Source: an uncultured Sphingomonas sp.
Lineage (GTDB): Bacteria > Pseudomonadota > Alphaproteobacteria > Sphingomonadales > Sphingomonadaceae
DNA length: 64,000 bases
Assembly: GCF_937871615.1 (NCBI RefSeq)
Contig: NZ_CALMPA010000021.1
Span: 124,001 to 188,000, forward strand
Direction of reading: 5' to 3'
Shown piece after piece: positions 1 to 64,000 of this stretch (positions are counted from its first letter, which is position 1; the number at the start of each line of letters is the position of its first letter). Under the pieces are notes generated by a model. It was not told where the DNA came from and made no database searches. It saw nothing but the letters and a program-made list of their open reading frames with translations. The position numbers and the translations under genes were made by a program.

Positions 1-96
1 TGCCTCAAGCGCCTAAGGGCATTTTTGGGCAACGGCGTTGCGCGCGCCCTTCGCCGACCGTATCTGCAAGGCGCAGCGAAACGCGAAAGGATATCC

Positions 97-681
97 ATGA
101 ACGACGACGAAGTGCTGGCCGAGTTTCGCGCGGCGCACGCGCTGCTCGAAGGGCATTTCATCCTTTCATCGGGGCTGCGCAGTTCACGTTATCTGCAATG
201 CGCGCGCGTGCTGATGGATCCGCGGCGCGGCGCGCGGCTGGCGGAGGCGCTCGCCGCGCGCATCCCCGCGGAGTTCCGCGCGCGGATCAGCGCGGTCGTC
301 TCGCCGGCGATGGGCGGGGTGATCGCGGGCCATGAAATGGCGCGCGCGCTCGGCGTGGAGGCGATGTTCGTCGAGCGCCCGGAAGGCACGTTCGAGTTGC
401 GGCGCGGCTTCCGCCTGTCACCGGGGCAAGAGGTGCTGATGATGGAGGATGTCGTCACCACCGGGCTTTCCAGCCGCGAGGCGATAAAGGCGATCGAGGC
501 GGCGGGCGGCAGGGTGATCGCGGGCGCGGCGCTGGTCGATCGTTCGAACGGCGTGGCCGATCTCGGCGTCCCCTTCTTTCCGCTGATCCGGCTCGACGTG
601 CCGACCTATGCGGCGGACGCCTTGCCGCCCGAACTGGCCGCGATTCCCGCGATCAAGCCGGGCAGCAGGGCGGCGGCGTGA
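97..681 (+). CDS. pyrE: Orotate phosphoribosyltransferase
   Basis: Joins orotate to PRPP to give orotidine 5'-monophosphate in cytosolic de novo pyrimidine synthesis. The 194-residue product carries the PRPP-binding motif [13 protein letters not shown] at residues 113-125, and the core around residues 66-80 ([13 protein letters not shown]) is typical of the family. The frame stays open upstream, but ATG 97 is preceded by GAAAGG at 85-90, so it is preferred over position 25. It is the first gene seen in a run of six co-directional genes, and its stop overlaps the GTG of pdxJ by four bases (GTGA), which suggests translational coupling. Confidence 0.95.
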
Positions 682-1406
682 GCGACGCGCTGCGCCTGGG
701 CGTAAACATCGACCATGTCGCGACCGTGCGCAACGCGCGCGGCGGCGCGACGCCCGATCCGGTGCGCGCCGCGCTGATGGCGGCGGCGGCGGGCGCGAAC
801 GGCATCACCGCGCATCTGCGCGAGGATCGCCGCCACATCACCGACGCGGATATCGCGCGGCTCTCCGCCGAACTGTCCATCCCGCTCAACCTCGAAATGG
901 CGGCGACCGACGAGATGCTGGCGATCGCGCTCCGCCATCGCCCCCACGCCGCCTGCATCGTCCCCGAAAAGCGCGAAGAGCGGACGACCGAGGGCGGACT
1001 CGACGCAGCGAGGCACCATAATCACCTCGCGCCGATGGTCAGCGCGCTCGGCGCCGCGAACATCCGCGTCTCCCTGTTCATCGAGCCGGACCCGCGCCAG
1101 ATCGAGGCGGCGCTGCGGCTCGGCGCGCCGGTGGTGGAGCTGCACACCGGGCGCTACGCCGAGCTGACCGGCGAGGCGCGCGCGATCGAACTGCGCCGGC
1201 TCGCCGACGCGGCGGCGCTCGCGGCGAAGAACGGCATCGAGGTCCATGCCGGGCACGGCCTCACCTATGATAATGTCGTGCCCGTGGCCGCGATCCCGCA
1301 GGTCCGCGAACTCAACATCGGCCATTTCCTGATCGGCGAGGCGATCTTCGTCGGTCTGGAAGCGTCGGTGCAGCGAATGCGCGAGTTGATGGACGCGGCG
1401 CGATGA
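678..1406 (+). CDS. pdxJ: Pyridoxine 5'-phosphate synthase
   Basis: Condenses 3-amino-2-oxopropyl phosphate with 1-deoxyxylulose 5-phosphate in the DXP-dependent vitamin B6 pathway. The 242-residue protein starts with the diagnostic [15 protein letters not shown] segment (residues 8-22). It also has the [11 protein letters not shown] loop and the [15 protein letters not shown]-terminal phosphate-binding region expected of the PdxJ barrel. It starts at a GTG that overlaps the pyrE stop and ends in an ATGA overlap with acpS. The pdxJ-acpS-lepB order is widespread in proteobacteria. Confidence 0.95.
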
Positions 1407-1807
1407 TCGTCGGCCTCGGCTCCGATCTGTGCAATATCGAGCGCATCCAGGCATCGCTCGATCGCTTCGGCGAGCGATTCGAGCAACGCGTGTTCACCGA
1501 GATCGAGCGCGCCAAGGCCGCGAAGCGCCCGTTCACCCGCGCGGGCACCTACGCCAAGCGATTCGCCGCGAAGGAGGCTTTCTCCAAGGCGGTGGGAACC
1601 GGATTCAGGCGCGGCGTGTTCATGCGCGACATCGGGGTCGTCAATGCAGCCTCGGGCGCGCCGACGCTGGCCCTTGAAGGCGGGGCGAAGGCAAGGCTTG
1701 ACGCAATGATTCCCGAAGGCCACGTCGCGCGCATCCATCTGACGCTTACCGACGATCACCCCTGGGCACAGGCGTTCGTGATTATCGAAGCAATCGTGCA
1801 AGAGTAA
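1403..1807 (+). CDS. acpS: Holo-[acyl-carrier-protein] synthase
   Basis: Transfers 4'-phosphopantetheine from CoA to the serine of acyl carrier protein, activating it for fatty-acid synthesis. The 134-residue size is normal. The Mg-binding aspartate is in [12 protein letters not shown] (Asp8) and the second metal ligand and lysine are in [15 protein letters not shown] (Glu58, Lys62). ATG 1403 overlaps the pdxJ stop by four bases, and lepB begins four bases after the stop, so the three genes are almost certainly one transcript. Confidence 0.95.
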
Positions 1808-1811
1808 GAAT

Positions 1812-2771
1812 ATGGCCGAGGAGCTGGCATTGACGAGCGAACCGCCGGCCGCGCAGGAAGGCACCCCACGTCGCGGCGTCGACTGGCGGGGCGAGTTGCG
1901 CGGCATGTTCTGGCTGATTCTCGCGGTGCTGGGCTTTCACAGCTTCATCGCCAAGCCATTTTACATCCCCAGCGAATCGATGCTGCCGGGGCTGGAAGTG
2001 GGCGATCGGCTGGTCGTTTCCAAATATGCCTATGGCTGGTCGTTCGTCTCGCCGACCATCCCCAATCCGATCGCGATCTTCGAGGGCGTGGTATTGCGCA
2101 AGCCCGAGGATAGCTGGTCGGTCCAGCTTCCCTTCATCAAGGGGCGGCTGTGGGGCAAGATGCCCGAACGCGGCGATGTGGTGATCGTCACGCCGCCGGG
2201 CCAGTCGAGCGACTATATCAAGCGCGTGATCGGGCTTCCCGGCGACACGCTGGAGGTGCGCGGCGGCGTGGTGATCCTGAACGGAAAGCCCGTCGCGCGC
2301 GGGCCGATGCACTATCGCGACCTGCCGGTGGACGCCAACGCGACCTGCGATCCGGCGCAATATCCGGGCGCCCGCGTGACGCTGCCCAGCGGCGCCACCG
2401 TCTGTCGCCTGCCGATCGTGACCGAGACGCTGCCCAATGGCCGCCGTTACGACACGGTCGATCTGGAGCCGGACAGCCCCGGCGATTTCTATCACGTCGG
2501 CAATCCGATCCGGATTCCCGCCGGCCATATCTTTCTGATGGGCGACAATCGCGATCGTTCGGCCGACAGCCGCTTCCCGCTGGGCGGGCTGGATCGCGGG
2601 CTGGGCGGCCCGGTGCCGTGGGAAAATCTGGGCGGGCGCGCGGAGTTCATCACCTTCTCGGTCGATGGCAATGCGACACTCAATCCGCTGACCTGGTGGA
2701 GTTCGCTGCGCCCCGGTCGTGCGGGCACGTCGCTCCACCCCGCGCAGGTCGCGCCGGAGCAGGCACGGTGA
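1812..2771 (+). CDS. lepB: Signal peptidase I
   Basis: Inner-membrane serine protease that removes signal peptides from exported proteins. The 319-residue product has one N-terminal membrane anchor (about residues 31-48). The catalytic Ser56 lies in PSESMLPGLEVGD, the general-base Lys137 in YIKRVIGLPGD, and the C-terminal box is GDNRDRSADSR. A long insert between boxes C and E (about residues 155-215, with two cysteines) is a usual place for length variation. It overlaps the next gene by four bases. Unusually, what follows is a PerM-type gene and not rnc-era. Confidence 0.95.
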   Translation: MAEELALTSEPPAAQEGTPRRGVDWRGELRGMFWLILAVLGFHSFIAKPFYIPSESMLPGLEVGDRLVVSKYAYGWSFVSPTIPNPIAIFEGVVLRKPEDSWSVQLPFIKGRLWGKMPERGDVVIVTPPGQSSDYIKRVIGLPGDTLEVRGGVVILNGKPVARGPMHYRDLPVDANATCDPAQYPGARVTLPSGATVCRLPIVTETLPNGRRYDTVDLEPDSPGDFYHVGNPIRIPAGHIFLMGDNRDRSADSRFPLGGLDRGLGGPVPWENLGGRAEFITFSVDGNATLNPLTWWSSLRPGRAGTSLHPAQVAPEQAR

Positions 2772-3844
2772 GCGGCGAGCGGGTGGAGGTCGTCACCGGC
2801 GCCAGCCCGCACGAGATTCGCAATCCCGAAACGCGGCGCGAGATCCGCCGCGCCGCCGTATGGCTCGGCATGGCCTCCGCGATCGCGATGGTCGTGCTGC
2901 TAATCCAGCCGCTGCTCATCATCTTCGCCGGGCTGGTCTTCGCCGCGCTGCTCGATGGCGGCGTCCGGCTGCTTGGCCGCGCGCTGCCGATCGGGCGCGG
3001 CTGGCGGCTGCTGATCGTCTGCCTGCTGACGGTCGCGTTCCTCGCCGCCACTTTTTACATCGCCGGGGTGCAGATCACCGAGCAGGTCAATCAGCTACGC
3101 TCCACCGTGGAGGTGCAGGGCGCGCGGATCGCCGGCTGGCTCGTCCAGCAAGGGCTGATCCCCGGCGCGAACGATCTCACCAGCCTTGCGCGCGAGGCGC
3201 TGTCGTCCGTGGGCCGGCTCACCTCTTGGGTCGGCACCGCGTTCGGCGCGCTGACCACGATGTTCATGATAATGGTGATCGGCCTGTTCGTGGCCATCGA
3301 CCCCAATGTCTATGATCGCGGGCTGCAATGGATGGTGCCCGAGGATAATCGCCGCGAATTCGCGCTCACCATCCGCGCCATGGGCAAGACGCTGCGCCGG
3401 CTGCTCGCCGGGCGGCTGGTCGGCATGGCGGCGGAGGGGGTGCTGGTCGGTGTGGCGCTGGCGCTGGCCGGCGTGCCGATGGCGCTGATCCTCGGCATCC
3501 TCACCGGGCTGCTCGCCTTCATCCCCAATGTGGGCGCGTTCATCGCCGGCGCGCTGACCATCGCGGTGGGCTTTTCCGCCGGGGTTCACACCGGATTCGC
3601 GGCGATCGGCATCTATGTCGCGGTGCAATTGTTCGATGGCTATGTCGTGATCCCGATGGTCGCCAAGCGCGCGGTGGATCTGCCGCCCGCGCTGACGCTC
3701 GGCACGCAGATTCTCGCCAGCGCCCTGTTCGGCATCCTCGGGCTGGCGCTGGCCGATCCGATGACCGCGCTAATCAAGACCGCGATGGAGCGCCGCTCCG
3801 AACAGGTCGATGACGAGGACGCCGCTGCGACGGAGGCATTATGA
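2768..3844 (+). CDS. AI-2E/PerM-family membrane transporter
   Basis: Multi-pass inner-membrane protein of 358 residues from the GTG that overlaps the lepB stop. The same frame is open for another 600 bases upstream, but only as a shadow of lepB. Two membrane spans lie near residues 30-95, then an extramembrane stretch rich in charged residues, then the C-terminal bundle with the family-typical GLLAFIPNVGAFIAGALT segment and LPPALTLGTQILASALFG. The substrate is unknown. AI-2 export is proven only for a few relatives. The acidic tail DDEDAAATEAL precedes an ATGA overlap with maiA. Confidence 0.85.
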   Translation: MSGERVEVVTGASPHEIRNPETRREIRRAAVWLGMASAIAMVVLLIQPLLIIFAGLVFAALLDGGVRLLGRALPIGRGWRLLIVCLLTVAFLAATFYIAGVQITEQVNQLRSTVEVQGARIAGWLVQQGLIPGANDLTSLAREALSSVGRLTSWVGTAFGALTTMFMIMVIGLFVAIDPNVYDRGLQWMVPEDNRREFALTIRAMGKTLRRLLAGRLVGMAAEGVLVGVALALAGVPMALILGILTGLLAFIPNVGAFIAGALTIAVGFSAGVHTGFAAIGIYVAVQLFDGYVVIPMVAKRAVDLPPALTLGTQILASALFGILGLALADPMTALIKTAMERRSEQVDDEDAAATEAL

Positions 3845-4470
3845 AGATCGTTCTCCATGATTACTGGCGCTCCTCGGCGGCATATCGCGTGCGCATCGCG
3901 CTCAACCTGAAGGGCGTCGTTTACGAAACCGTGGCCGTCAACCTGCTGGAAGGCGCGCAGGGCACCGCCGCGAATCGCGCGATCAACCCGCAGGGGCTGG
4001 TGCCGACATTGGTGGTGGATGGCCGCCCGATCGCGCAGAGCCTTGCAATCATCGACTGGCTCGATGCGCAATTCCCCGATCCCGCGTTGATATCGCCCGA
4101 TCCGTTCACCCGCGCCGCGCAACTCGCCCGCGCGCTGGCGATCGTCGCGGATATCCACCCGATCGACAATCTGCGCGTGCTGAAGCGGCTAGAATCGCAA
4201 TTCGGCGCGGATCAGGCGGCGAAGGATGCTTGGTACAGGCACTGGATCGTCGAGGGGCTGAACGCGCTGGAGCTGATGGCCGGAGAAGGGCCGTTCCTGG
4301 GCGGCGAGGCCCCTGACGTTTCCGATATCTGCCTCGTGCCCCAACTTGCGAATGCGCGGCGTTTCAAGGTGCCGCTGGACCCGTGGCCGCGGCTTCTGGC
4401 TGCGGAAGCGGCATGCCAGGCGCTGCCCGCATTCCAGGCCGCGGTGCCGGAGCGGGTGCGCCCGGCATGA
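3841..4470 (+). CDS. maiA: Maleylacetoacetate isomerase (zeta-class GST)
   Basis: Glutathione-dependent cis-trans isomerisation of maleylacetoacetate in tyrosine/homogentisate breakdown. The 209-residue protein has the zeta-class signature YWRSSAAYRVRIALNLKG at about residues 8-25 and INPQGLVPTLVVDG in the thioredoxin fold, followed by the helical domain. It is the last gene of the pyrE operon, with no other tyrosine-catabolic gene nearby, so its substrate is inferred from family only. Its last 107 bases are overlapped by the 3' end of the convergent glycosyltransferase gene. Confidence 0.85.
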   Translation: MKIVLHDYWRSSAAYRVRIALNLKGVVYETVAVNLLEGAQGTAANRAINPQGLVPTLVVDGRPIAQSLAIIDWLDAQFPDPALISPDPFTRAAQLARALAIVADIHPIDNLRVLKRLESQFGADQAAKDAWYRHWIVEGLNALELMAGEGPFLGGEAPDVSDICLVPQLANARRFKVPLDPWPRLLAAEAACQALPAFQAAVPERVRPA

Positions 4471-5530
4471 GCGCGTCGAACAGATCGAGATAGCGCAGCG
4501 CCGAATCCGCCCCCGGCGGCGCCACCGGCGCGGGGCGGCGCGCGTCTGCCCTCAGCCAGCGATCGAGCGCGTGGACCAGCCCGTCGGCATCGTGCGTCGG
4601 CACGATCGTGCCCAGTTCCGGTGAGGTCACGATCTCCGCCACCGCCGGTGACGAATCGGTGGTGACGACCGGCGTGCCGACCGACAGCGCCTCGCGCAGC
4701 ACGCCAGGCACGCCCTCATAATCCGAGGTAAGCGCCAGCACCTTGGCGGCGCGCATCGCCAGCAGCGGATCGGGGGCATGTCCAAGCAGGCGCAGGTCGA
4801 TGCCGAGCGCCTGCGCCCGCGCCGCGATCGCCGCGCGTTCCTCGCCTTCGCCGAGGATGACGAGCGGCAATCGTTCGGCGAGCCGGGGCATCGCATCGAG
4901 TAGCCGATCCCATCTTTTTTGTCGGACGAGCCGCCCCACTCCCAGGATGTACCGAGGCGGCAATCCCGCGATTATCGAGCCGGGCAGCGGCAAGGCCGGC
5001 GGATTCGCGATGATCGCAACGCGCGACGCATCGATTCGCGTCGTCTCCAGCACGTCCCACATACTCGAGTCGGTCATCGCGACGATGCGATCGAGGAACC
5101 ATGGATGGGTGCGAAGCCAGGCCGAATGGCCGGCGGCGATCAGCGGCGGATGATCGTCGCGCCGCATCGCATTCGATACCTTGCTGACGATCGGCGGGCA
5201 CGAACCGGCGAGCCTCAGCCGCGTCCACAGCGCCATGCTGGTATAATAAGAACCCGGACAGAAAATGATATCCGGCTTTAATTTCCGCACGATACGGGGA
5301 ACGGCGAACAGCGAGCGATAAGTCGGGCCGCCCAGGCGGATCACCTCCAGCCCCGGCGGTATCTCGGCGGCGAGCGGCCCTTCGGGGCAGCCGATCGCAA
5401 GCGTCACGCGGCGCCCGGCCTCGATCCAGCCGCGCGCCAGGCGCAGTTGCGCCCGCTCCACCCCGCCGCCTTCCAGCGACTCGGCATAAGTGAAGATGTG
5501 TTTCGCGCGATCCATCTTGAACACTGCCAT
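4364..5530 (-). CDS. GT4-family glycosyltransferase
   Basis: Predicted cytoplasmic retaining glycosyltransferase (GT-B fold) of 388 residues that builds an envelope glycan. The N-terminal Rossmann half begins HIFTYAESLEGGGVERAQLRLARGW. The C-terminal half has GVGRLVRQKRWDRLLDA and the donor-binding E-x7-E motif in DYEGVPGVLREALSVGTPVV. ATG 5530 is chosen because upstream codons would run into the divergent promoter; ATG 5515 is an alternative. The last roughly 30 residues are a Pro/Ala-rich tail encoded opposite the maiA coding region, a long convergent overlap. Confidence 0.85.
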   Translation of the reverse strand: MAVFKMDRAKHIFTYAESLEGGGVERAQLRLARGWIEAGRRVTLAIGCPEGPLAAEIPPGLEVIRLGGPTYRSLFAVPRIVRKLKPDIIFCPGSYYTSMALWTRLRLAGSCPPIVSKVSNAMRRDDHPPLIAAGHSAWLRTHPWFLDRIVAMTDSSMWDVLETTRIDASRVAIIANPPALPLPGSIIAGLPPRYILGVGRLVRQKRWDRLLDAMPRLAERLPLVILGEGEERAAIAARAQALGIDLRLLGHAPDPLLAMRAAKVLALTSDYEGVPGVLREALSVGTPVVTTDSSPAVAEIVTSPELGTIVPTHDADGLVHALDRWLRADARRPAPVAPPGADSALRYLDLFDALMPGAPAPAPRPGMRAAPGMPLPQPEAAATGPAAP

Positions 5531-5641
5531 GCAACAGCCCAGATTCGCCCACAAGAATCCACAATTAGCCGCGAATGGGTTAACGGCCCACAATCGGGCG
5601 ACCCGAGAAAGATCGTTTTGCCCGCCGGAGCCCCACCCGAA

Positions 5642-6580
5642 ATGCCCGCCACCACGCTCGCGCCAGACCCGGTTGTGGAACTCGCTGGCCTTGAGCCGGT
5701 GGAGACGATCAAACGGCGCTGGCCGATGATCCTCGGCGGGCTGGTGACGGTGGCGATGATCGTCGGCCTGGGCAACGAACTGCTTAGCGCCGGGCTGGCC
5801 GGGCTGCACCGCACCGTGCCGGCCAACCCGTTGTTCTACGTCTGCTTCGCGCTGCTTTATATCACCTATCCGATCGGCGATCTGCTGATCTTCCGCTATC
5901 TGTGGCGGATTCCGTGGCTTGGCGGGTTCGTCGCGCTCAATCAGAAGCGGATCGCGAACGATGTGGTGCTCGGCTATTCGGGCGAGGCATATTTCTATGC
6001 CTGGGCGCGCGCGCGATCGCATATGGTCGCGGCTCCGTTCGGCGCGGTGAAGGATGTCAGCATCCTGTCGGGCATCGCGGGCAACGGCGCGACGATCCTG
6101 CTGTGCATGATCGCGCTGCCGCTCGGCTATCAGCTGATTCCACCGCACATCCTGAAAACGGTGATCTGGTCGGCCGCGCTCACGCTCGCCATTTCAGGCG
6201 GGATCATGGCGTTTTCGAAGCGCGTCTTCTCGCTGCCGCGCCGGCAATTGTGGGTGATCTTCGATATCCATGTCGCGCGGATCGCGCTCACATCGGTGCT
6301 GCTCGCCTTGTGCTGGCATTTCGCGATGCCGGGCGTTTCGGTTGGCATGTGGCTGTTTCTTTCCGCCGGGCGGCTGCTCGTCTCACGGCTGCCGTTCCTG
6401 CCCAACAAGGATCTGTTGTTCGCCAATTTCGCGATCCTGATCGTCGGGCAGGATCGCGCGCTTTCCGAGATGATCGCGTTTACCGCCGCCCTCACCCTTC
6501 TCGTCCATGTCGTCCTGATCGCTGTCATCAGCGCCGGGAGCGCCATTGCAAAGGCCCGCGAATGGCAAGCCGCCGCCTGA
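5642..6580 (+). CDS. Unrecognised multi-pass membrane protein
   Basis: I do not recognise this 312-residue protein. It has about seven hydrophobic spans, a hydrophilic N-terminus of about 30 residues, and a conspicuous conserved-looking loop (LGYSGEAYFYAWAR, then AAPFGAVKDVSILSGIAGN) between spans 3 and 4. ATG 5642 (MPATTLAP) is preferred because the open frame upstream crosses the divergent glycosyltransferase start. It overlaps the DUF2141 gene by 19 bases, and a GT4 gene follows, so a role in moving or assembling a glycan or glycolipid is an inference from context only. Confidence 0.75.
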   Translation: MPATTLAPDPVVELAGLEPVETIKRRWPMILGGLVTVAMIVGLGNELLSAGLAGLHRTVPANPLFYVCFALLYITYPIGDLLIFRYLWRIPWLGGFVALNQKRIANDVVLGYSGEAYFYAWARARSHMVAAPFGAVKDVSILSGIAGNGATILLCMIALPLGYQLIPPHILKTVIWSAALTLAISGGIMAFSKRVFSLPRRQLWVIFDIHVARIALTSVLLALCWHFAMPGVSVGMWLFLSAGRLLVSRLPFLPNKDLLFANFAILIVGQDRALSEMIAFTAALTLLVHVVLIAVISAGSAIAKAREWQAAA

Positions 6581-7089
6581 TTTCCCTCGCCACATTGGCG
6601 ATGCTCCCCTCCGCCCTCACCCCGATTGCCGCCGCCGCGCAGCCGGTCGGTGAGACGGAGGCCTGCGTCAACGGCCCCGGCATCCGCGCCGAAATCGTCG
6701 GCATGAAGGATCGTTCGGGCTCGCTGAAGCTGGAACTGTTTCCCGCCAACCAGCACGATTTCCTGCGCGACGATCGCGATCTTCTGGCGGAGGGCAAGGT
6801 ATTCCACCGCGTCTGGGTGCCCACCCCGAAAAGCGGCCCGGTGGTGATCTGTATGCGCGTGCCGCGTCCGGGCACCTATGCGATCCTGTTCACCCATGAT
6901 CGCGACGGGAAGAACAAGTTCAACTTCTGGAGCGACGGCGCGGGCGTGCCGGGCAATCAGAAGCTCGGCCGGTCGCAGCCCAAGCTCGCCAATGCGCTGA
7001 TCGCGGTCGGCAACGGCGTCACCAGCGTCGAGATCCGGACGCAATATCTCCACGGCTTCCCCCCCGCCTTCGGCCCGGTGGGGCGCTGA
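6562..7089 (+). CDS. DUF2141 secreted protein
   Basis: Predicted periplasmic or secreted protein of 175 residues. A Sec signal peptide (MASRRLISLATLAMLPSAL..., cleavage near AAAAQ, about residue 26) precedes a beta-rich DUF2141 domain. The domain shows the usual pattern: GSLKLELFPAN, then a single mid-domain strand with ICMRVPRPGTYAILFTHDRDGKNKFNFW, whose HD-DG-NK segment looks like a small calcium-type loop. It starts inside the end of the upstream membrane-protein gene and ends one base before the next GT4 gene, so the three are co-expressed. A second DUF2141 gene lies at 16.4 kb. Confidence 0.8.
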   Translation: MASRRLISLATLAMLPSALTPIAAAAQPVGETEACVNGPGIRAEIVGMKDRSGSLKLELFPANQHDFLRDDRDLLAEGKVFHRVWVPTPKSGPVVICMRVPRPGTYAILFTHDRDGKNKFNFWSDGAGVPGNQKLGRSQPKLANALIAVGNGVTSVEIRTQYLHGFPPAFGPVGR

Positions 7090-7090
7090 G

Positions 7091-8281
7091 ATGCGCATCG
7101 TCGACGTCAACGAGCTGTATTCGCCCACCGGCGGCGGGGTGCGCACCTATATTGATCGCAAGATCGGCATCATGGCCGATCTGGGGCACGAACTGATCGT
7201 GCTGGCGTGCGGCAAGGAGGAGCGGATCGAGGATCGCCCCGGCGGCGGGCGGGTCCATTATGTGAAGTCGCCGGGCCTGCCGTTCGACAAGAATTACGGG
7301 CTGTTCTGGGATCGTGACGCGATCACCCGGCTGCTCGATCATTACGATCCCGACGTGGTGGAGAATTGCAGCCCGTGGAAGCCGGCGTGGTTCGTCGGCG
7401 ATTGGCACGGCCGCGCGCTCAAGTCGTATTTCATGCACAATGACAATATGGCCGCTTACGCCCAGCGCTGGTTCGAGGGGGTGGCGAGCGCGGAGCGGGT
7501 GGAACGCGCCTTCGCCTGGTACACGCGCTATATGGCGCGCTTCCTTGAAAAATATGATTGCGTCGTCACCAACGGGCCGGCGCTGCAGAAGCGGCTGACC
7601 GCGCGCGGCTTGCGCATCGACGCCGCCTTCCCGCTCGGCATCGAGCGCCAGCATTTCTCGCCGGCGTTCCGCGACGAGAAGCTACGTCGCGCGCTGCTCG
7701 CGCAATGCGAATTGCCGGAAGACGGCCTGCTGCTGTTCGGCATCGGGCGCCATCACCGCGAAAAGCGCTGGGACATGATTATCGACGCGGTGGAGCGCGC
7801 CGGCGCGCATCTCCCGGTCGGGCTGATCCTGATCGGCCACGGCAACCAGACCCCGGCGCTGGAGCGCCGCGCCGGCGCCAGCCCGCACATCCGGTTGTTC
7901 AAGCCGGTCTATGATCGTGAGCGGCTCGCCAGCATCATGGCGAGTGCCGATGCGTGCATCCACGGTTGCGAGATCGAGACGTTCGGGCTGGTCGTATCGG
8001 AGGCGCTCGCCTCGGGCGCGCCGCTGATCGTGCCGGATGAGGGCGGCGCGGGCGAAGTCGCGCGGCCTGAATTCGCCGAAACCTATACCGCGGGAGACGC
8101 GAAATCCTGCGCCGCCGCGATCCGCCGCCTCGCCGCGCGGGACCGGCGATTGCTGCGCCGCGCCGCGGGCGTCGCCGCCGGGCATGTGGTCGACGATCGC
8201 CAGCACGCGCAGGCGCTGGTCGATTATTATGCCGCGCAGATCGAGCGCCGCGACGGCGTTCAGCGCGCGATATCAGCGTAA
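7091..8281 (+). CDS. GT4-family glycosyltransferase
   Basis: Second predicted GT-B glycosyltransferase, 396 residues. The acceptor-side glycine loop is YSPTGGGVRTYIDRK (about residues 10-24). The donor half has GIGRHHREKRWDMIIDA and the E-x7-E motif CEIETFGLVVSEALASGAPL. It is less than 35% alike by eye to the GT4 protein at 4.4 kb, so it probably adds a different sugar. One base separates it from the DUF2141 gene, and its last 22 bases overlap the convergent deacetylase-like gene. Confidence 0.85.
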   Translation: MRIVDVNELYSPTGGGVRTYIDRKIGIMADLGHELIVLACGKEERIEDRPGGGRVHYVKSPGLPFDKNYGLFWDRDAITRLLDHYDPDVVENCSPWKPAWFVGDWHGRALKSYFMHNDNMAAYAQRWFEGVASAERVERAFAWYTRYMARFLEKYDCVVTNGPALQKRLTARGLRIDAAFPLGIERQHFSPAFRDEKLRRALLAQCELPEDGLLLFGIGRHHREKRWDMIIDAVERAGAHLPVGLILIGHGNQTPALERRAGASPHIRLFKPVYDRERLASIMASADACIHGCEIETFGLVVSEALASGAPLIVPDEGGAGEVARPEFAETYTAGDAKSCAAAIRRLAARDRRLLRRAAGVAAGHVVDDRQHAQALVDYYAAQIERRDGVQRAISA

Positions 8282-8994
8282 CGTGAAGGCGTGCGCCCGC
8301 GCGTGAAGGCGCGGAACGTGCGGTCGATGCTGTCGAGCAGGCGCGGCACATGCGCGTCGCCGGGATGCACCGCGACACGCACCACCTTCGCTGGCTGGAG
8401 CAGATGCCGCAGCACCGCGGACGCCGCGAGCGAGCTTAGCTGACGCCCGTTCGTCCGGCTCGCCCAGGTGATTACCGGGCCGCGCGCCAGAACCTTGTCG
8501 CCCGCGTTGGGCGCCCACACCCGCCCGTGGTTTTCCGCCAGCGCGAAGCCCGCCTCGCCCAGCGCGCGCATCGCGCCATCGGAATAGAGCCATGCCGGCG
8601 CGACGAACCCCGCCGCCGGGCGCCCGATGATCCCTTCCACCAGCGCCTTGCCGCGCGTCATGCGATCGAGCGCGGTGGCGTGATCGAGCCCCAGGAACTC
8701 GCCCTCGCTCGCGGTCATATGCTTCGCCTTCAGCGCGGCCAGCCCGTGATGCGCGGTGGTATCACGGTGAAACCAGCCGTGGACGAACATCTCGACGCCC
8801 GCGTCCGCCCAGCCGCGCAGCCGCGTCGCGAACGGCGTTCCGTTCTTCAGCGGCGCCTCGCCCCAATGATCGGGCACCACCAGCATCGCGAGGCGCGGGC
8901 CGCCGAGATGGCCCGAAAGCCGCTCCAGCAGCATATCCACCTCGCGCTCGAAACGCGGGCCGACATCGTGGATCGAGGCGAGAAGGCGCTTCAT
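8260..8994 (-). CDS. DUF2334-type polysaccharide deacetylase-like protein
   Basis: The 244-residue protein has the NodB-like barrel pattern: SIHDVGPR with the metal-binding Asp near residue 10, VVPDHWG, FVHGWFHRDT with the HxxxH-like metal pair near residue 75, and GFVAPAWLYS. These are features of DUF2334 proteins, which are thought to act on N-acetylated sugars or polyisoprenyl-linked sugars. No signal peptide is seen, so it probably works in the cytosol. It overlaps the upstream PMT-type gene by four bases (ATGA) and the convergent GT4 gene by 22 bases. Confidence 0.8.
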   Translation of the reverse strand: MKRLLASIHDVGPRFEREVDMLLERLSGHLGGPRLAMLVVPDHWGEAPLKNGTPFATRLRGWADAGVEMFVHGWFHRDTTAHHGLAALKAKHMTASEGEFLGLDHATALDRMTRGKALVEGIIGRPAAGFVAPAWLYSDGAMRALGEAGFALAENHGRVWAPNAGDKVLARGPVITWASRTNGRQLSSLAASAVLRHLLQPAKVVRVAVHPGDAHVPRLLDSIDRTFRAFTRGRTPSRYADIAR

Positions 8995-10454
8995 CGCTTC
9001 AGTTCATAGATCGAAATCGTCTCGGTGCCCATCGGCAGCGCATGGGCGAGGCGATAATCGCGCGCCATCTCGGCGGACACGATCGCGCGGATTTCGGGGC
9101 GCTCACCACCAAATGGCGGGCGCATCACCACCACCGCCGGACGCGCCGCAAGGATACGGCGCACCTCGCTCGCCTGATCCACGCCGGTCGCGCCATTCTC
9201 CCGCGCGCGATTGAGGTGCGCGGGCACCACGTAACGCGACAGCCGGCAGCGCCCCGTCTCCGCGTAGAGCATCGTCGTGCCCGAATAGACGTAAAGGCAG
9301 CCCGGCCCGTGCCCCACCGCCCGGTTCAGCGCGGCGAACTGCGCCGCATCGCCGCGATTGTGCCGGTTCACCAGCACGGTAATCAGCCCGCCGAGCGCCA
9401 CGATCGCCAGAATCACCGGCGCCGCCCGCGCGCGGAAGCGGGGCGCACCGAAGAAGCCCGCCGCACAGGCGCAGCCGGGAACAAGCACAGGCAGGCCGTA
9501 ATGGTCGAACCATGTGCCGAACACAGCCAGCCCCGCCAGCGCGGCGCCGAACCAGCAGAACAGGAACCGCCGCGCGGCAGCATCGCCGCCCACCGCCTGC
9601 CCGCGCGCGCCGAACGCCATCGCCACCAGCGGGGAAAGGATCAGCACGAGCGTCCCGATATTGCCGAGCATCTCGGGCAGGGGATTGTCATTGCGATGCT
9701 GGATGGAAAGAAAGTTGGCGAACAGAAAGGCATCGGACTGGCCGATCGCGGCGTAATAGCCCCAGGCAAGCGCGGTGGGCACGAGCGCGAGCGCGGCCAG
9801 CACCGCGCCATAGATCAATGTGCCGGGCACGGCGCCATGCCGCCGCCATTCGCGCCACATTAGCCACAGCCCGAAGAATACGCCCTCGAACACCGCCGAA
9901 TATTTGATCTGCAGCGCGATGCCCACCAGCGCCATCGCCGCGCAGCCCAACGCGCGCGGGGAGCGGCTGCCCTCGCCCGCCACGATCAGCGCGCCCGCCG
10001 CCGCCATCGGGAGATTGTAGAAGATCGGCGATTGCCCGCCGACGCCGTTGAGCAGATCGGGCCACCACACATAAGCGAGCGCGGCGAACAGCGCCCCCGC
10101 GCCCCATCCGGCGCGCCGCGCGAGCCGCGCGACGATCAGCGCGGTGAGGATCAGCGCTGCGGTCGCCAGCACCTGATAGGCGAACGTCCCCCATGGCAAC
10201 GGCAGCCATGCAGCGGGCAGGAACAGCAGGAACAGCCCGATCGGTTTCCTGTCCCAGATGTCGACGAAAGGCAGCGCGCCACGCCACATCTCATGCGCGG
10301 TGACGTAATAGAATTCCTCATCGACATGCACCACCGGATCGCCGAACACCGCGATGCGGGCGAGGATCGCGGCGATCATCACGATCACCCAGCCGGGCAG
10401 CGCCGCGATCCGGGCAATGGGTGACGGATGCGCGGCGCGGGGGGAGGAGGCCAT
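8991..10454 (-). CDS. PMT/ArnT-type membrane glycosyltransferase
   Basis: Integral membrane protein of 487 residues with about ten hydrophobic spans. The first periplasmic loop carries the acidic pair and aromatic context HVDEEFYYVTAHEMWRG, the hallmark of GT39/GT83 enzymes that use polyprenyl-phosphate sugar donors, and DRKPIGLFLLF follows. The last 100 residues form a soluble periplasmic domain. ATG 10454 (MASSPRAAHPSP) is chosen over the longer arginine-rich extension that would overlap the neighbouring acetyltransferase. It heads a two-gene unit with the deacetylase-like gene. Confidence 0.8.
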   Translation of the reverse strand: MASSPRAAHPSPIARIAALPGWVIVMIAAILARIAVFGDPVVHVDEEFYYVTAHEMWRGALPFVDIWDRKPIGLFLLFLPAAWLPLPWGTFAYQVLATAALILTALIVARLARRAGWGAGALFAALAYVWWPDLLNGVGGQSPIFYNLPMAAAGALIVAGEGSRSPRALGCAAMALVGIALQIKYSAVFEGVFFGLWLMWREWRRHGAVPGTLIYGAVLAALALVPTALAWGYYAAIGQSDAFLFANFLSIQHRNDNPLPEMLGNIGTLVLILSPLVAMAFGARGQAVGGDAAARRFLFCWFGAALAGLAVFGTWFDHYGLPVLVPGCACAAGFFGAPRFRARAAPVILAIVALGGLITVLVNRHNRGDAAQFAALNRAVGHGPGCLYVYSGTTMLYAETGRCRLSRYVVPAHLNRARENGATGVDQASEVRRILAARPAVVVMRPPFGGERPEIRAIVSAEMARDYRLAHALPMGTETISIYELKR

Positions 10455-10510
10455 CCGCCGCGCTTTATCCCGCGCCGCGCGGCCTGTCACGCGCGCTGCA
10501 CCCCCGCGCT

Positions 10511-10951
10511 TCACACCGACAGATGAAGGATCGGCCGCTCCCACGGCGCCTTTGCGGTGGGCGGCAAGGTGCCGGCGCGCTTCGCCCCCATCCGCTCATA
10601 GAAACCAAGCGCGGGCGGGTGAGAGACGATCCTGACGGTCCCGACGCCCATCCGCCGGGCCACGGCCTTCATATGATCGAACAGCAACGCCCCAAGCCCG
10701 CTTCCCTGCGCGCCGTCCGCAACGAACATCAGATCGAGTTCGGGTTCGCCGCCCAGCGTCAGGCTGAAGAAGCCGGCGATGCCAGCATCGGATTCGACCA
10801 GGAAGATTTCATCGCGCGCCACCTGATCGGGGGTGAGCGCATAGCCATCGAGGATGCTGGCGTAGTGGCCCGAATAGGCCGCCGATGCGTGCATCAGCGC
10901 GGTCAGCGCGGCGGCATCGTCGGGATTGGCGCGTCGGATCAGGATCGGCAT
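10511..10951 (-). CDS. GNAT-family N-acetyltransferase
   Basis: Small acetyl-CoA-dependent acyltransferase of 146 residues. The acetyl-CoA pyrophosphate-binding motif A is DGAQGSGLGALLFDHM (about residues 79-94), preceded by the strand LDLMFVAD, and the C-terminal motif B ends ALGFYERMGAKRAG. The acceptor is not predictable. It lies upstream of the PMT-type gene with a 56-base gap and no visible terminator, so it may share its transcript. Confidence 0.8.
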   Translation of the reverse strand: MPILIRRANPDDAAALTALMHASAAYSGHYASILDGYALTPDQVARDEIFLVESDAGIAGFFSLTLGGEPELDLMFVADGAQGSGLGALLFDHMKAVARRMGVGTVRIVSHPPALGFYERMGAKRAGTLPPTAKAPWERPILHLSV

Positions 10952-10996
10952 CGCGTGATGGTATCGAAACGAAGCGCGCTGACCAGCCCGTCCGCT

Positions 10997-11191
10997 TTAT
11001 TCCCCGCGCTCGATCGGCAGCGACCAGCGGATCTGATCGCGCAGCATCGCCTCCAGATCCGCCGCGCCATGGCCGTGGGCGGTGGCGCGTTTGCGGAGCA
11101 ATGCGCTCAACACGGTCGCGCGGGTCGCCGGCTGTTGCACGGCGCGGCCCTTTTCGAGCGCGCGGGCGAGGGTGAGCGAAAGCTTCGACAT
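10997..11191 (-). CDS. Small hypothetical protein (64 aa)
   Basis: Unrecognised 64-residue, mildly basic, probably all-helical protein (MSKLSLTLARALEKGRAV...). It contains ALLRKRATAHGHGAADLEAMLRDQIRW, which looks like two amphipathic helices. It is kept as a gene because it starts with ATG, fills the space between the acetyltransferase and crtB without overlapping either, and its composition is less arginine-rich than the shadow frames around it. No function is proposed. Confidence 0.5.
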   Translation of the reverse strand: MSKLSLTLARALEKGRAVQQPATRATVLSALLRKRATAHGHGAADLEAMLRDQIRWSLPIERGE

Positions 11192-11251
11192 GTACGTGAT
11201 TTACGCATCACCGGCTTGCGCGATGGATAACGCCATTGGTTAGCAACGGAT

Positions 11252-12178
11252 TTATCCGGGTCGCGTCCAGAGCGCTGGCGCGCGCGGCGCATCGGCGCGC
11301 GCGCCCAATGCGTCGATCCCGGCGCGCGCCACCCGCGCCAGCTTCGCCGCCATGCCGATCGAGACGCGCCCATTCCACGCATGGCCGCCGCGCTGCGCCA
11401 CCTTGCGCGCGATGTCGCCGTAAATCCCCGCCGCCGCGAGCACCGCCCAGCGCGATCGCGGCGGCAATCGCGCCGCGCCGACCCGCGCGCTCGCCTCGTG
11501 CAGCGCGGCGCGATCGGTCAACCGGCGGACCAGCACCGTCAGCCGCGCGCGAAACGGCGGCTTCATATGCTCACCCGGCGGGATATCCATTTCCGCCAGC
11601 CATTCGAGCGGGAGATAGCACCGCCCCACCCGATCATCCTCCGCCACATCGCGCGCGATATTGGCGAGTTGAAACGCCATGCCGAGATCGCACGCGCGAT
11701 CGAGCGTATCCCGATCCTCGGGCGCAACCCCCATCACCACCGCCATCATGCAGCCGACCGCGCCGGCGACATGATAGCAATAACGATAGAGATCATCCTC
11801 GCTGCGCGGCCGCCAGTCCTCCGCGTCGAGCCGGAACCCGGCGACGAGATCGTGCGCGAAACGCGGCGGCAGCGCGGTTTCGGCGGCGACGATTCGCAAT
11901 GCCTCGAACGCCGCCTCCCCGCCCGCTTCGCCCGCCAGCGCCGCCGCCGTCAGCCGCTCCACCATCGCCACCCGCGCCAGCGGATCAGCGACCGCGCGCA
12001 TGTCGTGCCCGTGATCCTGCCCGTCGATCAGATCGTCGCAGCGCCGGCACCACGAATAGAGCAGCCACGCGCGCTCCCGCGTGACGGAATCGAACAGGCG
12101 GCTGGCGAGCGCGAAGCTCCTCGATCCGCGCGCGATGGAATGCCGCGCCGTCGCGACGATCGCGGCACGGCCCGCCAT
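11252..12178 (-). CDS. crtB: Phytoene synthase
   Basis: Condenses two geranylgeranyl diphosphates to phytoene, the first committed carotenoid step. The 308-residue protein has both Asp-rich diphosphate-binding motifs: DDLID at 48-52 and ARDVAEDDRVGRCYLP around 175-190 (Asp177, Asp181). It also has the squalene/phytoene synthase signature YCYHVAGAVG near 133-142. It is the last gene of the crtY-crtI-LOG-crtB unit. About 80 bases separate it from the LOG gene. No crtE (GGPP synthase) is in the window. Confidence 0.93.
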   Translation of the reverse strand: MAGRAAIVATARHSIARGSRSFALASRLFDSVTRERAWLLYSWCRRCDDLIDGQDHGHDMRAVADPLARVAMVERLTAAALAGEAGGEAAFEALRIVAAETALPPRFAHDLVAGFRLDAEDWRPRSEDDLYRYCYHVAGAVGCMMAVVMGVAPEDRDTLDRACDLGMAFQLANIARDVAEDDRVGRCYLPLEWLAEMDIPPGEHMKPPFRARLTVLVRRLTDRAALHEASARVGAARLPPRSRWAVLAAAGIYGDIARKVAQRGGHAWNGRVSIGMAAKLARVARAGIDALGARADAPRAPALWTRPG

Positions 12179-12260
12179 CAGGAAATTTGCGCCCGAGCGG
12201 CGCCGGCGCGCGGGCCGGTGCCGCGTAAAGGCGCTCTCAGCGCGTTTTTCGGGCAGCCGC

Positions 12261-12842
12261 TCAGAGATCCTCCGCCTTCATCCGCACGATCGGCTGGGTC
12301 GGCACATGCGCCACCATGCGATCGAGCAGCACATCGAGCGTATCCGCGACGATCAGCAGGTCGCGATGCTGCGGGCGCAGGAAGCCGACGCTCGCCATCT
12401 TGCCCCAGAAGGCGATGAGATCGTCATAATAGCCCGCCGAATTGAGTAGCCCGACCGGATCGCTGTGATAGCCGATCTGCGCCCATGACAGCGCCTCCCA
12501 CAATTCGTCCATCGTGCCGGTGCCGCCGGGGATGGTGACGAAACCGTCGGCGATATCGGTGAACGCCTTCTTGCGCTCATGCATTCCGGGGACGACATGG
12601 AGTTCGGTCAGCCCGCGATGCGCGACTTCGGCATCGACCAGCGCCTGCGGGATCACCCCGATCACCTCGCCGCCCGCCGCGAGCGCGGCATCGGCCACCG
12701 CGCCCATCAGCCCGAGCCGACCGCCGCCATAGACGACGCCGATCCCGCGCTCGGCCAGCCCGCGCCCGACCGCACGCGCGATTTCGAGATAGATCGGATC
12801 GGCCGGGGTGGCCGAGCCGCAATAAACGGCGAGACGCTTCAT
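12261..12842 (-). CDS. LOG-family protein (TIGR00730-type nucleoside-monophosphate phosphoribohydrolase)
   Basis: Predicted cytosolic enzyme that cleaves the N-glycosidic bond of (isopentenyl-)adenosine or other nucleoside 5'-monophosphates. The 193-residue protein carries the Rossmann entry VYCGSATPADP, the GVVYGGGRLGLMGAVAD loop and the catalytic PGGTGTMDELWEALSW signature (about residues 105-120) that defines LOG proteins. It is often misannotated as a lysine decarboxylase. It sits between crtI and crtB on the same strand, with gaps of 67 and 82 bases, so it is probably transcribed with the carotenoid genes. Confidence 0.88.
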   Translation of the reverse strand: MKRLAVYCGSATPADPIYLEIARAVGRGLAERGIGVVYGGGRLGLMGAVADAALAAGGEVIGVIPQALVDAEVAHRGLTELHVVPGMHERKKAFTDIADGFVTIPGGTGTMDELWEALSWAQIGYHSDPVGLLNSAGYYDDLIAFWGKMASVGFLRPQHRDLLIVADTLDVLLDRMVAHVPTQPIVRMKAEDL

Positions 12843-12909
12843 ATCATCAACCTGCTGGAGTGGCGCGCCGCGCTATCGAAAGGCGCCGTTCCGGGCAAGC
12901 CGCGCGCTT

Positions 12910-14385
12910 TCACCCGCGCCCGAGCATCAGCGCGGCGGTCGCCTTCGCGCTGCCGATCACGCCGGGGATGCCCGCGCCCGGATGCGTGCCCGCGCCGACG
13001 AAATAGAGGTTCGATATCGCATCGTCACGGTTGTGGACGCGGAACCAGGCGCTCTGCGTCAGCGTCGGCTCCAGGCTGAACGCGCTGCCGAGATGCGCAT
13101 TCAGATCGTGCGCGAAATCCGCTGGGGTGTAGCTGAATTTCGTCACGATGCGATCGTGGATATCGGGGATCAGCCGCCGCCCGATCTCATCGAGGATGCG
13201 CTTTTCCATGATCGGGGCGATGCGGCTCCAGTCCTCCGGGAACTTGCCGAGATGCGGCACGGGCGCGAGCGCATAGAAGGTCGAGCATCCTTCCGGCGCG
13301 AGCGACGGATCGGTGACAGTGGGGTGATGCAGATAAAGCGAGAAATCGGGCGACAATATCCCATGATCGTAGATGTCGGCGAGCAATTCGCGATAGCGCG
13401 GGCCGAACAGGATCATGTGGTGCGAGATGCCCGGCCAGGTTCCCCTGATCCCGAAATGGACGAGGAACAGCGACGGCGAATAGCGTTTGCGCTCCAGCCG
13501 GTCCGCGCTGCGCCGCGCGGCGGCGGAATCGGCGAGCAACGCGCGATAGGTGTGGACGATATCGCTGTTCGCGGCCACCATCGCGCAATCGCTGCGCCAG
13601 CCGCTTTCGGTTTCCACCGCCGTCACGCGATCGCCCATCGTCGCGATCCGCGTCACCGAGTCGCCCAGCCGGATCGTGCCGCCTAGCCGCTCGAACAAGG
13701 CGACCATCCCCGCCACCAGCCGGTTGGTACCGCCTTGCGCGAACCACACGCCGCCATCGCGCTCCAGCTTGTGGATCAGCGCATAGATCGCGCTGGTCGT
13801 CATCGGATTGCCGCCGACGAGCAAGGTGTGAAACGACAGCGCCTGGCGCAATTTCTCGTTGCGGACGAAGCGCGAGACGGTGGAATAGACCGATCGCCAC
13901 GCCTGATATTTCGCGAGCGCCGGTGCCGCCTTCACCATCGATGCGAAATCGAGAAAGGCCGTATGCCCCAGATTCTCATAGCCCTCGCGATAGACGCCCG
14001 CTGAATATTCGAGGAATTTCTGATATCCCGCGATATCCGCCGGATCGAGCTTGCCGATCTCCGCGCGCAGCAATGTATCGTCGTTGGTATAGTCGAAATT
14101 CGTCCCGTCCGGCCAGTTGAGCCGATAGAAGGGATTGACCGGCTGAAGCGTCACGTCCGCCGCCATGTCCTGCCCGGAAAGCGCCCATAGCTCCTTCAGG
14201 CAGGCCGGATCGGTGATGACCGTGGGGCCGGCATCGAAGGTATAACCGTCCTTCCGCCAGAAATAGGCGCGGCCGCCGGGTTTGTCGCGCGCCTCTACGA
14301 TGGTGGTCGCCACGCCCGCCGATTGCAGCCGGATGGCGAGCGCCAAGCCGCCGAATCCGGCCCCGATCACCACCGCCGTCGTCAC
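12910..14385 (-). CDS. crtI: Phytoene desaturase
   Basis: FAD-dependent bacterial-type desaturase that converts phytoene to lycopene. The 491-residue protein opens with the dinucleotide fold VVIGAGFGGLALAIRLQSAG (residues 5-24) followed by EARDKPGGRAYFW. It has the C-terminal CrtI signature FVGAGTHPGAGIPGVIGSAKATAAL. The start is a GTG that overlaps the crtY stop by four bases, so translation is probably coupled. Length and motifs match four-step CrtI enzymes from carotenoid-producing Alphaproteobacteria. Confidence 0.94.
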   Translation of the reverse strand: MTTAVVIGAGFGGLALAIRLQSAGVATTIVEARDKPGGRAYFWRKDGYTFDAGPTVITDPACLKELWALSGQDMAADVTLQPVNPFYRLNWPDGTNFDYTNDDTLLRAEIGKLDPADIAGYQKFLEYSAGVYREGYENLGHTAFLDFASMVKAAPALAKYQAWRSVYSTVSRFVRNEKLRQALSFHTLLVGGNPMTTSAIYALIHKLERDGGVWFAQGGTNRLVAGMVALFERLGGTIRLGDSVTRIATMGDRVTAVETESGWRSDCAMVAANSDIVHTYRALLADSAAARRSADRLERKRYSPSLFLVHFGIRGTWPGISHHMILFGPRYRELLADIYDHGILSPDFSLYLHHPTVTDPSLAPEGCSTFYALAPVPHLGKFPEDWSRIAPIMEKRILDEIGRRLIPDIHDRIVTKFSYTPADFAHDLNAHLGSAFSLEPTLTQSAWFRVHNRDDAISNLYFVGAGTHPGAGIPGVIGSAKATAALMLGRG

Positions 14386-15542
14386 GCCATCCGTCTCGCC
14401 ACCTTCACCGCGCGCCAGAACGGCACGGGTGGCCTGCCACTAAGCACCCGCGCCTTATCCGAAAAGGTGGAACGTGCGGCATAGAAGCGCGAAATAAGCC
14501 CGGCGGGCAGGCGATAGAAGCGTTCGAGCACGCGATAGCGCGCATCCGGATCGGCGGCGCGAAACAGCATCGCGGCGAGCAGCCGGTAAAAGCGCCGCTC
14601 GTCCCACAAGGCACGGGCGTGATCGTGCGTCAGCGTGTGGAGCGCCTCGCCCGACAGATCCGCCGCGTCCGCGATCAACACCGCGAGTCGCACCGCGTCG
14701 GGCAGCGAATAGCCGGTCATCGGATGGAACAGCCCGGCGCGCATCCCCGCCTTCGCCACCCTGAGCCCGCCTGCGCGCCAATAGCCTTCGAAATCGCCGC
14801 CGATCACCACGGGCAGCGCGCCGCGCTCCTCATGCCCGATCTCGCTGACCTGCCAGCCGCGATTTTCGGCATAAACCTCGATCCGCCGGTTGAGCGCCCC
14901 GGCGTTCAGCGTCGCGGTGTCGCTGTAATAGGTATCCTCAACGAACAGCCGCGTGGCCGAGAAGGGCAGGCAATAGACGAAGCGATAGCCGTCATGCTGC
15001 GTGACGGTCGCGTCCATCACGATCGGGCGTTCCAGCCCGTGCCCGCCCGCGATCTCCAGCTCGCGCCCGACGAATTTCTGCCAGCCAAGCTCCAGCGCGG
15101 AAAGATCGCCCGCGCCGCGCGCGTCGATCACGCCCTTCGCCTCGAACCGCCCGCCATCGGCGAGCGACACGCCCGTCGCGGTGCAGCCGAGCACCTTGCA
15201 CCCGGTCATCACCGCAGCGGTGGGCAGGCGCGCGCGCACCACCTGATCGAGCCGCGCGGATCGAATGGAATAATATGGGTGAAGCAAGGTGCGGCCGTGC
15301 GCCGGAAAGGCCACGTCATAGCCCGGCCACGCATGGCAGACGAGCGGGGCGAGCAGCCAGCGATCCTCCCGCGCCACATCGCCATCGAAGAACGACCAGA
15401 GATGATTGCCGCCGATCGTTTCGCCCGCCTCGATCAGCAGCACGGAAAGTTCGGGCCGCTTCTCCGCGAGCGCCAGTGCGATCAGCGATCCTGCGAGACC
15501 ACCGCCGACGATCGCCAGGTCGCAGCTGTGGATTTCAGCCAT
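14382..15542 (-). CDS. crtY: Lycopene beta-cyclase
   Basis: Closes both ends of lycopene into beta-ionone rings. The 386-residue flavoprotein starts (ATG 15542, MAEIHSCDLAIVGGGLAGSL) with the GxGxxG dinucleotide fold. It continues with ETIGGNHLWSFFDGDV and the CrtY segment RFVYCLPFSATRLFVEDTYYS, then GMRAGLFHPMTGYSLPDAV, which is diagnostic of bacterial CrtY. The frame is open 18 codons further upstream but lacks a better start. It is first in the operon, and the divergent hydroxylase starts 122 bases away, so the shared gap holds both promoters. Confidence 0.94.
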   Translation of the reverse strand: MAEIHSCDLAIVGGGLAGSLIALALAEKRPELSVLLIEAGETIGGNHLWSFFDGDVAREDRWLLAPLVCHAWPGYDVAFPAHGRTLLHPYYSIRSARLDQVVRARLPTAAVMTGCKVLGCTATGVSLADGGRFEAKGVIDARGAGDLSALELGWQKFVGRELEIAGGHGLERPIVMDATVTQHDGYRFVYCLPFSATRLFVEDTYYSDTATLNAGALNRRIEVYAENRGWQVSEIGHEERGALPVVIGGDFEGYWRAGGLRVAKAGMRAGLFHPMTGYSLPDAVRLAVLIADAADLSGEALHTLTHDHARALWDERRFYRLLAAMLFRAADPDARYRVLERFYRLPAGLISRFYAARSTFSDKARVLSGRPPVPFWRAVKVARRMA

Positions 15543-15664
15543 CCGCGCGGCGTAGCGGATCGGCCCGCCCCGCGATAGAGCGGGAAAACCGCCCACAGCC
15601 CCGGATCGGGACAGGGCGCGGCGCGGTTCTTCTCCCCCGCAATCCGCGTTACAAGCGCCCCACG

Positions 15665-16459
15665 ATGCCGCTCGCCATCACCCTGTCCGCGCTCGCCATG
15701 GCCGCGATCGTCGGCGTGCGCTACCTGTTGTCGAGCGGCGCCTTCGCGCTGGCGACGCGGCTGCGGCATCCCGGCCTGTATCGCGGACTCGATCGGCAGA
15801 TGCGGCGCGAGATCGCGTGGAGCCTTGCCTCCGCCGCCATTTACGGCGCGCCCGCCGGCGTGGTCGCGTGGGGCTGGCAGAATCGCGGCTGGACGCGGAT
15901 CTACACCGGCCTCCACGCCTTTCCGTTGTGGTATCTGCCGCTGTCGGTGCTGCTCTATCTCGCCGCGCATGACACATGGTTTTACTGGACGCATCGCTGG
16001 ATGCACCGCCCCGGCCCGTTCCGGGTGGCGCACGCCGTCCACCACGCCAGCCGCCCGCCCACCGCCTGGGCGGCGATGGCATTCCACCCGATCGAGGCGA
16101 TCATCGGCGCTGTGGCAATTCCGCTACTGGTGTTCGTCATTCCGATCCATGTCGCCGGGCTCGGGCTGGTGCTCGCGATCATGACGGTTATGGGGGTGAC
16201 CAACCATATGGGGTGGGAGATTTTCCCGCGTTTCATGTGGCGCGGGAAACTCGGCGGCTGGCTGATAACGGCAAGCCACCACCAGCGCCACCACGCGCGT
16301 TACGGGTGCAATTATGGCCTCTATTTCCGATTCTGGGACCGGCTCTGCGGCACCGACGGCGGGATCGGAGACTTCGCCCGCGGGCAGCCTCGCGCCGCGA
16401 CTGGCGCTGATGCTGGCGGGGATGATGCTGATCGGCGCCGCCCCGGTCGCGCCGCTTGA
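15665..16459 (+). CDS. Fatty-acid hydroxylase/sterol-desaturase superfamily protein, candidate carotenoid ring hydroxylase
   Basis: Membrane di-iron oxygenase of 264 residues. All histidine clusters of the superfamily are present: HDTWFYWTHRWMH, HAVHHASRP, the single His in TNHMGWE and SHHQRHHARYGCNYG, placed between four to five membrane spans. Because it is divergent from crtY, hydroxylation of beta-carotene-derived rings is the likely role, but it is longer than classical CrtZ (about 170 residues), so the substrate and ring position are inferred. A tail of about 30 residues (GDFARGQPRAAT...) overlaps the next gene. Confidence 0.8.
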   Translation: MPLAITLSALAMAAIVGVRYLLSSGAFALATRLRHPGLYRGLDRQMRREIAWSLASAAIYGAPAGVVAWGWQNRGWTRIYTGLHAFPLWYLPLSVLLYLAAHDTWFYWTHRWMHRPGPFRVAHAVHHASRPPTAWAAMAFHPIEAIIGAVAIPLLVFVIPIHVAGLGLVLAIMTVMGVTNHMGWEIFPRFMWRGKLGGWLITASHHQRHHARYGCNYGLYFRFWDRLCGTDGGIGDFARGQPRAATGADAGGDDADRRRPGRAA

Positions 16460-16814
16460 CCTGAGCTTCACCAATCTGCGTTCGGACAAGGGGCTGGTGC
16501 GCATCTGCATCACCACCGCGCCGAAGAATTTCCCGGCCTGCCGCGATGCGGGGCAGGCCGTCACGCGCTCAATCCCCGCCGCCACGCGCCATCTGCGGAT
16601 CGAGGGTCTGCCGATCGGCGATTACGCCGTCGCGGTGATTCACGACGAGAACGGCAACAGCAGGCTCGATACGTTCGCCGGCATCCCGCGCGAGGGGTTC
16701 GGCTTCTCGCGCAATCCCGCTATCGGCTTCGGGCCGCCCGGTTTCGCCGCCGCGCGTTTCACGCTCGATGCCACGGGCGCGGCGCAGGAGATCAGGTTGC
16801 GCTACCTGTTGTGA
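16410..16814 (+). CDS. DUF2141 secreted protein
   Basis: Second DUF2141 protein of the window. From ATG 16410 it has 134 residues: a short hydrophobic leader (MLAGMMLIGAAPVA) and a beta-rich domain with LDLSFTNLRSDKGLVRICI, YAVAVIHDENGNSRLDTF and FGFSRNPAIGFGPPGF, which matches the DUF2141 pattern. An in-frame ATG at 16314 would add 32 residues inside the hydroxylase histidine-box region. Either start leaves an out-of-frame overlap with the hydroxylase (50 or 146 bases). It is probably exported and co-expressed with the hydroxylase. The function is unknown. Confidence 0.75.
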   Translation: MLAGMMLIGAAPVAPLDLSFTNLRSDKGLVRICITTAPKNFPACRDAGQAVTRSIPAATRHLRIEGLPIGDYAVAVIHDENGNSRLDTFAGIPREGFGFSRNPAIGFGPPGFAAARFTLDATGAAQEIRLRYLL

Positions 16815-16881
16815 CGCTCGCGCCACGGACCCGAACGCGCGCCAACGGGTCGAATCCAGAGATAATAGACGGGGATTTCAG

Positions 16882-17730
16882 TTGCGTATCTTTCATCTGA
16901 TCGCTTTCGCCGGCGTTGCCGCCGCCACGCCCGCGGTGGCGCAACGGGCCGCCGCGCCATCCCCGGAAGACCTTTCGCGAGACACGGTGACGGTGGGCAT
17001 CGGCGCCAGCTATCTGAGCGATTACGAGGGATCGGATCATTATTCCATTTTCCCGCTGCCCGGCGCGATCGGTTCGATTGACGGATACAGCTTCACCATC
17101 CTCGGCAATCGCGCGAGCGTTGATCTGATCCGCGATCGACCGGGCCAGCGCTGGGATTTCGAGGCGGGGCCGATCGGCGTGATCGACTTCAACCGCAACA
17201 CCCATGGCTCGATCAGCGATCCGCGCGTGCGCGCGCTGCCGGCGCGCGGGCTGGCGGTGGAGCTTGGCGGCTATGTCGGGATCGGCAAGACCGGGGTTAT
17301 CACCAGCGACTATGACAAACTGTCGCTGTCGCTCAGCTATCGCCACGATATCACCGGGGTGAACGGCAGCGCGATCGTATCGCCGACGATCAATTATATC
17401 ACCCCGCTCAGCCGCAAGGCCGCGTTCGCGCTGTTCGCCACCGCCGAACATGTCAGCAAGCCATATCTCACCGCCTATTTCGACGTGACGCCGGCGGACA
17501 GCCTTGCGAGCGGCCTTCCCGCGTTCAGCGGGCGTGGCGGATGGAAAAGCTGGTCGGTGGGCGCGATCGGCACGGTTTCGGTTTCGGGCGATCTGCTCCA
17601 CGGGTGGAAGATGATCGGCGGCGTCACCTATCTCAGGTTGACCGGGGATGCCGCCGCCAGCCCGCTCGTCACCATGGCCGGTTCCCCGAACCAGTGGCTA
17701 GGCGCGCTTGGCGTCGCTTATACCTTTTGA
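16882..17730 (+). CDS. MipA/OmpV-family outer-membrane protein
   Basis: Predicted outer-membrane beta-barrel of 282 residues. The start is a TTG at 16882 (MRIFHLIAFAGVAAATPAVAQ), preceded by GGGGA, which gives a clean Sec signal peptide; the longer frame upstream is arginine-rich noise. The mature part has alternating strands, the family-type motif TVTVGIGASYLSDYEGSDHY and a C-terminal aromatic end (GALGVAYTF). MipA relatives interact with murein-synthesis complexes or act as scaffolds. The actual partner is not known here. Confidence 0.82.
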   Translation: MRIFHLIAFAGVAAATPAVAQRAAAPSPEDLSRDTVTVGIGASYLSDYEGSDHYSIFPLPGAIGSIDGYSFTILGNRASVDLIRDRPGQRWDFEAGPIGVIDFNRNTHGSISDPRVRALPARGLAVELGGYVGIGKTGVITSDYDKLSLSLSYRHDITGVNGSAIVSPTINYITPLSRKAAFALFATAEHVSKPYLTAYFDVTPADSLASGLPAFSGRGGWKSWSVGAIGTVSVSGDLLHGWKMIGGVTYLRLTGDAAASPLVTMAGSPNQWLGALGVAYTF

Positions 17731-17867
17731 CTAGGGTGCGCACTCACTTCGCGCTTATGGCCGCGCGGACGCGATTTCTGTCGATTCGTTCAGCTTGGCG
17801 ACAGCGAAACGATATAGGCGACGTTTTTTGCCCGGCAGCATAGCCGGCGGGTTCAGGAAGGAAGGCA

Positions 17868-18821
17868 ATGATGACGCAGGACGAGCGACTTGCCGGCGCG
17901 CCGGAGGCGCCCGAGAAACGGCGCGATGACCGGCGCGCGTTCTTCGCCGCTGCGGCAGGCGCGGTGGCGATCGGCGCGGGCGCGTTCGTCTTCTCCGATC
18001 CCGTCGCGGCGCAGACGATCACCGAAGCGGATGTGCTGAACCTCGCGCTCAACCTCGAATATCTCCAGGCGAATTATTACGCCTATGCTTCCGCCGGCGC
18101 GGGCCTCGGCACCGCCGACACGCAGAGCGGCGCCGCCACGCCCACGCCGGGCGGCGCGATCATCGCCGGGCATCAGGCGACCTTCACCGATCCGCTGGTC
18201 GCGGCTTATGCCAAGGAAATGGCCGCAGACCAGCTCGCGCAGGTCCGCTTCCTGCGCACCCAGCTCGGCGTAGCAGCGGTGGCACAGCCGGTGATCGACC
18301 TCGGCTTTGCCGCGACCAGCGCGTTCAGCGTGATGGCACAGAATGCGGGCCTGGTCGGCGCGGGCGCGGTGTTCGATCCTTATGCGTCGGATGCGAACTT
18401 CCTGCTTGGCGCCTTCTTCCTCCAGGATGTCGCGGTCAGCGCCTATCAGGGCGTGATCCAGTTGATCTCGTCCAAAAACTATCAGGAAGCCGCCGGCGGC
18501 CTGATGGCGACCGAGGCCTATCACGCGGCACTGGTGCGCACGACACTGTACCAGAAGAACCTCATCACGCAGGCGCAGGCGATCTCCGACTATCGCGACA
18601 GCATCGACGGCGGGTCGGACGACGATCAGGGCATCACCCCGGTCGCCTCCGGCGCCGGCCCGGTGGCGAATATCGCGCCGGTTGACGGCAACGCCAACAC
18701 CTTCCCGCGCGCAAGCGGCCCGGTGCTCAACATCCTGTTCCTGAACCGCGCGTCGGTGAAGACGGGCGGGTTCTTCCCCGGCGGCGTCAACGGCAACATC
18801 ACGACGAGCGCCGCGAGCTGA
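17868..18821 (+). CDS. Tat-exported ferritin-like domain protein
   Basis: 317 residues. The N-terminus carries a twin-arginine signal (DDRRAFFAAAAGAVAIGAGAF, about residues 20-40). The rest is a ferritin-like bundle (Ferritin_2 type) with EADVLNLALNLEYLQANYY in helix 1, EMAADQLAQVRFLRTQLG in helix 2 and ATEAYHAALVRT in helix 4, which supply the usual Glu/His positions. Several canonical iron ligands look substituted by Gln (DQLAQ), so true ferroxidase activity is uncertain. AGGAAGG precedes the ATG pair at 17868/17871. The next gene is a paralog. Confidence 0.8.
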   Translation: MMTQDERLAGAPEAPEKRRDDRRAFFAAAAGAVAIGAGAFVFSDPVAAQTITEADVLNLALNLEYLQANYYAYASAGAGLGTADTQSGAATPTPGGAIIAGHQATFTDPLVAAYAKEMAADQLAQVRFLRTQLGVAAVAQPVIDLGFAATSAFSVMAQNAGLVGAGAVFDPYASDANFLLGAFFLQDVAVSAYQGVIQLISSKNYQEAAGGLMATEAYHAALVRTTLYQKNLITQAQAISDYRDSIDGGSDDDQGITPVASGAGPVANIAPVDGNANTFPRASGPVLNILFLNRASVKTGGFFPGGVNGNITTSAAS

Positions 18822-18868
18822 GGCGTGCGCGCCCGCTCCCGCCCCACAGGATTCACAGGAATATCGTC

Positions 18869-19855
18869 ATGATCGACCAGGAAAAGATCGCCACCGTCCT
18901 CGATGCCGCCGCGCTGCGAAGCGCCGAGCGCCGCCGCTTTCTCAGCCTTGCCGGGCGCACCGGCGCCGCGGCGGGCGGGCTCGCGCTGCTGTCCGCGTGC
19001 GGCGGCAGCAGTTCGTCAAACCCGACGCCGACGCCGACGCCAAGCCCGACTTCCACGGCGAGCGTAGAGGCGGCGGACATCTCGATCCTCAATCTTGCGC
19101 TCAACATCGAATATCTCTCGGCGCAATATTTCTCCTATGCCGCGTTCGGCACCGGGCTGCCGGCGAGCGACCTGACCGGCCCCACCGCGCCCGGCACGGT
19201 CACCGGCGGCGCGCAGGTGCCCTTCGCGGACCCGATCGTCGCGGCCTGCGCGCGCGAGATCGCCCGCGACGAGCGCGCGCATGTCGAATTCCTCCGCTCG
19301 CAGATCGGCGCGACTGCCGTTGCGATGCCCGCGATCAACATCGACGGCGGCACGACCGGCGCCTTCACCACGTTCGCGCAGCTTGCCGGCGTGGTCGGCG
19401 CGGGCGTGCCCTTCAACCCTTATGCCTCCGACGAGAATTTCCTCTACGGGGCCTTCATCCTGAAGGACGTGATCGTCACGCTCTACAAGGGGCTGACCCC
19501 GCTGATCGGCACGCCCGGCTATGTCACCGCCGCATCGGGGATTTTGGGGGCGGAATCCTATCATGCGGGCCTGATCCGCACGTTGCTTTATTCGAAGGGC
19601 TTCACCGCCAATCCCGGCCTGTTCAGCGCGGCGCGCGACAGCCTCGATGGCGCGAGCACGCTCGATCGCGGCCTCGCCGGGGCGGATGCGACGATCTCGA
19701 ACATCGCGCCGGCGGACGGCAACGGCATCGTCTTCAGCCGCACGACCGGGCAGGCGCTCAACATCTTCTTCCAGAGCAAGGCGGCGGTAACCAAGGGGGG
19801 CTTCTTCCCCGCCGGCGTCAACGGCACGATCAACTCCAGCGCGGCGAGCGGCTGA
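18869..19855 (+). CDS. Tat-exported ferritin-like lipoprotein-type protein
   Basis: 328 residues, clearly paralogous to the upstream gene. The signal has RRRFLSLAGRTGAAAGG and ends in LLSACGGS, a lipobox, so it may be a Tat-exported lipoprotein. A (TP)n linker NPTPTPTPSPTSTAS follows. The bundle keeps NLALNIEYLSAQYFSYA and the more classical EIARDERAHVEFLRSQIG with the E-x-x-H pair, and ESYHAGLIRTLLYS. Unlike its neighbour it therefore looks metal-competent. The short 47-base gap suggests co-transcription. Confidence 0.82.
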   Translation: MIDQEKIATVLDAAALRSAERRRFLSLAGRTGAAAGGLALLSACGGSSSSNPTPTPTPSPTSTASVEAADISILNLALNIEYLSAQYFSYAAFGTGLPASDLTGPTAPGTVTGGAQVPFADPIVAACAREIARDERAHVEFLRSQIGATAVAMPAINIDGGTTGAFTTFAQLAGVVGAGVPFNPYASDENFLYGAFILKDVIVTLYKGLTPLIGTPGYVTAASGILGAESYHAGLIRTLLYSKGFTANPGLFSAARDSLDGASTLDRGLAGADATISNIAPADGNGIVFSRTTGQALNIFFQSKAAVTKGGFFPAGVNGTINSSAASG

Positions 19856-19914
19856 GAAAGCGGCGCGGCGCTGGACGCCGCCCGCCAACCAGCCTAAGCC
19901 CGCATATATATCCC

Positions 19915-21915
<2,001 letters not shown>

Positions 21916-21918
21916 GGG

Positions 21919-21956
21919 AAAAAAGCGGGGCGACAGATCACGATCGACCGCCCCGC
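21919..21956 (-). terminator. Rho-independent terminator of the DUF3892 gene
   Basis: GCGGGGCG at 21925-21932 pairs with CGCCCCGC at 21949-21956 (8 bp, 16-base loop). Read on the minus strand, the stem is followed by a run of six T (21919-21924 complement), just past the DUF3892 stop. On the plus strand the same hairpin follows thiC but lacks a T-tract. Confidence 0.7.
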
Positions 21957-21965
21957 AAGCCTCTC

Positions 21966-22247
21966 TCAAGGACATTCAGGCAGGCTGAGCAGATTATTTG
22001 GTTGGTCGCCATCGTTCTGGGTCTTGAGATATTTATTTCCTGACGCCGAAACCGAAACGATCACCCAAACACTCCACCCGCCAACGGAAACGAAAAACTG
22101 CGCCGCGCCCGATTCAATCGCTTGGATCGCCTGTGGCTGCGTGAGTTTCCACCGCTCCGGACGAGCGCCGCCGACATGCGATATTCGCTCATGCGCGCTG
22201 AATCGGCTGGTTTTATTAATGCATTGAATTTGCAATACCTGCGACAT
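21966..22247 (-). CDS. DUF3892 protein
   Basis: Small 93-residue protein from ATG 22247, preceded by GGAG with about 7 bases spacing. It matches the DUF3892 pattern: an opening IQCINKTSRFSAHERISHVGG, WKLTQPQAIQAIESG, a hydrophobic strand pair, and the highly conserved end KYLKTQNDGDQPNNLLSLPECP. Function is unknown. DUF3892 genes are scattered in accessory DNA of many bacteria. Its base composition is visibly poorer in GC than thiC and ung on either side, which suggests acquisition. It has its own terminator. Confidence 0.88.
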   Translation of the reverse strand: MSQVLQIQCINKTSRFSAHERISHVGGARPERWKLTQPQAIQAIESGAAQFFVSVGGWSVWVIVSVSASGNKYLKTQNDGDQPNNLLSLPECP

Positions 22248-22667
22248 AGCTCGCTCCAAAAGTCTTGGCGCCGCGGGCACGCGCGCCAGTTGACCGAAAT
22301 ACGGAGGACCACTAAAATCTCGCACGCTTACACAAGCACGAGGTGTGGTGTGCCCGCCTCCGATTAGGGCCGTCGCGGCCAGGCGGCGGCCCTAATTCGA
22401 ATTTACGCGGCATCAGGATTGCCGCCTGATTTCGGGAAATACGCCCCCACTCATGCGGGCGGGGGCGCATCTTCGAGAAACATACGTTTCCCCGCCTCAG
22501 CCTACGTTTCGATCCGCCAGCCCAGTTTAACATCTGAGCAGGACTGGTGAGAAAGTGGGCACAAATTCATTTCACGTCAACTACAATTCTGAGTCGTGAA
22601 ACTACGTTCCACGACTCATCCTACGAATATTAAAAATGCCCTTGAGCATCATACGATCAAGAATCCC
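22248..22667. other. Non-coding stretch with lower GC between DUF3892 and ung
   Basis: No convincing gene is seen in these 420 bases. A minus-strand frame of 73 codons (22533-22312) has no homology I recognise and spans three hairpins. The left part holds the DUF3892 promoter and the hairpin group at 22363-22467. The right part (22540-22667) is unusually AT-rich for this chromosome and contains the loose inverted pair GAGTCGTGAAAC / CCACGACTC. It may be the remnant or edge of an acquired element. Confidence 0.5.
22363..22467. repeat. Three consecutive hairpins
   Basis: Perfect inverted repeats in a row: ATTAGGGCCG (22363-22372) with CGGCCCTAAT (22387-22396); ATCAGG (22412-22417) with CCTGAT (22425-22430); CGCCCCC (22442-22448) with GGGGGCG (22461-22467). 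None is followed by a T-tract on either strand, so they are not ordinary terminators. They could be part of an attenuator, a small structured RNA or a recombination site. Confidence 0.6.
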
Positions 22668-23366
22668 TTAGACCATTGCTGGCAACGCCCAGTCGATCGT
22701 CCCCCGCCCCCGGCCCTCAAGAAACGCATTCGCCTTGCTGAAATGCCCGCTGCCGAACCAGCCGGTATGCGCCGACAGCGGTGATGGATGCGGCGCTTTC
22801 AGCACGAGATGGTGGCCGCCTTGTTCGATGCTGCGCACGAACGCCACCTTCTTCTGCGCATAGCTACCCCATAGCATGAACACGATCGGCTCGGGCCGTG
22901 CGGCGAGCAGGCGGATGATCGCGTCGGTGAACTTCTCCCATCCGCGATCGCGGTGCGCGGCGGCCTGCCCGCTCACCACGGTCAGCACGCTGTTGAGCAG
23001 CAGCACGCCCTGCCGCGCCCAGCTTTCCAGGAAGCCGTGCGCGGGCCGCGCGATGCCGCAATCGCTTTCGAGTTCCTTGTAGATGTTGACCAGGCTCGGC
23101 GGGGGGCGGATGCCGGGGCGGACGGAGAAGCACAGGCCGTGGGCCTGCCCCGGCCCGTGATAGGGATCCTGCCCGAGGATCACGACGCGCACATCCGGCA
23201 GCGCGGTCAGTTCCAGCGCGCGAAACCAATCCGCCGAATGCGGGAAGACCTGCTTTCCCGCCGCCTTTTCCGCGACGAGGAACCGGCGCAGCGCGGCCAT
23301 ATAGTCGCGCGCGAATTCATCGCGCAGCGGCTCCAGCCAGGTGGGGTCCATCTTCGGATCGGTCAT
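22668..23366 (-). CDS. ung: Uracil-DNA glycosylase (family 1)
   Basis: Removes uracil from DNA to start base-excision repair. The protein (232 residues from ATG 23366) has the catalytic water-activating motif [14 protein letters not shown] near residue 65, [10 protein letters not shown] for uracil recognition and the minor-groove loop [22 protein letters not shown] at 23378 would add four residues and sits six bases after the upstream stop, so the start is uncertain. It follows the PhnA-like gene and the acyltransferase on the same strand, probably as one transcript. Confidence 0.95.
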
Positions 23367-23384
23367 GCCCGCGCTCACCGAGGC

Positions 23385-23693
23385 TCAGCGTTTGCGGACG
23401 AATTCGGCGCGCAGCACGAGGCCCTTGATGCCGTCGAACTTGCAGTCGATCTCCTGCGCATCGCCGGTCAGCCGGATCGACTTTATCAGCGTGCCGCGCT
23501 TCAGCGTCTGCCCCGCGCCCTTCACGTCCAGATCCTTGATGAGCGTCACCTGATCGCCGTCCGCGAGCAGATTGCCGACCGAATCGCGCACCTCGACCGC
23601 GTCGGTGGCGGCGCGCTTCGCCGCCAGTTCGGCGGCGGGGAGCCATTCGCCGCTTTCCTCGTCGAATACATATTCATCGTCCGTAGCACTCAT
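23385..23693 (-). CDS. PhnA-like protein lacking the zinc ribbon
   Basis: The last 65 residues of this 102-residue protein match the conserved C-terminal half of E. coli PhnA/YjdM: DSVGNLLADGDQVTLIKDL, KGTLIKSIRLTGDAQEIDCK-type strands and a LRAEFVRKR end. The first 35 residues (MSATDDEYVFDEESGEWLP...) are acidic and contain none of the paired cysteines that form the zinc ribbon in E. coli PhnA. It is therefore an SH3-like PhnA_C protein. The role is unknown; a link to phosphonates is historical only. It has a four-base ATGA overlap with the acyltransferase gene. Confidence 0.82.
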   Translation of the reverse strand: MSATDDEYVFDEESGEWLPAAELAAKRAATDAVEVRDSVGNLLADGDQVTLIKDLDVKGAGQTLKRGTLIKSIRLTGDAQEIDCKFDGIKGLVLRAEFVRKR

Positions 23694-24835
23694 CGCATCT
23701 GTCCTTTCATTTCGCTGCGGGGCCGCAGCCCGATCAGCGGGCGGGCGAACGGCATTGCGCGACCGCCGAGATAGAAGGCCCAGCACCCCGCCACCGTCGC
23801 CACGACGAGGATCGCGAATTGCGCCGGGCCGGAAAGGCCGCGCGGCAGGAGCCAGAACATCACCAGCACAATGATCGTCTGGTGGATGATATAGAAGGGA
23901 AACACCGCCTCGGTCAGCATCGTGCGCGCGGGTCCGTCGCGATTGAGCCAGCGATCCGCCACCCCGAGCAGCGCCGCGATTGCGCCCCATTGCTGCAACG
24001 CATGGGCCGCGCCGTATGGCCGCAGCACCCAGCGCGGCGTCGGCACGTCGGGCGGCCAGCTATATTCGATCAGCAGCACCGTGGCGAACCCCGCCAGCGC
24101 GATCGCCGCGGCCACGGGCCACAGCCGCCGCAGCGCTGCCATCGCCGGGGCCGAGCGCGCCAGCCCGAAGCCGAACAGGAAATAGGGCACGTACATGAAG
24201 TGCGCCATCGTATCGTCGATCAGCATATGGGTTTCGCCAGCCATCGGAAACCACCAGGCATGAACCGCGAGCGCCCATGCCATCGGGATGACAATCACCC
24301 CCCAGCCGCCGAACGCGCGATCGAACCAGCGCTGCAACCATTCGCCCCGCACGATCGCGACAAGCAACGCCAGCCCGAGCGTATATACCCACAGATAGCC
24401 GATGAACCACAGATGGTTCCACGTCGGCAGCACGATCCCGCCGAGCTTGCCGAAGCGGAAATAGTCATATGCCCAGAAATACAGGAAATCGTGCGCATAG
24501 CCGCGCTTGGTCACCAGTTCGACCCACGGCTGCGGCGGCACGATCACCGCGATGCCGAACGCCAGCGGCACGAGCAGCCGCCAGCTACGGTTGGCGAGGA
24601 ACGCCCCCAGCCCGTCCGAGCGGCGGATCAGCGCGCGCGTGGCATAGCCCGATACGACGAACAGCAGCGGCAGCCGCCACGCGTTCGTCGCCATCATCGG
24701 CAGCCGCGTCCAATCCTCGCCATTGGGAGATTTCACATGGAAGTTCCACGGCACGAACACCATGCCGATGTGATAGAGGATCAGCAGCGCGAACGCCGCG
24801 ATGCGCAGCCAATCCATCCCGTAATGCCGTGTCAT
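23690..24835 (-). CDS. Acyltransferase-3 family membrane protein
   Basis: Integral membrane O-acyltransferase of 381 residues from ATG 24835 (MTRHYGMDWLRIAAF), with ten predicted spans. The family hallmarks are the N-terminal YGMDWLRIAAFALLILYHIGM (catalytic-type His near residue 28), the RLP-LFVVSGY segment and RSWRLLVPLAFG. Relatives modify surface glycans or osmoregulated glucans (OpgC-like), but the acceptor cannot be told. The longer frame from 24871 adds 12 residues without a better ribosome site. First gene of a unit with the PhnA-like gene and ung. Confidence 0.83.
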   Translation of the reverse strand: MTRHYGMDWLRIAAFALLILYHIGMVFVPWNFHVKSPNGEDWTRLPMMATNAWRLPLLFVVSGYATRALIRRSDGLGAFLANRSWRLLVPLAFGIAVIVPPQPWVELVTKRGYAHDFLYFWAYDYFRFGKLGGIVLPTWNHLWFIGYLWVYTLGLALLVAIVRGEWLQRWFDRAFGGWGVIVIPMAWALAVHAWWFPMAGETHMLIDDTMAHFMYVPYFLFGFGLARSAPAMAALRRLWPVAAAIALAGFATVLLIEYSWPPDVPTPRWVLRPYGAAHALQQWGAIAALLGVADRWLNRDGPARTMLTEAVFPFYIIHQTIIVLVMFWLLPRGLSGPAQFAILVVATVAGCWAFYLGGRAMPFARPLIGLRPRSEMKGQMR

Positions 24836-25014
24836 CGCGGCGGCTGTAGGGCGCAACGCCCGGCAGAACAATCGCGGGCGGCTCGTTTATGAGGCGTATG
24901 ACAGGCGCCGGCCCGCCCCGCTCCTGTCGCCATCGTGCCCCAAAGGCGGCGTAGGAGAGAAGCGGCCCGGCGCCGTTCGCAATGCGCTGAAAGACGCTTT
25001 TCGCGAACGAATAC

Positions 25015-25536
25015 TCAGCGCTTGATGCGCGGCATCCCCATGAAATCGCGCTTGCCGATCTGCACGCCCTTGGCGCGCAGGATCGCATAAGCGGTCGACG
25101 CGTGGAAATAGAAGTTCGGCTGCGAGAAGCTGAGCAGGAAATCGGCGCCTTCGAACGGCATCGCGGTTTCGCCGAAGCGGAATTCGGTATCGCGATCGGC
25201 CAGCGCGTTGACTTCGGCCGGATCGAGCGCCTTCAGCGCCTCGATCCCTTCGCGCACCTTCGCGCGCAGCCCGGCGAAATCGCTCGGCCACGGATCGAGA
25301 TTCGGCGAATAGCTGCCCGAGCGCGCACCATTGATCGCGCCCACGGCATGTTCGACCGTCGCCTTCACCTGATAGCCGAACGGCAGCATATCGGGCGCGA
25401 GCCGCGCCTCGATCAGATCGGCGGGGGCGATGCCCTGCTCCGCGCAATAGGCCTCCGCCTTGCCGATCAGCCCGTCCACCGCGCCGAGTATCTGAATGTT
25501 CGAGGGAATCGTCGCGTCATAGAGGGAAAGCGTCAT
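25015..25536 (-). CDS. DUF1993 protein
   Basis: Predicted helical-bundle protein (DinB-like superfamily shape) of 173 residues. The start ATG 25536 (MTLSLYDATIPSNIQILGAV) is supported by AGGA ten bases before it. Family features include the pattern LYDATIP, ARLAPDMLPFGYQVK and the C-terminal FYFHASTAYAILRAKGVQIGKRDFMG. DUF1993 proteins are common single-gene cytosolic proteins of unknown function. It is divergent from ispG with an 85-base gap that must hold both promoters. Confidence 0.85.
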   Translation of the reverse strand: MTLSLYDATIPSNIQILGAVDGLIGKAEAYCAEQGIAPADLIEARLAPDMLPFGYQVKATVEHAVGAINGARSGSYSPNLDPWPSDFAGLRAKVREGIEALKALDPAEVNALADRDTEFRFGETAMPFEGADFLLSFSQPNFYFHASTAYAILRAKGVQIGKRDFMGMPRIKR

Positions 25537-25621
25537 CAGTTCCTGCTCCTGTTGGCACGCGGCGTTCCGTTCCGCGTCATGAACCGCTATATCGTCGGCG
25601 ATCCCAATAGGAAGCCTGTCC

Positions 25622-26737
25622 ATGTCCGTCCGTCCCTGGCGCGATATTCAGCGTCGCAAGAGCCGCCAGATCATGGTGGGCAACGTCCCCGTCGGCGGCG
25701 ATGCCCCGGTCACCGTGCAGACGATGACCAACACCCCTACTTCCGATGCGCGCGCCACGATCGACCAGATTCGCCGCTGCGAGGAAGCCGGCGTCGATAT
25801 CATCCGCGTGAGCTGCCCCGATGTGGAGAGCACGGCGGCGTTCCGGCAGATCGTCCGCGCCGCGCGCGTGCCGATCGTGGCCGATATCCATTTCCACTAT
25901 AAGCGCGCGCTGGAGGCGGCGGACGCGGGGGCGGCGTGCCTCAGGATCAACCCCGGCAACATCGGCTCGGCCGAACGCGTCAACGAAGTAGTCAACGCCG
26001 CCAAGGCCAATGGCTGCGCGATCCGCATCGGCGTGAACGCCGGCAGCCTGGAGCGCGACCTGCTCGAAAAATATGGCGAGCCTTGCCCGGAGGCGCTGGT
26101 CGAAAGCGCGCTCGATCATATCAAGCTGCTCCAGGATCGCGATTTCCACGATTTCAAGGTCGCGGTGAAGGCATCCGATGTATTCCTCGCGGTCGCCGCC
26201 TATCAGCAGCTTGCCGAGGCGGTGGATTGCCCGCTGCATCTGGGCATCACCGAAGCGGGCGGGTTCGTCGGCGGCACGGTGAAATCCGCGATCGGGATCG
26301 GATCGCTTTTATGGTACGGGATCGGCGACACGATCCGCGTCTCGCTCTCCGCCGAGCCTGAGGATGAGGTGCGCGTCGGCTTCGAGATCCTGAAAAGCCT
26401 CGGCATCCGCAATCGTGGCGTGCGCGTGGTGAGTTGCCCAAGCTGCGCGCGGCAGGGCTTCGACGTGATCCGCACCGTGCAGGCGCTGGAGGAACGGCTC
26501 CAGCATATCCGCACGCCGATGTCGCTTTCGGTGCTCGGCTGCGTCGTCAACGGCCCCGGCGAGGCGCGCGAGACGGATATCGGCATCACCGGCGGCGGCA
26601 ACGGCAAGCATATGGTCTATCTGTCGGGCGTCACCGACCACCATGTGCAGGACGCCGACATGATCGAGCATATCGTCCGGCTGGTCGAGGCCAAGGCGGC
26701 GGAGATCGAGGCGGCGAGCGAGAAAGCGGCGGCGTAG
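25622..26737 (+). CDS. ispG: 4-hydroxy-3-methylbut-2-enyl diphosphate synthase (flavodoxin)
   Basis: Converts methylerythritol cyclodiphosphate to HMBPP in the MEP isoprenoid pathway, which feeds the carotenoid genes of this genome. The 371-residue protein has the TIM-barrel core starting [15 protein letters not shown] and the three Cys ligands of the 4Fe-4S cluster in [12 protein letters not shown] and [17 protein letters not shown]. Length is normal for the two-domain bacterial form. The downstream aspartic-protease gene starts 25 bases after the stop. Confidence 0.95.
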
Positions 26738-26761
26738 CGGGGCGTTAACCGCGCGCTGCTA

Positions 26762-27277
26762 ATGGATGGCGCGATGCGGATCGCGCTGCTCCTGATGATC
26801 GCCGGCGGCCTGGTGATCGGCCTCGCGCTGCCGGGCGCGCGCCACCAGCCAACGCACCGCGCCACCACGTCCGCCGCCGCGATTGCCGCGCCGATCGCCA
26901 CCACCAGCGCTTCGTCCGGCGAAACGGTAATCCGGCGCGACGCCAGCGGCCATTTCCTTGCCACCGCCAGCGTCAACAGCGAGCCGATCCGCTTCGTCGT
27001 CGACACCGGCGCGACCGAGGTGGCGCTGACCGAGGACGATGCGCGCCGCGCGCATATAGATTTCGATCCGGCCCGCTTCGCACCAGTGGCGCGCGGTGCG
27101 GGCGGCAATGTCGGTGGCCAGATCGTGACGATCGACCGGATCGAACTGGACGGCAGGCGCGTCGGGCCGTTGCGCGCGCTGGTGCTGGCGGATTTGCCCG
27201 TCTCGCTGCTCGGCCAATCGTGGCTGCGGCAGATCGGCAGCGTTTCGATCAGCAATGATGAGATGCGGCTGAGGTAG
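26762..27277 (+). CDS. Retropepsin-like aspartic protease (TIGR02281 type)
   Basis: Membrane-anchored aspartyl protease of 171 residues with one N-terminal anchor (residues 5-25) and a linker rich in Ala/Thr. A single protease lobe carries the catalytic motif FVVDTGATEVAL (Asp81) and the closing LLGQSWLRQIGSVSI strand. One lobe means it should act as a homodimer. Substrates are unknown. ATG 26774 (MRIALLL) is an alternative start. It is placed between ispG and an EamA transporter, all on the plus strand. Confidence 0.83.
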   Translation: MDGAMRIALLLMIAGGLVIGLALPGARHQPTHRATTSAAAIAAPIATTSASSGETVIRRDASGHFLATASVNSEPIRFVVDTGATEVALTEDDARRAHIDFDPARFAPVARGAGGNVGGQIVTIDRIELDGRRVGPLRALVLADLPVSLLGQSWLRQIGSVSISNDEMRLR

Positions 27278-27310
27278 CGCGCGGTTACGTGGCGGGTTAA
27301 GCGAGGGGGC

Positions 27311-28210
27311 ATGAACCGCGCGCTCTCCCCCGTGCTGGCCTTCGCCGTCGCGGCGGCAGGGATCGGGCTGTTTTCGATCATGGACGCGTTCATGAAATCG
27401 CTGACGCTTGCGCTTGGCGTTTACAACGCATTGATCTGGCGCACCGGCGTTTCGACGATCTTCAGCTTCGGCGCGTGGATCGCGGGCGGGCGGCAGCGGC
27501 CAAGCCGGCGCGGCATGTGGCTGCACACGATCCGCGGCGCGATCACCGCGGCGATGGCGCTTTTGTTCTTCTGGGGCCTCGCGCGTGTGCCGATGGCGCA
27601 GGCGATCACGCTGTCATATATCGCGCCCCTGCTGGCGCTGCTGCTCGGCGCGATCTTCCTGCATGAGCGCGTCGGGCGGCGCGTGGCGGGCGCCTCCTTC
27701 GCGGCGTTCGCCGGAGTGCTGGTGGTGATCGCGGGCCAATCGAAGAACGCCACGCTCGGGCCGCAGGCGCTGGAAGGCGCGATCGCTGTGCTGGCGTCGG
27801 CGCTGCTCTATGCGGTCAATCTCGTCGTCGCGCGGATGCAGAGCCAGGCCGCGACGCCCGGTGAGATCGCCTTCTTCCAGTCGATGATCGTCACCGCGCT
27901 GCTCGCGCTCGCCGCGCCGTGGCTGCTCGCGACGCCCGAGGCGGCGCAATGGTGGAAGATCGTGGTCGGCGGGCTGCTCGCCAGCGTCTCGCTGTTCCTG
28001 CTCGGCTGGGCTTATGCGCATGGCGAAGCGGGTTATCTCGCGACGACCGAATATACCTCGTTCGTCTATGCCGCGACGCTCGGCTATTTCATCTTCGACG
28101 AGCGGCTTTCGCCCTACACGCTGGCCGGCGCGGTGATCATCGTCTCCGCCTGCCTTTATGCCGCGCGGCGTCGCGATATCGCGCAGGCCGCGCTACAGAG
28201 CGCCGCATGA
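27311..28210 (+). CDS. DMT-superfamily (EamA) transporter
   Basis: Inner-membrane drug/metabolite transporter of 299 residues made of two EamA repeats of five spans each. The first has the family-typical ARVPMAQAITLSYIAPLLALLLGAIFLHERVG, and the second AYAHGEAGYLATTEYTSFVYAATLGYFIFDERLSPYTLAGA. The substrate cannot be predicted. It overlaps the following acetyltransferase gene by four bases and heads a compact four-gene unit. Confidence 0.85.
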   Translation: MNRALSPVLAFAVAAAGIGLFSIMDAFMKSLTLALGVYNALIWRTGVSTIFSFGAWIAGGRQRPSRRGMWLHTIRGAITAAMALLFFWGLARVPMAQAITLSYIAPLLALLLGAIFLHERVGRRVAGASFAAFAGVLVVIAGQSKNATLGPQALEGAIAVLASALLYAVNLVVARMQSQAATPGEIAFFQSMIVTALLALAAPWLLATPEAAQWWKIVVGGLLASVSLFLLGWAYAHGEAGYLATTEYTSFVYAATLGYFIFDERLSPYTLAGAVIIVSACLYAARRRDIAQAALQSAA

Positions 28211-28689
28211 CCGTTACGATACGCCCCGCCACGCCGCAGGATTGCGGCACGATCCTTCGTTTCATCCGCGAGCTTGCCGAATATGAACGCGAGCCGGACG
28301 CGGTGGAGGCGACCGAACAGACGCTGGCGGCATCCCTGTTCGGCCAGTCGCCGGCGGCCGAGGCGCTGATCGCCGAACGTGATGGAGAGGCGATCGGCTT
28401 CGCCCTGTTCTTCCACAATTTCTCCACCTGGAAGGGCAAGCGCGGGCTGTATCTGGAGGATCTCTATATCACCCCCGCCGCGCGCGGATCGGGCGCGGGC
28501 AAGGCGCTCCTCGTCCATCTCGCCGGGCTTGCGCTCGATCGCGATTGCGCGCGGTTCGAATGGGCGGTGCTCGACTGGAACGCACCGGCGATCGCCTTCT
28601 ACCGCGCGATGGGCGCGACGGGGATGGACGAATGGACCGTGCAGCGCATCTCCGGCGACGCGCTCGCCCGCCTCGCGGGGCGCGGCTGA
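28207..28689 (+). CDS. GNAT acetyltransferase, SSAT-like
   Basis: Acetyl-CoA-dependent N-acetyltransferase of 160 residues resembling the diamine (spermidine/spermine) or thialysine acetyltransferase branch. The diagnostic stretch FALFFHNFSTWKGKRGLYLEDLYITPAARGSGAGKALLVHL combines the substrate strand with the acetyl-CoA loop R/GxGxG/A, and DWNAPAIAFYRAMGA closes the fold. It is coupled at both ends: ATGA with EamA and TGATG with the SMR gene. Confidence 0.85.
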   Translation: MTVTIRPATPQDCGTILRFIRELAEYEREPDAVEATEQTLAASLFGQSPAAEALIAERDGEAIGFALFFHNFSTWKGKRGLYLEDLYITPAARGSGAGKALLVHLAGLALDRDCARFEWAVLDWNAPAIAFYRAMGATGMDEWTVQRISGDALARLAGRG

Positions 28690-29003
28690 TGGCCTGGGCG
28701 TGGCTGATCCTCGGCGGATTGTTCGAGGTGGGCTTCACCACCTGCCTGCGCAACGCCGATGGCTTTCGCAACCTGCCGTGGACGCTTGCCTTTCTCGTCT
28801 CGGTCACGCTGTCGATGGGGTTGCTTGAGCTTGCCGCCCGCTCGATCCCGATGGGCACGGCCTATGCGGTATGGACCGGGATCGGCGCTCTCGGCACCGT
28901 GCTCGTTGGCGTGATGCTCTATGGCGAGCCGCTGACCGCGATCCGCGGGCTGCTGATCCTCGGCGTCGTCGCGTGCATCGCCGGGCTGAAGGCCACCGCG
29001 TGA
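28689..29003 (+). CDS. Small multidrug resistance (SMR) transporter, Gdx/SugE-like
   Basis: Four-span inner-membrane exporter of 104 residues. The essential membrane Glu is in LGGLFEVGFTTCLRNADGF (Glu13), and the family motif IPMGTAYAVWTGIGALGTVLVG occupies span 3. The wording is closer to SugE/Gdx guanidinium exporters than to EmrE, but this rests on motif reading only. No guanidine riboswitch is seen before it, because the gene starts inside the preceding stop codon. Confidence 0.85.
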   Translation: MAWAWLILGGLFEVGFTTCLRNADGFRNLPWTLAFLVSVTLSMGLLELAARSIPMGTAYAVWTGIGALGTVLVGVMLYGEPLTAIRGLLILGVVACIAGLKATA

Positions 29004-29371
29004 CGATCGACACCGGCCTCGCCGATTGGGTGGCGGAGGCCATGGCGCCGATCGGCACGGTCACGCGCAAGCGCCTGTTCGGCGGCGCGGCGCTCTATTG
29101 TGACGGGCTGACCTTCGCGATCATCGCGTTCGACGCATTGTGGTTCAAGGCGGATGCCGAGAGCGCCGACGCGTGGGACGCGATCGGCGCGGCGCTGTTC
29201 ACCGTCACGCGGGACAATGGCCGCGTGCAATCGCTGCCTTATCGCCGCGCGCCGGATGAGGTGTACGACGACGCGGACGCGCTGCGCGAATGGGCGATGC
29301 TGGCGCTGGGGGCGGCCCGGCGCGCACCGCCCAGGCCCGTGCGGCGGCGCAAACGGACGGAGCGCGGGTAA
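29000..29371 (+). CDS. TfoX N-terminal domain protein
   Basis: 123-residue stand-alone TfoX_N protein from a GTG that overlaps the SMR stop. The domain is recognised by MAPIGTVTRKRLFGGAALYCDGLTFAII, FKADAESADAW and the ending PYRRAPDEVYDDADALREWAMLAL. The basic tail (RAPPRPVRRRKRTERG) may bind nucleic acid. The C-terminal TfoX domain of the Haemophilus competence regulator is absent, so a competence role is not implied. It is the last gene of the EamA-GNAT-SMR-TfoX unit. A 7-bp hairpin without T-tract surrounds its stop (29362-29381). Confidence 0.82.
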   Translation: MTIDTGLADWVAEAMAPIGTVTRKRLFGGAALYCDGLTFAIIAFDALWFKADAESADAWDAIGAALFTVTRDNGRVQSLPYRRAPDEVYDDADALREWAMLALGAARRAPPRPVRRRKRTERG

Positions 29372-29397
29372 CCCCCCGCGCCTCCGCCCCGTACGCG

Positions 29398-29937
29398 TCA
29401 GGCCTTCTTGGCCTGCTCGGCGCGCTCGATCGCCTCGATCACGATCTGGCGCGCTTCGGCCGCATCGCCCCAATTGCCGACGCGCACCCACTTTTCGGAT
29501 TCGAGATCCTTATAGTGTTTGAAGAAATGCTCGATCTGCTGGAGCACGATCGAGGGCAGATCCTGCCGCTCGCCGACATCCGAATAATAAGGGAAGGTCG
29601 TATCGACCGGCACGCAGATCAGCTTCTCGTCGCCGCCATGCTCGTCTTCCAGGTTGAGCACGCCGATCGGGCGCACCCGCACCACGCAGCCGGGAATGAA
29701 CGGCGAGCGCGCGATGACCAGCGCGTCGAGCGGATCGCCATCGGGCGAGAGCGTATGCGGCACGAAGCCGTAATTCGCCGGATAGCGCATCGGCGTATGC
29801 AGGATGCGATCGACGAACAGCGCGCCGGATTCCTTGTCGAACTCGTATTTCACGGGTTCGCCGCCGGTCGGCACCTCGATGATGACGTTGAGTTCCTCGG
29901 GCGGATTCTTGCCCACGGGGATGAGGTCGATGCGCAT
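29398..29937 (-). CDS. ppa: Inorganic pyrophosphatase (family I)
   Basis: Hydrolyses pyrophosphate to drive biosynthetic reactions. The 179-residue protein from ATG 29937 ([15 protein letters not shown]), chosen because AAGGAA lies eight bases upstream, shows the active-site set [39 protein letters not shown] (DxDPxD type) and [16 protein letters not shown]. An ATG seven codons upstream is possible. It is convergent with the TfoX gene. Confidence 0.95.
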
Positions 29938-30018
29938 CTTTTCCTTCACTTCGCTCAAGGAGACGGCGCCCGCCCGCCTCCCTCGCGGGAAGCGCGCAAA
30001 CGTCGCCGGCGGCGCGGT

Positions 30019-31959
30019 TCAGCGCGGCGCCAACAGCCTGTCGAGGCCACCCTCTCCGGTGCCGATCTTTTCGAGGCGCGGGTAGCGCAGCCCGCCGTGC
30101 CAGTCGAGCGTCACCGTGCGATATTCCTCACCATTGCGCACCAGCAGCGTAACCGGCGGCTTCTCGCCCGCCGCCTCCGCGATCGCCGCCTTCAGCCGCT
30201 CGGGCGAATAATTCTCGCCGTTGACCGCCGCGATCGCGGTGCCGACGGTGAGCCCGGCGGTGAAGCCCGCGCTGTCCCATGTCACGCCCGTCACCACGCC
30301 GCGATTGGCGCCGTCATCGCCAACGATCAGCCCGCCGGAATAGGTGAGGTCGACCACCTTGCGCACCCGCTCGCCATTGCGGAACGAGGGCGGCGCCTGA
30401 TCGGTGTAGATCAGGCGATAGCCGTTGCGCGCAAACCCCTCGATCGGCGCGCCGGCGGCATGTTCGGTCAGCCGCTTCACCAGATAGGCCTTCCACTCCC
30501 ACGGCTGGATCGCGTTGAGCGCGGCGGCAACATCGTCGATCGTATAGGTCAGCTCGCCCCAGTCGCCATCACGCATCCCGAAGAAGGCGCGGGCGAAATC
30601 GTCGATCGACTTCGCACCGCCCGATTTCTCGCGCAGCAGCGAATCGACATCCATCCAGATGAGCAGACCCTCGTTGTAATAATCCTCGCTGCGCTCCCAG
30701 CTCAGCCAGCCCTTGGGCTTGCGATTCGCGATGACCGGATCGTTGGTGGTGTCGAGAAGATCGCGCCAGTGGCGCGCCGGCTGCGAATCGTAACTCGCCA
30801 TGATCGCGGCATATTGATCGAGCGTATCCTGCTTCGACACCAGCCCCGAGCGCGCCTGCAACACATAGCCCCAGAATTGCGTCTGCCCCTCGTAAACCCA
30901 CAGCAGCGAGCCGCGCATCGGCGTGCGGAAATCGGGGGTCCACAGGTCAGCGCCACGGCGGAATTTGCCGTTCCAGCTATGGGTGAATTCGTGCGGTAGC
31001 AGGTTGCGGCGGCCCGGCCCGTCGTTCCAGCGCGAAAAATAGCCCGGCGTCACGCCGTTTTCTGAGCTGCGGTGATGCTCCAGCCCGATCCCGCCGAGCC
31101 GGTCGGTGATCGACAGCAGGAAATCATAATGATCGTAATGCTGCGCGCCGAAGGTTTTCACCGCCTGCTCGACCAGCTTCTTGTGCGCGTCGATCTGCGC
31201 AGGCGTCGCGACCAGTTCGGTCGGATCGTCGGCGAAGACGTTGAGCGCGACGCGATCGCTGAGCGGGATCACCCGACCATAGCGCCCCGCGAGCATCGGC
31301 GAATCGACGAGGATTTCATAATTGGTCTGCTCATAGGCCCAGGTGTTGCCCACGCCGGTCGGCTTGCCGCGCAATGCGCCCGCCGCCGTCCAGCCGGCGG
31401 GCCAGGTGACGTTCATCCGCACCGGGATGCGCCGCGTGAACCAGCCCGCCGGATAGAGGCTGACCTGGTTCGGCTGGAGGCTTATCATCGTCGGCGTCAC
31501 GACGATCCGCCCCTGATCGGCCTTGGTGGCGGAGAGGAACTGGAATTCCACATCGAGCTGCTTCGCCCCCGCCGGCACGTCGATATGAAATGCGAAGACA
31601 TCCACCGGATCGCGCGTCCACGGCACCGCCTTGCCATTGGCGCGGATGACGAGCCCCGCGACCTTCTCGATCTCGCCGCGCGGCGAGTGCGCGCCCGGCA
31701 GCCATTTCGGAAACAGCAGCGCCATCGACCCGGCCCTGGTCACCGGGATGGTCTGTTTCACGCGCAGGATGCCGCGCACGGTATCGGTCGCGTCGACGTT
31801 CACCACCATCGCGCCCGCGGGATAGGCTTCGTCGCGCGGCTGCGGGATCGTATCCACGAAGGGAACCGGCTGGGGCGCGGAATTGCCCGCGGGAACCTGC
31901 GCGGTGGCGGCGATCGGGGCGGTGGAGAGAAGCAACAGGGCGGCAATGGCACGGATCAT
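30019..31959 (-). CDS. M61 glycyl-aminopeptidase-type metalloprotease with PDZ domain
   Basis: Exported zinc peptidase of 646 residues. A signal peptide (MIRAIAALLLLSTAPIAATA) precedes an N-terminal beta domain. The M61 catalytic domain has LLPHEFTHSWNGKF (HEFTH at 323-327) and the third ligand in LLWVYEGQTQFWGY, and the C-terminal PDZ has GVVTGVTWDSAGFTAGLTVGTAIAAVNG. Relatives cleave N-terminal Gly/Ala, often from peptides in the periplasm. The open frame continues 47 codons upstream without signal character, so ATG 31959 is used. Confidence 0.88.
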   Translation of the reverse strand: MIRAIAALLLLSTAPIAATAQVPAGNSAPQPVPFVDTIPQPRDEAYPAGAMVVNVDATDTVRGILRVKQTIPVTRAGSMALLFPKWLPGAHSPRGEIEKVAGLVIRANGKAVPWTRDPVDVFAFHIDVPAGAKQLDVEFQFLSATKADQGRIVVTPTMISLQPNQVSLYPAGWFTRRIPVRMNVTWPAGWTAAGALRGKPTGVGNTWAYEQTNYEILVDSPMLAGRYGRVIPLSDRVALNVFADDPTELVATPAQIDAHKKLVEQAVKTFGAQHYDHYDFLLSITDRLGGIGLEHHRSSENGVTPGYFSRWNDGPGRRNLLPHEFTHSWNGKFRRGADLWTPDFRTPMRGSLLWVYEGQTQFWGYVLQARSGLVSKQDTLDQYAAIMASYDSQPARHWRDLLDTTNDPVIANRKPKGWLSWERSEDYYNEGLLIWMDVDSLLREKSGGAKSIDDFARAFFGMRDGDWGELTYTIDDVAAALNAIQPWEWKAYLVKRLTEHAAGAPIEGFARNGYRLIYTDQAPPSFRNGERVRKVVDLTYSGGLIVGDDGANRGVVTGVTWDSAGFTAGLTVGTAIAAVNGENYSPERLKAAIAEAAGEKPPVTLLVRNGEEYRTVTLDWHGGLRYPRLEKIGTGEGGLDRLLAPR

Positions 31960-32026
31960 CAGGTAAACTCTGCAAGACGCATGAAACGCCCACGCTAGCC
32001 GCGCGCGATGCCCCGCGTCCAGCCGC

Positions 32027-32686
32027 TCAATGCCCGCCCGCGCTGCCCAGCACGTTGATGGTGAACGCGAGCACGCCGATGTTGAACACGAATGCGGCAA
32101 GGCACTGGCCGATCACCACGCGCCTGATCCGCCGTGACGTGACGTTCACATCCGATGTCTGGAACGTCATCCCCAGCGTGAAGCTGAAATAGATGAAGTC
32201 CCAGTAATGCGGCTCATCCTCGCCGGGAAAGTCGATCCCGCGCGCATCTTTCCCGCCCAGTTCGCTGTAGAACAGATGCGCGTAATGCAGCGCATAGACG
32301 ATATTGGAAAACAGCCACGCCAGCATCAATGTGACGACGACCAGCGCGATCGAATGGCCGGAAGGGCGGGTCATCAGTTCGTTCGCCACCACCACCAGAA
32401 TAACGATCGTCACCAGCGCGGTGATCGCCAGCAGCCCGGCGCGATTGGTGTCGTTCGCCTTGGCCCGCGCGCGCACGTCGCCCGCGTCGTCACCAAGCAG
32501 CGGCCATAGCGAGAGGAGGAAGAACAATGCGCCGGCATCGAACCCGATCATCATCGCCCGGCCCCAGACGAAGCCCTTCGCCAGCCCGACCGCGATCCAC
32601 ACCGCCGCCATGATCGCCATGAACGCCAGGAAACGCGGCGGCGCGATACGCTGGCCGATCTGCCATCCGTGATTCCGCCGCGTCAT
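32027..32686 (-). CDS. DUF1345 membrane protein
   Basis: Predicted inner-membrane protein of 219 residues with five to six spans. The DUF1345 signature is clear: SNIVYALHYAHLFYSE, then GIDFPGEDEPHYWDFIYFSFTLGMTFQTSDVNVTSRRIRR, where the paired Asp/Glu and aromatic residues are strongly conserved in the family and look pore-like. ATG 32686 (MTRRNHGW) with AGGTG upstream is preferred. Function is unknown. It is divergent from hisS with a 73-base gap. Confidence 0.85.
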   Translation of the reverse strand: MTRRNHGWQIGQRIAPPRFLAFMAIMAAVWIAVGLAKGFVWGRAMMIGFDAGALFFLLSLWPLLGDDAGDVRARAKANDTNRAGLLAITALVTIVILVVVANELMTRPSGHSIALVVVTLMLAWLFSNIVYALHYAHLFYSELGGKDARGIDFPGEDEPHYWDFIYFSFTLGMTFQTSDVNVTSRRIRRVVIGQCLAAFVFNIGVLAFTINVLGSAGGH

Positions 32687-32759
32687 CAAGCACCTGCCCC
32701 GATCGGTCGGCAAACCCTAGCGTCAGCGCGCGTCCTCGCATAGATAGCCGCGCTTCATC

Positions 32760-34007
32760 ATGGCTCGTATTCAAACCCCAAATCGCGTCCGCGGCACGCA
32801 GGACATCTTCGGCGCCGAACAGCGCCGCTTCGCGCATGTGCTCGACACGTTCGATCGCGTCCGCCGGCTCTATTGCTTCGGGCGGGTCGATATCCCCGTG
32901 TTCGAGGATACGCAGGTGTTCGCGCGCTCGATCGGCGAAACCACCGATGTCGTCTCGAAGGAGATGTACACTTTCCCGGACAAGGGCGGGGATTCGCTGA
33001 CGCTGCGCCCGGAATTCACCGCCGGCATCGCGCGCGCCTATATCACCGAAGGGTGGCAGCAATTCGCGCCATTGAAGCTCGCCACATCGGGCGCGGTGTT
33101 CCGTTATGAGCGCCCGCAAAAGGGCCGCTATCGCCAGTTCCACCAGATCGACGCCGAGATTCTCGGCGCGCCGGAGCCTTCGGCCGATGTGGAACTGCTG
33201 TGTCTCGCCGATCAGTTGCTCCACGAACTCGGCATCGCCGACGGGGTGACGCTGCAACTCAACACGCTGGGAGACGCCGCGACGCGCGATGCGTGGCGCG
33301 ATGCGCTGGTGGCGCATTTCGAGCGGCATCGCGGCGAGCTTTCCGAAGACAGCGTGACGCGGCTCGACAAGAACCCGCTGCGCATCCTCGACAGCAAGGA
33401 CGCGCGGGATCGCCCGATCGCGGAGGCAGCACCCGGCATCGACGATTTCATGACCGCCGAAGCCGGCGCGTTCTTTGAAAGCGTGACGAGGGGTCTCGAC
33501 GCGGCGGGCGTGGCGTGGACGCGCAATTCGCGGCTCGTGCGCGGGCTGGATTACTATCGCCACACCGCGTTCGAGTTCGTGACGGACCGTTTGGGCGCGC
33601 AGGGCACCGTGCTCGCGGGGGGGCGCTATGACGGCCTCGTCGAAAGCCTCGGCGGCCCCGCGACAGCGGGCGTCGGCTGGGCGGCGGGCGTCGAACGGCT
33701 GGCGATGCTGATCGAGGAGCCGGCGGCGGAACGGCCAGACGTGGCGGTGGTCGCCGAGAACCGCGATCGCGAATCCGATGCGATGGCGCTCACCGGCGCG
33801 CTGCGGCAGGGCGGCCTTTCGGCGGAGCTGTTCGTCACCGGCAGCCCGCGCAAGCGTTTCAGCAAGGCGATGGAGCGCAAGCCGGCGGCAATCGTCTCGC
33901 TCGACGTGCGCGATGGCGCGCAGTCGCACAGCTTCAGGCTGCTCGACGAGGCGTTCGCGGGCGCCGCCAAAGCCCGCGCGATCTTCGAGCAACGCTTCGG
34001 CCAATGA
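32760..34007 (+). CDS. hisS: Histidyl-tRNA synthetase
   Basis: Charges tRNA-His. The 415-residue class II synthetase shows motif 1 near [14 protein letters not shown], motif 2 [22 protein letters not shown], the histidine-specific [12 protein letters not shown] and motif 3 region [17 protein letters not shown], followed by the anticodon-binding domain. First gene of the hisS-prfA-prmC unit; it overlaps prfA by four bases. Confidence 0.96.
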
Positions 34008-35080
34008 TCGCCATCTCGCTCGACCGTATCCGCCAGATCGAGGCGCGGCGGGATGAACTCGCCGCGCTGATGGCGACCGGCGATCTGTCGGGCGAACGCT
34101 TCGTGGCGGTGTCGAAGGAATATGCGGAGCTTGAGCCGGTCGCGGTCGCGGCGGCGCAGGTGCGGCGGCTACGGCAAGAGGCGGAAAGCCTCGCGCATAT
34201 GACCGAGGATGCCGACGCGGAATTGCGCGCGATGGCCGAGGAGGAATTGCGCGAGAACAAGGCCGCGCTGGAAGCCGCCGATCGCAGGCTCGCGCTGGCG
34301 CTGCTCCCGCGCGACGCCGCGGACGAGCGTTCCGCGATGCTGGAGGTGCGCGCCGGCACCGGCGGCGATGAGGCGGCGCTGTTCGCGGGTGATCTGTTCC
34401 GAATGTATCAACGCTATGCCGAAACCCAGGGCTGGCGGGTGGAACTGATCTCGGCTTCCGAAAGCGAGGTCGGCGGGTTCAAGGAAGTGGTCGCCTCCGT
34501 TACCGGGCAGGGCGTGTTCGCCAGGCTCAAGTTCGAAAGCGGGGTCCACCGCGTCCAGCGCGTACCCGTCACCGAAAGCGGCGGGCGCATCCACACCTCC
34601 GCCGCGACCGTCGCGGTGCTGCCCGAGGCGGAGGAAGTGGACGTGCAGATCGACGACAAGGATTTGCGGATCGACATCTATCGCTCGTCCGGCCCCGGCG
34701 GCCAATCGGTCAACACCACCGATTCGGCGGTGCGCATCGTCCATATCCCGACCGGGCTCACCGTGATCCAGCAGGACGAGAAATCACAGCACAAAAACAA
34801 GGCCAAGGCGCTGAAGGTGCTGCGCACGCGGCTTTACGAACTGGAACGCGAGCGGCTCCATGCCGAGCGTGCCGGCGCGCGCAAGTCCATGGTGGGATCG
34901 GGCGACCGATCGGAACGCATCCGCACCTATAATTTCCCGCAAGGCCGCGTCACCGATCACCGCATCAACCTGACGCTCCACCGGCTCCCGGAAATCCTGG
35001 CAGGCGAGATGGACGAACTGATCGGGGCGCTGATCGCCGAGGACGAGGCGGAGCGGCTGGCGGCGTTGAATGCCGCGTAG
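34004..35080 (+). CDS. prfA: Peptide chain release factor 1
   Basis: Recognises UAA/UAG and triggers peptide release. The 358-residue protein has the catalytic GGQ at 232-234 in [17 protein letters not shown] and the RF1-type codon-recognition region [14 protein letters not shown] (PVT tripeptide, a PxT anticodon motif). The GGQ glutamine should be methylated by PrmC, encoded just downstream. A perfect 9-bp hairpin lies directly after the stop. Confidence 0.96.
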
Positions 35081-35085
35081 GCCGG

Positions 35086-35106
35086 CTTGTCGCGCGTCGC
35101 GACAAG
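35086..35106 (+). repeat. Perfect 9-bp hairpin between prfA and prmC
   Basis: CTTGTCGCG (35086-35094), loop CGT, CGCGACAAG (35098-35106). It starts five bases after the prfA stop. There is no T-run, so it is more likely a partial terminator, RNase stop or mRNA stabiliser that tunes prmC than a full terminator. Confidence 0.65.
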
Positions 35107-35134
35107 ACTCGGCCAAGCCCGGCCGGCGGGGTCT

Positions 35135-35980
35135 ATGATCCCGTCCGACGACGCGGCTTCGCCGCGGCGCGCCGCCCGCGCCGCCCTTTCCGAAGCGGCG
35201 GCGCGCTTCGCCTTCTCCGCCACGCCGCGGCTCGACGCGGAGCTGCTGCTCGCCCATGCGCTTGGCATCACGCGCGAACGGCTGCTGCTGACGCTCGGCG
35301 ATCACCGCGCCCCGCCCACCTTCGCCATGCTGGTGGATCGCCGCGCCGCGCATGAGCCGATCGCCTATATCACCGGCACCCGCGCCTTCTGGACGATAGA
35401 CCTTGCGGTCGCGCCCGGCGTGCTGATCCCGCGCGCCGATAGCGAGACGTTGATCGAGGCGGCGGTCGATCATTTCGCGGGCACCGCCGGGCCGAAGCGC
35501 GTGCTCGATCTCGGCACCGGATCGGGCGCGTTGCTGCTCGCCGCGCTCGATCAATGGCCGGAGGCGACCGGCATCGGGCTGGATGCCTCCCCGGATGCGC
35601 TCGCCGTTGCACGCGGCAATGCCGCGCGCCTCGCCCCTGGCCGCGCCACGATCGCGGAAGGCGGCTGGGAAGGCACCGGCGAAGCGTTCGATCTGATCCT
35701 GTGCAACCCGCCCTATATCGCGAACGGCGCGACGCTGCCGCCCGAGGTGGCGGAATATGAGCCGGCCTCCGCCCTGTTCGCCGGCATCGACGGGCTGGAC
35801 GATTATCGGCGCCTCGCCCCGCTGCTTCGCCGCCAGCTCGCGCCGGGGGGCATCGCCTGTATCGAGATCGGCTTCGATCAGGGTGACAGCGCCGCCGCCT
35901 TGTTCCGGGCATCGGGATTCGCGGTAACGCTGCGCCGCGATCTGGCCGGGCATCAGCGTTGCCTTGTTATCACGCCTTGA
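35135..35980 (+). CDS. prmC: Release-factor glutamine N5-methyltransferase
   Basis: Methylates the GGQ glutamine of release factors with SAM. From ATG 35135 the protein has 281 residues: an N-terminal helical bundle, the SAM loop VLDLGTGSGALLLAAL and the catalytic NPPY at 191-194 in LCNPPYIANGATLPPEVAEYEP. A TTG at 35087 is in frame but lies inside the intergenic hairpin and is disfavoured. Gene order next to prfA is standard. Confidence 0.93.
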   Translation: MIPSDDAASPRRAARAALSEAAARFAFSATPRLDAELLLAHALGITRERLLLTLGDHRAPPTFAMLVDRRAAHEPIAYITGTRAFWTIDLAVAPGVLIPRADSETLIEAAVDHFAGTAGPKRVLDLGTGSGALLLAALDQWPEATGIGLDASPDALAVARGNAARLAPGRATIAEGGWEGTGEAFDLILCNPPYIANGATLPPEVAEYEPASALFAGIDGLDDYRRLAPLLRRQLAPGGIACIEIGFDQGDSAAALFRASGFAVTLRRDLAGHQRCLVITP

Positions 35981-36249
35981 AACCCGCGCGCGAAAGACCA
36001 ACATTTCGCTTTGAGAACGCCGGCTCAGCGGCTAAGAAGCCGGTAGGGGCACGCCAGATCAGCTTAAGCGGTTGAAATCAGGCAAGTTGCCTACCTTTCG
36101 TCATAAGCCGCTGTAGTCCGGTGGCCGTGGCAGGCCCAAGCCCGCGAGTGATTCGCGCAGCGGTGGGCCGGGGGAAGCTGCACCGTGAAGTCCAGGATGG
36201 ATGCGTTCGGGGATAGGGCCGATTTGGGTTCGAGGACGAGGACAGTAAT
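35981..36249 (+). other. Leader region before the DUF4167 gene
   Basis: No gene seen in 269 bases. It can fold in several places, for example CCGGCT (36020-36025) with AGCCGG (36038-36043). The region is G-rich near the DUF4167 TTG start, so a structured 5' untranslated leader is possible. The promoter is not identifiable by eye. Confidence 0.4.
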
Positions 36250-37002
36250 TTGATCAACAATCGTCAAAGTGGCCGTCGTCGCGGTCGCGGTGGTGGGCAG
36301 CGTTCGCCTGGTGGCGGCGGTGGACAGGGGCAGCGCGACAGCGGCAATCGGATCGACAGCCGCGCGCGTGGCAATGCCGCCCAGTTGCTTGAAAAATACC
36401 GGAACATGGCGCGCGACGCGCAGCTTTCGGGCGATCGGGTCAACACCGAATATTATCTGCAATTCGCGGATCATTATTTCCGCGTCCTCGCCGATCAGCG
36501 CGGTCGCTTCGAGGAACAGGGCCGCGATCGCCGCCCCCGCGACGATTTCGACAATGACGAGGATTTCGGTGACGAGGGCGAGATGGCCCGCGCCGAGGAT
36601 CAGCGGCAACAGCAGCCTCGCCGTGATGATGGCCGTCGCGAGGAACGCGGCGAGCGCAACCCGCGTGAGCGCAATTTCAACCGTCGCGACGAAGCGCCGC
36701 GCTACGCCGAAGCCGATCGCTCGGACGATGGCGCGCCCGCCCCGGTAGCGGCGGCTGAAATGGCCGGCGAGCCCACCACCGAGACGATCGCCGACGAAGC
36801 GCCGCGCCCGCGGCGTGGACGCCCGCGTCGCGTCGCGGCTGAAACCGAGGCGATCGAGGTAATGGACGCGGAGCGTCTGCCCCCGTCGCTCGGCATCGTG
36901 CCGATCGAGGGCGTGATCGCGAGTGAGGGCGAGCCGGTCGAGGCGCCCAAGCCGCGCACCCGCCGCCGCCGCACCACCGATGTGGAAGCGAGCGCGGGCT
37001 GA
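36250..37002 (+). CDS. DUF4167 protein
   Basis: 250-residue protein starting at a TTG. The N-terminus is a basic RG/GG-rich stretch (RQSGRRRGRGGGQRSPGGGG), followed by the conserved DUF4167 helix-turn core NAAQLLEKYRNMARDAQLSGDRVNTEYYLQFADHYFRVLAD, and then about 170 residues of low-complexity acidic/arginine-rich sequence. The Arg-Gly tail suggests RNA or nucleoid binding, which is inference only. Its place after hisS-prfA-prmC is typical of sphingomonads. The downstream terminator is strong. Confidence 0.85.
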   Translation: MINNRQSGRRRGRGGGQRSPGGGGGQGQRDSGNRIDSRARGNAAQLLEKYRNMARDAQLSGDRVNTEYYLQFADHYFRVLADQRGRFEEQGRDRRPRDDFDNDEDFGDEGEMARAEDQRQQQPRRDDGRREERGERNPRERNFNRRDEAPRYAEADRSDDGAPAPVAAAEMAGEPTTETIADEAPRPRRGRPRRVAAETEAIEVMDAERLPPSLGIVPIEGVIASEGEPVEAPKPRTRRRRTTDVEASAG

Positions 37003-37023
37003 TCCGGCGCATTGCCGCGGCCA

Positions 37024-37071
37024 AATGAAAAAGGGGCCGGCTTCCGATGGGAGGCCGGCCCCTTTTTCATG
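37024..37071. terminator. Strong bidirectional rho-independent terminator
   Basis: A 17-bp perfect stem, positions 37025-37041 with 37054-37070, made of an A-run, GGGGCCGGC and the complementary GCCGGCCCC plus T-run. Each strand ends in a T-tract, so it serves both the DUF4167 gene and the convergent small membrane-protein gene. Confidence 0.95.
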
Positions 37072-37113
37072 CGCGGCTATGCGACGATGCGATCGGACGC
37101 GTCCGACGCGCGG

Positions 37114-37404
37114 CTATTTCGGATCGCCGCCCAGATCGTCCACGCTCTCGTCATAGCCGGTGCCCGAACTGAGAAACGCCAGCCCCATCAGCGCGCCGGC
37201 CATCAGCACCGTTGCGATCACCCCGCCGATCGTCGCCAGCGTGGCGACCCAGCCGAGCGGCCCGTAAATGCGGCCCAGCGCCCATACCGAGACGATTGCC
37301 GCGATCACCCCGATCAATCCCACCCATGCCAGAATGCGACGAAAGCGGCTCCACGCGAAGCGCGCATAATCGGGATCGTCCAGAGCGGATCGTTGATCGT
37401 TCAT
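37114..37404 (-). CDS. Small two-span membrane protein
   Basis: Unrecognised 96-residue protein with a charged N-terminus (MNDQRSALDDPDYARFAWSR), two hydrophobic spans (about residues 24-46 and 52-80) and an acidic tail ending DESVDDLGGDPK. The DPDYARFAWSRFRRILAW opening is a common style in sphingomonad membrane proteins of unknown function. It ends just before the shared terminator and is divergent from the CBS-domain gene. Confidence 0.72.
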   Translation of the reverse strand: MNDQRSALDDPDYARFAWSRFRRILAWVGLIGVIAAIVSVWALGRIYGPLGWVATLATIGGVIATVLMAGALMGLAFLSSGTGYDESVDDLGGDPK

Positions 37405-37463
37405 CCTTTGCCATTAGCGCGGAAAAGTGAGACGCTACTACCCCACATGGCAGGAGACGGACC

Positions 37464-37892
37464 ATGACGATCGCGGCGATCCTCGGCAACAAGGGGCGGG
37501 ACGTGATCTGCGTCAGCCCGACGCAGACGGTTGCGGAGGCGATCGCATTGCTCGCCCGGCACCGGATCGGCGCTGTCCCGGTGATCGACGGCGGGGCGGT
37601 GATCGGCGTGTTTTCCGAACGCGACGTGATCCTGGGGCTGGCGGGCGGCGACACCGCGATGCTCCAGCGCCCGGTATCCGAAACCATGACCGCGCCGGCG
37701 ATGACGGTTACGCTGGCCGAGCCCGTGCTCGCCGCGCTCTCGCTGATGACGCGGCGGCGCGTCCGCCATCTGCCGGTGGTCGAGGCGGGCCGTGTCATCG
37801 GCATCGTTTCGATCGGCGATCTGGTGAAATACCGGATAGAGATGATCGAGGCCGATGCGGCGGCGATGCGGGAATATATCCAGCAGGCGTGA
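37464..37892 (+). CDS. CBS-domain pair protein
   Basis: Cytosolic 142-residue protein made of two CBS motifs. The first has VSPTQTVAEAIALLARHRIGAVPVIDGGAVIGVFSERDVI, and the second MTVTLAEPVLAALSLMTRRRVRHLPVVEAGRVIGIVSIGDLV. Such stand-alone pairs bind adenosyl nucleotides and regulate partners. The partner is unknown. GGAGACGG precedes the ATG. It ends five bases before the convergent PiuC-like gene. Confidence 0.88.
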   Translation: MTIAAILGNKGRDVICVSPTQTVAEAIALLARHRIGAVPVIDGGAVIGVFSERDVILGLAGGDTAMLQRPVSETMTAPAMTVTLAEPVLAALSLMTRRRVRHLPVVEAGRVIGIVSIGDLVKYRIEMIEADAAAMREYIQQA

Positions 37893-37897
37893 GCCCG

Positions 37898-38581
37898 CTA
37901 CGCGTCCGCCCAGCGCCGCAACAGATTGTGATAAACGCCGGTCAGCCGGATGACGGCGGCATCGTCCTGCCCGCGATCCTGCCCCATCGCCTGCACCGAC
38001 TGATCCAGATCGAACAGGATGCGCCGCGCGCCTTCATCACGCACCATCGACTGGATCCAGAAGAAAGACGCGATCCGCGCGCCGCGCGTCACCGGCGTCA
38101 CGCGATGCAGGCTGGATGCCGGATAGAGCACCATATGGCCGGCGGGAAGCTTCACGTCCTGCGTGCCGAACTCGCCTTCGATCACCAATTCCCCGCCGTC
38201 ATAACTGTCCGGATCGGCCAGGAACAGGGTGGCGGACAGGTCGCTGCGGATACGGAAATCGCTGCCGCGCCTGATGCGCACCGCGTTATCGACATGAAGC
38301 CCGAACGCCTCGCCGCCCTGATAGCGGTTGAACAAAGGCGGAAACACCTTGAGCGGCAACGCGGCCGCAACGAACAGCGCCGATCGGCCCAGCGCGTCGA
38401 GCACCATATTGCCCGCCTCGCGCGCGGCGGCGCTATCCTCCGGCAATTGCTGGTTGCGCTTGGCGAGCGCGGATTGCGGACCGGATGTCGCATTGCCGTC
38501 GATCCACTCCGCCGCGTCGATCAGCGCGCGCAGCCGCGCCACCTCGCCCGCATCGAGCACGTCCGGAATCGCGATCAGCAT
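37898..38581 (-). CDS. piuC: PiuC-type Fe(II)/2-oxoglutarate hydroxylase (PKHD)
   Basis: 227-residue non-haem iron oxygenase. The HxD pair is in [10 protein letters not shown] (near residue 96) and the distal His in [15 protein letters not shown], with a final Arg for 2-oxoglutarate. The N-terminal segment [18 protein letters not shown] is characteristic of PiuC/YbiX proteins that accompany siderophore receptors. The substrate is unproven. It overlaps the Sel1 gene by seven bases and shares its operon with the TonB receptor, so iron limitation should induce it. Confidence 0.88.
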
Positions 38582-39309
38582 CCTGCACCTTCCTTCAGCG
38601 CCATTGCGCCACGATCGGCGAAACCCGGCACGTCACTCGCATCGAGCCACGCCAGCGCCTGCGCCACGAACCGCGCATTGCCAAGCTCGCCCGCGCGGCG
38701 CAGCCATGGCAAGGCCTCATCCACCGCGCCAGCAGCGCCCAGCATCCGCGCATGGTTGAAGCAGCCGCGAAAATCGCCGCCCGCCGCAGCACGGGCATAG
38801 CAATCCGCCGCCTTCGCCATGTCGCGCGGCCCGGCCCAGCCATCCTCGGCGAAGCTGCCGACATGATTGATCGCCTTGGCATAACCGCTCGCCGCGGCCT
38901 GCTCGAACAGCGCGAGCGCCGCCGCCTTGTCCTCCGCCACGCCTTCGCCCAGCGCCAGCGCCGTGGCATAATTATATTGCGCCTCGGGCAGCCCGCGCGC
39001 GGCGGCGACACGGAAGCACGCCGCCGCGCGCGCCTTGTCGATGCCGACGCCCCAGCCGAGATCGTAACAGCGCCCGACCATGTTGAGCGCCATCACATGA
39101 TGCTGCCGCGCCGCCTGCTCGAACCGTTGAAACGCCGCGCGCGCATCCCGCGCCACGCCGTTGCCGTCGAGCAGCAATTGCCCGAGCAGCGCCTGCGCCT
39201 CCGCCACGCCGGCATCGGCCAGTTCACGCAGAAACGCCGCGCGCTCCTTCGGCGAACCGGAAAGGCGCGCGGCGATTTCGTCACGCGACAGATCGGTCGC
39301 GTCACCCAT
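38575..39309 (-). CDS. Sel1-like repeat protein
   Basis: 244 residues with tandem TPR/Sel1 repeats of about 36 residues. Successive units include [59 protein letters not shown] and [30 protein letters not shown]. It is probably an adaptor. It lies between the TonB receptor and the PiuC-like gene, so it may organise or regulate the iron-uptake complex. No signal peptide is visible. Confidence 0.85.
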
Positions 39310-39312
39310 CGC

Positions 39313-41775
39313 TCAGTAACGCACCGACAGCGTGGCAAAGGCCGCGCGGCCCGGCGCGATCGTCGCATAATGCGAGGCATAGGCCTGGGTGAAATAGGTC
39401 TTGTCGGTCAGATTCTGCACGTTGACGCTGAGATTGACCTTCTCGGTAACGTCGAAGCCGATCCGCGCGTCGAAGCGGGTATAGCCCGGCACGGAGCGCG
39501 AGATCACCGTGGTGGCGGGGATCAGCGTGATTACCCCGTTCGCGTCCTGCACTGCCTTGCGGTTGTCGCTATAGCCGCCGAACACGCGGCTGACGTAGAA
39601 GGCGCCGCCGCCAATCTGCAATCGCCTGAACAGCGTGAGGTTGGTCCACAAAGACACGCTGTCGCGCGCCGTCTGCGGCGCCTGCCGCCCGTTGTTGACC
39701 GACGGCACCAGCAACGTCGTCGCCTTTGCCGCGCCATTCGCCGCGACGGCGAGCGCCGTGAAGCCGCCATCGACGATCTTCGGATCGAGATGCGTATAGC
39801 CGCCAAAGATCGTCCAGCCGGGCAGGATCGTGCCGGTCGCGCTCAGTTCGACACCGCGAATGCGGCGCTTGCCGATGAACTGGACATTATTGTCCTCGCC
39901 GGTGACGCGGGCATTGTCCGTGTCGGTCTGGAACGCGGCGACTGCGAGGCTGAGCCGCCCGCCGAGCACATCGGCCTTCGCGCCGATCTCATAGGATCTG
40001 GTCTTCTCGGGCTTCAGCGCGTTCAAGATATTTGCCGTCGCCCCCGTCGTCGGCAGCGCATTGCCCTCCGATCCTTCGCCCAACAGGCTGTTCGGCGGGG
40101 TCGCGGCGGTGGCGTAGCTCGCATAGATGCTGGTGTTCCGGGTGGGCTTGAGCACGAGGCCTGCCTGCCAGTTGAACAATTCATCGGTGCGTTCGAACTC
40201 GATCACCCGCGTCGCGGTGATCGGCTGGCCGGGGCGGACCCGCGAATGGAAGCGATCGTAACGCAGCCCGACGTTCAGGATCAGCGGCTCCGCAAGCTGG
40301 ATCGAATCGAAGCCGTAGATGCCGATCGTGTTGGCATCATTCTGCGTTTCCGCGATCGGCAAGTTGCGAACGATCGCCGCCGGCGTGGTCGAAGTGTCGG
40401 AAGCGTAATTGACCCATGGATCGTTCGGATTGGGGCTGAACAGGCTGGTGCAATTATAGCGCGACACCGCCGCCGGGGTGCAACGCGGCGAGACCGTCGA
40501 ACCCGTCGAGAGAATCTCGTTCCCTGCCGCATTGACCAGCCCACGCGTCACGAACGCCCCGCGCCGCGCCTTTTCCCACGCCAGTTCGGCGCCCACCGCG
40601 AAACTGTGCTTGATCCCGCCGGTCTCGAACTTGCCGAACAGATCGGTCTGATTGACGACCGAGTCGGCATAGCCATAGCGCGTGTTGGCGCGCCGCCACA
40701 CCTGCCCGCTATTGTAGACATTGCCCTGCGAATCATCCGGCTGGGAGAGGATATACGCCTGATAATTGTGCGTGAAGCGCGAGGTGTTGCGTAGCGTGAC
40801 GCCACCGAAATCATGCTCGGCGCGGATCGTCGCCTGGTCGATCGCGGTATCGCGGAAATCGCGATCCTTCAGCCCGTAGAAGGTCGCGCGATCGACATTG
40901 CCGGCCTGGCCGTTGGCGGTGATGATGCGCCCGATCGCAGGGTCCGACAGGACATAGCCGGGCTTGGGCGAATTGTTGATCGTGTAGAGATAGGGAATGC
41001 CCGCATCCGGCAGTTCGTGGCTTTCCATATGATAATAGCCGATGGTCAGCCGCGTCGGCGCATCCACGCCGATCGTGATCGACGGCGCGACACCCCAGCG
41101 GCGCTGCCAGATCGCGTCGCGCCCCGCCACATCCTGATCGTGATACATGCCCTCGACGCGCACCGCGATCTGATCGGAAAGGCGCTGGTTCACGTCCGCC
41201 GTAACGCGCTTGTAATCGGCGGTGCCATAGCTCCCGGTCGCGCGGACGAAACTGTCCTTCTGCGGCGTCTTGGAGATGATGTTGATCGTGCCGCCGGCAT
41301 TGCCGCGCCCGCCGAGCGTGGTGTCCGAACCACGGATGATCTGGATCGATTCGACCGCGAACACTTCGCGGCTCTGCGCCGCGAAATCGCGCACGCCATC
41401 GACATAGGTTGAGCCCTGGCTGTCGAAGCCGCGGATGAACGGGCGATCGCCGACCGGGTTGCCGCCCTCAGCCGCGCCGAAGGTGATGCCAGGCACAGTG
41501 CGCAGCGCGTCCGCGAGCGTCGCGGAGCCGGTCTGCTCGATCGTTTCGGCGGGAAGCACCACGATCGAGCGCGGGGTGTTGACGGGCGGGGCGATGAATT
41601 TGGGATTGGCGTCGCGGCGATCGCGCTCACCGCTGACGATCACGTCGGAATGCTGAATGACATCGCCATCCGCATCCGGAGCCTCAACATTCGCGGGAGT
41701 GTTCGCACCGGCGGGAGCGCTGGCAATGAACCCGACGCACGACAGCGCCAGAAACGATACGGACTTGTTCGACAC
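39313..41775 (-). CDS. TonB-dependent catecholate-siderophore receptor (PiuA/Fiu-like)
   Basis: Outer-membrane ferric-siderophore receptor of 820 residues from a GTG preceded by AAGGGG. Signal peptide (MSNKSVSFLALSCVGFIASAPAGA), plug domain with NTPRSIVVLPAETIEQTGSATLADALRTVPGITFG and RGFDSQGSTYVDGVRD, then a 22-strand barrel ending in FATLSVRY. The pairing with a PiuC-like hydroxylase favours a catecholate or related siderophore. It is the first gene of the operon, with two Fur-like boxes just upstream. Confidence 0.9.
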   Translation of the reverse strand: MSNKSVSFLALSCVGFIASAPAGANTPANVEAPDADGDVIQHSDVIVSGERDRRDANPKFIAPPVNTPRSIVVLPAETIEQTGSATLADALRTVPGITFGAAEGGNPVGDRPFIRGFDSQGSTYVDGVRDFAAQSREVFAVESIQIIRGSDTTLGGRGNAGGTINIISKTPQKDSFVRATGSYGTADYKRVTADVNQRLSDQIAVRVEGMYHDQDVAGRDAIWQRRWGVAPSITIGVDAPTRLTIGYYHMESHELPDAGIPYLYTINNSPKPGYVLSDPAIGRIITANGQAGNVDRATFYGLKDRDFRDTAIDQATIRAEHDFGGVTLRNTSRFTHNYQAYILSQPDDSQGNVYNSGQVWRRANTRYGYADSVVNQTDLFGKFETGGIKHSFAVGAELAWEKARRGAFVTRGLVNAAGNEILSTGSTVSPRCTPAAVSRYNCTSLFSPNPNDPWVNYASDTSTTPAAIVRNLPIAETQNDANTIGIYGFDSIQLAEPLILNVGLRYDRFHSRVRPGQPITATRVIEFERTDELFNWQAGLVLKPTRNTSIYASYATAATPPNSLLGEGSEGNALPTTGATANILNALKPEKTRSYEIGAKADVLGGRLSLAVAAFQTDTDNARVTGEDNNVQFIGKRRIRGVELSATGTILPGWTIFGGYTHLDPKIVDGGFTALAVAANGAAKATTLLVPSVNNGRQAPQTARDSVSLWTNLTLFRRLQIGGGAFYVSRVFGGYSDNRKAVQDANGVITLIPATTVISRSVPGYTRFDARIGFDVTEKVNLSVNVQNLTDKTYFTQAYASHYATIAPGRAAFATLSVRY

Positions 41776-41802
41776 GAGATTCCCCTTCGGGAGCCTCGCT
41801 AT

Positions 41803-41845
41803 TGCGAGTCGTTCTCACAGTCAATGCTATTGAGAAAGATTCTCA
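41803..41845 (-). promoter_or_regulatory. Two Fur-like boxes upstream of the TonB receptor
   Basis: Box 1 is TGAGAACGACTCGCA (complement of 41803-41817). Box 2 is TGAGAATCTTTCTCA (complement of 41831-41845), a nearly perfect 7-1-7 palindrome of the Fur type. Their centres are 28 bases apart, and they end 28 bases before the receptor start. Box 2 lies beside the stop of the upstream RHH gene. Binding by Fur is inferred from sequence shape and gene content. Confidence 0.65.
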
Positions 41846-42093
41846 TCGGCGCCGCAGCACGTGTCGAACAGCCAGCTACGCAACGCGCTCGCCAGATTGG
41901 GCGGGGCGGGCGCCGCGATGCGCAATGCGTCGATCTCCGCCACCAGCGCGCTCAATGGCAATTGGCGCGCCGCCGCCGCCGCCTCCAGCGCGCGCCAGAA
42001 CAGCGGCTCAAGGCTGACGGAGGTTTGATGCCCCGCGATCGTGATGGAGCGTTTGACCGGCCCGGCAAACCCGTCGGCGGGCGCCGCGATCAC
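41827..42093 (-). CDS. Ribbon-helix-helix domain protein
   Basis: Small 88-residue protein, GTG start overlapping the cobT stop by four bases. It matches the RHH_4 type: a strand [16 protein letters not shown], then helices [27 protein letters not shown] and [14 protein letters not shown]. It may be a DNA-binding regulator or an antitoxin-like protein, but it has no toxin partner here. It follows cobS-cobT in the same direction. Its last codons overlap the edge of the Fur-box pair of the receptor operon. Confidence 0.8.
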
Positions 42094-43916
42094 GGCGTAT
42101 CGAACAATGCGGCGAGTTGCTCGATGATCGTGCCGCCAAGCTGATCGACATCCATGATCGTCACCGCGCGGCTGTAATAACGCGTCACGTCATGCCCGAT
42201 GCCGATCGCGGCCAGTTCGACCGGCGAACGCCGCTCGATCCAGTCGATCACCTGCCGCAGATGCCGTTCCAGATACGAGCCGGAATTGACGCTGAGCGTG
42301 GAATCGTCGACCGGCGCGCCATCCGAGATCACCATCAGGATGCGCCGCTCCTCCGGCCGCGCGACAAGCCGCGCGTGCGCCCACATCAGCGCCTCGCCGT
42401 CGATATTCTCCTTGAGCAGCCCTTCGCGCATCATCAGCCCGAGCGAGGCGCGCGCGCGCCGCCACGGCTCATCGGCCTTCTTGTAAATGATATGGCGGAT
42501 GTCGTTGAGCCGCCCCGGCTGCGGCGGGCGACCGGCGGCAAGCCACGCCTCACGGCTCTGCCCGCCCTTCCACGCGCGGGTGGTGAAGCCCAGAATCTCG
42601 GTCTTCACGCCGCACCGCTCCAGCGTGCGCGCGAGGATATCGGCGGAAATCGCCGCGATCGAGATCGGGCGCCCGCGCATCGAGCCGGAATTGTCGATCA
42701 GCAGCGTGACGACGGTATCGCGGAATTCGGTGTCGCGCTCGATCTTGTATGACAGCGACATATCCGGGCTGACCACCACGCGCGCCAGCCGCGCCGCATC
42801 GAGCAACCCTTCCTCCTGATCGAAATCCCATGAGCGGCTCTGCTGCGCCATCAGCCGCCGCTGGAGCCGGTTGGCGAGCTTCGACACCACCGATTGCAGA
42901 TGGACGAGCTGCTGATCGAGATAGGCGCGCAGCCGCACCAGTTCGTCCGCGTCGCACAGGTCGGTCGCGGCGATCACTTCGTCGAACTCGTTCGTCCACA
43001 CGCGATAATCGAATTGCGGGGAGAGATCGGCGAACGGGCGATTGGGGCGCACCGGCTGCATCCCCTCCTCGCCATCGTCACCCGGCTCGCCGTCCATATC
43101 CTGGACGTCGTCGCCCATTTCCTGGCCTTCGCCGTCTTCGTTCTCGGCGTCGCGCTGTTCGCCGCGCGCCTCGATCTGCGCCTCGCCCTGCCCGCCTTCG
43201 CTGTCGTCCTGCTCGCCGTCGTCGCTCTGCTCGTCGTCGGCGCTCTGATCGTCGCTGTCACCGTCGTCGGTATCCTCGGGCAGTTCCTCGCCCTGCACCA
43301 GTTCGAGATCCTCGAGCAATTTCCGTGCAAGGCTCTGGAACGCGCGCTGGTCATCGAGCGCGAGCGCAAGCGAATCGAGATCGTCGCCGGCTTTCTCGTC
43401 GATCCAGTCGCGCACCAGCGCGAGGCCGGGCGCGGCCAGCGCCGGCGATTCGCGCCCGGTCAGCCGCTCGCGCACGATCAGCCCGAGCGCGGTGGACAGC
43501 GGCACTTCCTCACGGGTGCGGGCGCGGGTGATCGGATCGGCGCGCAATTTCACATCGAGCGCGGTCGCCAGATTGTCCGCGATTCCGGTATAGCCGCGGC
43601 TGCCCAGCGCCTCGATCCGCGCGGTTTCCACCGCGTCGAACACCGCGCGCGCCACCGCCTCATGCGGCGCACCGCGCAGGTGGAGCGCGGGATCGTGATG
43701 CTTCAGCCGCAGCGCGAAACCGTCCGCGAACCCCCGCGCCTCCGCCACCTGATCCGCCGGCAGCGCGCGGGCGGGCATCGGCACCTTCAGATGCTTGCCC
43801 GACTGGCTCGGCGCATCGGCGGTGAAGGCGAGTTCGACCTCCGGCTCGTCGGCGAGCGCACGCGCCGTGCCGCCAAGCACATCCTTGAACCGATCGAGCG
43901 GGGTGCGTTCAGCCAC
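42090..43916 (-). CDS. cobT: Cobaltochelatase subunit CobT
   Basis: AAA-linked VWA subunit of 608 residues, GTG start. The N-terminal CobT domain is followed by a highly acidic central stretch of about 80 residues ([17 protein letters not shown]...). The C-terminal VWA domain has the MIDAS motif DNSGSM at 408-413 and the metal-binding follow-up. With CobS it forms the ATPase that drives cobalt insertion by CobN. No cobN or other corrin gene is visible in the window, so the pair may serve another metal-insertion or remodelling role. Confidence 0.92.
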
Positions 43917-43919
43917 CGC

Positions 43920-44924
43920 TTATGCCCGGCTCACCACGCTTTCGGGCAAGTCCTTGCCGAACACGCGCTGGTAATATTCCGCCACCAGCGGCCGTTCCGC
44001 CTCGTCGCATTTGTTGAGGAACGACAGGCGGAAAGCGAAGCCGACATCGCCGAAGATAAGCGCGTTCTGTGCCCAGGTAATCACGGTACGCGGGCTCATC
44101 ACCGTGGAAATATCGCCGTTGATGAAGCCCTTGCGCGTCAGGTCCGCCACGCGGACCATGTCGTCGACCAGCTTCTTGCCCTCGGGCTTGTCATATTCGC
44201 CCGATTTGGCGAGCACGATCTGCGCCTCGGTCGCCGCCGGCAGATAATTCAATGTGACGACGATGTTCCAGCGGTCCATCTGGCCCTGGTTGATCTGCTG
44301 GGTGCCGTGATAGAGGCCGCTGGTGTCGCCGAGGCCAACCGTGTTGGCGGTGGAGAACAGGCGGAACCACGGGTTCGGGCGGATCACGCGATTCTGGTCG
44401 AGCAGCGTCAGCTTGCCCTCCGTCTCCAGCACGCGCTGGATCACGAACATCACGTCCGGGCGGCCCGCATCATATTCGTCGAACACCAGAGCGGTGGGCG
44501 TCTGGAGCGCCCATGGCAACAGGCCCTCGCGGAATTCGGTGACCTGCTGGCCGTCGCGCAGCACGATCGCGTCGCGGCCGACAAGGTCGATGCGGCTGAT
44601 ATGCGCATCAAGGTTGATGCGGATGCACGGCCATTTCAGGCGCGCGGCCACCTGCTCGATATGGCTCGACTTGCCGGTGCCGTGATAGCCCTGCACCATC
44701 ACGCGGCGGTTATGCGCGAACCCCGCGACGATCGCCAGCGTGGTATCGGGATCGAACACATAGGCGGGATCGAGATCGGGCACGCGCTCGTCCGCCTCGC
44801 TGAACGCCGGGCATTTCATGTCGCTGTCGATACCGAACAGGTCGCGGACGCTGACCATCTTGTCCGGCGCGTCGAGAATCGTCGTCTCGCGGCTGTCGGG
44901 CTGGGTGTTTGGAATATCAGTCAT
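43920..44924 (-). CDS. cobS: Cobaltochelatase subunit CobS (AAA+ ATPase)
   Basis: 334-residue AAA+ protein from ATG 44924 ([14 protein letters not shown]), preceded by GAGG. Walker A GYHGTGKS is at 79-86, Walker B is [14 protein letters not shown], and the sensor region is [21 protein letters not shown]. It hydrolyses ATP for CobT. Three bases separate the two genes. The gene upstream on this strand is an HxlR regulator and not the usual J-domain protein, which lies 5 kb away at 50.0-50.6 kb. Confidence 0.93.
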
Positions 44925-44971
44925 GCGCGCCTCGCGAAGTAACACCACTGCCTTAAGCGCGGGGAGGCCGG

Positions 44972-45670
44972 TTATTCAACCTTCGCCTTGGGCGGAAGCG
45001 CGAAGAGATTGATGAACGCACGCGCGGCGGCGCGGTTTCCGGTGAACACCAGCGCGCCTGCCGCCTCCGCCTGTTCGATCGGCTGCTTGCCATAGACGAT
45101 GTTCGCCATCGTCCGGGCGTCGGTCGAGAAATGCACCTCGGCATCCCCCTCGCTGCGCCGGATCACCAGATCGCCATCCGCGAGTCGCGCGGTGAACGCC
45201 TCGGCGCCGAACGCGAAGCCCAGCGTCATCGGCGGCAGCGCGCGCGCGCGCGCCGCATCCATCATCGTCCGCAACGAGAGCATCATCGACGCCGATGAAA
45301 GCGGCAAGGTCGGATCATGGTCAGGCGAGCGCGCCGCCCAGGCGCCAAGGATCTTGATCGGCTCCTCCGCGGCATAGCCCCAGGCGGTCAGTTCATAGAC
45401 CTGCGCGCTGGCGGGCGGGGGCAGCCTGCGGCGTTTCAGAATATGCGCGCGCTCCAGCCCTTCAAGCCGCTGGGTGAGCACATTGGCGCTGATCCCCTTG
45501 AGCGAGGCCCTGAGTTCACCGAACCGGCGCGGGCCGAACATCAACTCGCGCACGATCAACAGCGCCCAGCGTTCACCGACCAATTCCATCGCCAGCGCGG
45601 TGCCGCAGGCATCGTCATACCACCGTTTCGTCGTCGCCCGATCTCGTTTGGTCACTTTTTCTAACTTCAT
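44972..45670 (-). CDS. HxlR-type winged-helix regulator with C-terminal SCP2-like domain
   Basis: 232 residues from ATG 45670 ([20 protein letters not shown]); a TTG at 45700 is in frame. The HxlR domain has [49 protein letters not shown] and the wing [18 protein letters not shown]. The remaining 120 residues resemble the SCP2/sterol-carrier fold often fused to these regulators. It faces the VOC operon across 68 bases that hold two 12-base direct repeats, so it probably controls the cassette and itself. The ligand is unknown. Confidence 0.85.
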
Positions 45671-45689
45671 GGTTGTTTTTTGTAACTTC
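45657..45689 (+). promoter_or_regulatory. Direct-repeat operator of the HxlR/VOC divergent promoter
   Basis: TTTTCTAACTTC (45657-45668) and TTTTGTAACTTC (45678-45689) agree in 11 of 12 bases and are spaced exactly 21 bases start to start, two helical turns. The first copy lies in the first codons of the HxlR gene, the second just upstream, in the gap toward the VOC operon. This is the layout expected for a dimeric regulator binding one face of DNA. Confidence 0.6.
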
Positions 45690-45738
45690 GACGCGCACAA
45701 ACCGCAAGCAACGATTCGCGACCATAAAGAGGCAAAAG

Positions 45739-46164
45739 ATGACGAAAATGATCTTTGTGAATCTGCCCGTTACCAACGTCGCCAGGGCCACCGCCTTCTA
45801 CGAAGCGATCGGCATGAAGAAGAACCCGATGTTCTCGAACGAGCAGGCATCGGCGATGGAATGGTCGGACACGATCATGTTCATGCTGCTCGATCACGCA
45901 TTCTACGCCACTTTCACCACCAAGAAGATCATCGACGCCAAGACGGTGAGCGGCGCGCTGCTCGCGCTGTCGCGCGACAGCCGGGCGGAGGTGGATTCGA
46001 TCACCGAAGCCGCGATCGCCGCTGGTGGCCGGGAAGCGCGCGACAAGCAGGACCTGGGCTTCATGTATTCCCGCGCGTTCGAGGATCTGGACGGCCATGT
46101 GTTCGAGCCGCTGTGGATGGACATGGCGGCAGCCGAACAGGCGCTCGCGCCGGCACAGGCCTGA
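45739..46164 (+). CDS. VOC-family (glyoxalase-like) protein
   Basis: 141-residue protein from ATG 45739 with AAAGAGG upstream. It shows the paired beta-alpha-beta-beta-beta modules of the VOC fold: MIFVNLPVTNVARATAFYEAIGMKKNP in the first half and ARDKQDLGFMYSRAFEDLDGHVFEPLWMD in the second, where Glu in HVFEPLW is the usual metal ligand. The substrate is unknown. First gene of a seven-gene plus-strand cassette opposite the HxlR regulator. Confidence 0.85.
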   Translation: MTKMIFVNLPVTNVARATAFYEAIGMKKNPMFSNEQASAMEWSDTIMFMLLDHAFYATFTTKKIIDAKTVSGALLALSRDSRAEVDSITEAAIAAGGREARDKQDLGFMYSRAFEDLDGHVFEPLWMDMAAAEQALAPAQA

Positions 46165-46196
46165 AAACAACGACAATCATAACAAGGACGAGAGCG

Positions 46197-46850
46197 ATGC
46201 CTGACATCCCACAGATCATCACCTTCGGCTGGGTGCCGGAGTTCGCGCGCGGCTTCGTCCGCGATATCCGCCCGCGCTGGGCGTGCGAGGAGGTCGGCCA
46301 GCCCTATGAAGCCGTGCTGATCGCGGACGCCAAAACGCCCGAGCATCGCCGGCTCCAGCCGTTCGGCCAGGTGCCCGTCTATCGCGATGGCGCGCTTGAG
46401 ATGTTCGAATCCGGCGCGATGGTGCTCCATATCTGCGAAAAGGCGGGGAAGCTCGTGCCCGCCGATCCGGTGAAGCGCGCCCATGCGATCCAGTGGCTCG
46501 CCGCCGCGCTCAACTCGGTCGAGCCGTTCGTGATGGCGCTCGCGGTCAACGATGTTTTCGAGGCCGACCGGCCATGGTCCGCGATGCGGCATGACAAGGT
46601 GGTGGCCGATCTCAACGCGCGGCTCGCCGATCTCGATAACGCATTGGGCGACAGGCAGTGGCTCGACGGCGATGAATTCACCGTCGGCGATCTGATGATG
46701 GTGTCCGTGCTGGGCGGCTTGCGCGGAACGGACGCGCTCGATCGTTTCACGCACCTTGCCGCTTATGTCGCGCGCGGCGAGGCGCGGCCCGCGCACCGCA
46801 AAGCGATGGCCGATCACCTCGCAACCTTTGATCAGCCGGTCGCGGCCTGA
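46197..46850 (+). CDS. Glutathione S-transferase-like protein
   Basis: 217 residues. N-terminal thioredoxin-like half with ITFGWVPEFARGFVRDIRPRWACEEVGQPYEAVLI and PFGQVPVYRDGALEMFESGAMVLHICEK, where the cis-Pro is in QVPV and the Glu-Ser in MFESGA contacts glutathione. The C-terminal helical half has DRQWLDGDEFTVGDLMMVSVLGGLR. The N-terminal catalytic residue is not a clear Ser/Cys. Co-directional with the VOC genes. Confidence 0.83.
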   Translation: MPDIPQIITFGWVPEFARGFVRDIRPRWACEEVGQPYEAVLIADAKTPEHRRLQPFGQVPVYRDGALEMFESGAMVLHICEKAGKLVPADPVKRAHAIQWLAAALNSVEPFVMALAVNDVFEADRPWSAMRHDKVVADLNARLADLDNALGDRQWLDGDEFTVGDLMMVSVLGGLRGTDALDRFTHLAAYVARGEARPAHRKAMADHLATFDQPVAA

Positions 46851-46866
46851 GCCGGGGAGAGGAACA

Positions 46867-47583
46867 ATGCGCTATTTCCAGGGGTTCGTGATCCCGGTGA
46901 AACGCACCGGGCAGGACGCCTATCGCGACATCGCCACCAAGGCCGCGCCAATCTTCGCCGAATATGGCGCGACGCGCATCGTGGAATGCTGGGGCGACAA
47001 TGTGATGGACGGCACGCGCACCGATTTCCGCAAAGCGGTGAATGCCGCGGAGGAGGAGAATATCGTCTTCTCCTGGATCGAATGGCCCGATCGCGCGACC
47101 TGCGACAAAGCCGCCGCCGCAATGATGCAGGACGACCGCATGAAGCCGGGCGACCCGGTGCCGTTCGACATGCAGCGGATGATCTACGCTGGTTATGATC
47201 TCGAATTCGCCGCCGGGCCGAACGGGCCGGTCGGCTATGTCGATGGCATCGTCGCCGCCGTGCCCGATGGCGCGCGCGCCGGCTTCGTCGATCACGGGCG
47301 GTGGATGGCGGCGCTGTTCCTCGAACAGGGCGCGACCCGCGTGGTCGATGGCTGGGGTGCGGATGTGCCGCCGGGCAAGGTCACCGATTTCCAGCGCGCG
47401 GTGCAGGCCAAACCCGGCGAAACGGTGATCTTCGGCTGGATCGAATGGCCCGACAAGCAGACCCGCGACGCAGGCATGGCGGCGCTGATGCAGGATGAAC
47501 GGATGCGCGCCAATCCCGCGCCGTGGAACGGGCAACTCGCGATCTTCGGCGGGTTCGCGCCGATCCTCGACACCGCAGGCTGA
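46867..47583 (+). CDS. Tandem DUF1428 fusion protein
   Basis: 238 residues made of two DUF1428 (ABM-like) domains in one chain. The first (about 1-112) has YFQGFVIPVKRTGQDAYRDIATKAAPIFAEYGATRIVECWGDNV and IVFSWIEWPDRATCDKAAAAMMQDDRMKP. The second (about 115-238) has GYVDGIVAAVPDGAR... and VIFGWIEWPDKQTRDAGMAALMQDERMR. DUF1428 proteins are normally single domains of about 117 residues, so this is a duplication and fusion. Function unknown; dimeric alpha-beta barrel relatives include antibiotic monooxygenase-like enzymes. Confidence 0.85.
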   Translation: MRYFQGFVIPVKRTGQDAYRDIATKAAPIFAEYGATRIVECWGDNVMDGTRTDFRKAVNAAEEENIVFSWIEWPDRATCDKAAAAMMQDDRMKPGDPVPFDMQRMIYAGYDLEFAAGPNGPVGYVDGIVAAVPDGARAGFVDHGRWMAALFLEQGATRVVDGWGADVPPGKVTDFQRAVQAKPGETVIFGWIEWPDKQTRDAGMAALMQDERMRANPAPWNGQLAIFGGFAPILDTAG

Positions 47584-47595
47584 AAGGCACTTTCT

Positions 47596-48375
47596 ATGCG
47601 CAACGACGAAGGCACCCCGATCTGGTTCGAGCTGAGCACCGCCGATCCGGACAAGGCACAGCAATTCTACGCGGGCGTCGCGGGCTGGAACGTCACCACC
47701 TCGCCGATGCCGGAACATGGCGGTTATCGCATCGCCAACGCCGGAGACGGGGCCGGCGTCGGCGGGCTGATGAAGCCGCCGCCGGGGATGGGATCGGCCA
47801 GCGGCTGGGCGATCTATTTCGCCACCGGCGATGTCGATTCCGCTGCGGCGCGGGTGCGGGAACTGGGCGGCGCGGTGCATTTCGGGCCGATGGATATCCC
47901 GCATATCGGGCGCTTCGCTGCGGTCGCCGATCCGCAGGGCGTGGGCTTCATGCTGATGACCGGGAGCAGCCCCGAACCGTCGCTGGCGTTCGCGCCCGCG
48001 CCCGGCGCACCCGGCCATGCGGTATGGATCGAACTCGCCACCCCCGATCCGGATGGCGCCTTCGCTTTCTACGGCAAGCTGTTCGGCTGGGAGAAGGCCG
48101 GGGCGATGCCGATGGGCGAGATGGGCGACTATGCCTTTATCGGCAAAGGCGCGGATTTCCGCCCCGGCGCGGTTATGCCCGGCGGCGGGGGCGGCGCGCC
48201 CGCGCGGTGGAACTGGTATATCAACGTGCCCGATATCGACGCCGCGATCGCCAGGGCGCAGGCGCGTGGCGGCGCGTTGCTCAACGGCCCGAGCGAGATT
48301 CCCGGCGGCGATCATGCCGCCACCATCACCGATCCAGAGGGCTTCGTGGTCGGGCTGGTCGGCCCGCGCAAATAA
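47596..48375 (+). CDS. VOC-family protein with two glyoxalase-like domains
   Basis: 259 residues with two VOC modules. The first starts IWFELSTADPDKAQQFYAGVAGW and ends RFAAVADPQGVGFMLM. The second starts AVWIELATPDPDGAFAFYGKLFGWEKAG and ends ATITDPEGFVVGLVGP. The arrangement is like the 27-kDa antigen/CFP30B type of actinobacteria. The metal-ligand positions are occupied mainly by polar residues, so catalytic metal binding is uncertain. Third enzyme-like gene of the cassette. Confidence 0.85.
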   Translation: MRNDEGTPIWFELSTADPDKAQQFYAGVAGWNVTTSPMPEHGGYRIANAGDGAGVGGLMKPPPGMGSASGWAIYFATGDVDSAAARVRELGGAVHFGPMDIPHIGRFAAVADPQGVGFMLMTGSSPEPSLAFAPAPGAPGHAVWIELATPDPDGAFAFYGKLFGWEKAGAMPMGEMGDYAFIGKGADFRPGAVMPGGGGGAPARWNWYINVPDIDAAIARAQARGGALLNGPSEIPGGDHAATITDPEGFVVGLVGPRK

Positions 48376-48389
48376 CCGGGAGAGCGACG

Positions 48390-48884
48390 ATGCTGAAGAT
48401 GCGCACCTGCCTGTGGTTCGATCATGGCGAAGCGCGCAAGGCGGCGGAATTCTACGCCCGCACCTTCCCCGACAGCCATGTCGAAACCACGAACAAGGCG
48501 CCGTCCGATTATCCCGGCGGCGCGGCGGGCAACGAAATCACCGTGTTGTTCACCTTGCTCGGCCAGCCGTTCATGGGGCTGAACGGCGGCCCGAACTTCA
48601 CCCCCAATGAAGCGGTCAGCTTCCAGGTCTATACCGACACGCAGGCGGAAACCGATCGTTACTGGGATGCGATCGTCGGCAACGGCGGCGCGGAGAGCCA
48701 GTGCGGCTGGTGCAGGGATCGCTGGGGCTATTCGTGGCAGATCACCCCGCGCGTGCTGATGGACGGGATCAGCGATCCCGATCCGGCGGTGGCGAAGCGC
48801 GTGTTCGAGGCGATGATGACGATGGGCAGGATCGACATCGCCACGATCGAGCGCGCGCGCCGCGGCGAGGAAATATCGGCATGA
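48390..48884 (+). CDS. PhnB-like VOC protein
   Basis: 164 residues from ATG 48390 with GGGAGAGCG upstream. It matches the 3-demethylubiquinone-9 3-methyltransferase (PhnB-like) group: MRTCLWFDHGEARKAAEFYARTFPDSHV, GQPFMGLNGGPNFTPNEAVSFQV, and CGWCRDRWGYSWQITPRVLMDGISDPDPA. The name is historical, and these proteins are not known methyltransferases. A four-base overlap with the next gene. Confidence 0.85.
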   Translation: MLKMRTCLWFDHGEARKAAEFYARTFPDSHVETTNKAPSDYPGGAAGNEITVLFTLLGQPFMGLNGGPNFTPNEAVSFQVYTDTQAETDRYWDAIVGNGGAESQCGWCRDRWGYSWQITPRVLMDGISDPDPAVAKRVFEAMMTMGRIDIATIERARRGEEISA

Positions 48885-49363
48885 GCGCCGTGAACGAGGA
48901 ACTGGCGATCGAGCGCATCATTGATGCCCCGCGCGCGGCGGTGTGGCGCGCGATGACCGACCATATCATCGAATGGTGGTGCCCGCGCCCGTGGTCGACC
49001 AGGATCGTCGCCCTGGACTGGCGCTCCGGCGGGCGATTTTCGCTCGCGATGCACGGGCCTGATGGCGAAGTGCACGGCGGCGACGGCATGTTGCTGGAGG
49101 TGGTGCCCGGCGAGCGGATCGTCTTCACCAACGCGCTGGGCGAAGGCTGGGTGCCGCAGGCCGCGCAGCCGGTCGCCATCGTCGGGATGTTCACGCTGGC
49201 CGACGCACCGGACGGTCGAACCGCCTATCGTGCCAGCGCGCGCCACTGGAGCGCCGCCGACATGAATGCGCATGACGCGATGGGCTTCGCGGCGGGCTGG
49301 GGCGTGTGCGCCGAGCAGCTTGGCGAAGTCGCGCGGCGCGTGGCGGAAACCGCCGATGCGTAG
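48881..49363 (+). CDS. SRPBCC (START/AHSA1-like) domain protein
   Basis: 160-residue helix-grip protein with ELAIERIIDAPRAAVWRAMTDHIIEWWCPRPW at the start, GGRFSLAMHGPDGEVHGGDGMLLEVVPGERIVFTNAL in the sheet and HDAMGFAAGWGVCAEQLGEV as the final helix. This is the AHSA1-like branch, which binds small hydrophobic ligands. Overlaps its upstream neighbour by four bases and the next gene by eight. Confidence 0.87.
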   Translation: MSAVNEELAIERIIDAPRAAVWRAMTDHIIEWWCPRPWSTRIVALDWRSGGRFSLAMHGPDGEVHGGDGMLLEVVPGERIVFTNALGEGWVPQAAQPVAIVGMFTLADAPDGRTAYRASARHWSAADMNAHDAMGFAAGWGVCAEQLGEVARRVAETADA

Positions 49364-50015
49364 GATCATCGGCGGGGTGTTCCAGTCGCTCGACGGCGTG
49401 ATGCAGGCGCCGGGCGGGCCGCGCGAGGACTGGACCGGCGGCTTCACGCTCGGCGGATGGACCGCGACGTTCTGGGATCCGGCGACGGAGGAGGCGATGG
49501 GCGGGCTGTTCGGCGCGCCGTTCGATCTGCTGCTCGGGCGCAAGACGTGGGAGATTTTCGCCGCGCACTGGCCCTATGTCGGCGCGGACGATCCGATCGG
49601 CGCCCTGTTCAACCGCGTCGCGAAATATGTCGTCACGCATGGGCGCGATCCGCTCGACTGGCAGAACAGTCATCGTGTCGGCTCGATCGCGGAGATCGCG
49701 CGGATCAAGGCGGGCGACGGCCCCGATCTGCTGATTCAGGGCAGCAGCACGCTCTATCCCGCGCTGTTCGCCGCCGGGCTGGTCGATCGGTTGCTGGTGA
49801 TGACCTTCCCGGTCGTGCTCGGCTCGGGCAAGCGGCTGTTCGGCGCGGGCACGCCGCCATTCGCGCTCCGGCTGGTCGAGCATCGCGCCGCGGCCACCGG
49901 CGTGACATTCGCGACCTACGAACCGGCGGGCGCGGTGCCGATCGGCGATTTCCAGCTCGCCCGCCCAAGCGAGCGCGAACAGGCGCGGCAGGAACGGATG
50001 AAGCGCGAGGGGTGA
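49356..50015 (+). CDS. Dihydrofolate reductase-family (RibD C-terminal-like) protein
   Basis: 219 residues from ATG 49356 (MRRIIGGVFQSLDGVMQAPGG). It shows the YyaP/DHFR-like pattern: GVFQSLDGVMQAPGGPREDW, FDLLLGRKTWEIFAAHWPY, LLIQGSSTLYPALFAAGLVDRLLVMTFPVVLGSGKRLFG. Proteins of this group use NADPH but are not essential folate reductases. Last gene of the cassette; only ten bases separate its stop from that of the convergent J-domain gene. Confidence 0.86.
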   Translation: MRRIIGGVFQSLDGVMQAPGGPREDWTGGFTLGGWTATFWDPATEEAMGGLFGAPFDLLLGRKTWEIFAAHWPYVGADDPIGALFNRVAKYVVTHGRDPLDWQNSHRVGSIAEIARIKAGDGPDLLIQGSSTLYPALFAAGLVDRLLVMTFPVVLGSGKRLFGAGTPPFALRLVEHRAAATGVTFATYEPAGAVPIGDFQLARPSEREQARQERMKREG

Positions 50016-50025
50016 AGCCCCGCCG

Positions 50026-50616
50026 TCACGCGAAGGCGGGCGCCTGCCGCAATTGCTGATAGGCGGCGATCACCTTCGCCAGCGTAGCTTCGTGCGCGCG
50101 ATCCCCGCCGTTGCGATCGGGGTGATAACGCCGCACCAGCTCCGAATAACGGCGGCGCAGCGCGTGGCGATCGGCGTCCGGCTCCAGCCCCAACACCTTC
50201 AGGCTGGCACGATCCTGCCCCGAGAGCGGCTTGCCATCCTTGCGCTCGGGCGCAACCTCGCGCCGGAAACGCGCGCTGATCGCGTCGAGCGGATCGGCGA
50301 AATCGGCCCAGCGCGGGCCGGGATCGGTGCCCGCGCGCGCGAAGGCGCGGGTCTCGCGCTCCCACCCCGCCATCGGGCTTTGCGCGGCGTGAATCTCGTC
50401 GGCGGTCATGCCCTCGAAATAATTATAGCCGGCGTTGAACGCGCGGACGTGATCGAGGCAGAACCAGCGGAAGGCGGGCGGGCCGTCCCCGCGCGCGCCT
50501 TCGAGCGGCGGCGCACGGAATTCGCCCGGTGCCGCGCATCCCGATGCGGCGCAGGGGCGATCCCCCGCGATCCGACCGTGAAAGCGCGTATTCGGCCGCT
50601 CTTTCCTGTCGCTCAC
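50026..50616 (-). CDS. J-domain (DnaJ-like) protein
   Basis: 196 residues from GTG. The J-domain is at the C-terminus (LKVLGLEPDADRHALRRRYSELVRRYHPDRNGGDRAHEATLAKVIAAYQQLRQ), with HPD near residue 171. The N-terminal part holds a segment with CAASGCAAPGEF and WFCLDHVRAFNAGYNYFEGM, which may bind metal through cysteines and histidine. It is divergent from bolA. In many Alphaproteobacteria this gene is followed by cobS and cobT; here an unrelated cassette intervenes. Confidence 0.88.
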   Translation of the reverse strand: MSDRKERPNTRFHGRIAGDRPCAASGCAAPGEFRAPPLEGARGDGPPAFRWFCLDHVRAFNAGYNYFEGMTADEIHAAQSPMAGWERETRAFARAGTDPGPRWADFADPLDAISARFRREVAPERKDGKPLSGQDRASLKVLGLEPDADRHALRRRYSELVRRYHPDRNGGDRAHEATLAKVIAAYQQLRQAPAFA

Positions 50617-50659
50617 CCTATTGCACGCCTTTCCCGCAAAAGCCCGTTATATAGGCACG

Positions 50660-50950
50660 ATGACCGATATCGCCACCGGCCCAATTGCCACGGAAATCGC
50701 CGCCCGGCTCACCGCCGCGCTCGCCCCCATTCGCCTCGACGTGCTCAACGAAAGCGCGCAGCATCGCGGCCATATGGGTGACGACGGATCGGGCGAAAGC
50801 CACTTTCGCGTCGTCGTTGAAAGCGCCGCCTTCACCGGCCAGTCGCGCGTGCAGCGCCAGCGGCTGGTCAATCAGGCGCTCGCCGATCTGCTGCGCGATC
50901 ATGTCCATGCGCTGGCGATCCGCGCGATCGCGCCGGGCGAGGCCGTGTGA
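50660..50950 (+). CDS. bolA: BolA-family protein
   Basis: 96-residue BolA/YrbA protein from ATG 50660. Core: LDVLNESAQHRGHMGDDGSGESHFRVVVESAAFTGQSRVQRQRLVNQALADLL. The conserved invariant His is in SHFRVVV. BolA partners with monothiol glutaredoxins in iron-sulfur cluster handling and stress morphology. Whether this is BolA or IbaG type is not decidable by eye, so the symbol is tentative. It overlaps the NUDIX gene by four bases. Confidence 0.88.
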   Translation: MTDIATGPIATEIAARLTAALAPIRLDVLNESAQHRGHMGDDGSGESHFRVVVESAAFTGQSRVQRQRLVNQALADLLRDHVHALAIRAIAPGEAV

Positions 50951-51393
50951 AGGCGAAGCGCCCCGCCGCGCGCATCCTGCTCGTCGATGGGCAGGCGCGC
51001 GTGCTGCTGTTCCGTTTCGACACCGGCGATGAACGCGCGCCCTTCTGGTGCACACCCGGCGGCGCGCTCGACGCGGGCGAGAGCTACGCCGCCGCCGCGC
51101 GGCGCGAGTTGCTGGAGGAAACCGGAATCCATGCCGATCCGGGGCCGGAAGTGGCGCAGCGCACGGTGGAATTCCTCACCATCGAGCGTGTCGCGGTGAT
51201 CGCCGACGAACGCTGGTTCCGCGTCGATATCGCGGGCGGGGATGTCGATTCGTCGCGCCACACCGCGCTTGAGCGACGGGTGATGACCGAATGGCGCTGG
51301 TTCGCGCGTGACGAGATCGCCGGCTGGCCCGAAACCATCTATCCTGCGGACCTTGCCGCGATGCTGGAGGCGACCGATCGTGTTCAGTCCTGA
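50947..51393 (+). CDS. NUDIX hydrolase
   Basis: 148-residue protein from a GTG that overlaps the bolA stop. The Nudix box GGALDAGESYAAAARRELLEETG (GX5EX7REUXEEXG) lies near residues 38-60, preceded by PFWCTPGG. Probable substrates are nucleoside diphosphates linked to another moiety, but the identity is not predictable. It overlaps the pirin gene by 14 bases. Confidence 0.88.
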   Translation: MKAKRPAARILLVDGQARVLLFRFDTGDERAPFWCTPGGALDAGESYAAAARRELLEETGIHADPGPEVAQRTVEFLTIERVAVIADERWFRVDIAGGDVDSSRHTALERRVMTEWRWFARDEIAGWPETIYPADLAAMLEATDRVQS

Positions 51394-52282
51394 CGATCTG
51401 ATCGAACAGACATTGCTGCCGACAAGCCATGATCTCGGTGGCTTCAGGGTGCATCGCACATTGCCGCAGCGCGCGCGGACGATGGTGGGGCCGTTCCTGT
51501 TCTTCGATCAGATGGGGCCGGCGCACCTGCCGCCGGGCGGCGGGATCGACGTGCGCCCGCATCCGCATATCGGGCTTTCCACCGTCACCTATCTGTTCGA
51601 AGGCGCGATCGAGCATCGCGATTCGCTGGGCAATGACGTTCGGATCGAGCCGGGCGCGGTCAATCTGATGACCGCCGGGCACGGCATCGTCCATTCGGAA
51701 CGCTCCCCCGCCGATGTGCGCGCCGGCGGCCCGGCGCTGTCCGGTATCCAGACGTGGCTCGCGCTCCCCGATGGCCGCGAGGAGATCGCCCCCGCGTTCG
51801 AGCATATCGAGGCGCGCGCGCTGCCGCAGCTTGATGCGCGCGGCGCCCGCGCGCGCATCGTGATGGGCGAATTATGGGGGGCCGCCGCGCCGACCACCAC
51901 CTATAGCGGCACGATCTACGCCGATATCGCGCTCGACGCAGGCGGCGCGATCCCGATCGACGCCGGTGCGGACGAGCGCGCGATCTACCTCGTCGCGGGC
52001 GATGCGACGCTGGAGGGCACGCCGCTGGAGCAGCAGCGCCTCTACGTGCTGCGCCCCGGCGTGGCGGCGACGCTGCGCTCGACCGGCGGCGCACGCGCGA
52101 TGCTCGCCGGCGGCGCGGCCTTCGCCACCCCGCGCCATGTGTGGTGGAATTTCGTCAGCTCCTCGCGCGATCGGATCGAGGAAGCGAAACGCGCCTGGAT
52201 GGCGGGCGAATTCCCGCGCGTGATCGGCGACGAAAAGGAATGGATTCCGATACCGGGGCAGCCGCTGACGCGGAGTGAGTGA
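51380..52282 (+). CDS. Pirin-family cupin protein
   Basis: 300 residues from GTG 51380, preceded inside the NUDIX end by ACCGATC without a strong site. N-terminal cupin: GPFLFFDQMGPAHLPPGGGIDVRPHPHIGLSTVTYLFEGAIEHRDSLGN has the metal-binding HxH and Glu/His. The C-terminal half holds a second cupin without clear ligands. Bacterial pirins may act as quercetinase-like or redox-responsive regulators. The gene closes the bolA-NUDIX-pirin unit. Confidence 0.88.
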   Translation: MFSPDDLIEQTLLPTSHDLGGFRVHRTLPQRARTMVGPFLFFDQMGPAHLPPGGGIDVRPHPHIGLSTVTYLFEGAIEHRDSLGNDVRIEPGAVNLMTAGHGIVHSERSPADVRAGGPALSGIQTWLALPDGREEIAPAFEHIEARALPQLDARGARARIVMGELWGAAAPTTTYSGTIYADIALDAGGAIPIDAGADERAIYLVAGDATLEGTPLEQQRLYVLRPGVAATLRSTGGARAMLAGGAAFATPRHVWWNFVSSSRDRIEEAKRAWMAGEFPRVIGDEKEWIPIPGQPLTRSE

Positions 52283-52420
52283 GCGGGAGGGTTGAGTGTC
52301 GCGGTGGTGCGCTCCGAGCTGACCTCGCTATTGGGCGGATTGCGGCGCAGCTGGCGACCTTGTGTCTGACCCGACCACAGCCCAACTGTTGCCGCTCGCC
52401 GACGGCGGTAATTTGCGCCC

Positions 52421-52609
52421 ATGGGTAAGCGCAGCGGCATCATGGATCATGAAGAAGGATTGGCCAAACTGAGTTTGGCAGATCTAGATCGGGAAATCTC
52501 GTGATGCCGTATGCGCTTCGGAATTGCCGCCAACTCTCGGCAGCGCAAAAAGTTTGAGAACTGCATCCGCTGGCTAGAGAACTATCGAGAGCGACGCAGC
52601 GCCGAATGA
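52421..52609 (+). pseudogene. Small gene with an in-frame TGA
   Basis: From ATG 52421 a 62-codon frame reads MGKRSGIMDHEEGLAKLSLA..., is cut by TGA at 52502-52504 (codon 28), and then goes on in the same frame with CRMRFGIAANSRQRKKFENC, ending at 52609 (RRSAE). The two halves fit one small helical protein, and a CGA to TGA change is enough to explain the stop. ATG 52511 could restart the second half. The surrounding 52283-52703 stretch is otherwise without a recognisable gene and appears decayed. Confidence 0.55.
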
Positions 52610-52703
52610 GGAGCCCGACAGCTACCGCCGCGCCTGTTGTCGTTCGGAGCCGAGCCCGCGCTTCCCGATTGCAGACGACTGTTCAGTAGTGCACTTTTCC
52701 GAT

Positions 52704-53123
52704 ATGAACAGCCCGTCGAGCGTAGTTGCCCACCGCTGCATCGGATTAGCCTTGGTCGCAGCAACAACGCTCGGGTCATGCAACTCGACGTCCCTGCGCC
52801 TTCCGTCGTGTTGGCAAGCAAGTGACCTGAAACAAGGTTCAAGGTTTCACGGGACGGTCCTCGTCTTCGCTGGCTACGACGCCCGCCCTAGCATGTTCCC
52901 CGTTTCATGCGATGGTGGCGTTGGTGCCGATCTGCCAGCAGATTTCATCTTGCCTGCGACCGAAGGAAAGCCGCTCAGCGAGCCACCAGAGCGGCGTTTC
53001 TTCCAGGCGGAGGTTTCTGGAAAAGTGATCGGCGTAGTACTTGGTAGGCCGAGTGTTCAACTTGGGCGGATCACTCACGTGAAACGAACAAAACCTAGCT
53101 GGCTTCACCCGAACGGTCGCTAA
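52704..53123 (+). CDS. Hypothetical lipoprotein
   Basis: 139 residues from ATG 52704. The N-terminus is a lipoprotein signal (VAHRCIGLALVAATTLGSC), with the lipobox cysteine at about residue 26. The mature part, with RFHGTVLVFAGYDARPSMFPVSCDGG, has a strand-rich look but no family I recognise. Codon use is less GC-biased than in neighbours, consistent with recent acquisition or relaxed selection. GTG 52689 is in frame upstream. Confidence 0.6.
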   Translation: MNSPSSVVAHRCIGLALVAATTLGSCNSTSLRLPSCWQASDLKQGSRFHGTVLVFAGYDARPSMFPVSCDGGVGADLPADFILPATEGKPLSEPPERRFFQAEVSGKVIGVVLGRPSVQLGRITHVKRTKPSWLHPNGR

Positions 53124-53178
53124 TCGAGCTTGAGCGCCCGTACCTGCCCGATCACCGCAAACCGCCCGATCCCGCGCC

Positions 53179-54000
53179 TCAATGATGCTCGTGCCCATCC
53201 CCATGCGCCGCCCCATGCAGCGCCTCCAGCACATCATCCGTGCGCGCCGGATCGCCGATCGCCAGCACCTGCCCGATGCTCGCGGCGCTCAGCGGATCGC
53301 CGTGCCAGTCGCACATCCGCCCGCCAGCGCCCTCCACCACCGGCACCAGCGCGGCGAAGTCGTAGAGCGCCAGCCCCGCCTCGCACACCAGATCGAGTTG
53401 CCCCGCCGCGACCAGCCCGTAATTGTAGCAATCGCCGCCATAGACCGGCCCCTGCCGCGTGTGGCCGCCCGATACCTTGGCGACGAGCGCGAGGAAGCCG
53501 TCCGCCTCCTCCCCGGCGAAGCAATGCGGGCTGGTGGTGGCGAGCAATGCGCCCTCCAGTTGCGCGCAGGCCCGCGTGCGAATCCCGCGCCCGTTGAGCG
53601 TGGTCGGCCGCCCCGCCGCGCCGAGCCAGCGTTCGCGCTGCACCGGCTGGTCGATGATGCCGAGGATCGGCCAGCCATCCTCGACCAGCGCGATCAGCGT
53701 GCCGAAGATCGCACGCCCCACGGTGAAGCTGCGGGTGCCGTCGATCGGATCGAGCACCCATTGGCGCCCCGTCACGCCTTGCTTCACGCCATATTCCTCG
53801 CCGACGATCCCGTCGCCGGAGCGTTCGGCATCGAGGATGCGGCGCATCGCGGCCTCCGCCGCGCGATCGGCGAGCGTGACGGGGGAATGATCCTCCTTGA
53901 TCTGGGCGCCATGCTCGGCGCGGAAATAGGGGCGGATCGCGGCGCCCGCCGCATCAGCGAGGCGGAGCGCAAGGTCGATATCGGCTTGGCGGATCGGCAT
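53179..54000 (-). CDS. Inositol monophosphatase-family phosphatase (histidinol-phosphatase type)
   Basis: 273 residues. The Mg-binding triplet of the superfamily is present: GEEYG (Glu pair near residue 68), WVLDPIDGTRSF (DPIDGT near residue 84-89) and the final Asp in YDFAALVPVVEGAGG. The wording is closest to HisN-type histidinol-phosphatases or inositol phosphatases, which cannot be separated by eye. The C-terminus is an unusual His-rich tail (ALHGAAHGDGHEHH) that may bind metal. Divergent from the peroxiredoxin gene. Confidence 0.85.
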   Translation of the reverse strand: MPIRQADIDLALRLADAAGAAIRPYFRAEHGAQIKEDHSPVTLADRAAEAAMRRILDAERSGDGIVGEEYGVKQGVTGRQWVLDPIDGTRSFTVGRAIFGTLIALVEDGWPILGIIDQPVQRERWLGAAGRPTTLNGRGIRTRACAQLEGALLATTSPHCFAGEEADGFLALVAKVSGGHTRQGPVYGGDCYNYGLVAAGQLDLVCEAGLALYDFAALVPVVEGAGGRMCDWHGDPLSAASIGQVLAIGDPARTDDVLEALHGAAHGDGHEHH

Positions 54001-54064
54001 CCGGCGCGCCTATCGCAACCGGCGCGATCGCGCTAGGATCACGCGGTTCGCCAGGAGATTTCCC

Positions 54065-54604
54065 ATGCGCCTGCTCCCCCTGATCGCCACCGTCGCCGCC
54101 GTCGCGATCGCCGCCCCCGCCGCCGCCACGCTCGCCCCCGGCGCCACCGCCCCCGATTTCACCACGCGCGGCGCGATCGCGGGCAAGGTCGTGCCGATCA
54201 GCCTGGCGGAAAAGCTGCGCCACGGGCCGGTGGTGCTCTATTTCTTCCCCGCCGCCTTCACGCCGGGCTGCAATGCGGAGGCGCGCGCCTTCGCCGAGAA
54301 TATCGACGCCTTCCGCAAGGCGGGCGCGACGGTGCTCGGCATGTCCGCCGACACGGTGGAGGATTTGCAGAAATTCTCGTCGAGCGAATGCGCCGGCAAG
54401 TTCGCGGTGGCGAGCGCGGGGCCGGGCGTCATCAAAGCCTATGATGTGTCGCTGCCGCGCGCAATCAATGGTCGCCAGATTACCAACCGGACGAGTTATG
54501 TGATCGACCGCGACGGAAAGATCGTCTTCGTTCACAGCGACATGAGCCCGGCGGGCCATATCTCCTCCACGCTGGAGGCGGTGCGGAAACTTAACGAGCG
54601 CTAA
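54065..54604 (+). CDS. Exported peroxiredoxin (AhpC/BCP-type)
   Basis: 179 residues. Signal peptide MRLLPLIATVAAVAIAAPAAA directs it to the periplasm. Catalytic motif FPAAFTPGCNAEARAFAE has the peroxidatic Cys near residue 69; a second Cys in SSSECAGKF may be the resolving residue. The C-terminal part has TSYVIDRDGKIVFVHSDMSP. It probably reduces peroxides in the envelope, with thioredoxin-like donors unknown. GGAGATTTCCC precedes the ATG. Confidence 0.87.
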   Translation: MRLLPLIATVAAVAIAAPAAATLAPGATAPDFTTRGAIAGKVVPISLAEKLRHGPVVLYFFPAAFTPGCNAEARAFAENIDAFRKAGATVLGMSADTVEDLQKFSSSECAGKFAVASAGPGVIKAYDVSLPRAINGRQITNRTSYVIDRDGKIVFVHSDMSPAGHISSTLEAVRKLNER

Positions 54605-54704
54605 TTTCTGGTCACCAGTTCTTAGCGCTTTTCCGATATCGCCCCGCGATCAAGGCGTGTCCCGGCAGGAAGCGGGGCCAAGGCGCGTTCAAGGGGATCA
54701 TATT

Positions 54705-55781
54705 GTGGAGTTCATTGCTGCGCGACAGGTACAGGACGGCAGCACGCCGCTTGGTCTGTTCGAGCGGATCGGCCTGTTCCTGGCCGAACACCATCTAAGC
54801 CCCGAGCCTGCGCATTATTCATTTTCATATCACGTGCTTAGCGATCCAGACGGCGATCTGGCGCGGGCCGTGACGGCGTTGACGGAAGGCGGCGTGCGGC
54901 TATCACGCGCCGATATCGTATCGCTGGGCGGGGAGGCGATCACCGGCCCGGCGGTGGAATGGGGGCCTGATCTTCCGCGAGTCGCGCCACCGGTCGATCA
55001 GCCCGATCCGGTCGCGCTGATCGCCAAGACGCAGGAGCAGGTCGATGGCTTCGCCGATACGGTGCGCGCGATCCATGTCGAGACGAGCGGCTTTGGCCGG
55101 GATATCGCGGCCAGCGCGGCGGCGATGCGCCATGATACGCTCGGCGAAGGGATAGACGAGATCGCGCGGCTGACCGGCGCGATGCTCGAGCGCGTCCGCC
55201 AGGTCGAGGCGCGGCTGGAGGCGGCAACCCGCGAGACCGAGGAATTGCGCCTCGCGCTCGATGTCGCGCGCGGCAATGCGCGGCGCGATCCGCTGACCGA
55301 TCTCGCCAATCGCCGCGCCTTCGATGAAGCCTATGCCGCGCTTACCCCCGGCACATCGGCGATGATCGCGCTGTGCGATGTCGATCATTTCAAGCGCGTC
55401 AACGATGATTTCGGCCATGCGGTGGGCGATCGCGTGCTCAAGACGATCGGCCAGCGGCTCGCCAGCGAATGCGAAGGCCATCTGGTCGCCCGGCTCGGCG
55501 GCGAGGAATTCGGCGTTCTGTTCGTCGGCGTGGAACTGGATCAGGCGCACCTACTGGTCGAGCGCGCGCGCAGTTCGATCGCGAGCCGGCGATTGAGGCT
55601 GCGCTCGACCGATGCGTTCATCGGCGCGGTCACCATATCCGCCGGCCTCGCGCGGGTCTTCGCCGCCGAGCGGCAGGAAGCCGGGATGGCGCGCGCCGAT
55701 GCCGCGCTCTATGCCGCCAAGCGCGGCGGGCGAAACCGCGTGGAAATTGCGCCTGAAACTGGCGCTAAACACCAAATTTAA
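54705..55781 (+). CDS. GGDEF diguanylate cyclase
   Basis: 358 residues from GTG 54705, chosen because AAGGGG lies eight bases upstream; a GTG at 54657 would add 16 residues. Residues 1-90 form an unrecognised helical sensor-like region. A coiled coil (about 100-205) leads to the GGDEF domain with DPLTDLANRRAFDEAY, CDVDHFKRVNDDFGHAVGDRVL and the active GGEEF variant LGGEEFGVLF. It should make cyclic di-GMP. The I-site RxxD is not obvious. It lies just upstream of the sigma-54-type promoter and twin small membrane peptides. Confidence 0.88.
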   Translation: MEFIAARQVQDGSTPLGLFERIGLFLAEHHLSPEPAHYSFSYHVLSDPDGDLARAVTALTEGGVRLSRADIVSLGGEAITGPAVEWGPDLPRVAPPVDQPDPVALIAKTQEQVDGFADTVRAIHVETSGFGRDIAASAAAMRHDTLGEGIDEIARLTGAMLERVRQVEARLEAATRETEELRLALDVARGNARRDPLTDLANRRAFDEAYAALTPGTSAMIALCDVDHFKRVNDDFGHAVGDRVLKTIGQRLASECEGHLVARLGGEEFGVLFVGVELDQAHLLVERARSSIASRRLRLRSTDAFIGAVTISAGLARVFAAERQEAGMARADAALYAAKRGGRNRVEIAPETGAKHQI

Positions 55782-55848
55782 GCGGCGTTTTTTGCCAAAC
55801 TGCCCGCCACTGGCGGTTAAGCCACTGATTTGGCGTAACCAAAAAAAC

Positions 55849-55864
55849 TGGCACGGCTCGTGCA
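55849..55864 (+). promoter_or_regulatory. Sigma-54-type (-24/-12) promoter
   Basis: TGGCACG at 55849-55855, four bases, then GTGCA at 55860-55864. The essential GG and GC doublets are ten bases apart, and only one base departs from the TGGCACG-N4-TTGCA consensus. Upstream sit inverted repeats CCGCC/GGCGG (55804-55816) and GCCAAA/TTTGGC (55794-55834), possible enhancer-protein sites. Expected transcript start near 55876, about 43 bases before the first small gene. Confidence 0.65.
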
Positions 55865-55918
55865 GTTCCTTCGGCATCGGCCGCCAATCCGGCGGCCCGC
55901 AACAGGAAGGACCACAGC

Positions 55919-56029
55919 ATGACCGCCCGTTTCACCACCGCCCGCCATTACGCGCTGAGCCTCGTCGGCGCGCTGTTCGTCGCCGCATTGATGGTCAGCG
56001 CCGCCGTCCCCGTCATGCCGATCGCCTGA
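55919..56029 (+). CDS. Miniprotein A, single-span membrane peptide (36 aa)
   Basis: MTARFTTARHYALSLVGALF... is a 36-residue peptide with a basic N-terminus, one hydrophobic span (about residues 12-34) and the end VPVMPIA. Ribosome site AGGAAGG at 55904-55910 is ideal. It lies between the GGDEF gene and a second tiny gene, behind a sigma-54-type promoter. No family is recognised. It could be a signal-like membrane peptide or a regulator of a membrane protein. Confidence 0.7.
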   Translation: MTARFTTARHYALSLVGALFVAALMVSAAVPVMPIA

Positions 56030-56057
56030 TCGCAACCACCCATCCACGGAGAGACAG

Positions 56058-56144
56058 ATGTTCCGCCCCTTTGCCCTCGGCCTCGCCTCCTTCGCCACCG
56101 CCGCGCTGCTGATCTACGTCAACGCCGTCAGCGCCATCGCCTGA
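56058..56144 (+). CDS. Miniprotein B, single-span membrane peptide (28 aa)
   Basis: MFRPFALGLASFATAALLIY... is a 28-residue peptide with one Arg, one hydrophobic span and the end VSAIA, similar to the end of the peptide encoded 28 bases upstream. GGAGAG stands eight bases before the ATG. The length, spacing and two good ribosome sites favour a real tandem pair over noise. Function unknown. Confidence 0.6.
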   Translation: MFRPFALGLASFATAALLIYVNAVSAIA

Positions 56145-56161
56145 CAGCAGCGCCGCGGCGA

Positions 56162-57367
56162 TCACCGCCCGACCGGGAGATCCTTGAACGCGGCATCCTT
56201 GTCGACACGGATCTCGCCGGGCAGGCCGAGCACACGCTCGGCGATGATGTTCTTCAGGATTTCATCCGTTCCCCCCGCGATGCGCAGGCCCGGCGCGTTC
56301 ATCACCGCCGTCTGGAACAGGCCCTTCAATGGCACCAGCGCCGGATCGTTGATGATCCCGTATTGATCCTCCGCCTCCACCGCCGCATTGCCCAGTTCCT
56401 GCAACTGGTTGGCGGCGATGATCTTCCCGATCGAGCTTTCCGGCCCCGGCGTCTGCCCGCGGCTGAGCGCGGTGATCGTGCGCATCCGCGTGTTGCGCAG
56501 CCCTTCGGCCTGCACATACCAGTCGGCGAGCCGCTGGCGGAATGCCGCGTCGCGGATCAGCGGGCCATCCGCCGCATCCAGTTCCTTCGCCAGCGCGAGG
56601 ATTTCCTTCGGCCCCGCGCCGGTGCCGCCGCCCACCGCGAGCCGCTCGTTCATCAGCGTGACCAGCGCCACCTTCCAGCCGGCATCGACCGCCCCGAGCC
56701 GCTGCGCGTCCGGGATGCGGACATCCGTGAAATAGACCTCGTTGAAGTTCGATCCGCCGGACATCTGGTGGATCGGGCGAATCTCGACCCCCGGCGAGCG
56801 CAGATCAAGCCAGAACATCGTCAGCCCCTTGTGCTTGGGCACATCGGTGTTGGTGCGGACAAGGACGATCCCGTAATCCGAATAATGCGCGCCGGAGGTC
56901 CACACCTTCTGCCCGTTGACCAGCCAGTCATCGCCATCACGCACAGCGCGGGTGCGGATCGCCGCCACATCCGATCCGCCCGCCGGCTCGGAGAAAAGCT
57001 GCGACCAGATTTCCTCGCCGCGCAGCGCCGGGCCGACGAAGCGCCGCTTGGTCGTATCATCCGCAAACGCCATCACGGTCGGCACGCACATGCCGAGGCC
57101 AATCGTGAAATAGCCGTATTGAACGGGGAATTTCGCTTCCTCCTGCCCGAAGATCACGCTGTGGATCGGGGTGCCCCCGCCCCCGCCCCATTCCTTCGGC
57201 CAGGTGATCTGCGCATAGCCGGCACCGGCCTTGCGCGCCTGCCAGCTTCGCGCGGCGGCCATATCGTCGACATGGGGAAGCGCCTTGTGCTCGGCGACGT
57301 TCTTTTCCAGCCAGGCGCGCGCGGCGGCGCGATAGCCGGCTTCTTCCGGGGTGTCGTTGAAATCCAT
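56162..57367 (-). CDS. Acyl-CoA dehydrogenase (large partner)
   Basis: 401-residue flavoprotein of acyl-CoA catabolism. It has the FAD/substrate motifs IWSQLFSEPAGGSDVAAIRTRAV, WLVNGQKVWTSGAHYSDYGIVLVRT and the C-terminal GGTDEILKNIIAERVLGLP. Paired with a second, smaller acyl-CoA dehydrogenase 15 bases upstream; such pairs form alpha2-beta2 enzymes in steroid-side-chain breakdown, so the two may work as one heteromer. GAGAGG precedes ATG 57367. Confidence 0.88.
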   Translation of the reverse strand: MDFNDTPEEAGYRAAARAWLEKNVAEHKALPHVDDMAAARSWQARKAGAGYAQITWPKEWGGGGGTPIHSVIFGQEEAKFPVQYGYFTIGLGMCVPTVMAFADDTTKRRFVGPALRGEEIWSQLFSEPAGGSDVAAIRTRAVRDGDDWLVNGQKVWTSGAHYSDYGIVLVRTNTDVPKHKGLTMFWLDLRSPGVEIRPIHQMSGGSNFNEVYFTDVRIPDAQRLGAVDAGWKVALVTLMNERLAVGGGTGAGPKEILALAKELDAADGPLIRDAAFRQRLADWYVQAEGLRNTRMRTITALSRGQTPGPESSIGKIIAANQLQELGNAAVEAEDQYGIINDPALVPLKGLFQTAVMNAPGLRIAGGTDEILKNIIAERVLGLPGEIRVDKDAAFKDLPVGR

Positions 57368-57382
57368 TTTCGCCTCTCCCCC

Positions 57383-58480
57383 TTAAGCCGCGTTGCGCGT
57401 TTCGAGCTGGCTCACCAGCCGCTCGCGCCATGTCGCGGGCGCGCCCGCCACGAGGCTCAACTGCCGTGATCGCCGGTAATAAAGCTGCGGGTCCGCCTCC
57501 CAGGTGAAGCCGATGCCGCCGTGCGTCTGAATATTCTCCTTCGACGCGAACCAGAACGCCTCGCTCGCCGCGACGCGCGCGGTGGCTGCGGCGAGCGGCA
57601 GTTCAGCCGCCGAGGTGTTGAGCGCCCAGGCGCCATAATAAGCGTTCGAGCGCGCGATCTCGTTCTTCACATAGATATCGGCGAGCTTGTGCTTGATCGC
57701 CTGATAGCCCGCGATCTGCCGCCCGAAGGCGAAACGGGCGAGCGCGTAATCCTTCGCCATCTCAAGGCTGCGATCCGCCCCGCCGAGTTGCTCGAACGAA
57801 AGCAGCACCGCCGCGCGATCGAACACCGCCTGCATCGCCGCGATGCCGTCCTCGTCACCCAGGCGCTCCGCCGGGGCATTGGCGAAGGTGACGCGCGCCG
57901 CCGATCGGGTCGGGTCCAGCGTCGTCAGCACCGTCGCCGACACGCCCGCGCCCTTTTCGACCAGATACAGGCCATCCTTCGCCAGCACGACGATCAGATC
58001 CGCGACATCGCCGTCGGTCACCGGAATCTTCTCGCCCGAAAGCGTACCGCCGCTCACGGTTGTGCGGATCGAGCGGGCGGTCACCGGCCCCTTGCCCTCG
58101 CTGGTCGCGAACGCGCCGATCACCTCTCCGGCGGCGATCTTCGGCAGCCATTTCGTCTTTTGCGCCTCCGAACCGAACAGCATCAGCGCCTCGGCGACGA
58201 AATAGACGGTGGAGGCGAACGGGATCGGTGCGCAGGCGCGGCCCAGTTCCTCCGCCAGCCCGCACAATTCGACATGGCCGAGGCCCAACCCGCCATAGCT
58301 TTCCGGGATCGCCGCGCCGAGCCAGCCCTGCTCCGCCACCGCGCGCCACAGCGCCGCGTCATAGGCGCGCGTATCGTCATCGAGCACGCCACGCACCACC
58401 TTCGCATCGCATTTCGCGGCGAGGAAGCGGCGCGCCTCATCCTTCAGCATCTTCTGATCGTCGGAATAATCGAAGTTCAT
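57383..58480 (-). CDS. Acyl-CoA dehydrogenase (small partner)
   Basis: 365 residues from ATG 58480 (MNFDYSDDQKMLKDEARRFL), supported by AGGGAGG. It shows the family layout with GAFATSEGKGPVTARSI, FEQLGGADRSLEMAKDYALARFAFGRQIAGYQAIKHKLADIYVKNE and THGGIGFTWEADPQLYYRRSRQ. Less conserved in the FAD loop (FATSEGKG in place of LSEPxAGSD), which fits a partner subunit of a heteromeric acyl-CoA dehydrogenase. It lies between an SDR gene and the large partner. Confidence 0.87.
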   Translation of the reverse strand: MNFDYSDDQKMLKDEARRFLAAKCDAKVVRGVLDDDTRAYDAALWRAVAEQGWLGAAIPESYGGLGLGHVELCGLAEELGRACAPIPFASTVYFVAEALMLFGSEAQKTKWLPKIAAGEVIGAFATSEGKGPVTARSIRTTVSGGTLSGEKIPVTDGDVADLIVVLAKDGLYLVEKGAGVSATVLTTLDPTRSAARVTFANAPAERLGDEDGIAAMQAVFDRAAVLLSFEQLGGADRSLEMAKDYALARFAFGRQIAGYQAIKHKLADIYVKNEIARSNAYYGAWALNTSAAELPLAAATARVAASEAFWFASKENIQTHGGIGFTWEADPQLYYRRSRQLSLVAGAPATWRERLVSQLETRNAA

Positions 58481-58490
58481 GCGCCCCTCC

Positions 58491-59276
58491 CTATCGCGGC
58501 TGCATCCGGATCGCGCCGTCAAGCCGCACGTCCTCGCCGTTGAAATAGCCGTTGCGGATCATCTCCAGCGCCAGCATCGCATATTCCTCCGCCGCGCCGA
58601 GCCGCTTCGGGAAGGGCACCATCGCCGCCAACGCCGCCTTCACCTGCGGCTTGGCGCGCGCGAGCAGCGGCGTATCGAAAATGCCCGGCAGGATCGTGTT
58701 GACGCGGATGCCCTCGCTCATCAGATCCCGCGCGATCGGCAGCGTCATGCCGATCACCCCGGCCTTGGCCGAGGCATAGGCCACCTGCCCCATCTGCCCC
58801 TCCTCGCCGGCCACGCTCGCGGTGTTGACGATCGCGCCGCGATCGCCGTCGGGCAACGCGTCCAGCGTCATCATCCCGGCGGCGGCGGCCACGATGCAGC
58901 GGAAACTGCCGATCAGGTTAAGCTCGATCGTCTTGATATATTTATCGAGCGGATAGGGTTCGATCTCGCCGGTTTGCTTCGACCGCGCGACCGTTTTGTG
59001 CGCGCCGAACCCGCCGCCGGCGCAATTGACGAGGATGCGTTCCTGCCCGTTCGCCGCGCGCGCCTCAGCGAACCCGGCATCGACCGATGCCTGATCCATC
59101 ACATCGACCGCGCAATAAGTCGCGCCGATCGCCGCCGCCGCATCCGGCCCGATTTCCGCATTCTTGTCGAACAGCGCCACCTTCACGCCCGCCGCGCGCA
59201 ACGCGCTGGCGGTGGCATGGCCGAGGCCCGATGCCCCGCCGGTGACGATCGCCGCGATATCCGGTCCCAGCTTCAC
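58491..59276 (-). CDS. 3-hydroxyacyl-CoA dehydrogenase-like SDR
   Basis: 261-residue short-chain dehydrogenase from GTG 59276, with AGGAGA upstream. The NAD loop is IVTGGASGLGHATASAL (TGxxxGxG), the catalytic triad includes YASAK (about residue 167) and Ser in VNTASVAGEEG. The ending GYFNGEDVRLDGAIRM fits the 17-beta-HSD10/type-2 3-hydroxyacyl-CoA dehydrogenase group. First gene of a minus-strand unit with the two acyl-CoA dehydrogenases. A palindrome sits in the divergent promoter. Confidence 0.88.
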   Translation of the reverse strand: MKLGPDIAAIVTGGASGLGHATASALRAAGVKVALFDKNAEIGPDAAAAIGATYCAVDVMDQASVDAGFAEARAANGQERILVNCAGGGFGAHKTVARSKQTGEIEPYPLDKYIKTIELNLIGSFRCIVAAAAGMMTLDALPDGDRGAIVNTASVAGEEGQMGQVAYASAKAGVIGMTLPIARDLMSEGIRVNTILPGIFDTPLLARAKPQVKAALAAMVPFPKRLGAAEEYAMLALEMIRNGYFNGEDVRLDGAIRMQPR

Positions 59277-59333
59277 GCATCGCTCTCCTGTCGCTCATGG
59301 CGCCGGCTATCGCCCGGCGTCCACGGTTGCGGG

Positions 59334-59347
59334 ATAACATTAGTTAT
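59334..59347. promoter_or_regulatory. Palindromic operator candidate in the divergent acyl-CoA promoter
   Basis: ATAAC-ATTA-GTTAT is a perfect 5-4-5 palindrome in the 109-base gap between the SDR start (59276) and the enoyl-CoA hydratase start (59386). Its centre is close to equidistant from both starts, as in TetR-family control of acyl-CoA degradation genes. No regulator gene is adjacent in the window. Confidence 0.55.
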
Positions 59348-59385
59348 GTAGAAAGATGCGTCAACAGGACTGTGGGAGAGGGCGC

Positions 59386-60192
59386 ATGGGCTACGCGACG
59401 TTGCTGGTCGAACGGCGCGGCGAGGTCGATTGGGTGACGATGAACCGGCCCGACCGGCTCAACGCGCTCGACGATGCGATGATCGCCGATCTTTCGGATT
59501 ATTTCGACGCCATCGCGAAGGATCGCGCGTGCCGCGTCATCGTGCTCAAGGGTGCTGGCCGCGCGTTTTGCGCGGGGCTGGATCTCGCCGCGATGCGTGG
59601 CAGCGGTGAGCGCGACACGATCGACCGGCTCGCCCATCAGCGCGGCATCGCGGAAATCGTGATGAAGATGCGTTATTGCCCACAGCCGGTCATCAGCCTG
59701 ATCCACGGCCCGGCGTGCGGCGGCGGATTCGCGATGGCGCTGGCGAGCGATATCCGCATCGCGGGCGAATCGGCGCGGATGAACGCCGCCTTCATCCGCA
59801 TCGGGCTTTCGGCCTGCGATATCGGCGTCAGCTATTTCCTGCCCCGGCTGGTCGGCACGAGTGTCGCTGCGGAATTGATGCTGACCGGCGATTTCATCCT
59901 CGCCGATCGCGCGCTGGCGACCGGGCTGGTCAGCCGCGTCGTCGCCGATGACGCGATGGAGGAGGCCGCCGCCCCGCTGATCGACGCGATGCTCACCACC
60001 GCGCCGCTCGGCCTCAGGCTCACCAAGGAATGCCTGCGCATGTCGATCGACGCACCCAGCCTGGAGGCGGCGGTGGCGATGGAGGATCGCAACCAGATCC
60101 TTTGCGCCTCCGGCCCCGATTTCAACGAAGCGATCGCCGCCTTCTTCGAGAAGCGGCGCCCGGATTACAGCAAGAAGGGAGCACAGACATGA
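59386..60192 (+). CDS. Enoyl-CoA hydratase/isomerase-family protein
   Basis: 268 residues from ATG 59386 (MGYATLLVERRGEVD) after GGAGAGG. The crotonase fold is marked by NRPDRLNALDDAMIADL, the oxyanion loop KGAGRAFCAGLDLAAM, and HGPACGGGFAMALASDIRIAG. In hydratases, catalytic Glu residues are expected in the second half (near IRIGLSACDIGVSYFLPRLVG), where Asp/Ser here suggest a non-classical activity. It overlaps the next SDR gene by four bases. Confidence 0.87.
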   Translation: MGYATLLVERRGEVDWVTMNRPDRLNALDDAMIADLSDYFDAIAKDRACRVIVLKGAGRAFCAGLDLAAMRGSGERDTIDRLAHQRGIAEIVMKMRYCPQPVISLIHGPACGGGFAMALASDIRIAGESARMNAAFIRIGLSACDIGVSYFLPRLVGTSVAAELMLTGDFILADRALATGLVSRVVADDAMEEAAAPLIDAMLTTAPLGLRLTKECLRMSIDAPSLEAAVAMEDRNQILCASGPDFNEAIAAFFEKRRPDYSKKGAQT

Positions 60193-60947
60193 GCAGCCTT
60201 GCGGGGCGGGTCGCGCTCGTCACCGGCGGCGGGCGCGGAATCGGGCGCGCGATCGCCCTGCGGCTGGCGCGCGATGGCGCCGATGTCGCGGTCAATTATC
60301 GCCGCGATGCCGATGCGGCGGCGGAAGTGGTGCGTGAAATCGAAGCGATGGGGCGCACGGCGAAAGCCTATGCCGCGTCGGTCGATCGGTTCGAGGAATG
60401 CGCCACGCTGGTCGCCGCCGTGCTGGCCGATTTCCCGGCGATCGACATCCTAGTCAACAATGCCGGAATCGCCAGCCGGGGCCAGCCGGTCGCGGATACC
60501 GATCCGGGCGAGCTGGAGCGCGTACTGCGCACCCATGCCTTCGCGCCGCATTACATGGCGAAGCTGGTGCTGCCCACGATGCGCGCGCGCCCGCGCGGCG
60601 ACATCATCATGATTTCCAGCGTCGCCACGCTCTACAACGCCGCCAATGGCGCGCCGTACAATATGGGCAAGGCGGCGGTCGAGGCGCTGGCGCAAACGCT
60701 GGCGAAGGAGGAGCGCAAGCACGGCATCCGCACCAATATCGTCGCACCAGGCCTGACCGTGACCGACATGGGCGAGCGGCTGGCAAAGGCGACGCGCGGG
60801 GTGGCGAGCATCCACGATCTCGATGCGCAATCGCCCTTCGGTCGCGTCTCCACGCCGGAGGATGTCGCGGCGGCGGTGGCCTATTTCGTTTCGACCGACG
60901 GCGAATATGCCAACGGGCAGAAGATCAACCTGCACGGCGGCGGGTGA
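60189..60947 (+). CDS. SDR-family oxidoreductase (FabG-like)
   Basis: 252-residue short-chain dehydrogenase. NAD(P) loop VTGGGRGIGRAIALRLARDG, the structural NNAG in LVNNAGIASRG, catalytic YNMGK (about residue 155) and Ser in ISSVATLYN, then NIVAPGLTVTDMGE. It resembles 3-oxoacyl-ACP/CoA reductases. With the hydratase upstream it forms the plus-strand half of the divergent acyl-CoA cluster. Confidence 0.88.
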   Translation: MSSLAGRVALVTGGGRGIGRAIALRLARDGADVAVNYRRDADAAAEVVREIEAMGRTAKAYAASVDRFEECATLVAAVLADFPAIDILVNNAGIASRGQPVADTDPGELERVLRTHAFAPHYMAKLVLPTMRARPRGDIIMISSVATLYNAANGAPYNMGKAAVEALAQTLAKEERKHGIRTNIVAPGLTVTDMGERLAKATRGVASIHDLDAQSPFGRVSTPEDVAAAVAYFVSTDGEYANGQKINLHGGG

Positions 60948-60963
60948 TTCGCCGCGCCCGGCC

Positions 60964-62082
60964 TTACACCCGCATCGGCATCAGCACGTAGAGCGCGGGA
61001 GACTTGTCAGTCTCGCGGATCAGCGTTGGCGAGGCGGCGTCGGCAAGGTGGACTTCCACCAGATCGCCGTCGATCTGGCCGAGAATGTCGAGCAGATAGC
61101 GGCTGTTGAAGCCGATTTCGAACGGTGCCGAGACATATTCGCCCGGCACTTCTTCCGCCGCCGTGCCGTTTTCGGGGCTGGTGACCGATAGTGTCACCTT
61201 GTCGCGATCGAGCCCCACCTTCACCGCGCGGGTCTTTTCGGTCGCGATGGTCGAAACGCGGTCGACGCCCTCCATGAAGCTCTTGGGGTCGATCTTGAGG
61301 ATCTTGTCATTGCCGGTCGGGATGACGCGCGAATAATCCGGGAAGGTGCCGTCGATCAGCTTGGAGGTGAGGATCGCCTGCCCGAGATCGAAGCGGATCT
61401 TGGTCGCGGACAAGGACACGCCGATCGAACCATCAACCTCGTCGAGCAGCTTGCGCAGCTCGCCGACGCATTTGCGCGGCACGATCACGTCGGGCATCCC
61501 ATCGGCGCCTTCCGGGCGCGGGATCGTCACGCGGGCGAGGCGGTGGCCGTCGGTCGCCGCCGCCTTCAGCACCGGCTGCGCACCATCGCTGTCGGAAACG
61601 TGGAGGAAGATGCCGTTCAGATAATAGCGCGTTTCCTCGGTGGAGATCGCGAAGCGCGTCTTGTCGATGATCTGCTTCAGCGCCTCGGCGGGGATTTCGA
61701 ACTGTGTCGGCAATTCCCCTTCCGCGATCACCGGGAAATCATCGCGCGGCAGCGTGCCGAGCGAGAAGCGCGCGCGCCCCGCCACGATCGCCATCCGCCC
61801 GTCGGCGGCGGAGAGCGACACCTGCGCGCCTTCGGGCAGCTTGCGCGCGATATCGAACAGGGTGTGTGCGGAAACGGTCGTCGCGCCGGGCTGGTCCACC
61901 GCGGCGGGCACGCTTTCGTTGATCTGGAGATCGAGATCGGTCGCCATCAGCTTCAGCGCGCCCTCCGCCGTCGCCTCGATCAGCACATTGGAGAGAATCG
62001 GAATCGTGTTCCTGCGTTCCACCACCGATTGCACATGGCTCAGCCCCTTGAGGAGCGTCGCGCGTTCGATCGTCGCCTTCAT
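60964..62082 (-). CDS. dnaN: DNA polymerase III sliding clamp (beta subunit)
   Basis: 372 residues from ATG 62082 (MKATIERATLLKGLSHVQSVVERRNTIPILSNVLIEA). Three clamp domains are apparent, with the canonical middle RYYLNGIFLHV and TDGHRLARV and the C-terminal end SPALYVLMPMRV. It tethers replicative polymerase to DNA. It is not next to dnaA here; the gene stands alone. A terminator of the upstream outer-membrane gene lies between the two. Confidence 0.95.
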   Translation of the reverse strand: MKATIERATLLKGLSHVQSVVERRNTIPILSNVLIEATAEGALKLMATDLDLQINESVPAAVDQPGATTVSAHTLFDIARKLPEGAQVSLSAADGRMAIVAGRARFSLGTLPRDDFPVIAEGELPTQFEIPAEALKQIIDKTRFAISTEETRYYLNGIFLHVSDSDGAQPVLKAAATDGHRLARVTIPRPEGADGMPDVIVPRKCVGELRKLLDEVDGSIGVSLSATKIRFDLGQAILTSKLIDGTFPDYSRVIPTGNDKILKIDPKSFMEGVDRVSTIATEKTRAVKVGLDRDKVTLSVTSPENGTAAEEVPGEYVSAPFEIGFNSRYLLDILGQIDGDLVEVHLADAASPTLIRETDKSPALYVLMPMRV

Positions 62083-62149
62083 TCTATCGTCCCCCAGCCC
62101 TCCGGCAGCGGCCGGGGCAGTTCGATGGCAGTTCAATCCACCCTAGCCA

Positions 62150-62185
62150 ATGAAAAAGGGCCGGAGCAAGCGCCCCGACCCTTCT
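62150..62185 (-). terminator. Rho-independent terminator after the outer-membrane barrel gene
   Basis: On the minus strand AGGGTCGGGG pairs with CTCCGGCCCT (two G-U pairs) around the loop, and a T-run follows (complement of 62153-62157). It lies 25 bases past the barrel gene stop and ahead of dnaN. Confidence 0.75.
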
Positions 62186-62210
62186 TTTCGCTGGAAGGCT
62201 GTGTCCACGC

Positions 62211-62831
62211 TTAGAAGCGCAGGCCAACGCCCGCCACGATCTGGTGACGATCCACGTTCGGATCGAAGTTGCTGAGCCCGTCGACATGGCCGTAATGCGA
62301 ATAGCGATATTCGCCCTTCACATAGGCCATCGGCGTCAGATTATATTCGACACCCGCACCCAGGCGATAGCCGCCAAGGTTGCTGCTGTTCTGATAATAG
62401 GTCGACGTGCCATCAAAATAGCGCGCGTTGAAGCGGGCGTTGGTGTAGCCGGCCTTGGCGTAGATCATCGCCTTGGGCGACACGACGTAACCTAGGCGGC
62501 CACCGACATAGAGATCGCGGCCCGCCTTCAGGCGGAACGAATCGGTCGCGTTGAGGATGCCCGAGGCGCGCGCGCGGGTGGTGGCGCCGTCGATCTCGCC
62601 TTCGATGCCTACCACGGCACCGCCGCCGATACGCGCGTCGTAACCGACCGCGCCGCCATAGGTGAAGCCGTCGCGGCCATCGCTATTGCCGCCATCGGCG
62701 TTGAGATGATCCCAGCCGGCCAGCACTTCGACACGCGGACCCGAGAACGGCTCCTGGCTCTGCGCCAGCGCCGGGGTGGCGAGGGCGGCGCCGAACGCGG
62801 CTGCCGCGGTGGCGATAACGAGCTTACGCAT
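62211..62831 (-). CDS. Outer-membrane beta-barrel protein (Omp25/31-like)
   Basis: 206 residues. The start ATG 62831 is supported by GGAG; the ATG 12 bases earlier contains that site. Signal peptide MRKLVIATAAAAFGAALATPALAQ. Eight-stranded small barrel with GPRVEVLAGWDHLNADGG, GGRLGYVVSPKAMIYAKAGYTNARFN and the C-terminal DRHQIVAGVGLRF ending in Phe. The family provides a major outer-membrane protein in Alphaproteobacteria. Confidence 0.88.
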   Translation of the reverse strand: MRKLVIATAAAAFGAALATPALAQSQEPFSGPRVEVLAGWDHLNADGGNSDGRDGFTYGGAVGYDARIGGGAVVGIEGEIDGATTRARASGILNATDSFRLKAGRDLYVGGRLGYVVSPKAMIYAKAGYTNARFNARYFDGTSTYYQNSSNLGGYRLGAGVEYNLTPMAYVKGEYRYSHYGHVDGLSNFDPNVDRHQIVAGVGLRF

Positions 62832-63053
62832 AAAAAACTCCATTCGATAACCGTCCCCTGAAACTTGGGGGCGCGCCGGCTATCTGGGCCTTCTCGCGGC
62901 ACTTTGCATGAACCTCAGATAAACACGAAAATCCGTTGCTTTTGGGACACAGGGGGTTGAAATCGCCCAGCTAAGTTCCACAACGCGCACGCGCCCGCCC
63001 GCCCTGCGATAAGGCGTTGCGCCACGCCCGCCCGCTGGTCCAAAGACCGGGCC

Positions 63054-63695
63054 ATGGACGCATCCTTCCCCCGCCGCCTTGGCCGTGATTTCATAGCGCG
63101 CCACGGCGAAACGGTGTTCAACGCCGCCCATCGCCTGCAGGGCGACGCGGCGCACACCCCGCTCACCCGCGCGGGCTTCGCGCAGGCCGAGGAGATGGGC
63201 CGCGCGCTACGCGAATTGCTCGGGCCGAGCCCCGCGCTGACGCTCTGGGCATCGAATGCGGGCCGCGCGCTGCAGACGCTGGCGATCGTCGCCGAGCATC
63301 TGGAACTCGACTGGCACGCCGCCCGTGTCGATCCGCGCCTGACCGAGATCGGCATGGGTAGCTGGGGCGGGCGCTATTATGCCGATGTGGTGGGCGCGGT
63401 CGGGCCGGTGATCGACGCGCAGGGGCTGTTGCGCCCCGCGCCCGACGGTGAGGATTATCCCGCCATCGCGCGCCGCGTTTCGGGATGGCTCGCCGATACC
63501 GCGCGGGATGCCGGGGACAGGCTCGTCATCATGCACGGCATCTCCAGCCGCGTGATGCGCGGGGTGATGACCGGCGCGTCCGTGGGCAATTATGGCGCGC
63601 CCGTGCTGCCGGGCCATCCACAGGGCACCGTCACGATGATCGAGGGCGGGCGCGAATCGGTCGTCCACCTCGGGCTGGGCTACGCCCCGGCGTGA
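63054..63695 (+). CDS. Histidine phosphatase-family protein
   Basis: 213 residues with the phosphohistidine motif FIARHGETVFNAAHRLQGD (RHG at 16-18), the second His in VIMHGISSRVMRG and GSWGGRYYADV as the phosphoglycerate-mutase-like acid loop. The substrate is unknown. It overlaps the next gene by four bases (GTGA). Confidence 0.88.
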   Translation: MDASFPRRLGRDFIARHGETVFNAAHRLQGDAAHTPLTRAGFAQAEEMGRALRELLGPSPALTLWASNAGRALQTLAIVAEHLELDWHAARVDPRLTEIGMGSWGGRYYADVVGAVGPVIDAQGLLRPAPDGEDYPAIARRVSGWLADTARDAGDRLVIMHGISSRVMRGVMTGASVGNYGAPVLPGHPQGTVTMIEGGRESVVHLGLGYAPA

Positions 63696-64000
63696 TCGCC
63701 GCCGCGCTCCTGCTGCTCGCCACCGCCGCCGAAGGGCGCGCGACGCTCGGCGTGTGGCAGAGTTGGGGCGCATTCCGCGACGCGGCGCCCGCGCGCTGCT
63801 TCGCGATCGCCGCGCCGATCCGCGCCGGCGCGGCCTCCCGCTGGCGACCGTTCGCCAGCGTCATCAGCCGATTCGGGCGGGAGCGGCGCAGCGCCATATT
63901 CGTGCGCCTGAGCGCCGCCGCCCGGATCGGCGCGCCCGTGACGCTTGCGATCGGCGATCGCCGCTTCACGCTTTCCGCGCGCGAGAGCGCCGCCTGGTCG
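63692..64000 (+). CDS. Exported protein, truncated by the window end (IalB-like)
   Basis: Open for 103 codons from GTG 63692 to the window end. Signal-like start MIAAALLLLATAAEGRAT, then LGVWQSWGAFRDAAPARCFAIAAPI, a pattern seen in invasion-associated locus B-like proteins with a conserved Trp and Cys. Function uncertain. Co-directional and coupled with the histidine phosphatase gene. Confidence 0.6.
   Translation, partial: MIAAALLLLATAAEGRATLGVWQSWGAFRDAAPARCFAIAAPIRAGAASRWRPFASVISRFGRERRSAIFVRLSAAARIGAPVTLAIGDRRFTLSARESAAWS

Follow-up and report, generated by a model that had tools for sequence, protein, structure and literature searches.

Two small genes of an uncultured Sphingomonas, hereafter mini1 and mini2, very probably constitute a stand-alone target operon of the phage-shock activator PspF, comparable to pspG of Escherichia coli. 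This reading draws on features computed here in the window (the whole 64,000-nucleotide stretch of DNA analysed) and in related genomes, namely the two frames and the selection acting on them, the conservation of a sigma-54 promoter, the match of the upstream sites to enhancers of the psp type, the linkage to pspC and pspA, and a hairpin beside the predicted 5' end of the transcript (Table 1).

Table 1. Features of the mini1-mini2 region, with positions counted from the first base of the window; negative distances are to the first base of the sigma-54 box.
Feature	Position	Strand	Remarks
GGDEF diguanylate cyclase gene	54657..55781	+	Pfam GGDEF, E 1.4e-33; upstream neighbour
Distal enhancer-like site, TGGCGCTAAACACCA	55760..55774	+	9/10 consensus matches; starts at -89, counted from the TGG of the box
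Proximal enhancer-like site, CGGCGTTTTTTGCCA	55783..55797	+	8/10 consensus matches; starts at -66
Sigma-54 -24/-12 promoter, TGGCACG-N5-TGCA	55849..55864	+	89/89 non-redundant mini1 loci; 35/40 weaker HMM hits
Predicted transcription start, A of GGCATC	55876	+	Inferred from spacing to the -12 element
Hairpin GGCCGCC-AATCC-GGCGGCC, beside predicted 5' end	55879..55897	+	88/89 mini1 loci
Ribosome-binding site of mini1, AGGAAGGA	55904..55911	+	Shine-Dalgarno-like core in 87/89 loci
mini1, 36-aa miniprotein	55919..56029	+	Hydrophobic stretch 12-30; N terminus positively charged
Ribosome-binding site of mini2, GGAGAGA	56048..56054	+	Read in sequence
mini2, 28-aa hydrophobic miniprotein	56058..56144	+	27/30 loci L012-L041; pN/pS 0.36
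Acyl-CoA dehydrogenase gene	56162..57367	-	Pfam; convergent neighbour

Promoter and coding character of the miniprotein genes

Sigma-54 promoters follow the consensus TGGCAC-N5-TTGC, in which GG and GC lie ten bases apart. The 16-base box of the window, TGGCACGGCTCGTGCA, keeps these ten bases between GG and GC and departs from the consensus by a G in place of the first T of TTGC, and the start codon of mini1 lies 70 bases 3' of it. The box by itself lacks genome-wide significance, the pattern TGGCACGN5TGCW having 10 matches in the 4.0 Mb genome versus 8 for the reversed control. It is significant because it is conserved upstream of mini1, where it was found within 140 nt in all of the 89 non-redundant loci (expected: 0.0048 per locus), these loci being non-redundant in the sense that they are not identical, many of them being close kin and the loci mutually related. 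They were drawn from 112 collected loci, with the upstream copy taken where there were two; the promoter was part of the DNA query that had retrieved the first 30, and the remaining ones were retrieved by protein alone. When 40 of the 48 weaker mini1 hits lacking a locus were taken, 35 carried the strict box as well. Judged by eye, three of the other five (L202, L209, L210) have near-consensus boxes and L206 is seemingly a downstream tandem copy, whereas L182 has no box. The sigma-54-type promoter claimed by a first-pass annotation is thus borne out. The genome indeed contains rpoN (Sigma54_DBD, E 2e-64), on which that claim had been made to depend, and it encodes seven strong enhancer-binding proteins: two NtrC-like proteins, PrsR, two FlbD-like proteins, PspF and NtrX.

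The two tandem miniprotein frames described in the same annotation proved to be conserved in relatives, each preceded, as it had stated, by a Shine-Dalgarno-like core. Of 151 genomes from the genus (our own included), 109 gave matches in a DNA search, many of the weaker ones being short, and mini1 was present in all 30 loci that were read (L012-L041, from our genome and 29 relatives); in L034, L038 and L040 mini2 was not found by the script. An open frame is little evidence of coding here, because frame +2 is likewise open in every sequence, that is in 30 of 30 loci for mini1 and in 27 of 27 for mini2. The pN/pS ratio of mini1 was 0.27 over 33 close pairs, dN/dS exceeded 1 in 2 of 102 pairs (the pairs not being independent), and parsimony changes in 61 sequences were distributed as 280/137/372 over the three codon positions (p 7e-24), the second changing most slowly. 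For mini2, the ratio given in Table 1 was obtained from 24 close pairs, again not independent, dN/dS exceeded 1 in 7 of 49 pairs, and the codon-position changes were 28/17/40 (p 0.009) in 11 sequences of a 35-codon form, which is not the 28-codon form of the window. From these ratios and codon-position changes, mini1 is a coding gene under purifying selection, with strong evidence and with the synonymous bias that had been predicted for conserved frames, and mini2 is probably a coding gene, the evidence being moderate and weaker than for mini1.

The mini1 protein has a single hydrophobic stretch and a well-conserved C-terminal end, AAVPVxPIA. The end motif said to be similar in the two peptides amounts to a terminal I-A common to both; nothing further is shared, which leaves that claim weak. 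Homology between mini1 and mini2 was not supported in a profile comparison (hhalign probability 13%).

Searched with the mini1 alignment, a sample of the order gave matches in 72 of 396 genomes, spread over 10 of 84 genera; our own genus accounted for 39 of them, with 7 of its genomes listed without a match. The gene occurs in several genera of Sphingomonadaceae, and 52 named loci belong to Sphingomonas, Hephaestia, Sphingobium and a few MAGs, one of which is a Sphingopyxis. In a sample of the class, only 3 of 385 genomes were positive (our own, one relative of the genus and one weak hit), and plasmids gave no mini1 match. Neither protein matched Pfam or NCBIfam at E up to 10, and no description of either was found in the parts of the open-licence literature surveyed. 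The mini1 family thus appears to consist of one-helix miniproteins that are undescribed as far as these searches reach. Tandem mini1-like duplicates were seen in L101, L110, L137 and L206, and in the first two of these a PspC-domain gene lies behind the pair.

A control region resembling psp promoters

The palindromes that the first-pass annotation had placed upstream of the promoter are present as two enhancer-like sites. Such sites were scored as matches out of 10 to TGGCG-N5-CGCCA and counted in 4-base position windows. Mean scores upstream of mini1 peak at -90/-89 and at -67, and a site with at least 7/10 was found in 49 of 89 loci in the distal window (from -92) and in 56 in the proximal window (from -69), versus a mean of 6.9 loci over all windows. 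Six of the first 30 loci (L018, L022, L024, L027, L032, L037) have the pair about ten bases nearer, four (L030, L038, L039, L041) have a best score of at most 7/10, a level that shuffled sequence also reaches, and in Sphingobium the majority of sites have a different sequence. A search of our genome for the exact enhancer TGGCRN5YGCCA followed by TGGCAC gave no match, and one hit for the reversed control, because the sites are degenerate.

For comparison, psp operon promoters were taken from the pspF-pspA intergenic regions of our genome and of 30 others (the 30 best PspF hits among 151), with pspA lying downstream in all 31. A site near -90 scoring at least 7/10 was present in 26 of these 31 promoters (window mean 1.7), and one scoring at least 6/10 in 29 (no control was computed at 6). 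On the same scale, the E. coli K-12 pspA sites are TGATG-AAATT-CGCCA at -100 (8/10) and TAGTG-TAATT-CGCTA at -80 (7/10), and the pspG site is TAGTC-AAATT-CACCA at -67 (6/10); PspF binds two sites at pspA and one at pspG (PMC3709507). The control region of mini1-mini2 therefore looks like a PspF promoter of the phage-shock type, as judged from these sequences. PspF itself is encoded in the genome (TIGR02974, 470 bits; cut-off 443.55), divergently from pspA (TIGR02977, 272 bits; cut-off 242.95). Of the 151 genomes of the genus, 147 have PspF above the cut-off, as do 380 of the 396 of the order. Fifteen of these 396 have no PspF match at 1e-125, and all 72 mini1-positive genomes lie outside those 15; this co-occurrence discriminates poorly, because PspF is nearly universal in the order.

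The likeness to psp promoters extends to the predicted transcript start. Among the 89 mini1 loci 51, and among the 31 psp promoters 18, have the motif GGCA precisely at positions 24-27 of the box. Allowing it anywhere in a nine-base window raises the mini1 count to 63 and leaves the psp count at 18; a control window shifted 20 bases onward contains it in 8 and 1. Chance sites, too, often have GCA close to the predicted start, so only the exact position was used. By fixed criteria, the hairpin that follows was present in 88 of 89 mini1 loci (mono-shuffled rate 0.57, which is high because the region is GC-rich) and in 25 of 31 psp promoters (shuffled rate 0.17). The same criteria applied to the next 30 bases gave 2/89 and 4/31, and to an upstream stretch 23/89 and 12/31. 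Relative to dinucleotide shuffles, folding energies were only moderately low, with a median z of -1.8 for mini1 and -0.8 for psp promoters, and z fell below -2 in 35 of 89 and 9 of 31, respectively. The stems vary widely, with 57 distinct 5' arms among the 89 loci, and an Rfam search of positions 55700-56250 gave no match up to E 1. A stem at the 5' end of a transcript slows RNase E decay in E. coli; by analogy, the hairpin probably stabilises the mini1-mini2 mRNA. In the E. coli K-12 pspA leader (L168:3525-3580), a hairpin CAGGA-CAA-TCCTG can be seen by eye near what seems to be the transcript start.

Among the 10 boxes of our own genome, GGCA occupies positions 24-27 only for mini1, the psp operon and a lone PspC-like gene, whose best distal sites score 9, 8 and 9, respectively, those of the other seven boxes ranging from 5 to 8. 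Control of mini1-mini2 by a different activator, such as NtrX or the PEP-CTERM regulator PrsR, has to be weighed here, since an activator cannot be assigned from sequence alone and the genome encodes six strong candidates besides PspF, PrsR (TIGR02915, 671 bits) and NtrX included. Such control is nonetheless very unlikely, for the enhancer type and its position near -90 are those of the psp operon promoter divergent from pspF (26/31), and pspC and pspA as gene partners of mini1 argue against PrsR or NtrX. Control by PrsR had been the first lead, prsR being present, and was dropped because the same enhancer, start motif and hairpin recur at psp promoters and at the PspC-like gene. PrsR/RpoN-controlled PEP-CTERM genes are a comparable case, in which sigma-54 likewise governs surface-related genes; they differ in that mini1 has, by eye, no PEP-CTERM motif and that its enhancer and partners are of the Psp type.

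Several observations were made around these other boxes and regulators. The lone PspC-like gene (L008, contig C45, 1501-1871; PF04024 23.0 bits, just below the cut-off of 25) has its own sigma-54 box, a GGCATC motif and a PspF-like site at -100, and is a candidate third PspF target. In L007 (contig C39), a box stands 69 bases before an 82-aa, secreted-looking frame (MKTLFLIAATSIAAAIVAAVPAGA...), with an enhancer-like site (8/10) at -79; this is possibly a further PspF target, or a chance occurrence. The box TGGCACGCGCCTTGCT in L003 (contig C11) lies just before what is by eye a flgB-like flagellar gene, has a best distal site of 6 and is probably an FlbD target. The PrsR-type response regulator of the PEP-CTERM system (L043, contig C20) is encoded beside a tetratricopeptide-like protein, as seen by eye.

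Gene partners of mini1

The first-pass annotation had proposed that the miniproteins and the neighbouring GGDEF enzyme form a signalling module for surface or motility behaviour, which would act through c-di-GMP. Indeed, 61 of the 89 loci have a GGDEF gene upstream of mini1 that points the same way, so that this neighbourhood is conserved within Sphingomonas. In the window, however, the GGDEF frame stops 67 bases before the sigma-54 box, ahead of the predicted transcript, and the distal site therefore falls inside its last codons. By script, the GGDEF frame spans the whole distal site in 19 of the 61 loci, the window included, and in five of these 19 the frame runs past the promoter. Part of the conservation of this neighbourhood may therefore stem from shared DNA instead of shared function, and the overlap alone could be enough to keep the two genes together. 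No upstream GGDEF gene was present within the examined stretch in 28 of 89 loci, including five Sphingomonas loci that have both mini1 and mini2 (L020, L025, L026, L029, L035).

In 19 of these 28 loci, from Sphingobium and other genera, the partner of mini1 is instead a downstream PspC-domain gene (in L132, for instance, PF04024 E 2.6e-15). This gene begins 131-151 nt after the mini1 start in 17 of the 19, and at 336 and 316 nt in L101 and L110, which have two miniproteins. Nine of the 89 loci have neither GGDEF nor PspC, among them L138, whose contig ends about 170 bases past mini1. The 40 weaker hits show the same division: a GGDEF gene upstream in 15 (all in our own genus), a PspC-domain gene downstream in 19 (all in other genera), a position directly before pspA in four (L196, L202, L209 and L210, the last fetched with prior knowledge of the adjoining pspF), and none of these in two. 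With PspC as the partner in other genera and enhancers of the psp type, the proposed c-di-GMP module is not supported and appears highly improbable, although, given how often GGDEF is linked to mini1 (61 of 89), the two may have some functional tie within Sphingomonas.

Genes downstream of mini1-mini2 vary between relatives, and in the window only mini2 follows mini1, because the gene beyond mini2 is convergent. Twelve of the 27 loci with mini2 (L018, L019, L020, L022, L024-L027, L029, L032, L035, L037) have similar genes, encoding MDLDRFVAAQ...ALAEL, that begin 40-47 nt after mini2 in the same direction and may be co-transcribed with it. Such an arrangement would suit a reading of the small frames as leader peptides or as an RNA-level device, in which the 5' hairpin and a short frame serve mRNA stability or downstream translation, and mini1 is indeed the first recognised frame after the promoter in all of its three settings (before mini2, a PspC-domain gene or pspA), with the hairpin common to them. 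We consider this unlikely, as the window has only mini2 behind mini1, and as mini1 is conserved at the protein level, its second codon positions having changed most slowly.

Proposed function and relation to known Psp components

From a mechanistic point of view, a PspF target operon would work as follows. Under stress of the inner membrane, PspA would release PspF, which would bind both enhancer-like sites and activate the sigma-54 polymerase at the box. The transcript would start near the predicted A with the hairpin first, which would probably stabilise the mRNA, and would encode mini1 and mini2 as two small inner-membrane proteins. Behind PspF-type promoters, the mini1 family stands before mini2 in Sphingomonas, before a PspC-domain gene in Sphingobium and others, and, within the psp operon, before pspA. 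Its members would most likely modulate the Psp membrane-protection complex or act as its effectors, like PspG, PspB or PspD. The binding of PspF, the induction by stress, the insertion into the membrane and the molecular role are what we infer from the features described above.

The nearest known counterpart is pspG, the only other PspF target of E. coli (PMC9239133). Like mini1-mini2, it is a small protein gene apart from the psp operon, with a sigma-54 promoter and a PspF site, which starts at -67, the place of the proximal site of mini1. PspG has 80 codons (annotated 243 bases), versus 36 and 28 aa for mini1 and mini2, and mini1-mini2 differs from pspG in having two genes, two enhancer-like sites and a 5' hairpin. 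It is best read as working like pspG while lying outside the PspG family, to which no Pfam match relates it. The PspC-domain proteins (PF04024) encoded beside mini1 in Sphingobium and related genera lie behind the same promoter type, but are separate proteins, and neither mini1 nor mini2 matches PspC.

A possible relative of mini1 occurs within the Sphingomonas psp operons themselves, where 28 of 31 loci have a small frame with one hydrophobic stretch after the promoter and ahead of pspA. This leader miniprotein, for which no published name was found in the parts of the open-licence literature surveyed, resembles mini1 in the length of the hydrophobic stretch and in its position after the promoter, and shares the enhancer site and the 5' hairpin. 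It differs in size, 22 of the 28 leaders being longer (42-48 aa) and six having 35 aa, versus 36 aa for mini1, and in its motif, GPA or APA rather than VPVxPIA. The match between the mini1 and leader profiles was weak (hhalign probability 33%, E 4.6e-4), so that the unity of the family rests on the hits preceding pspA in other genera and on the shared position and architecture. We see about an even chance that one-helix miniproteins leading PspF transcripts, with pspA, pspC or mini2 behind them on mRNAs with a 5' hairpin, are an overlooked core component of the phage-shock response of sphingomonads. If so, they would serve the PspA-PspC protection system as a sensor, adaptor or effector specific to this lineage, and would be made ahead of PspA.

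These results extend the reading of PspF regulons from sequence to a further lineage, where one genome has three candidate target units. They also add a family of miniproteins, not described in anything that the searches covered, whose genes stand alone or ahead of known Psp genes. A direct test of why Psp systems contain tiny membrane proteins is now possible. In three psp loci (L058, L069, L082), the leader position is taken by a frame that is longer or of another kind, and the distance to pspA is about 650 bases; the replacement frame of L058 and L082 looks secreted and has a similar hydrophobic N terminus.
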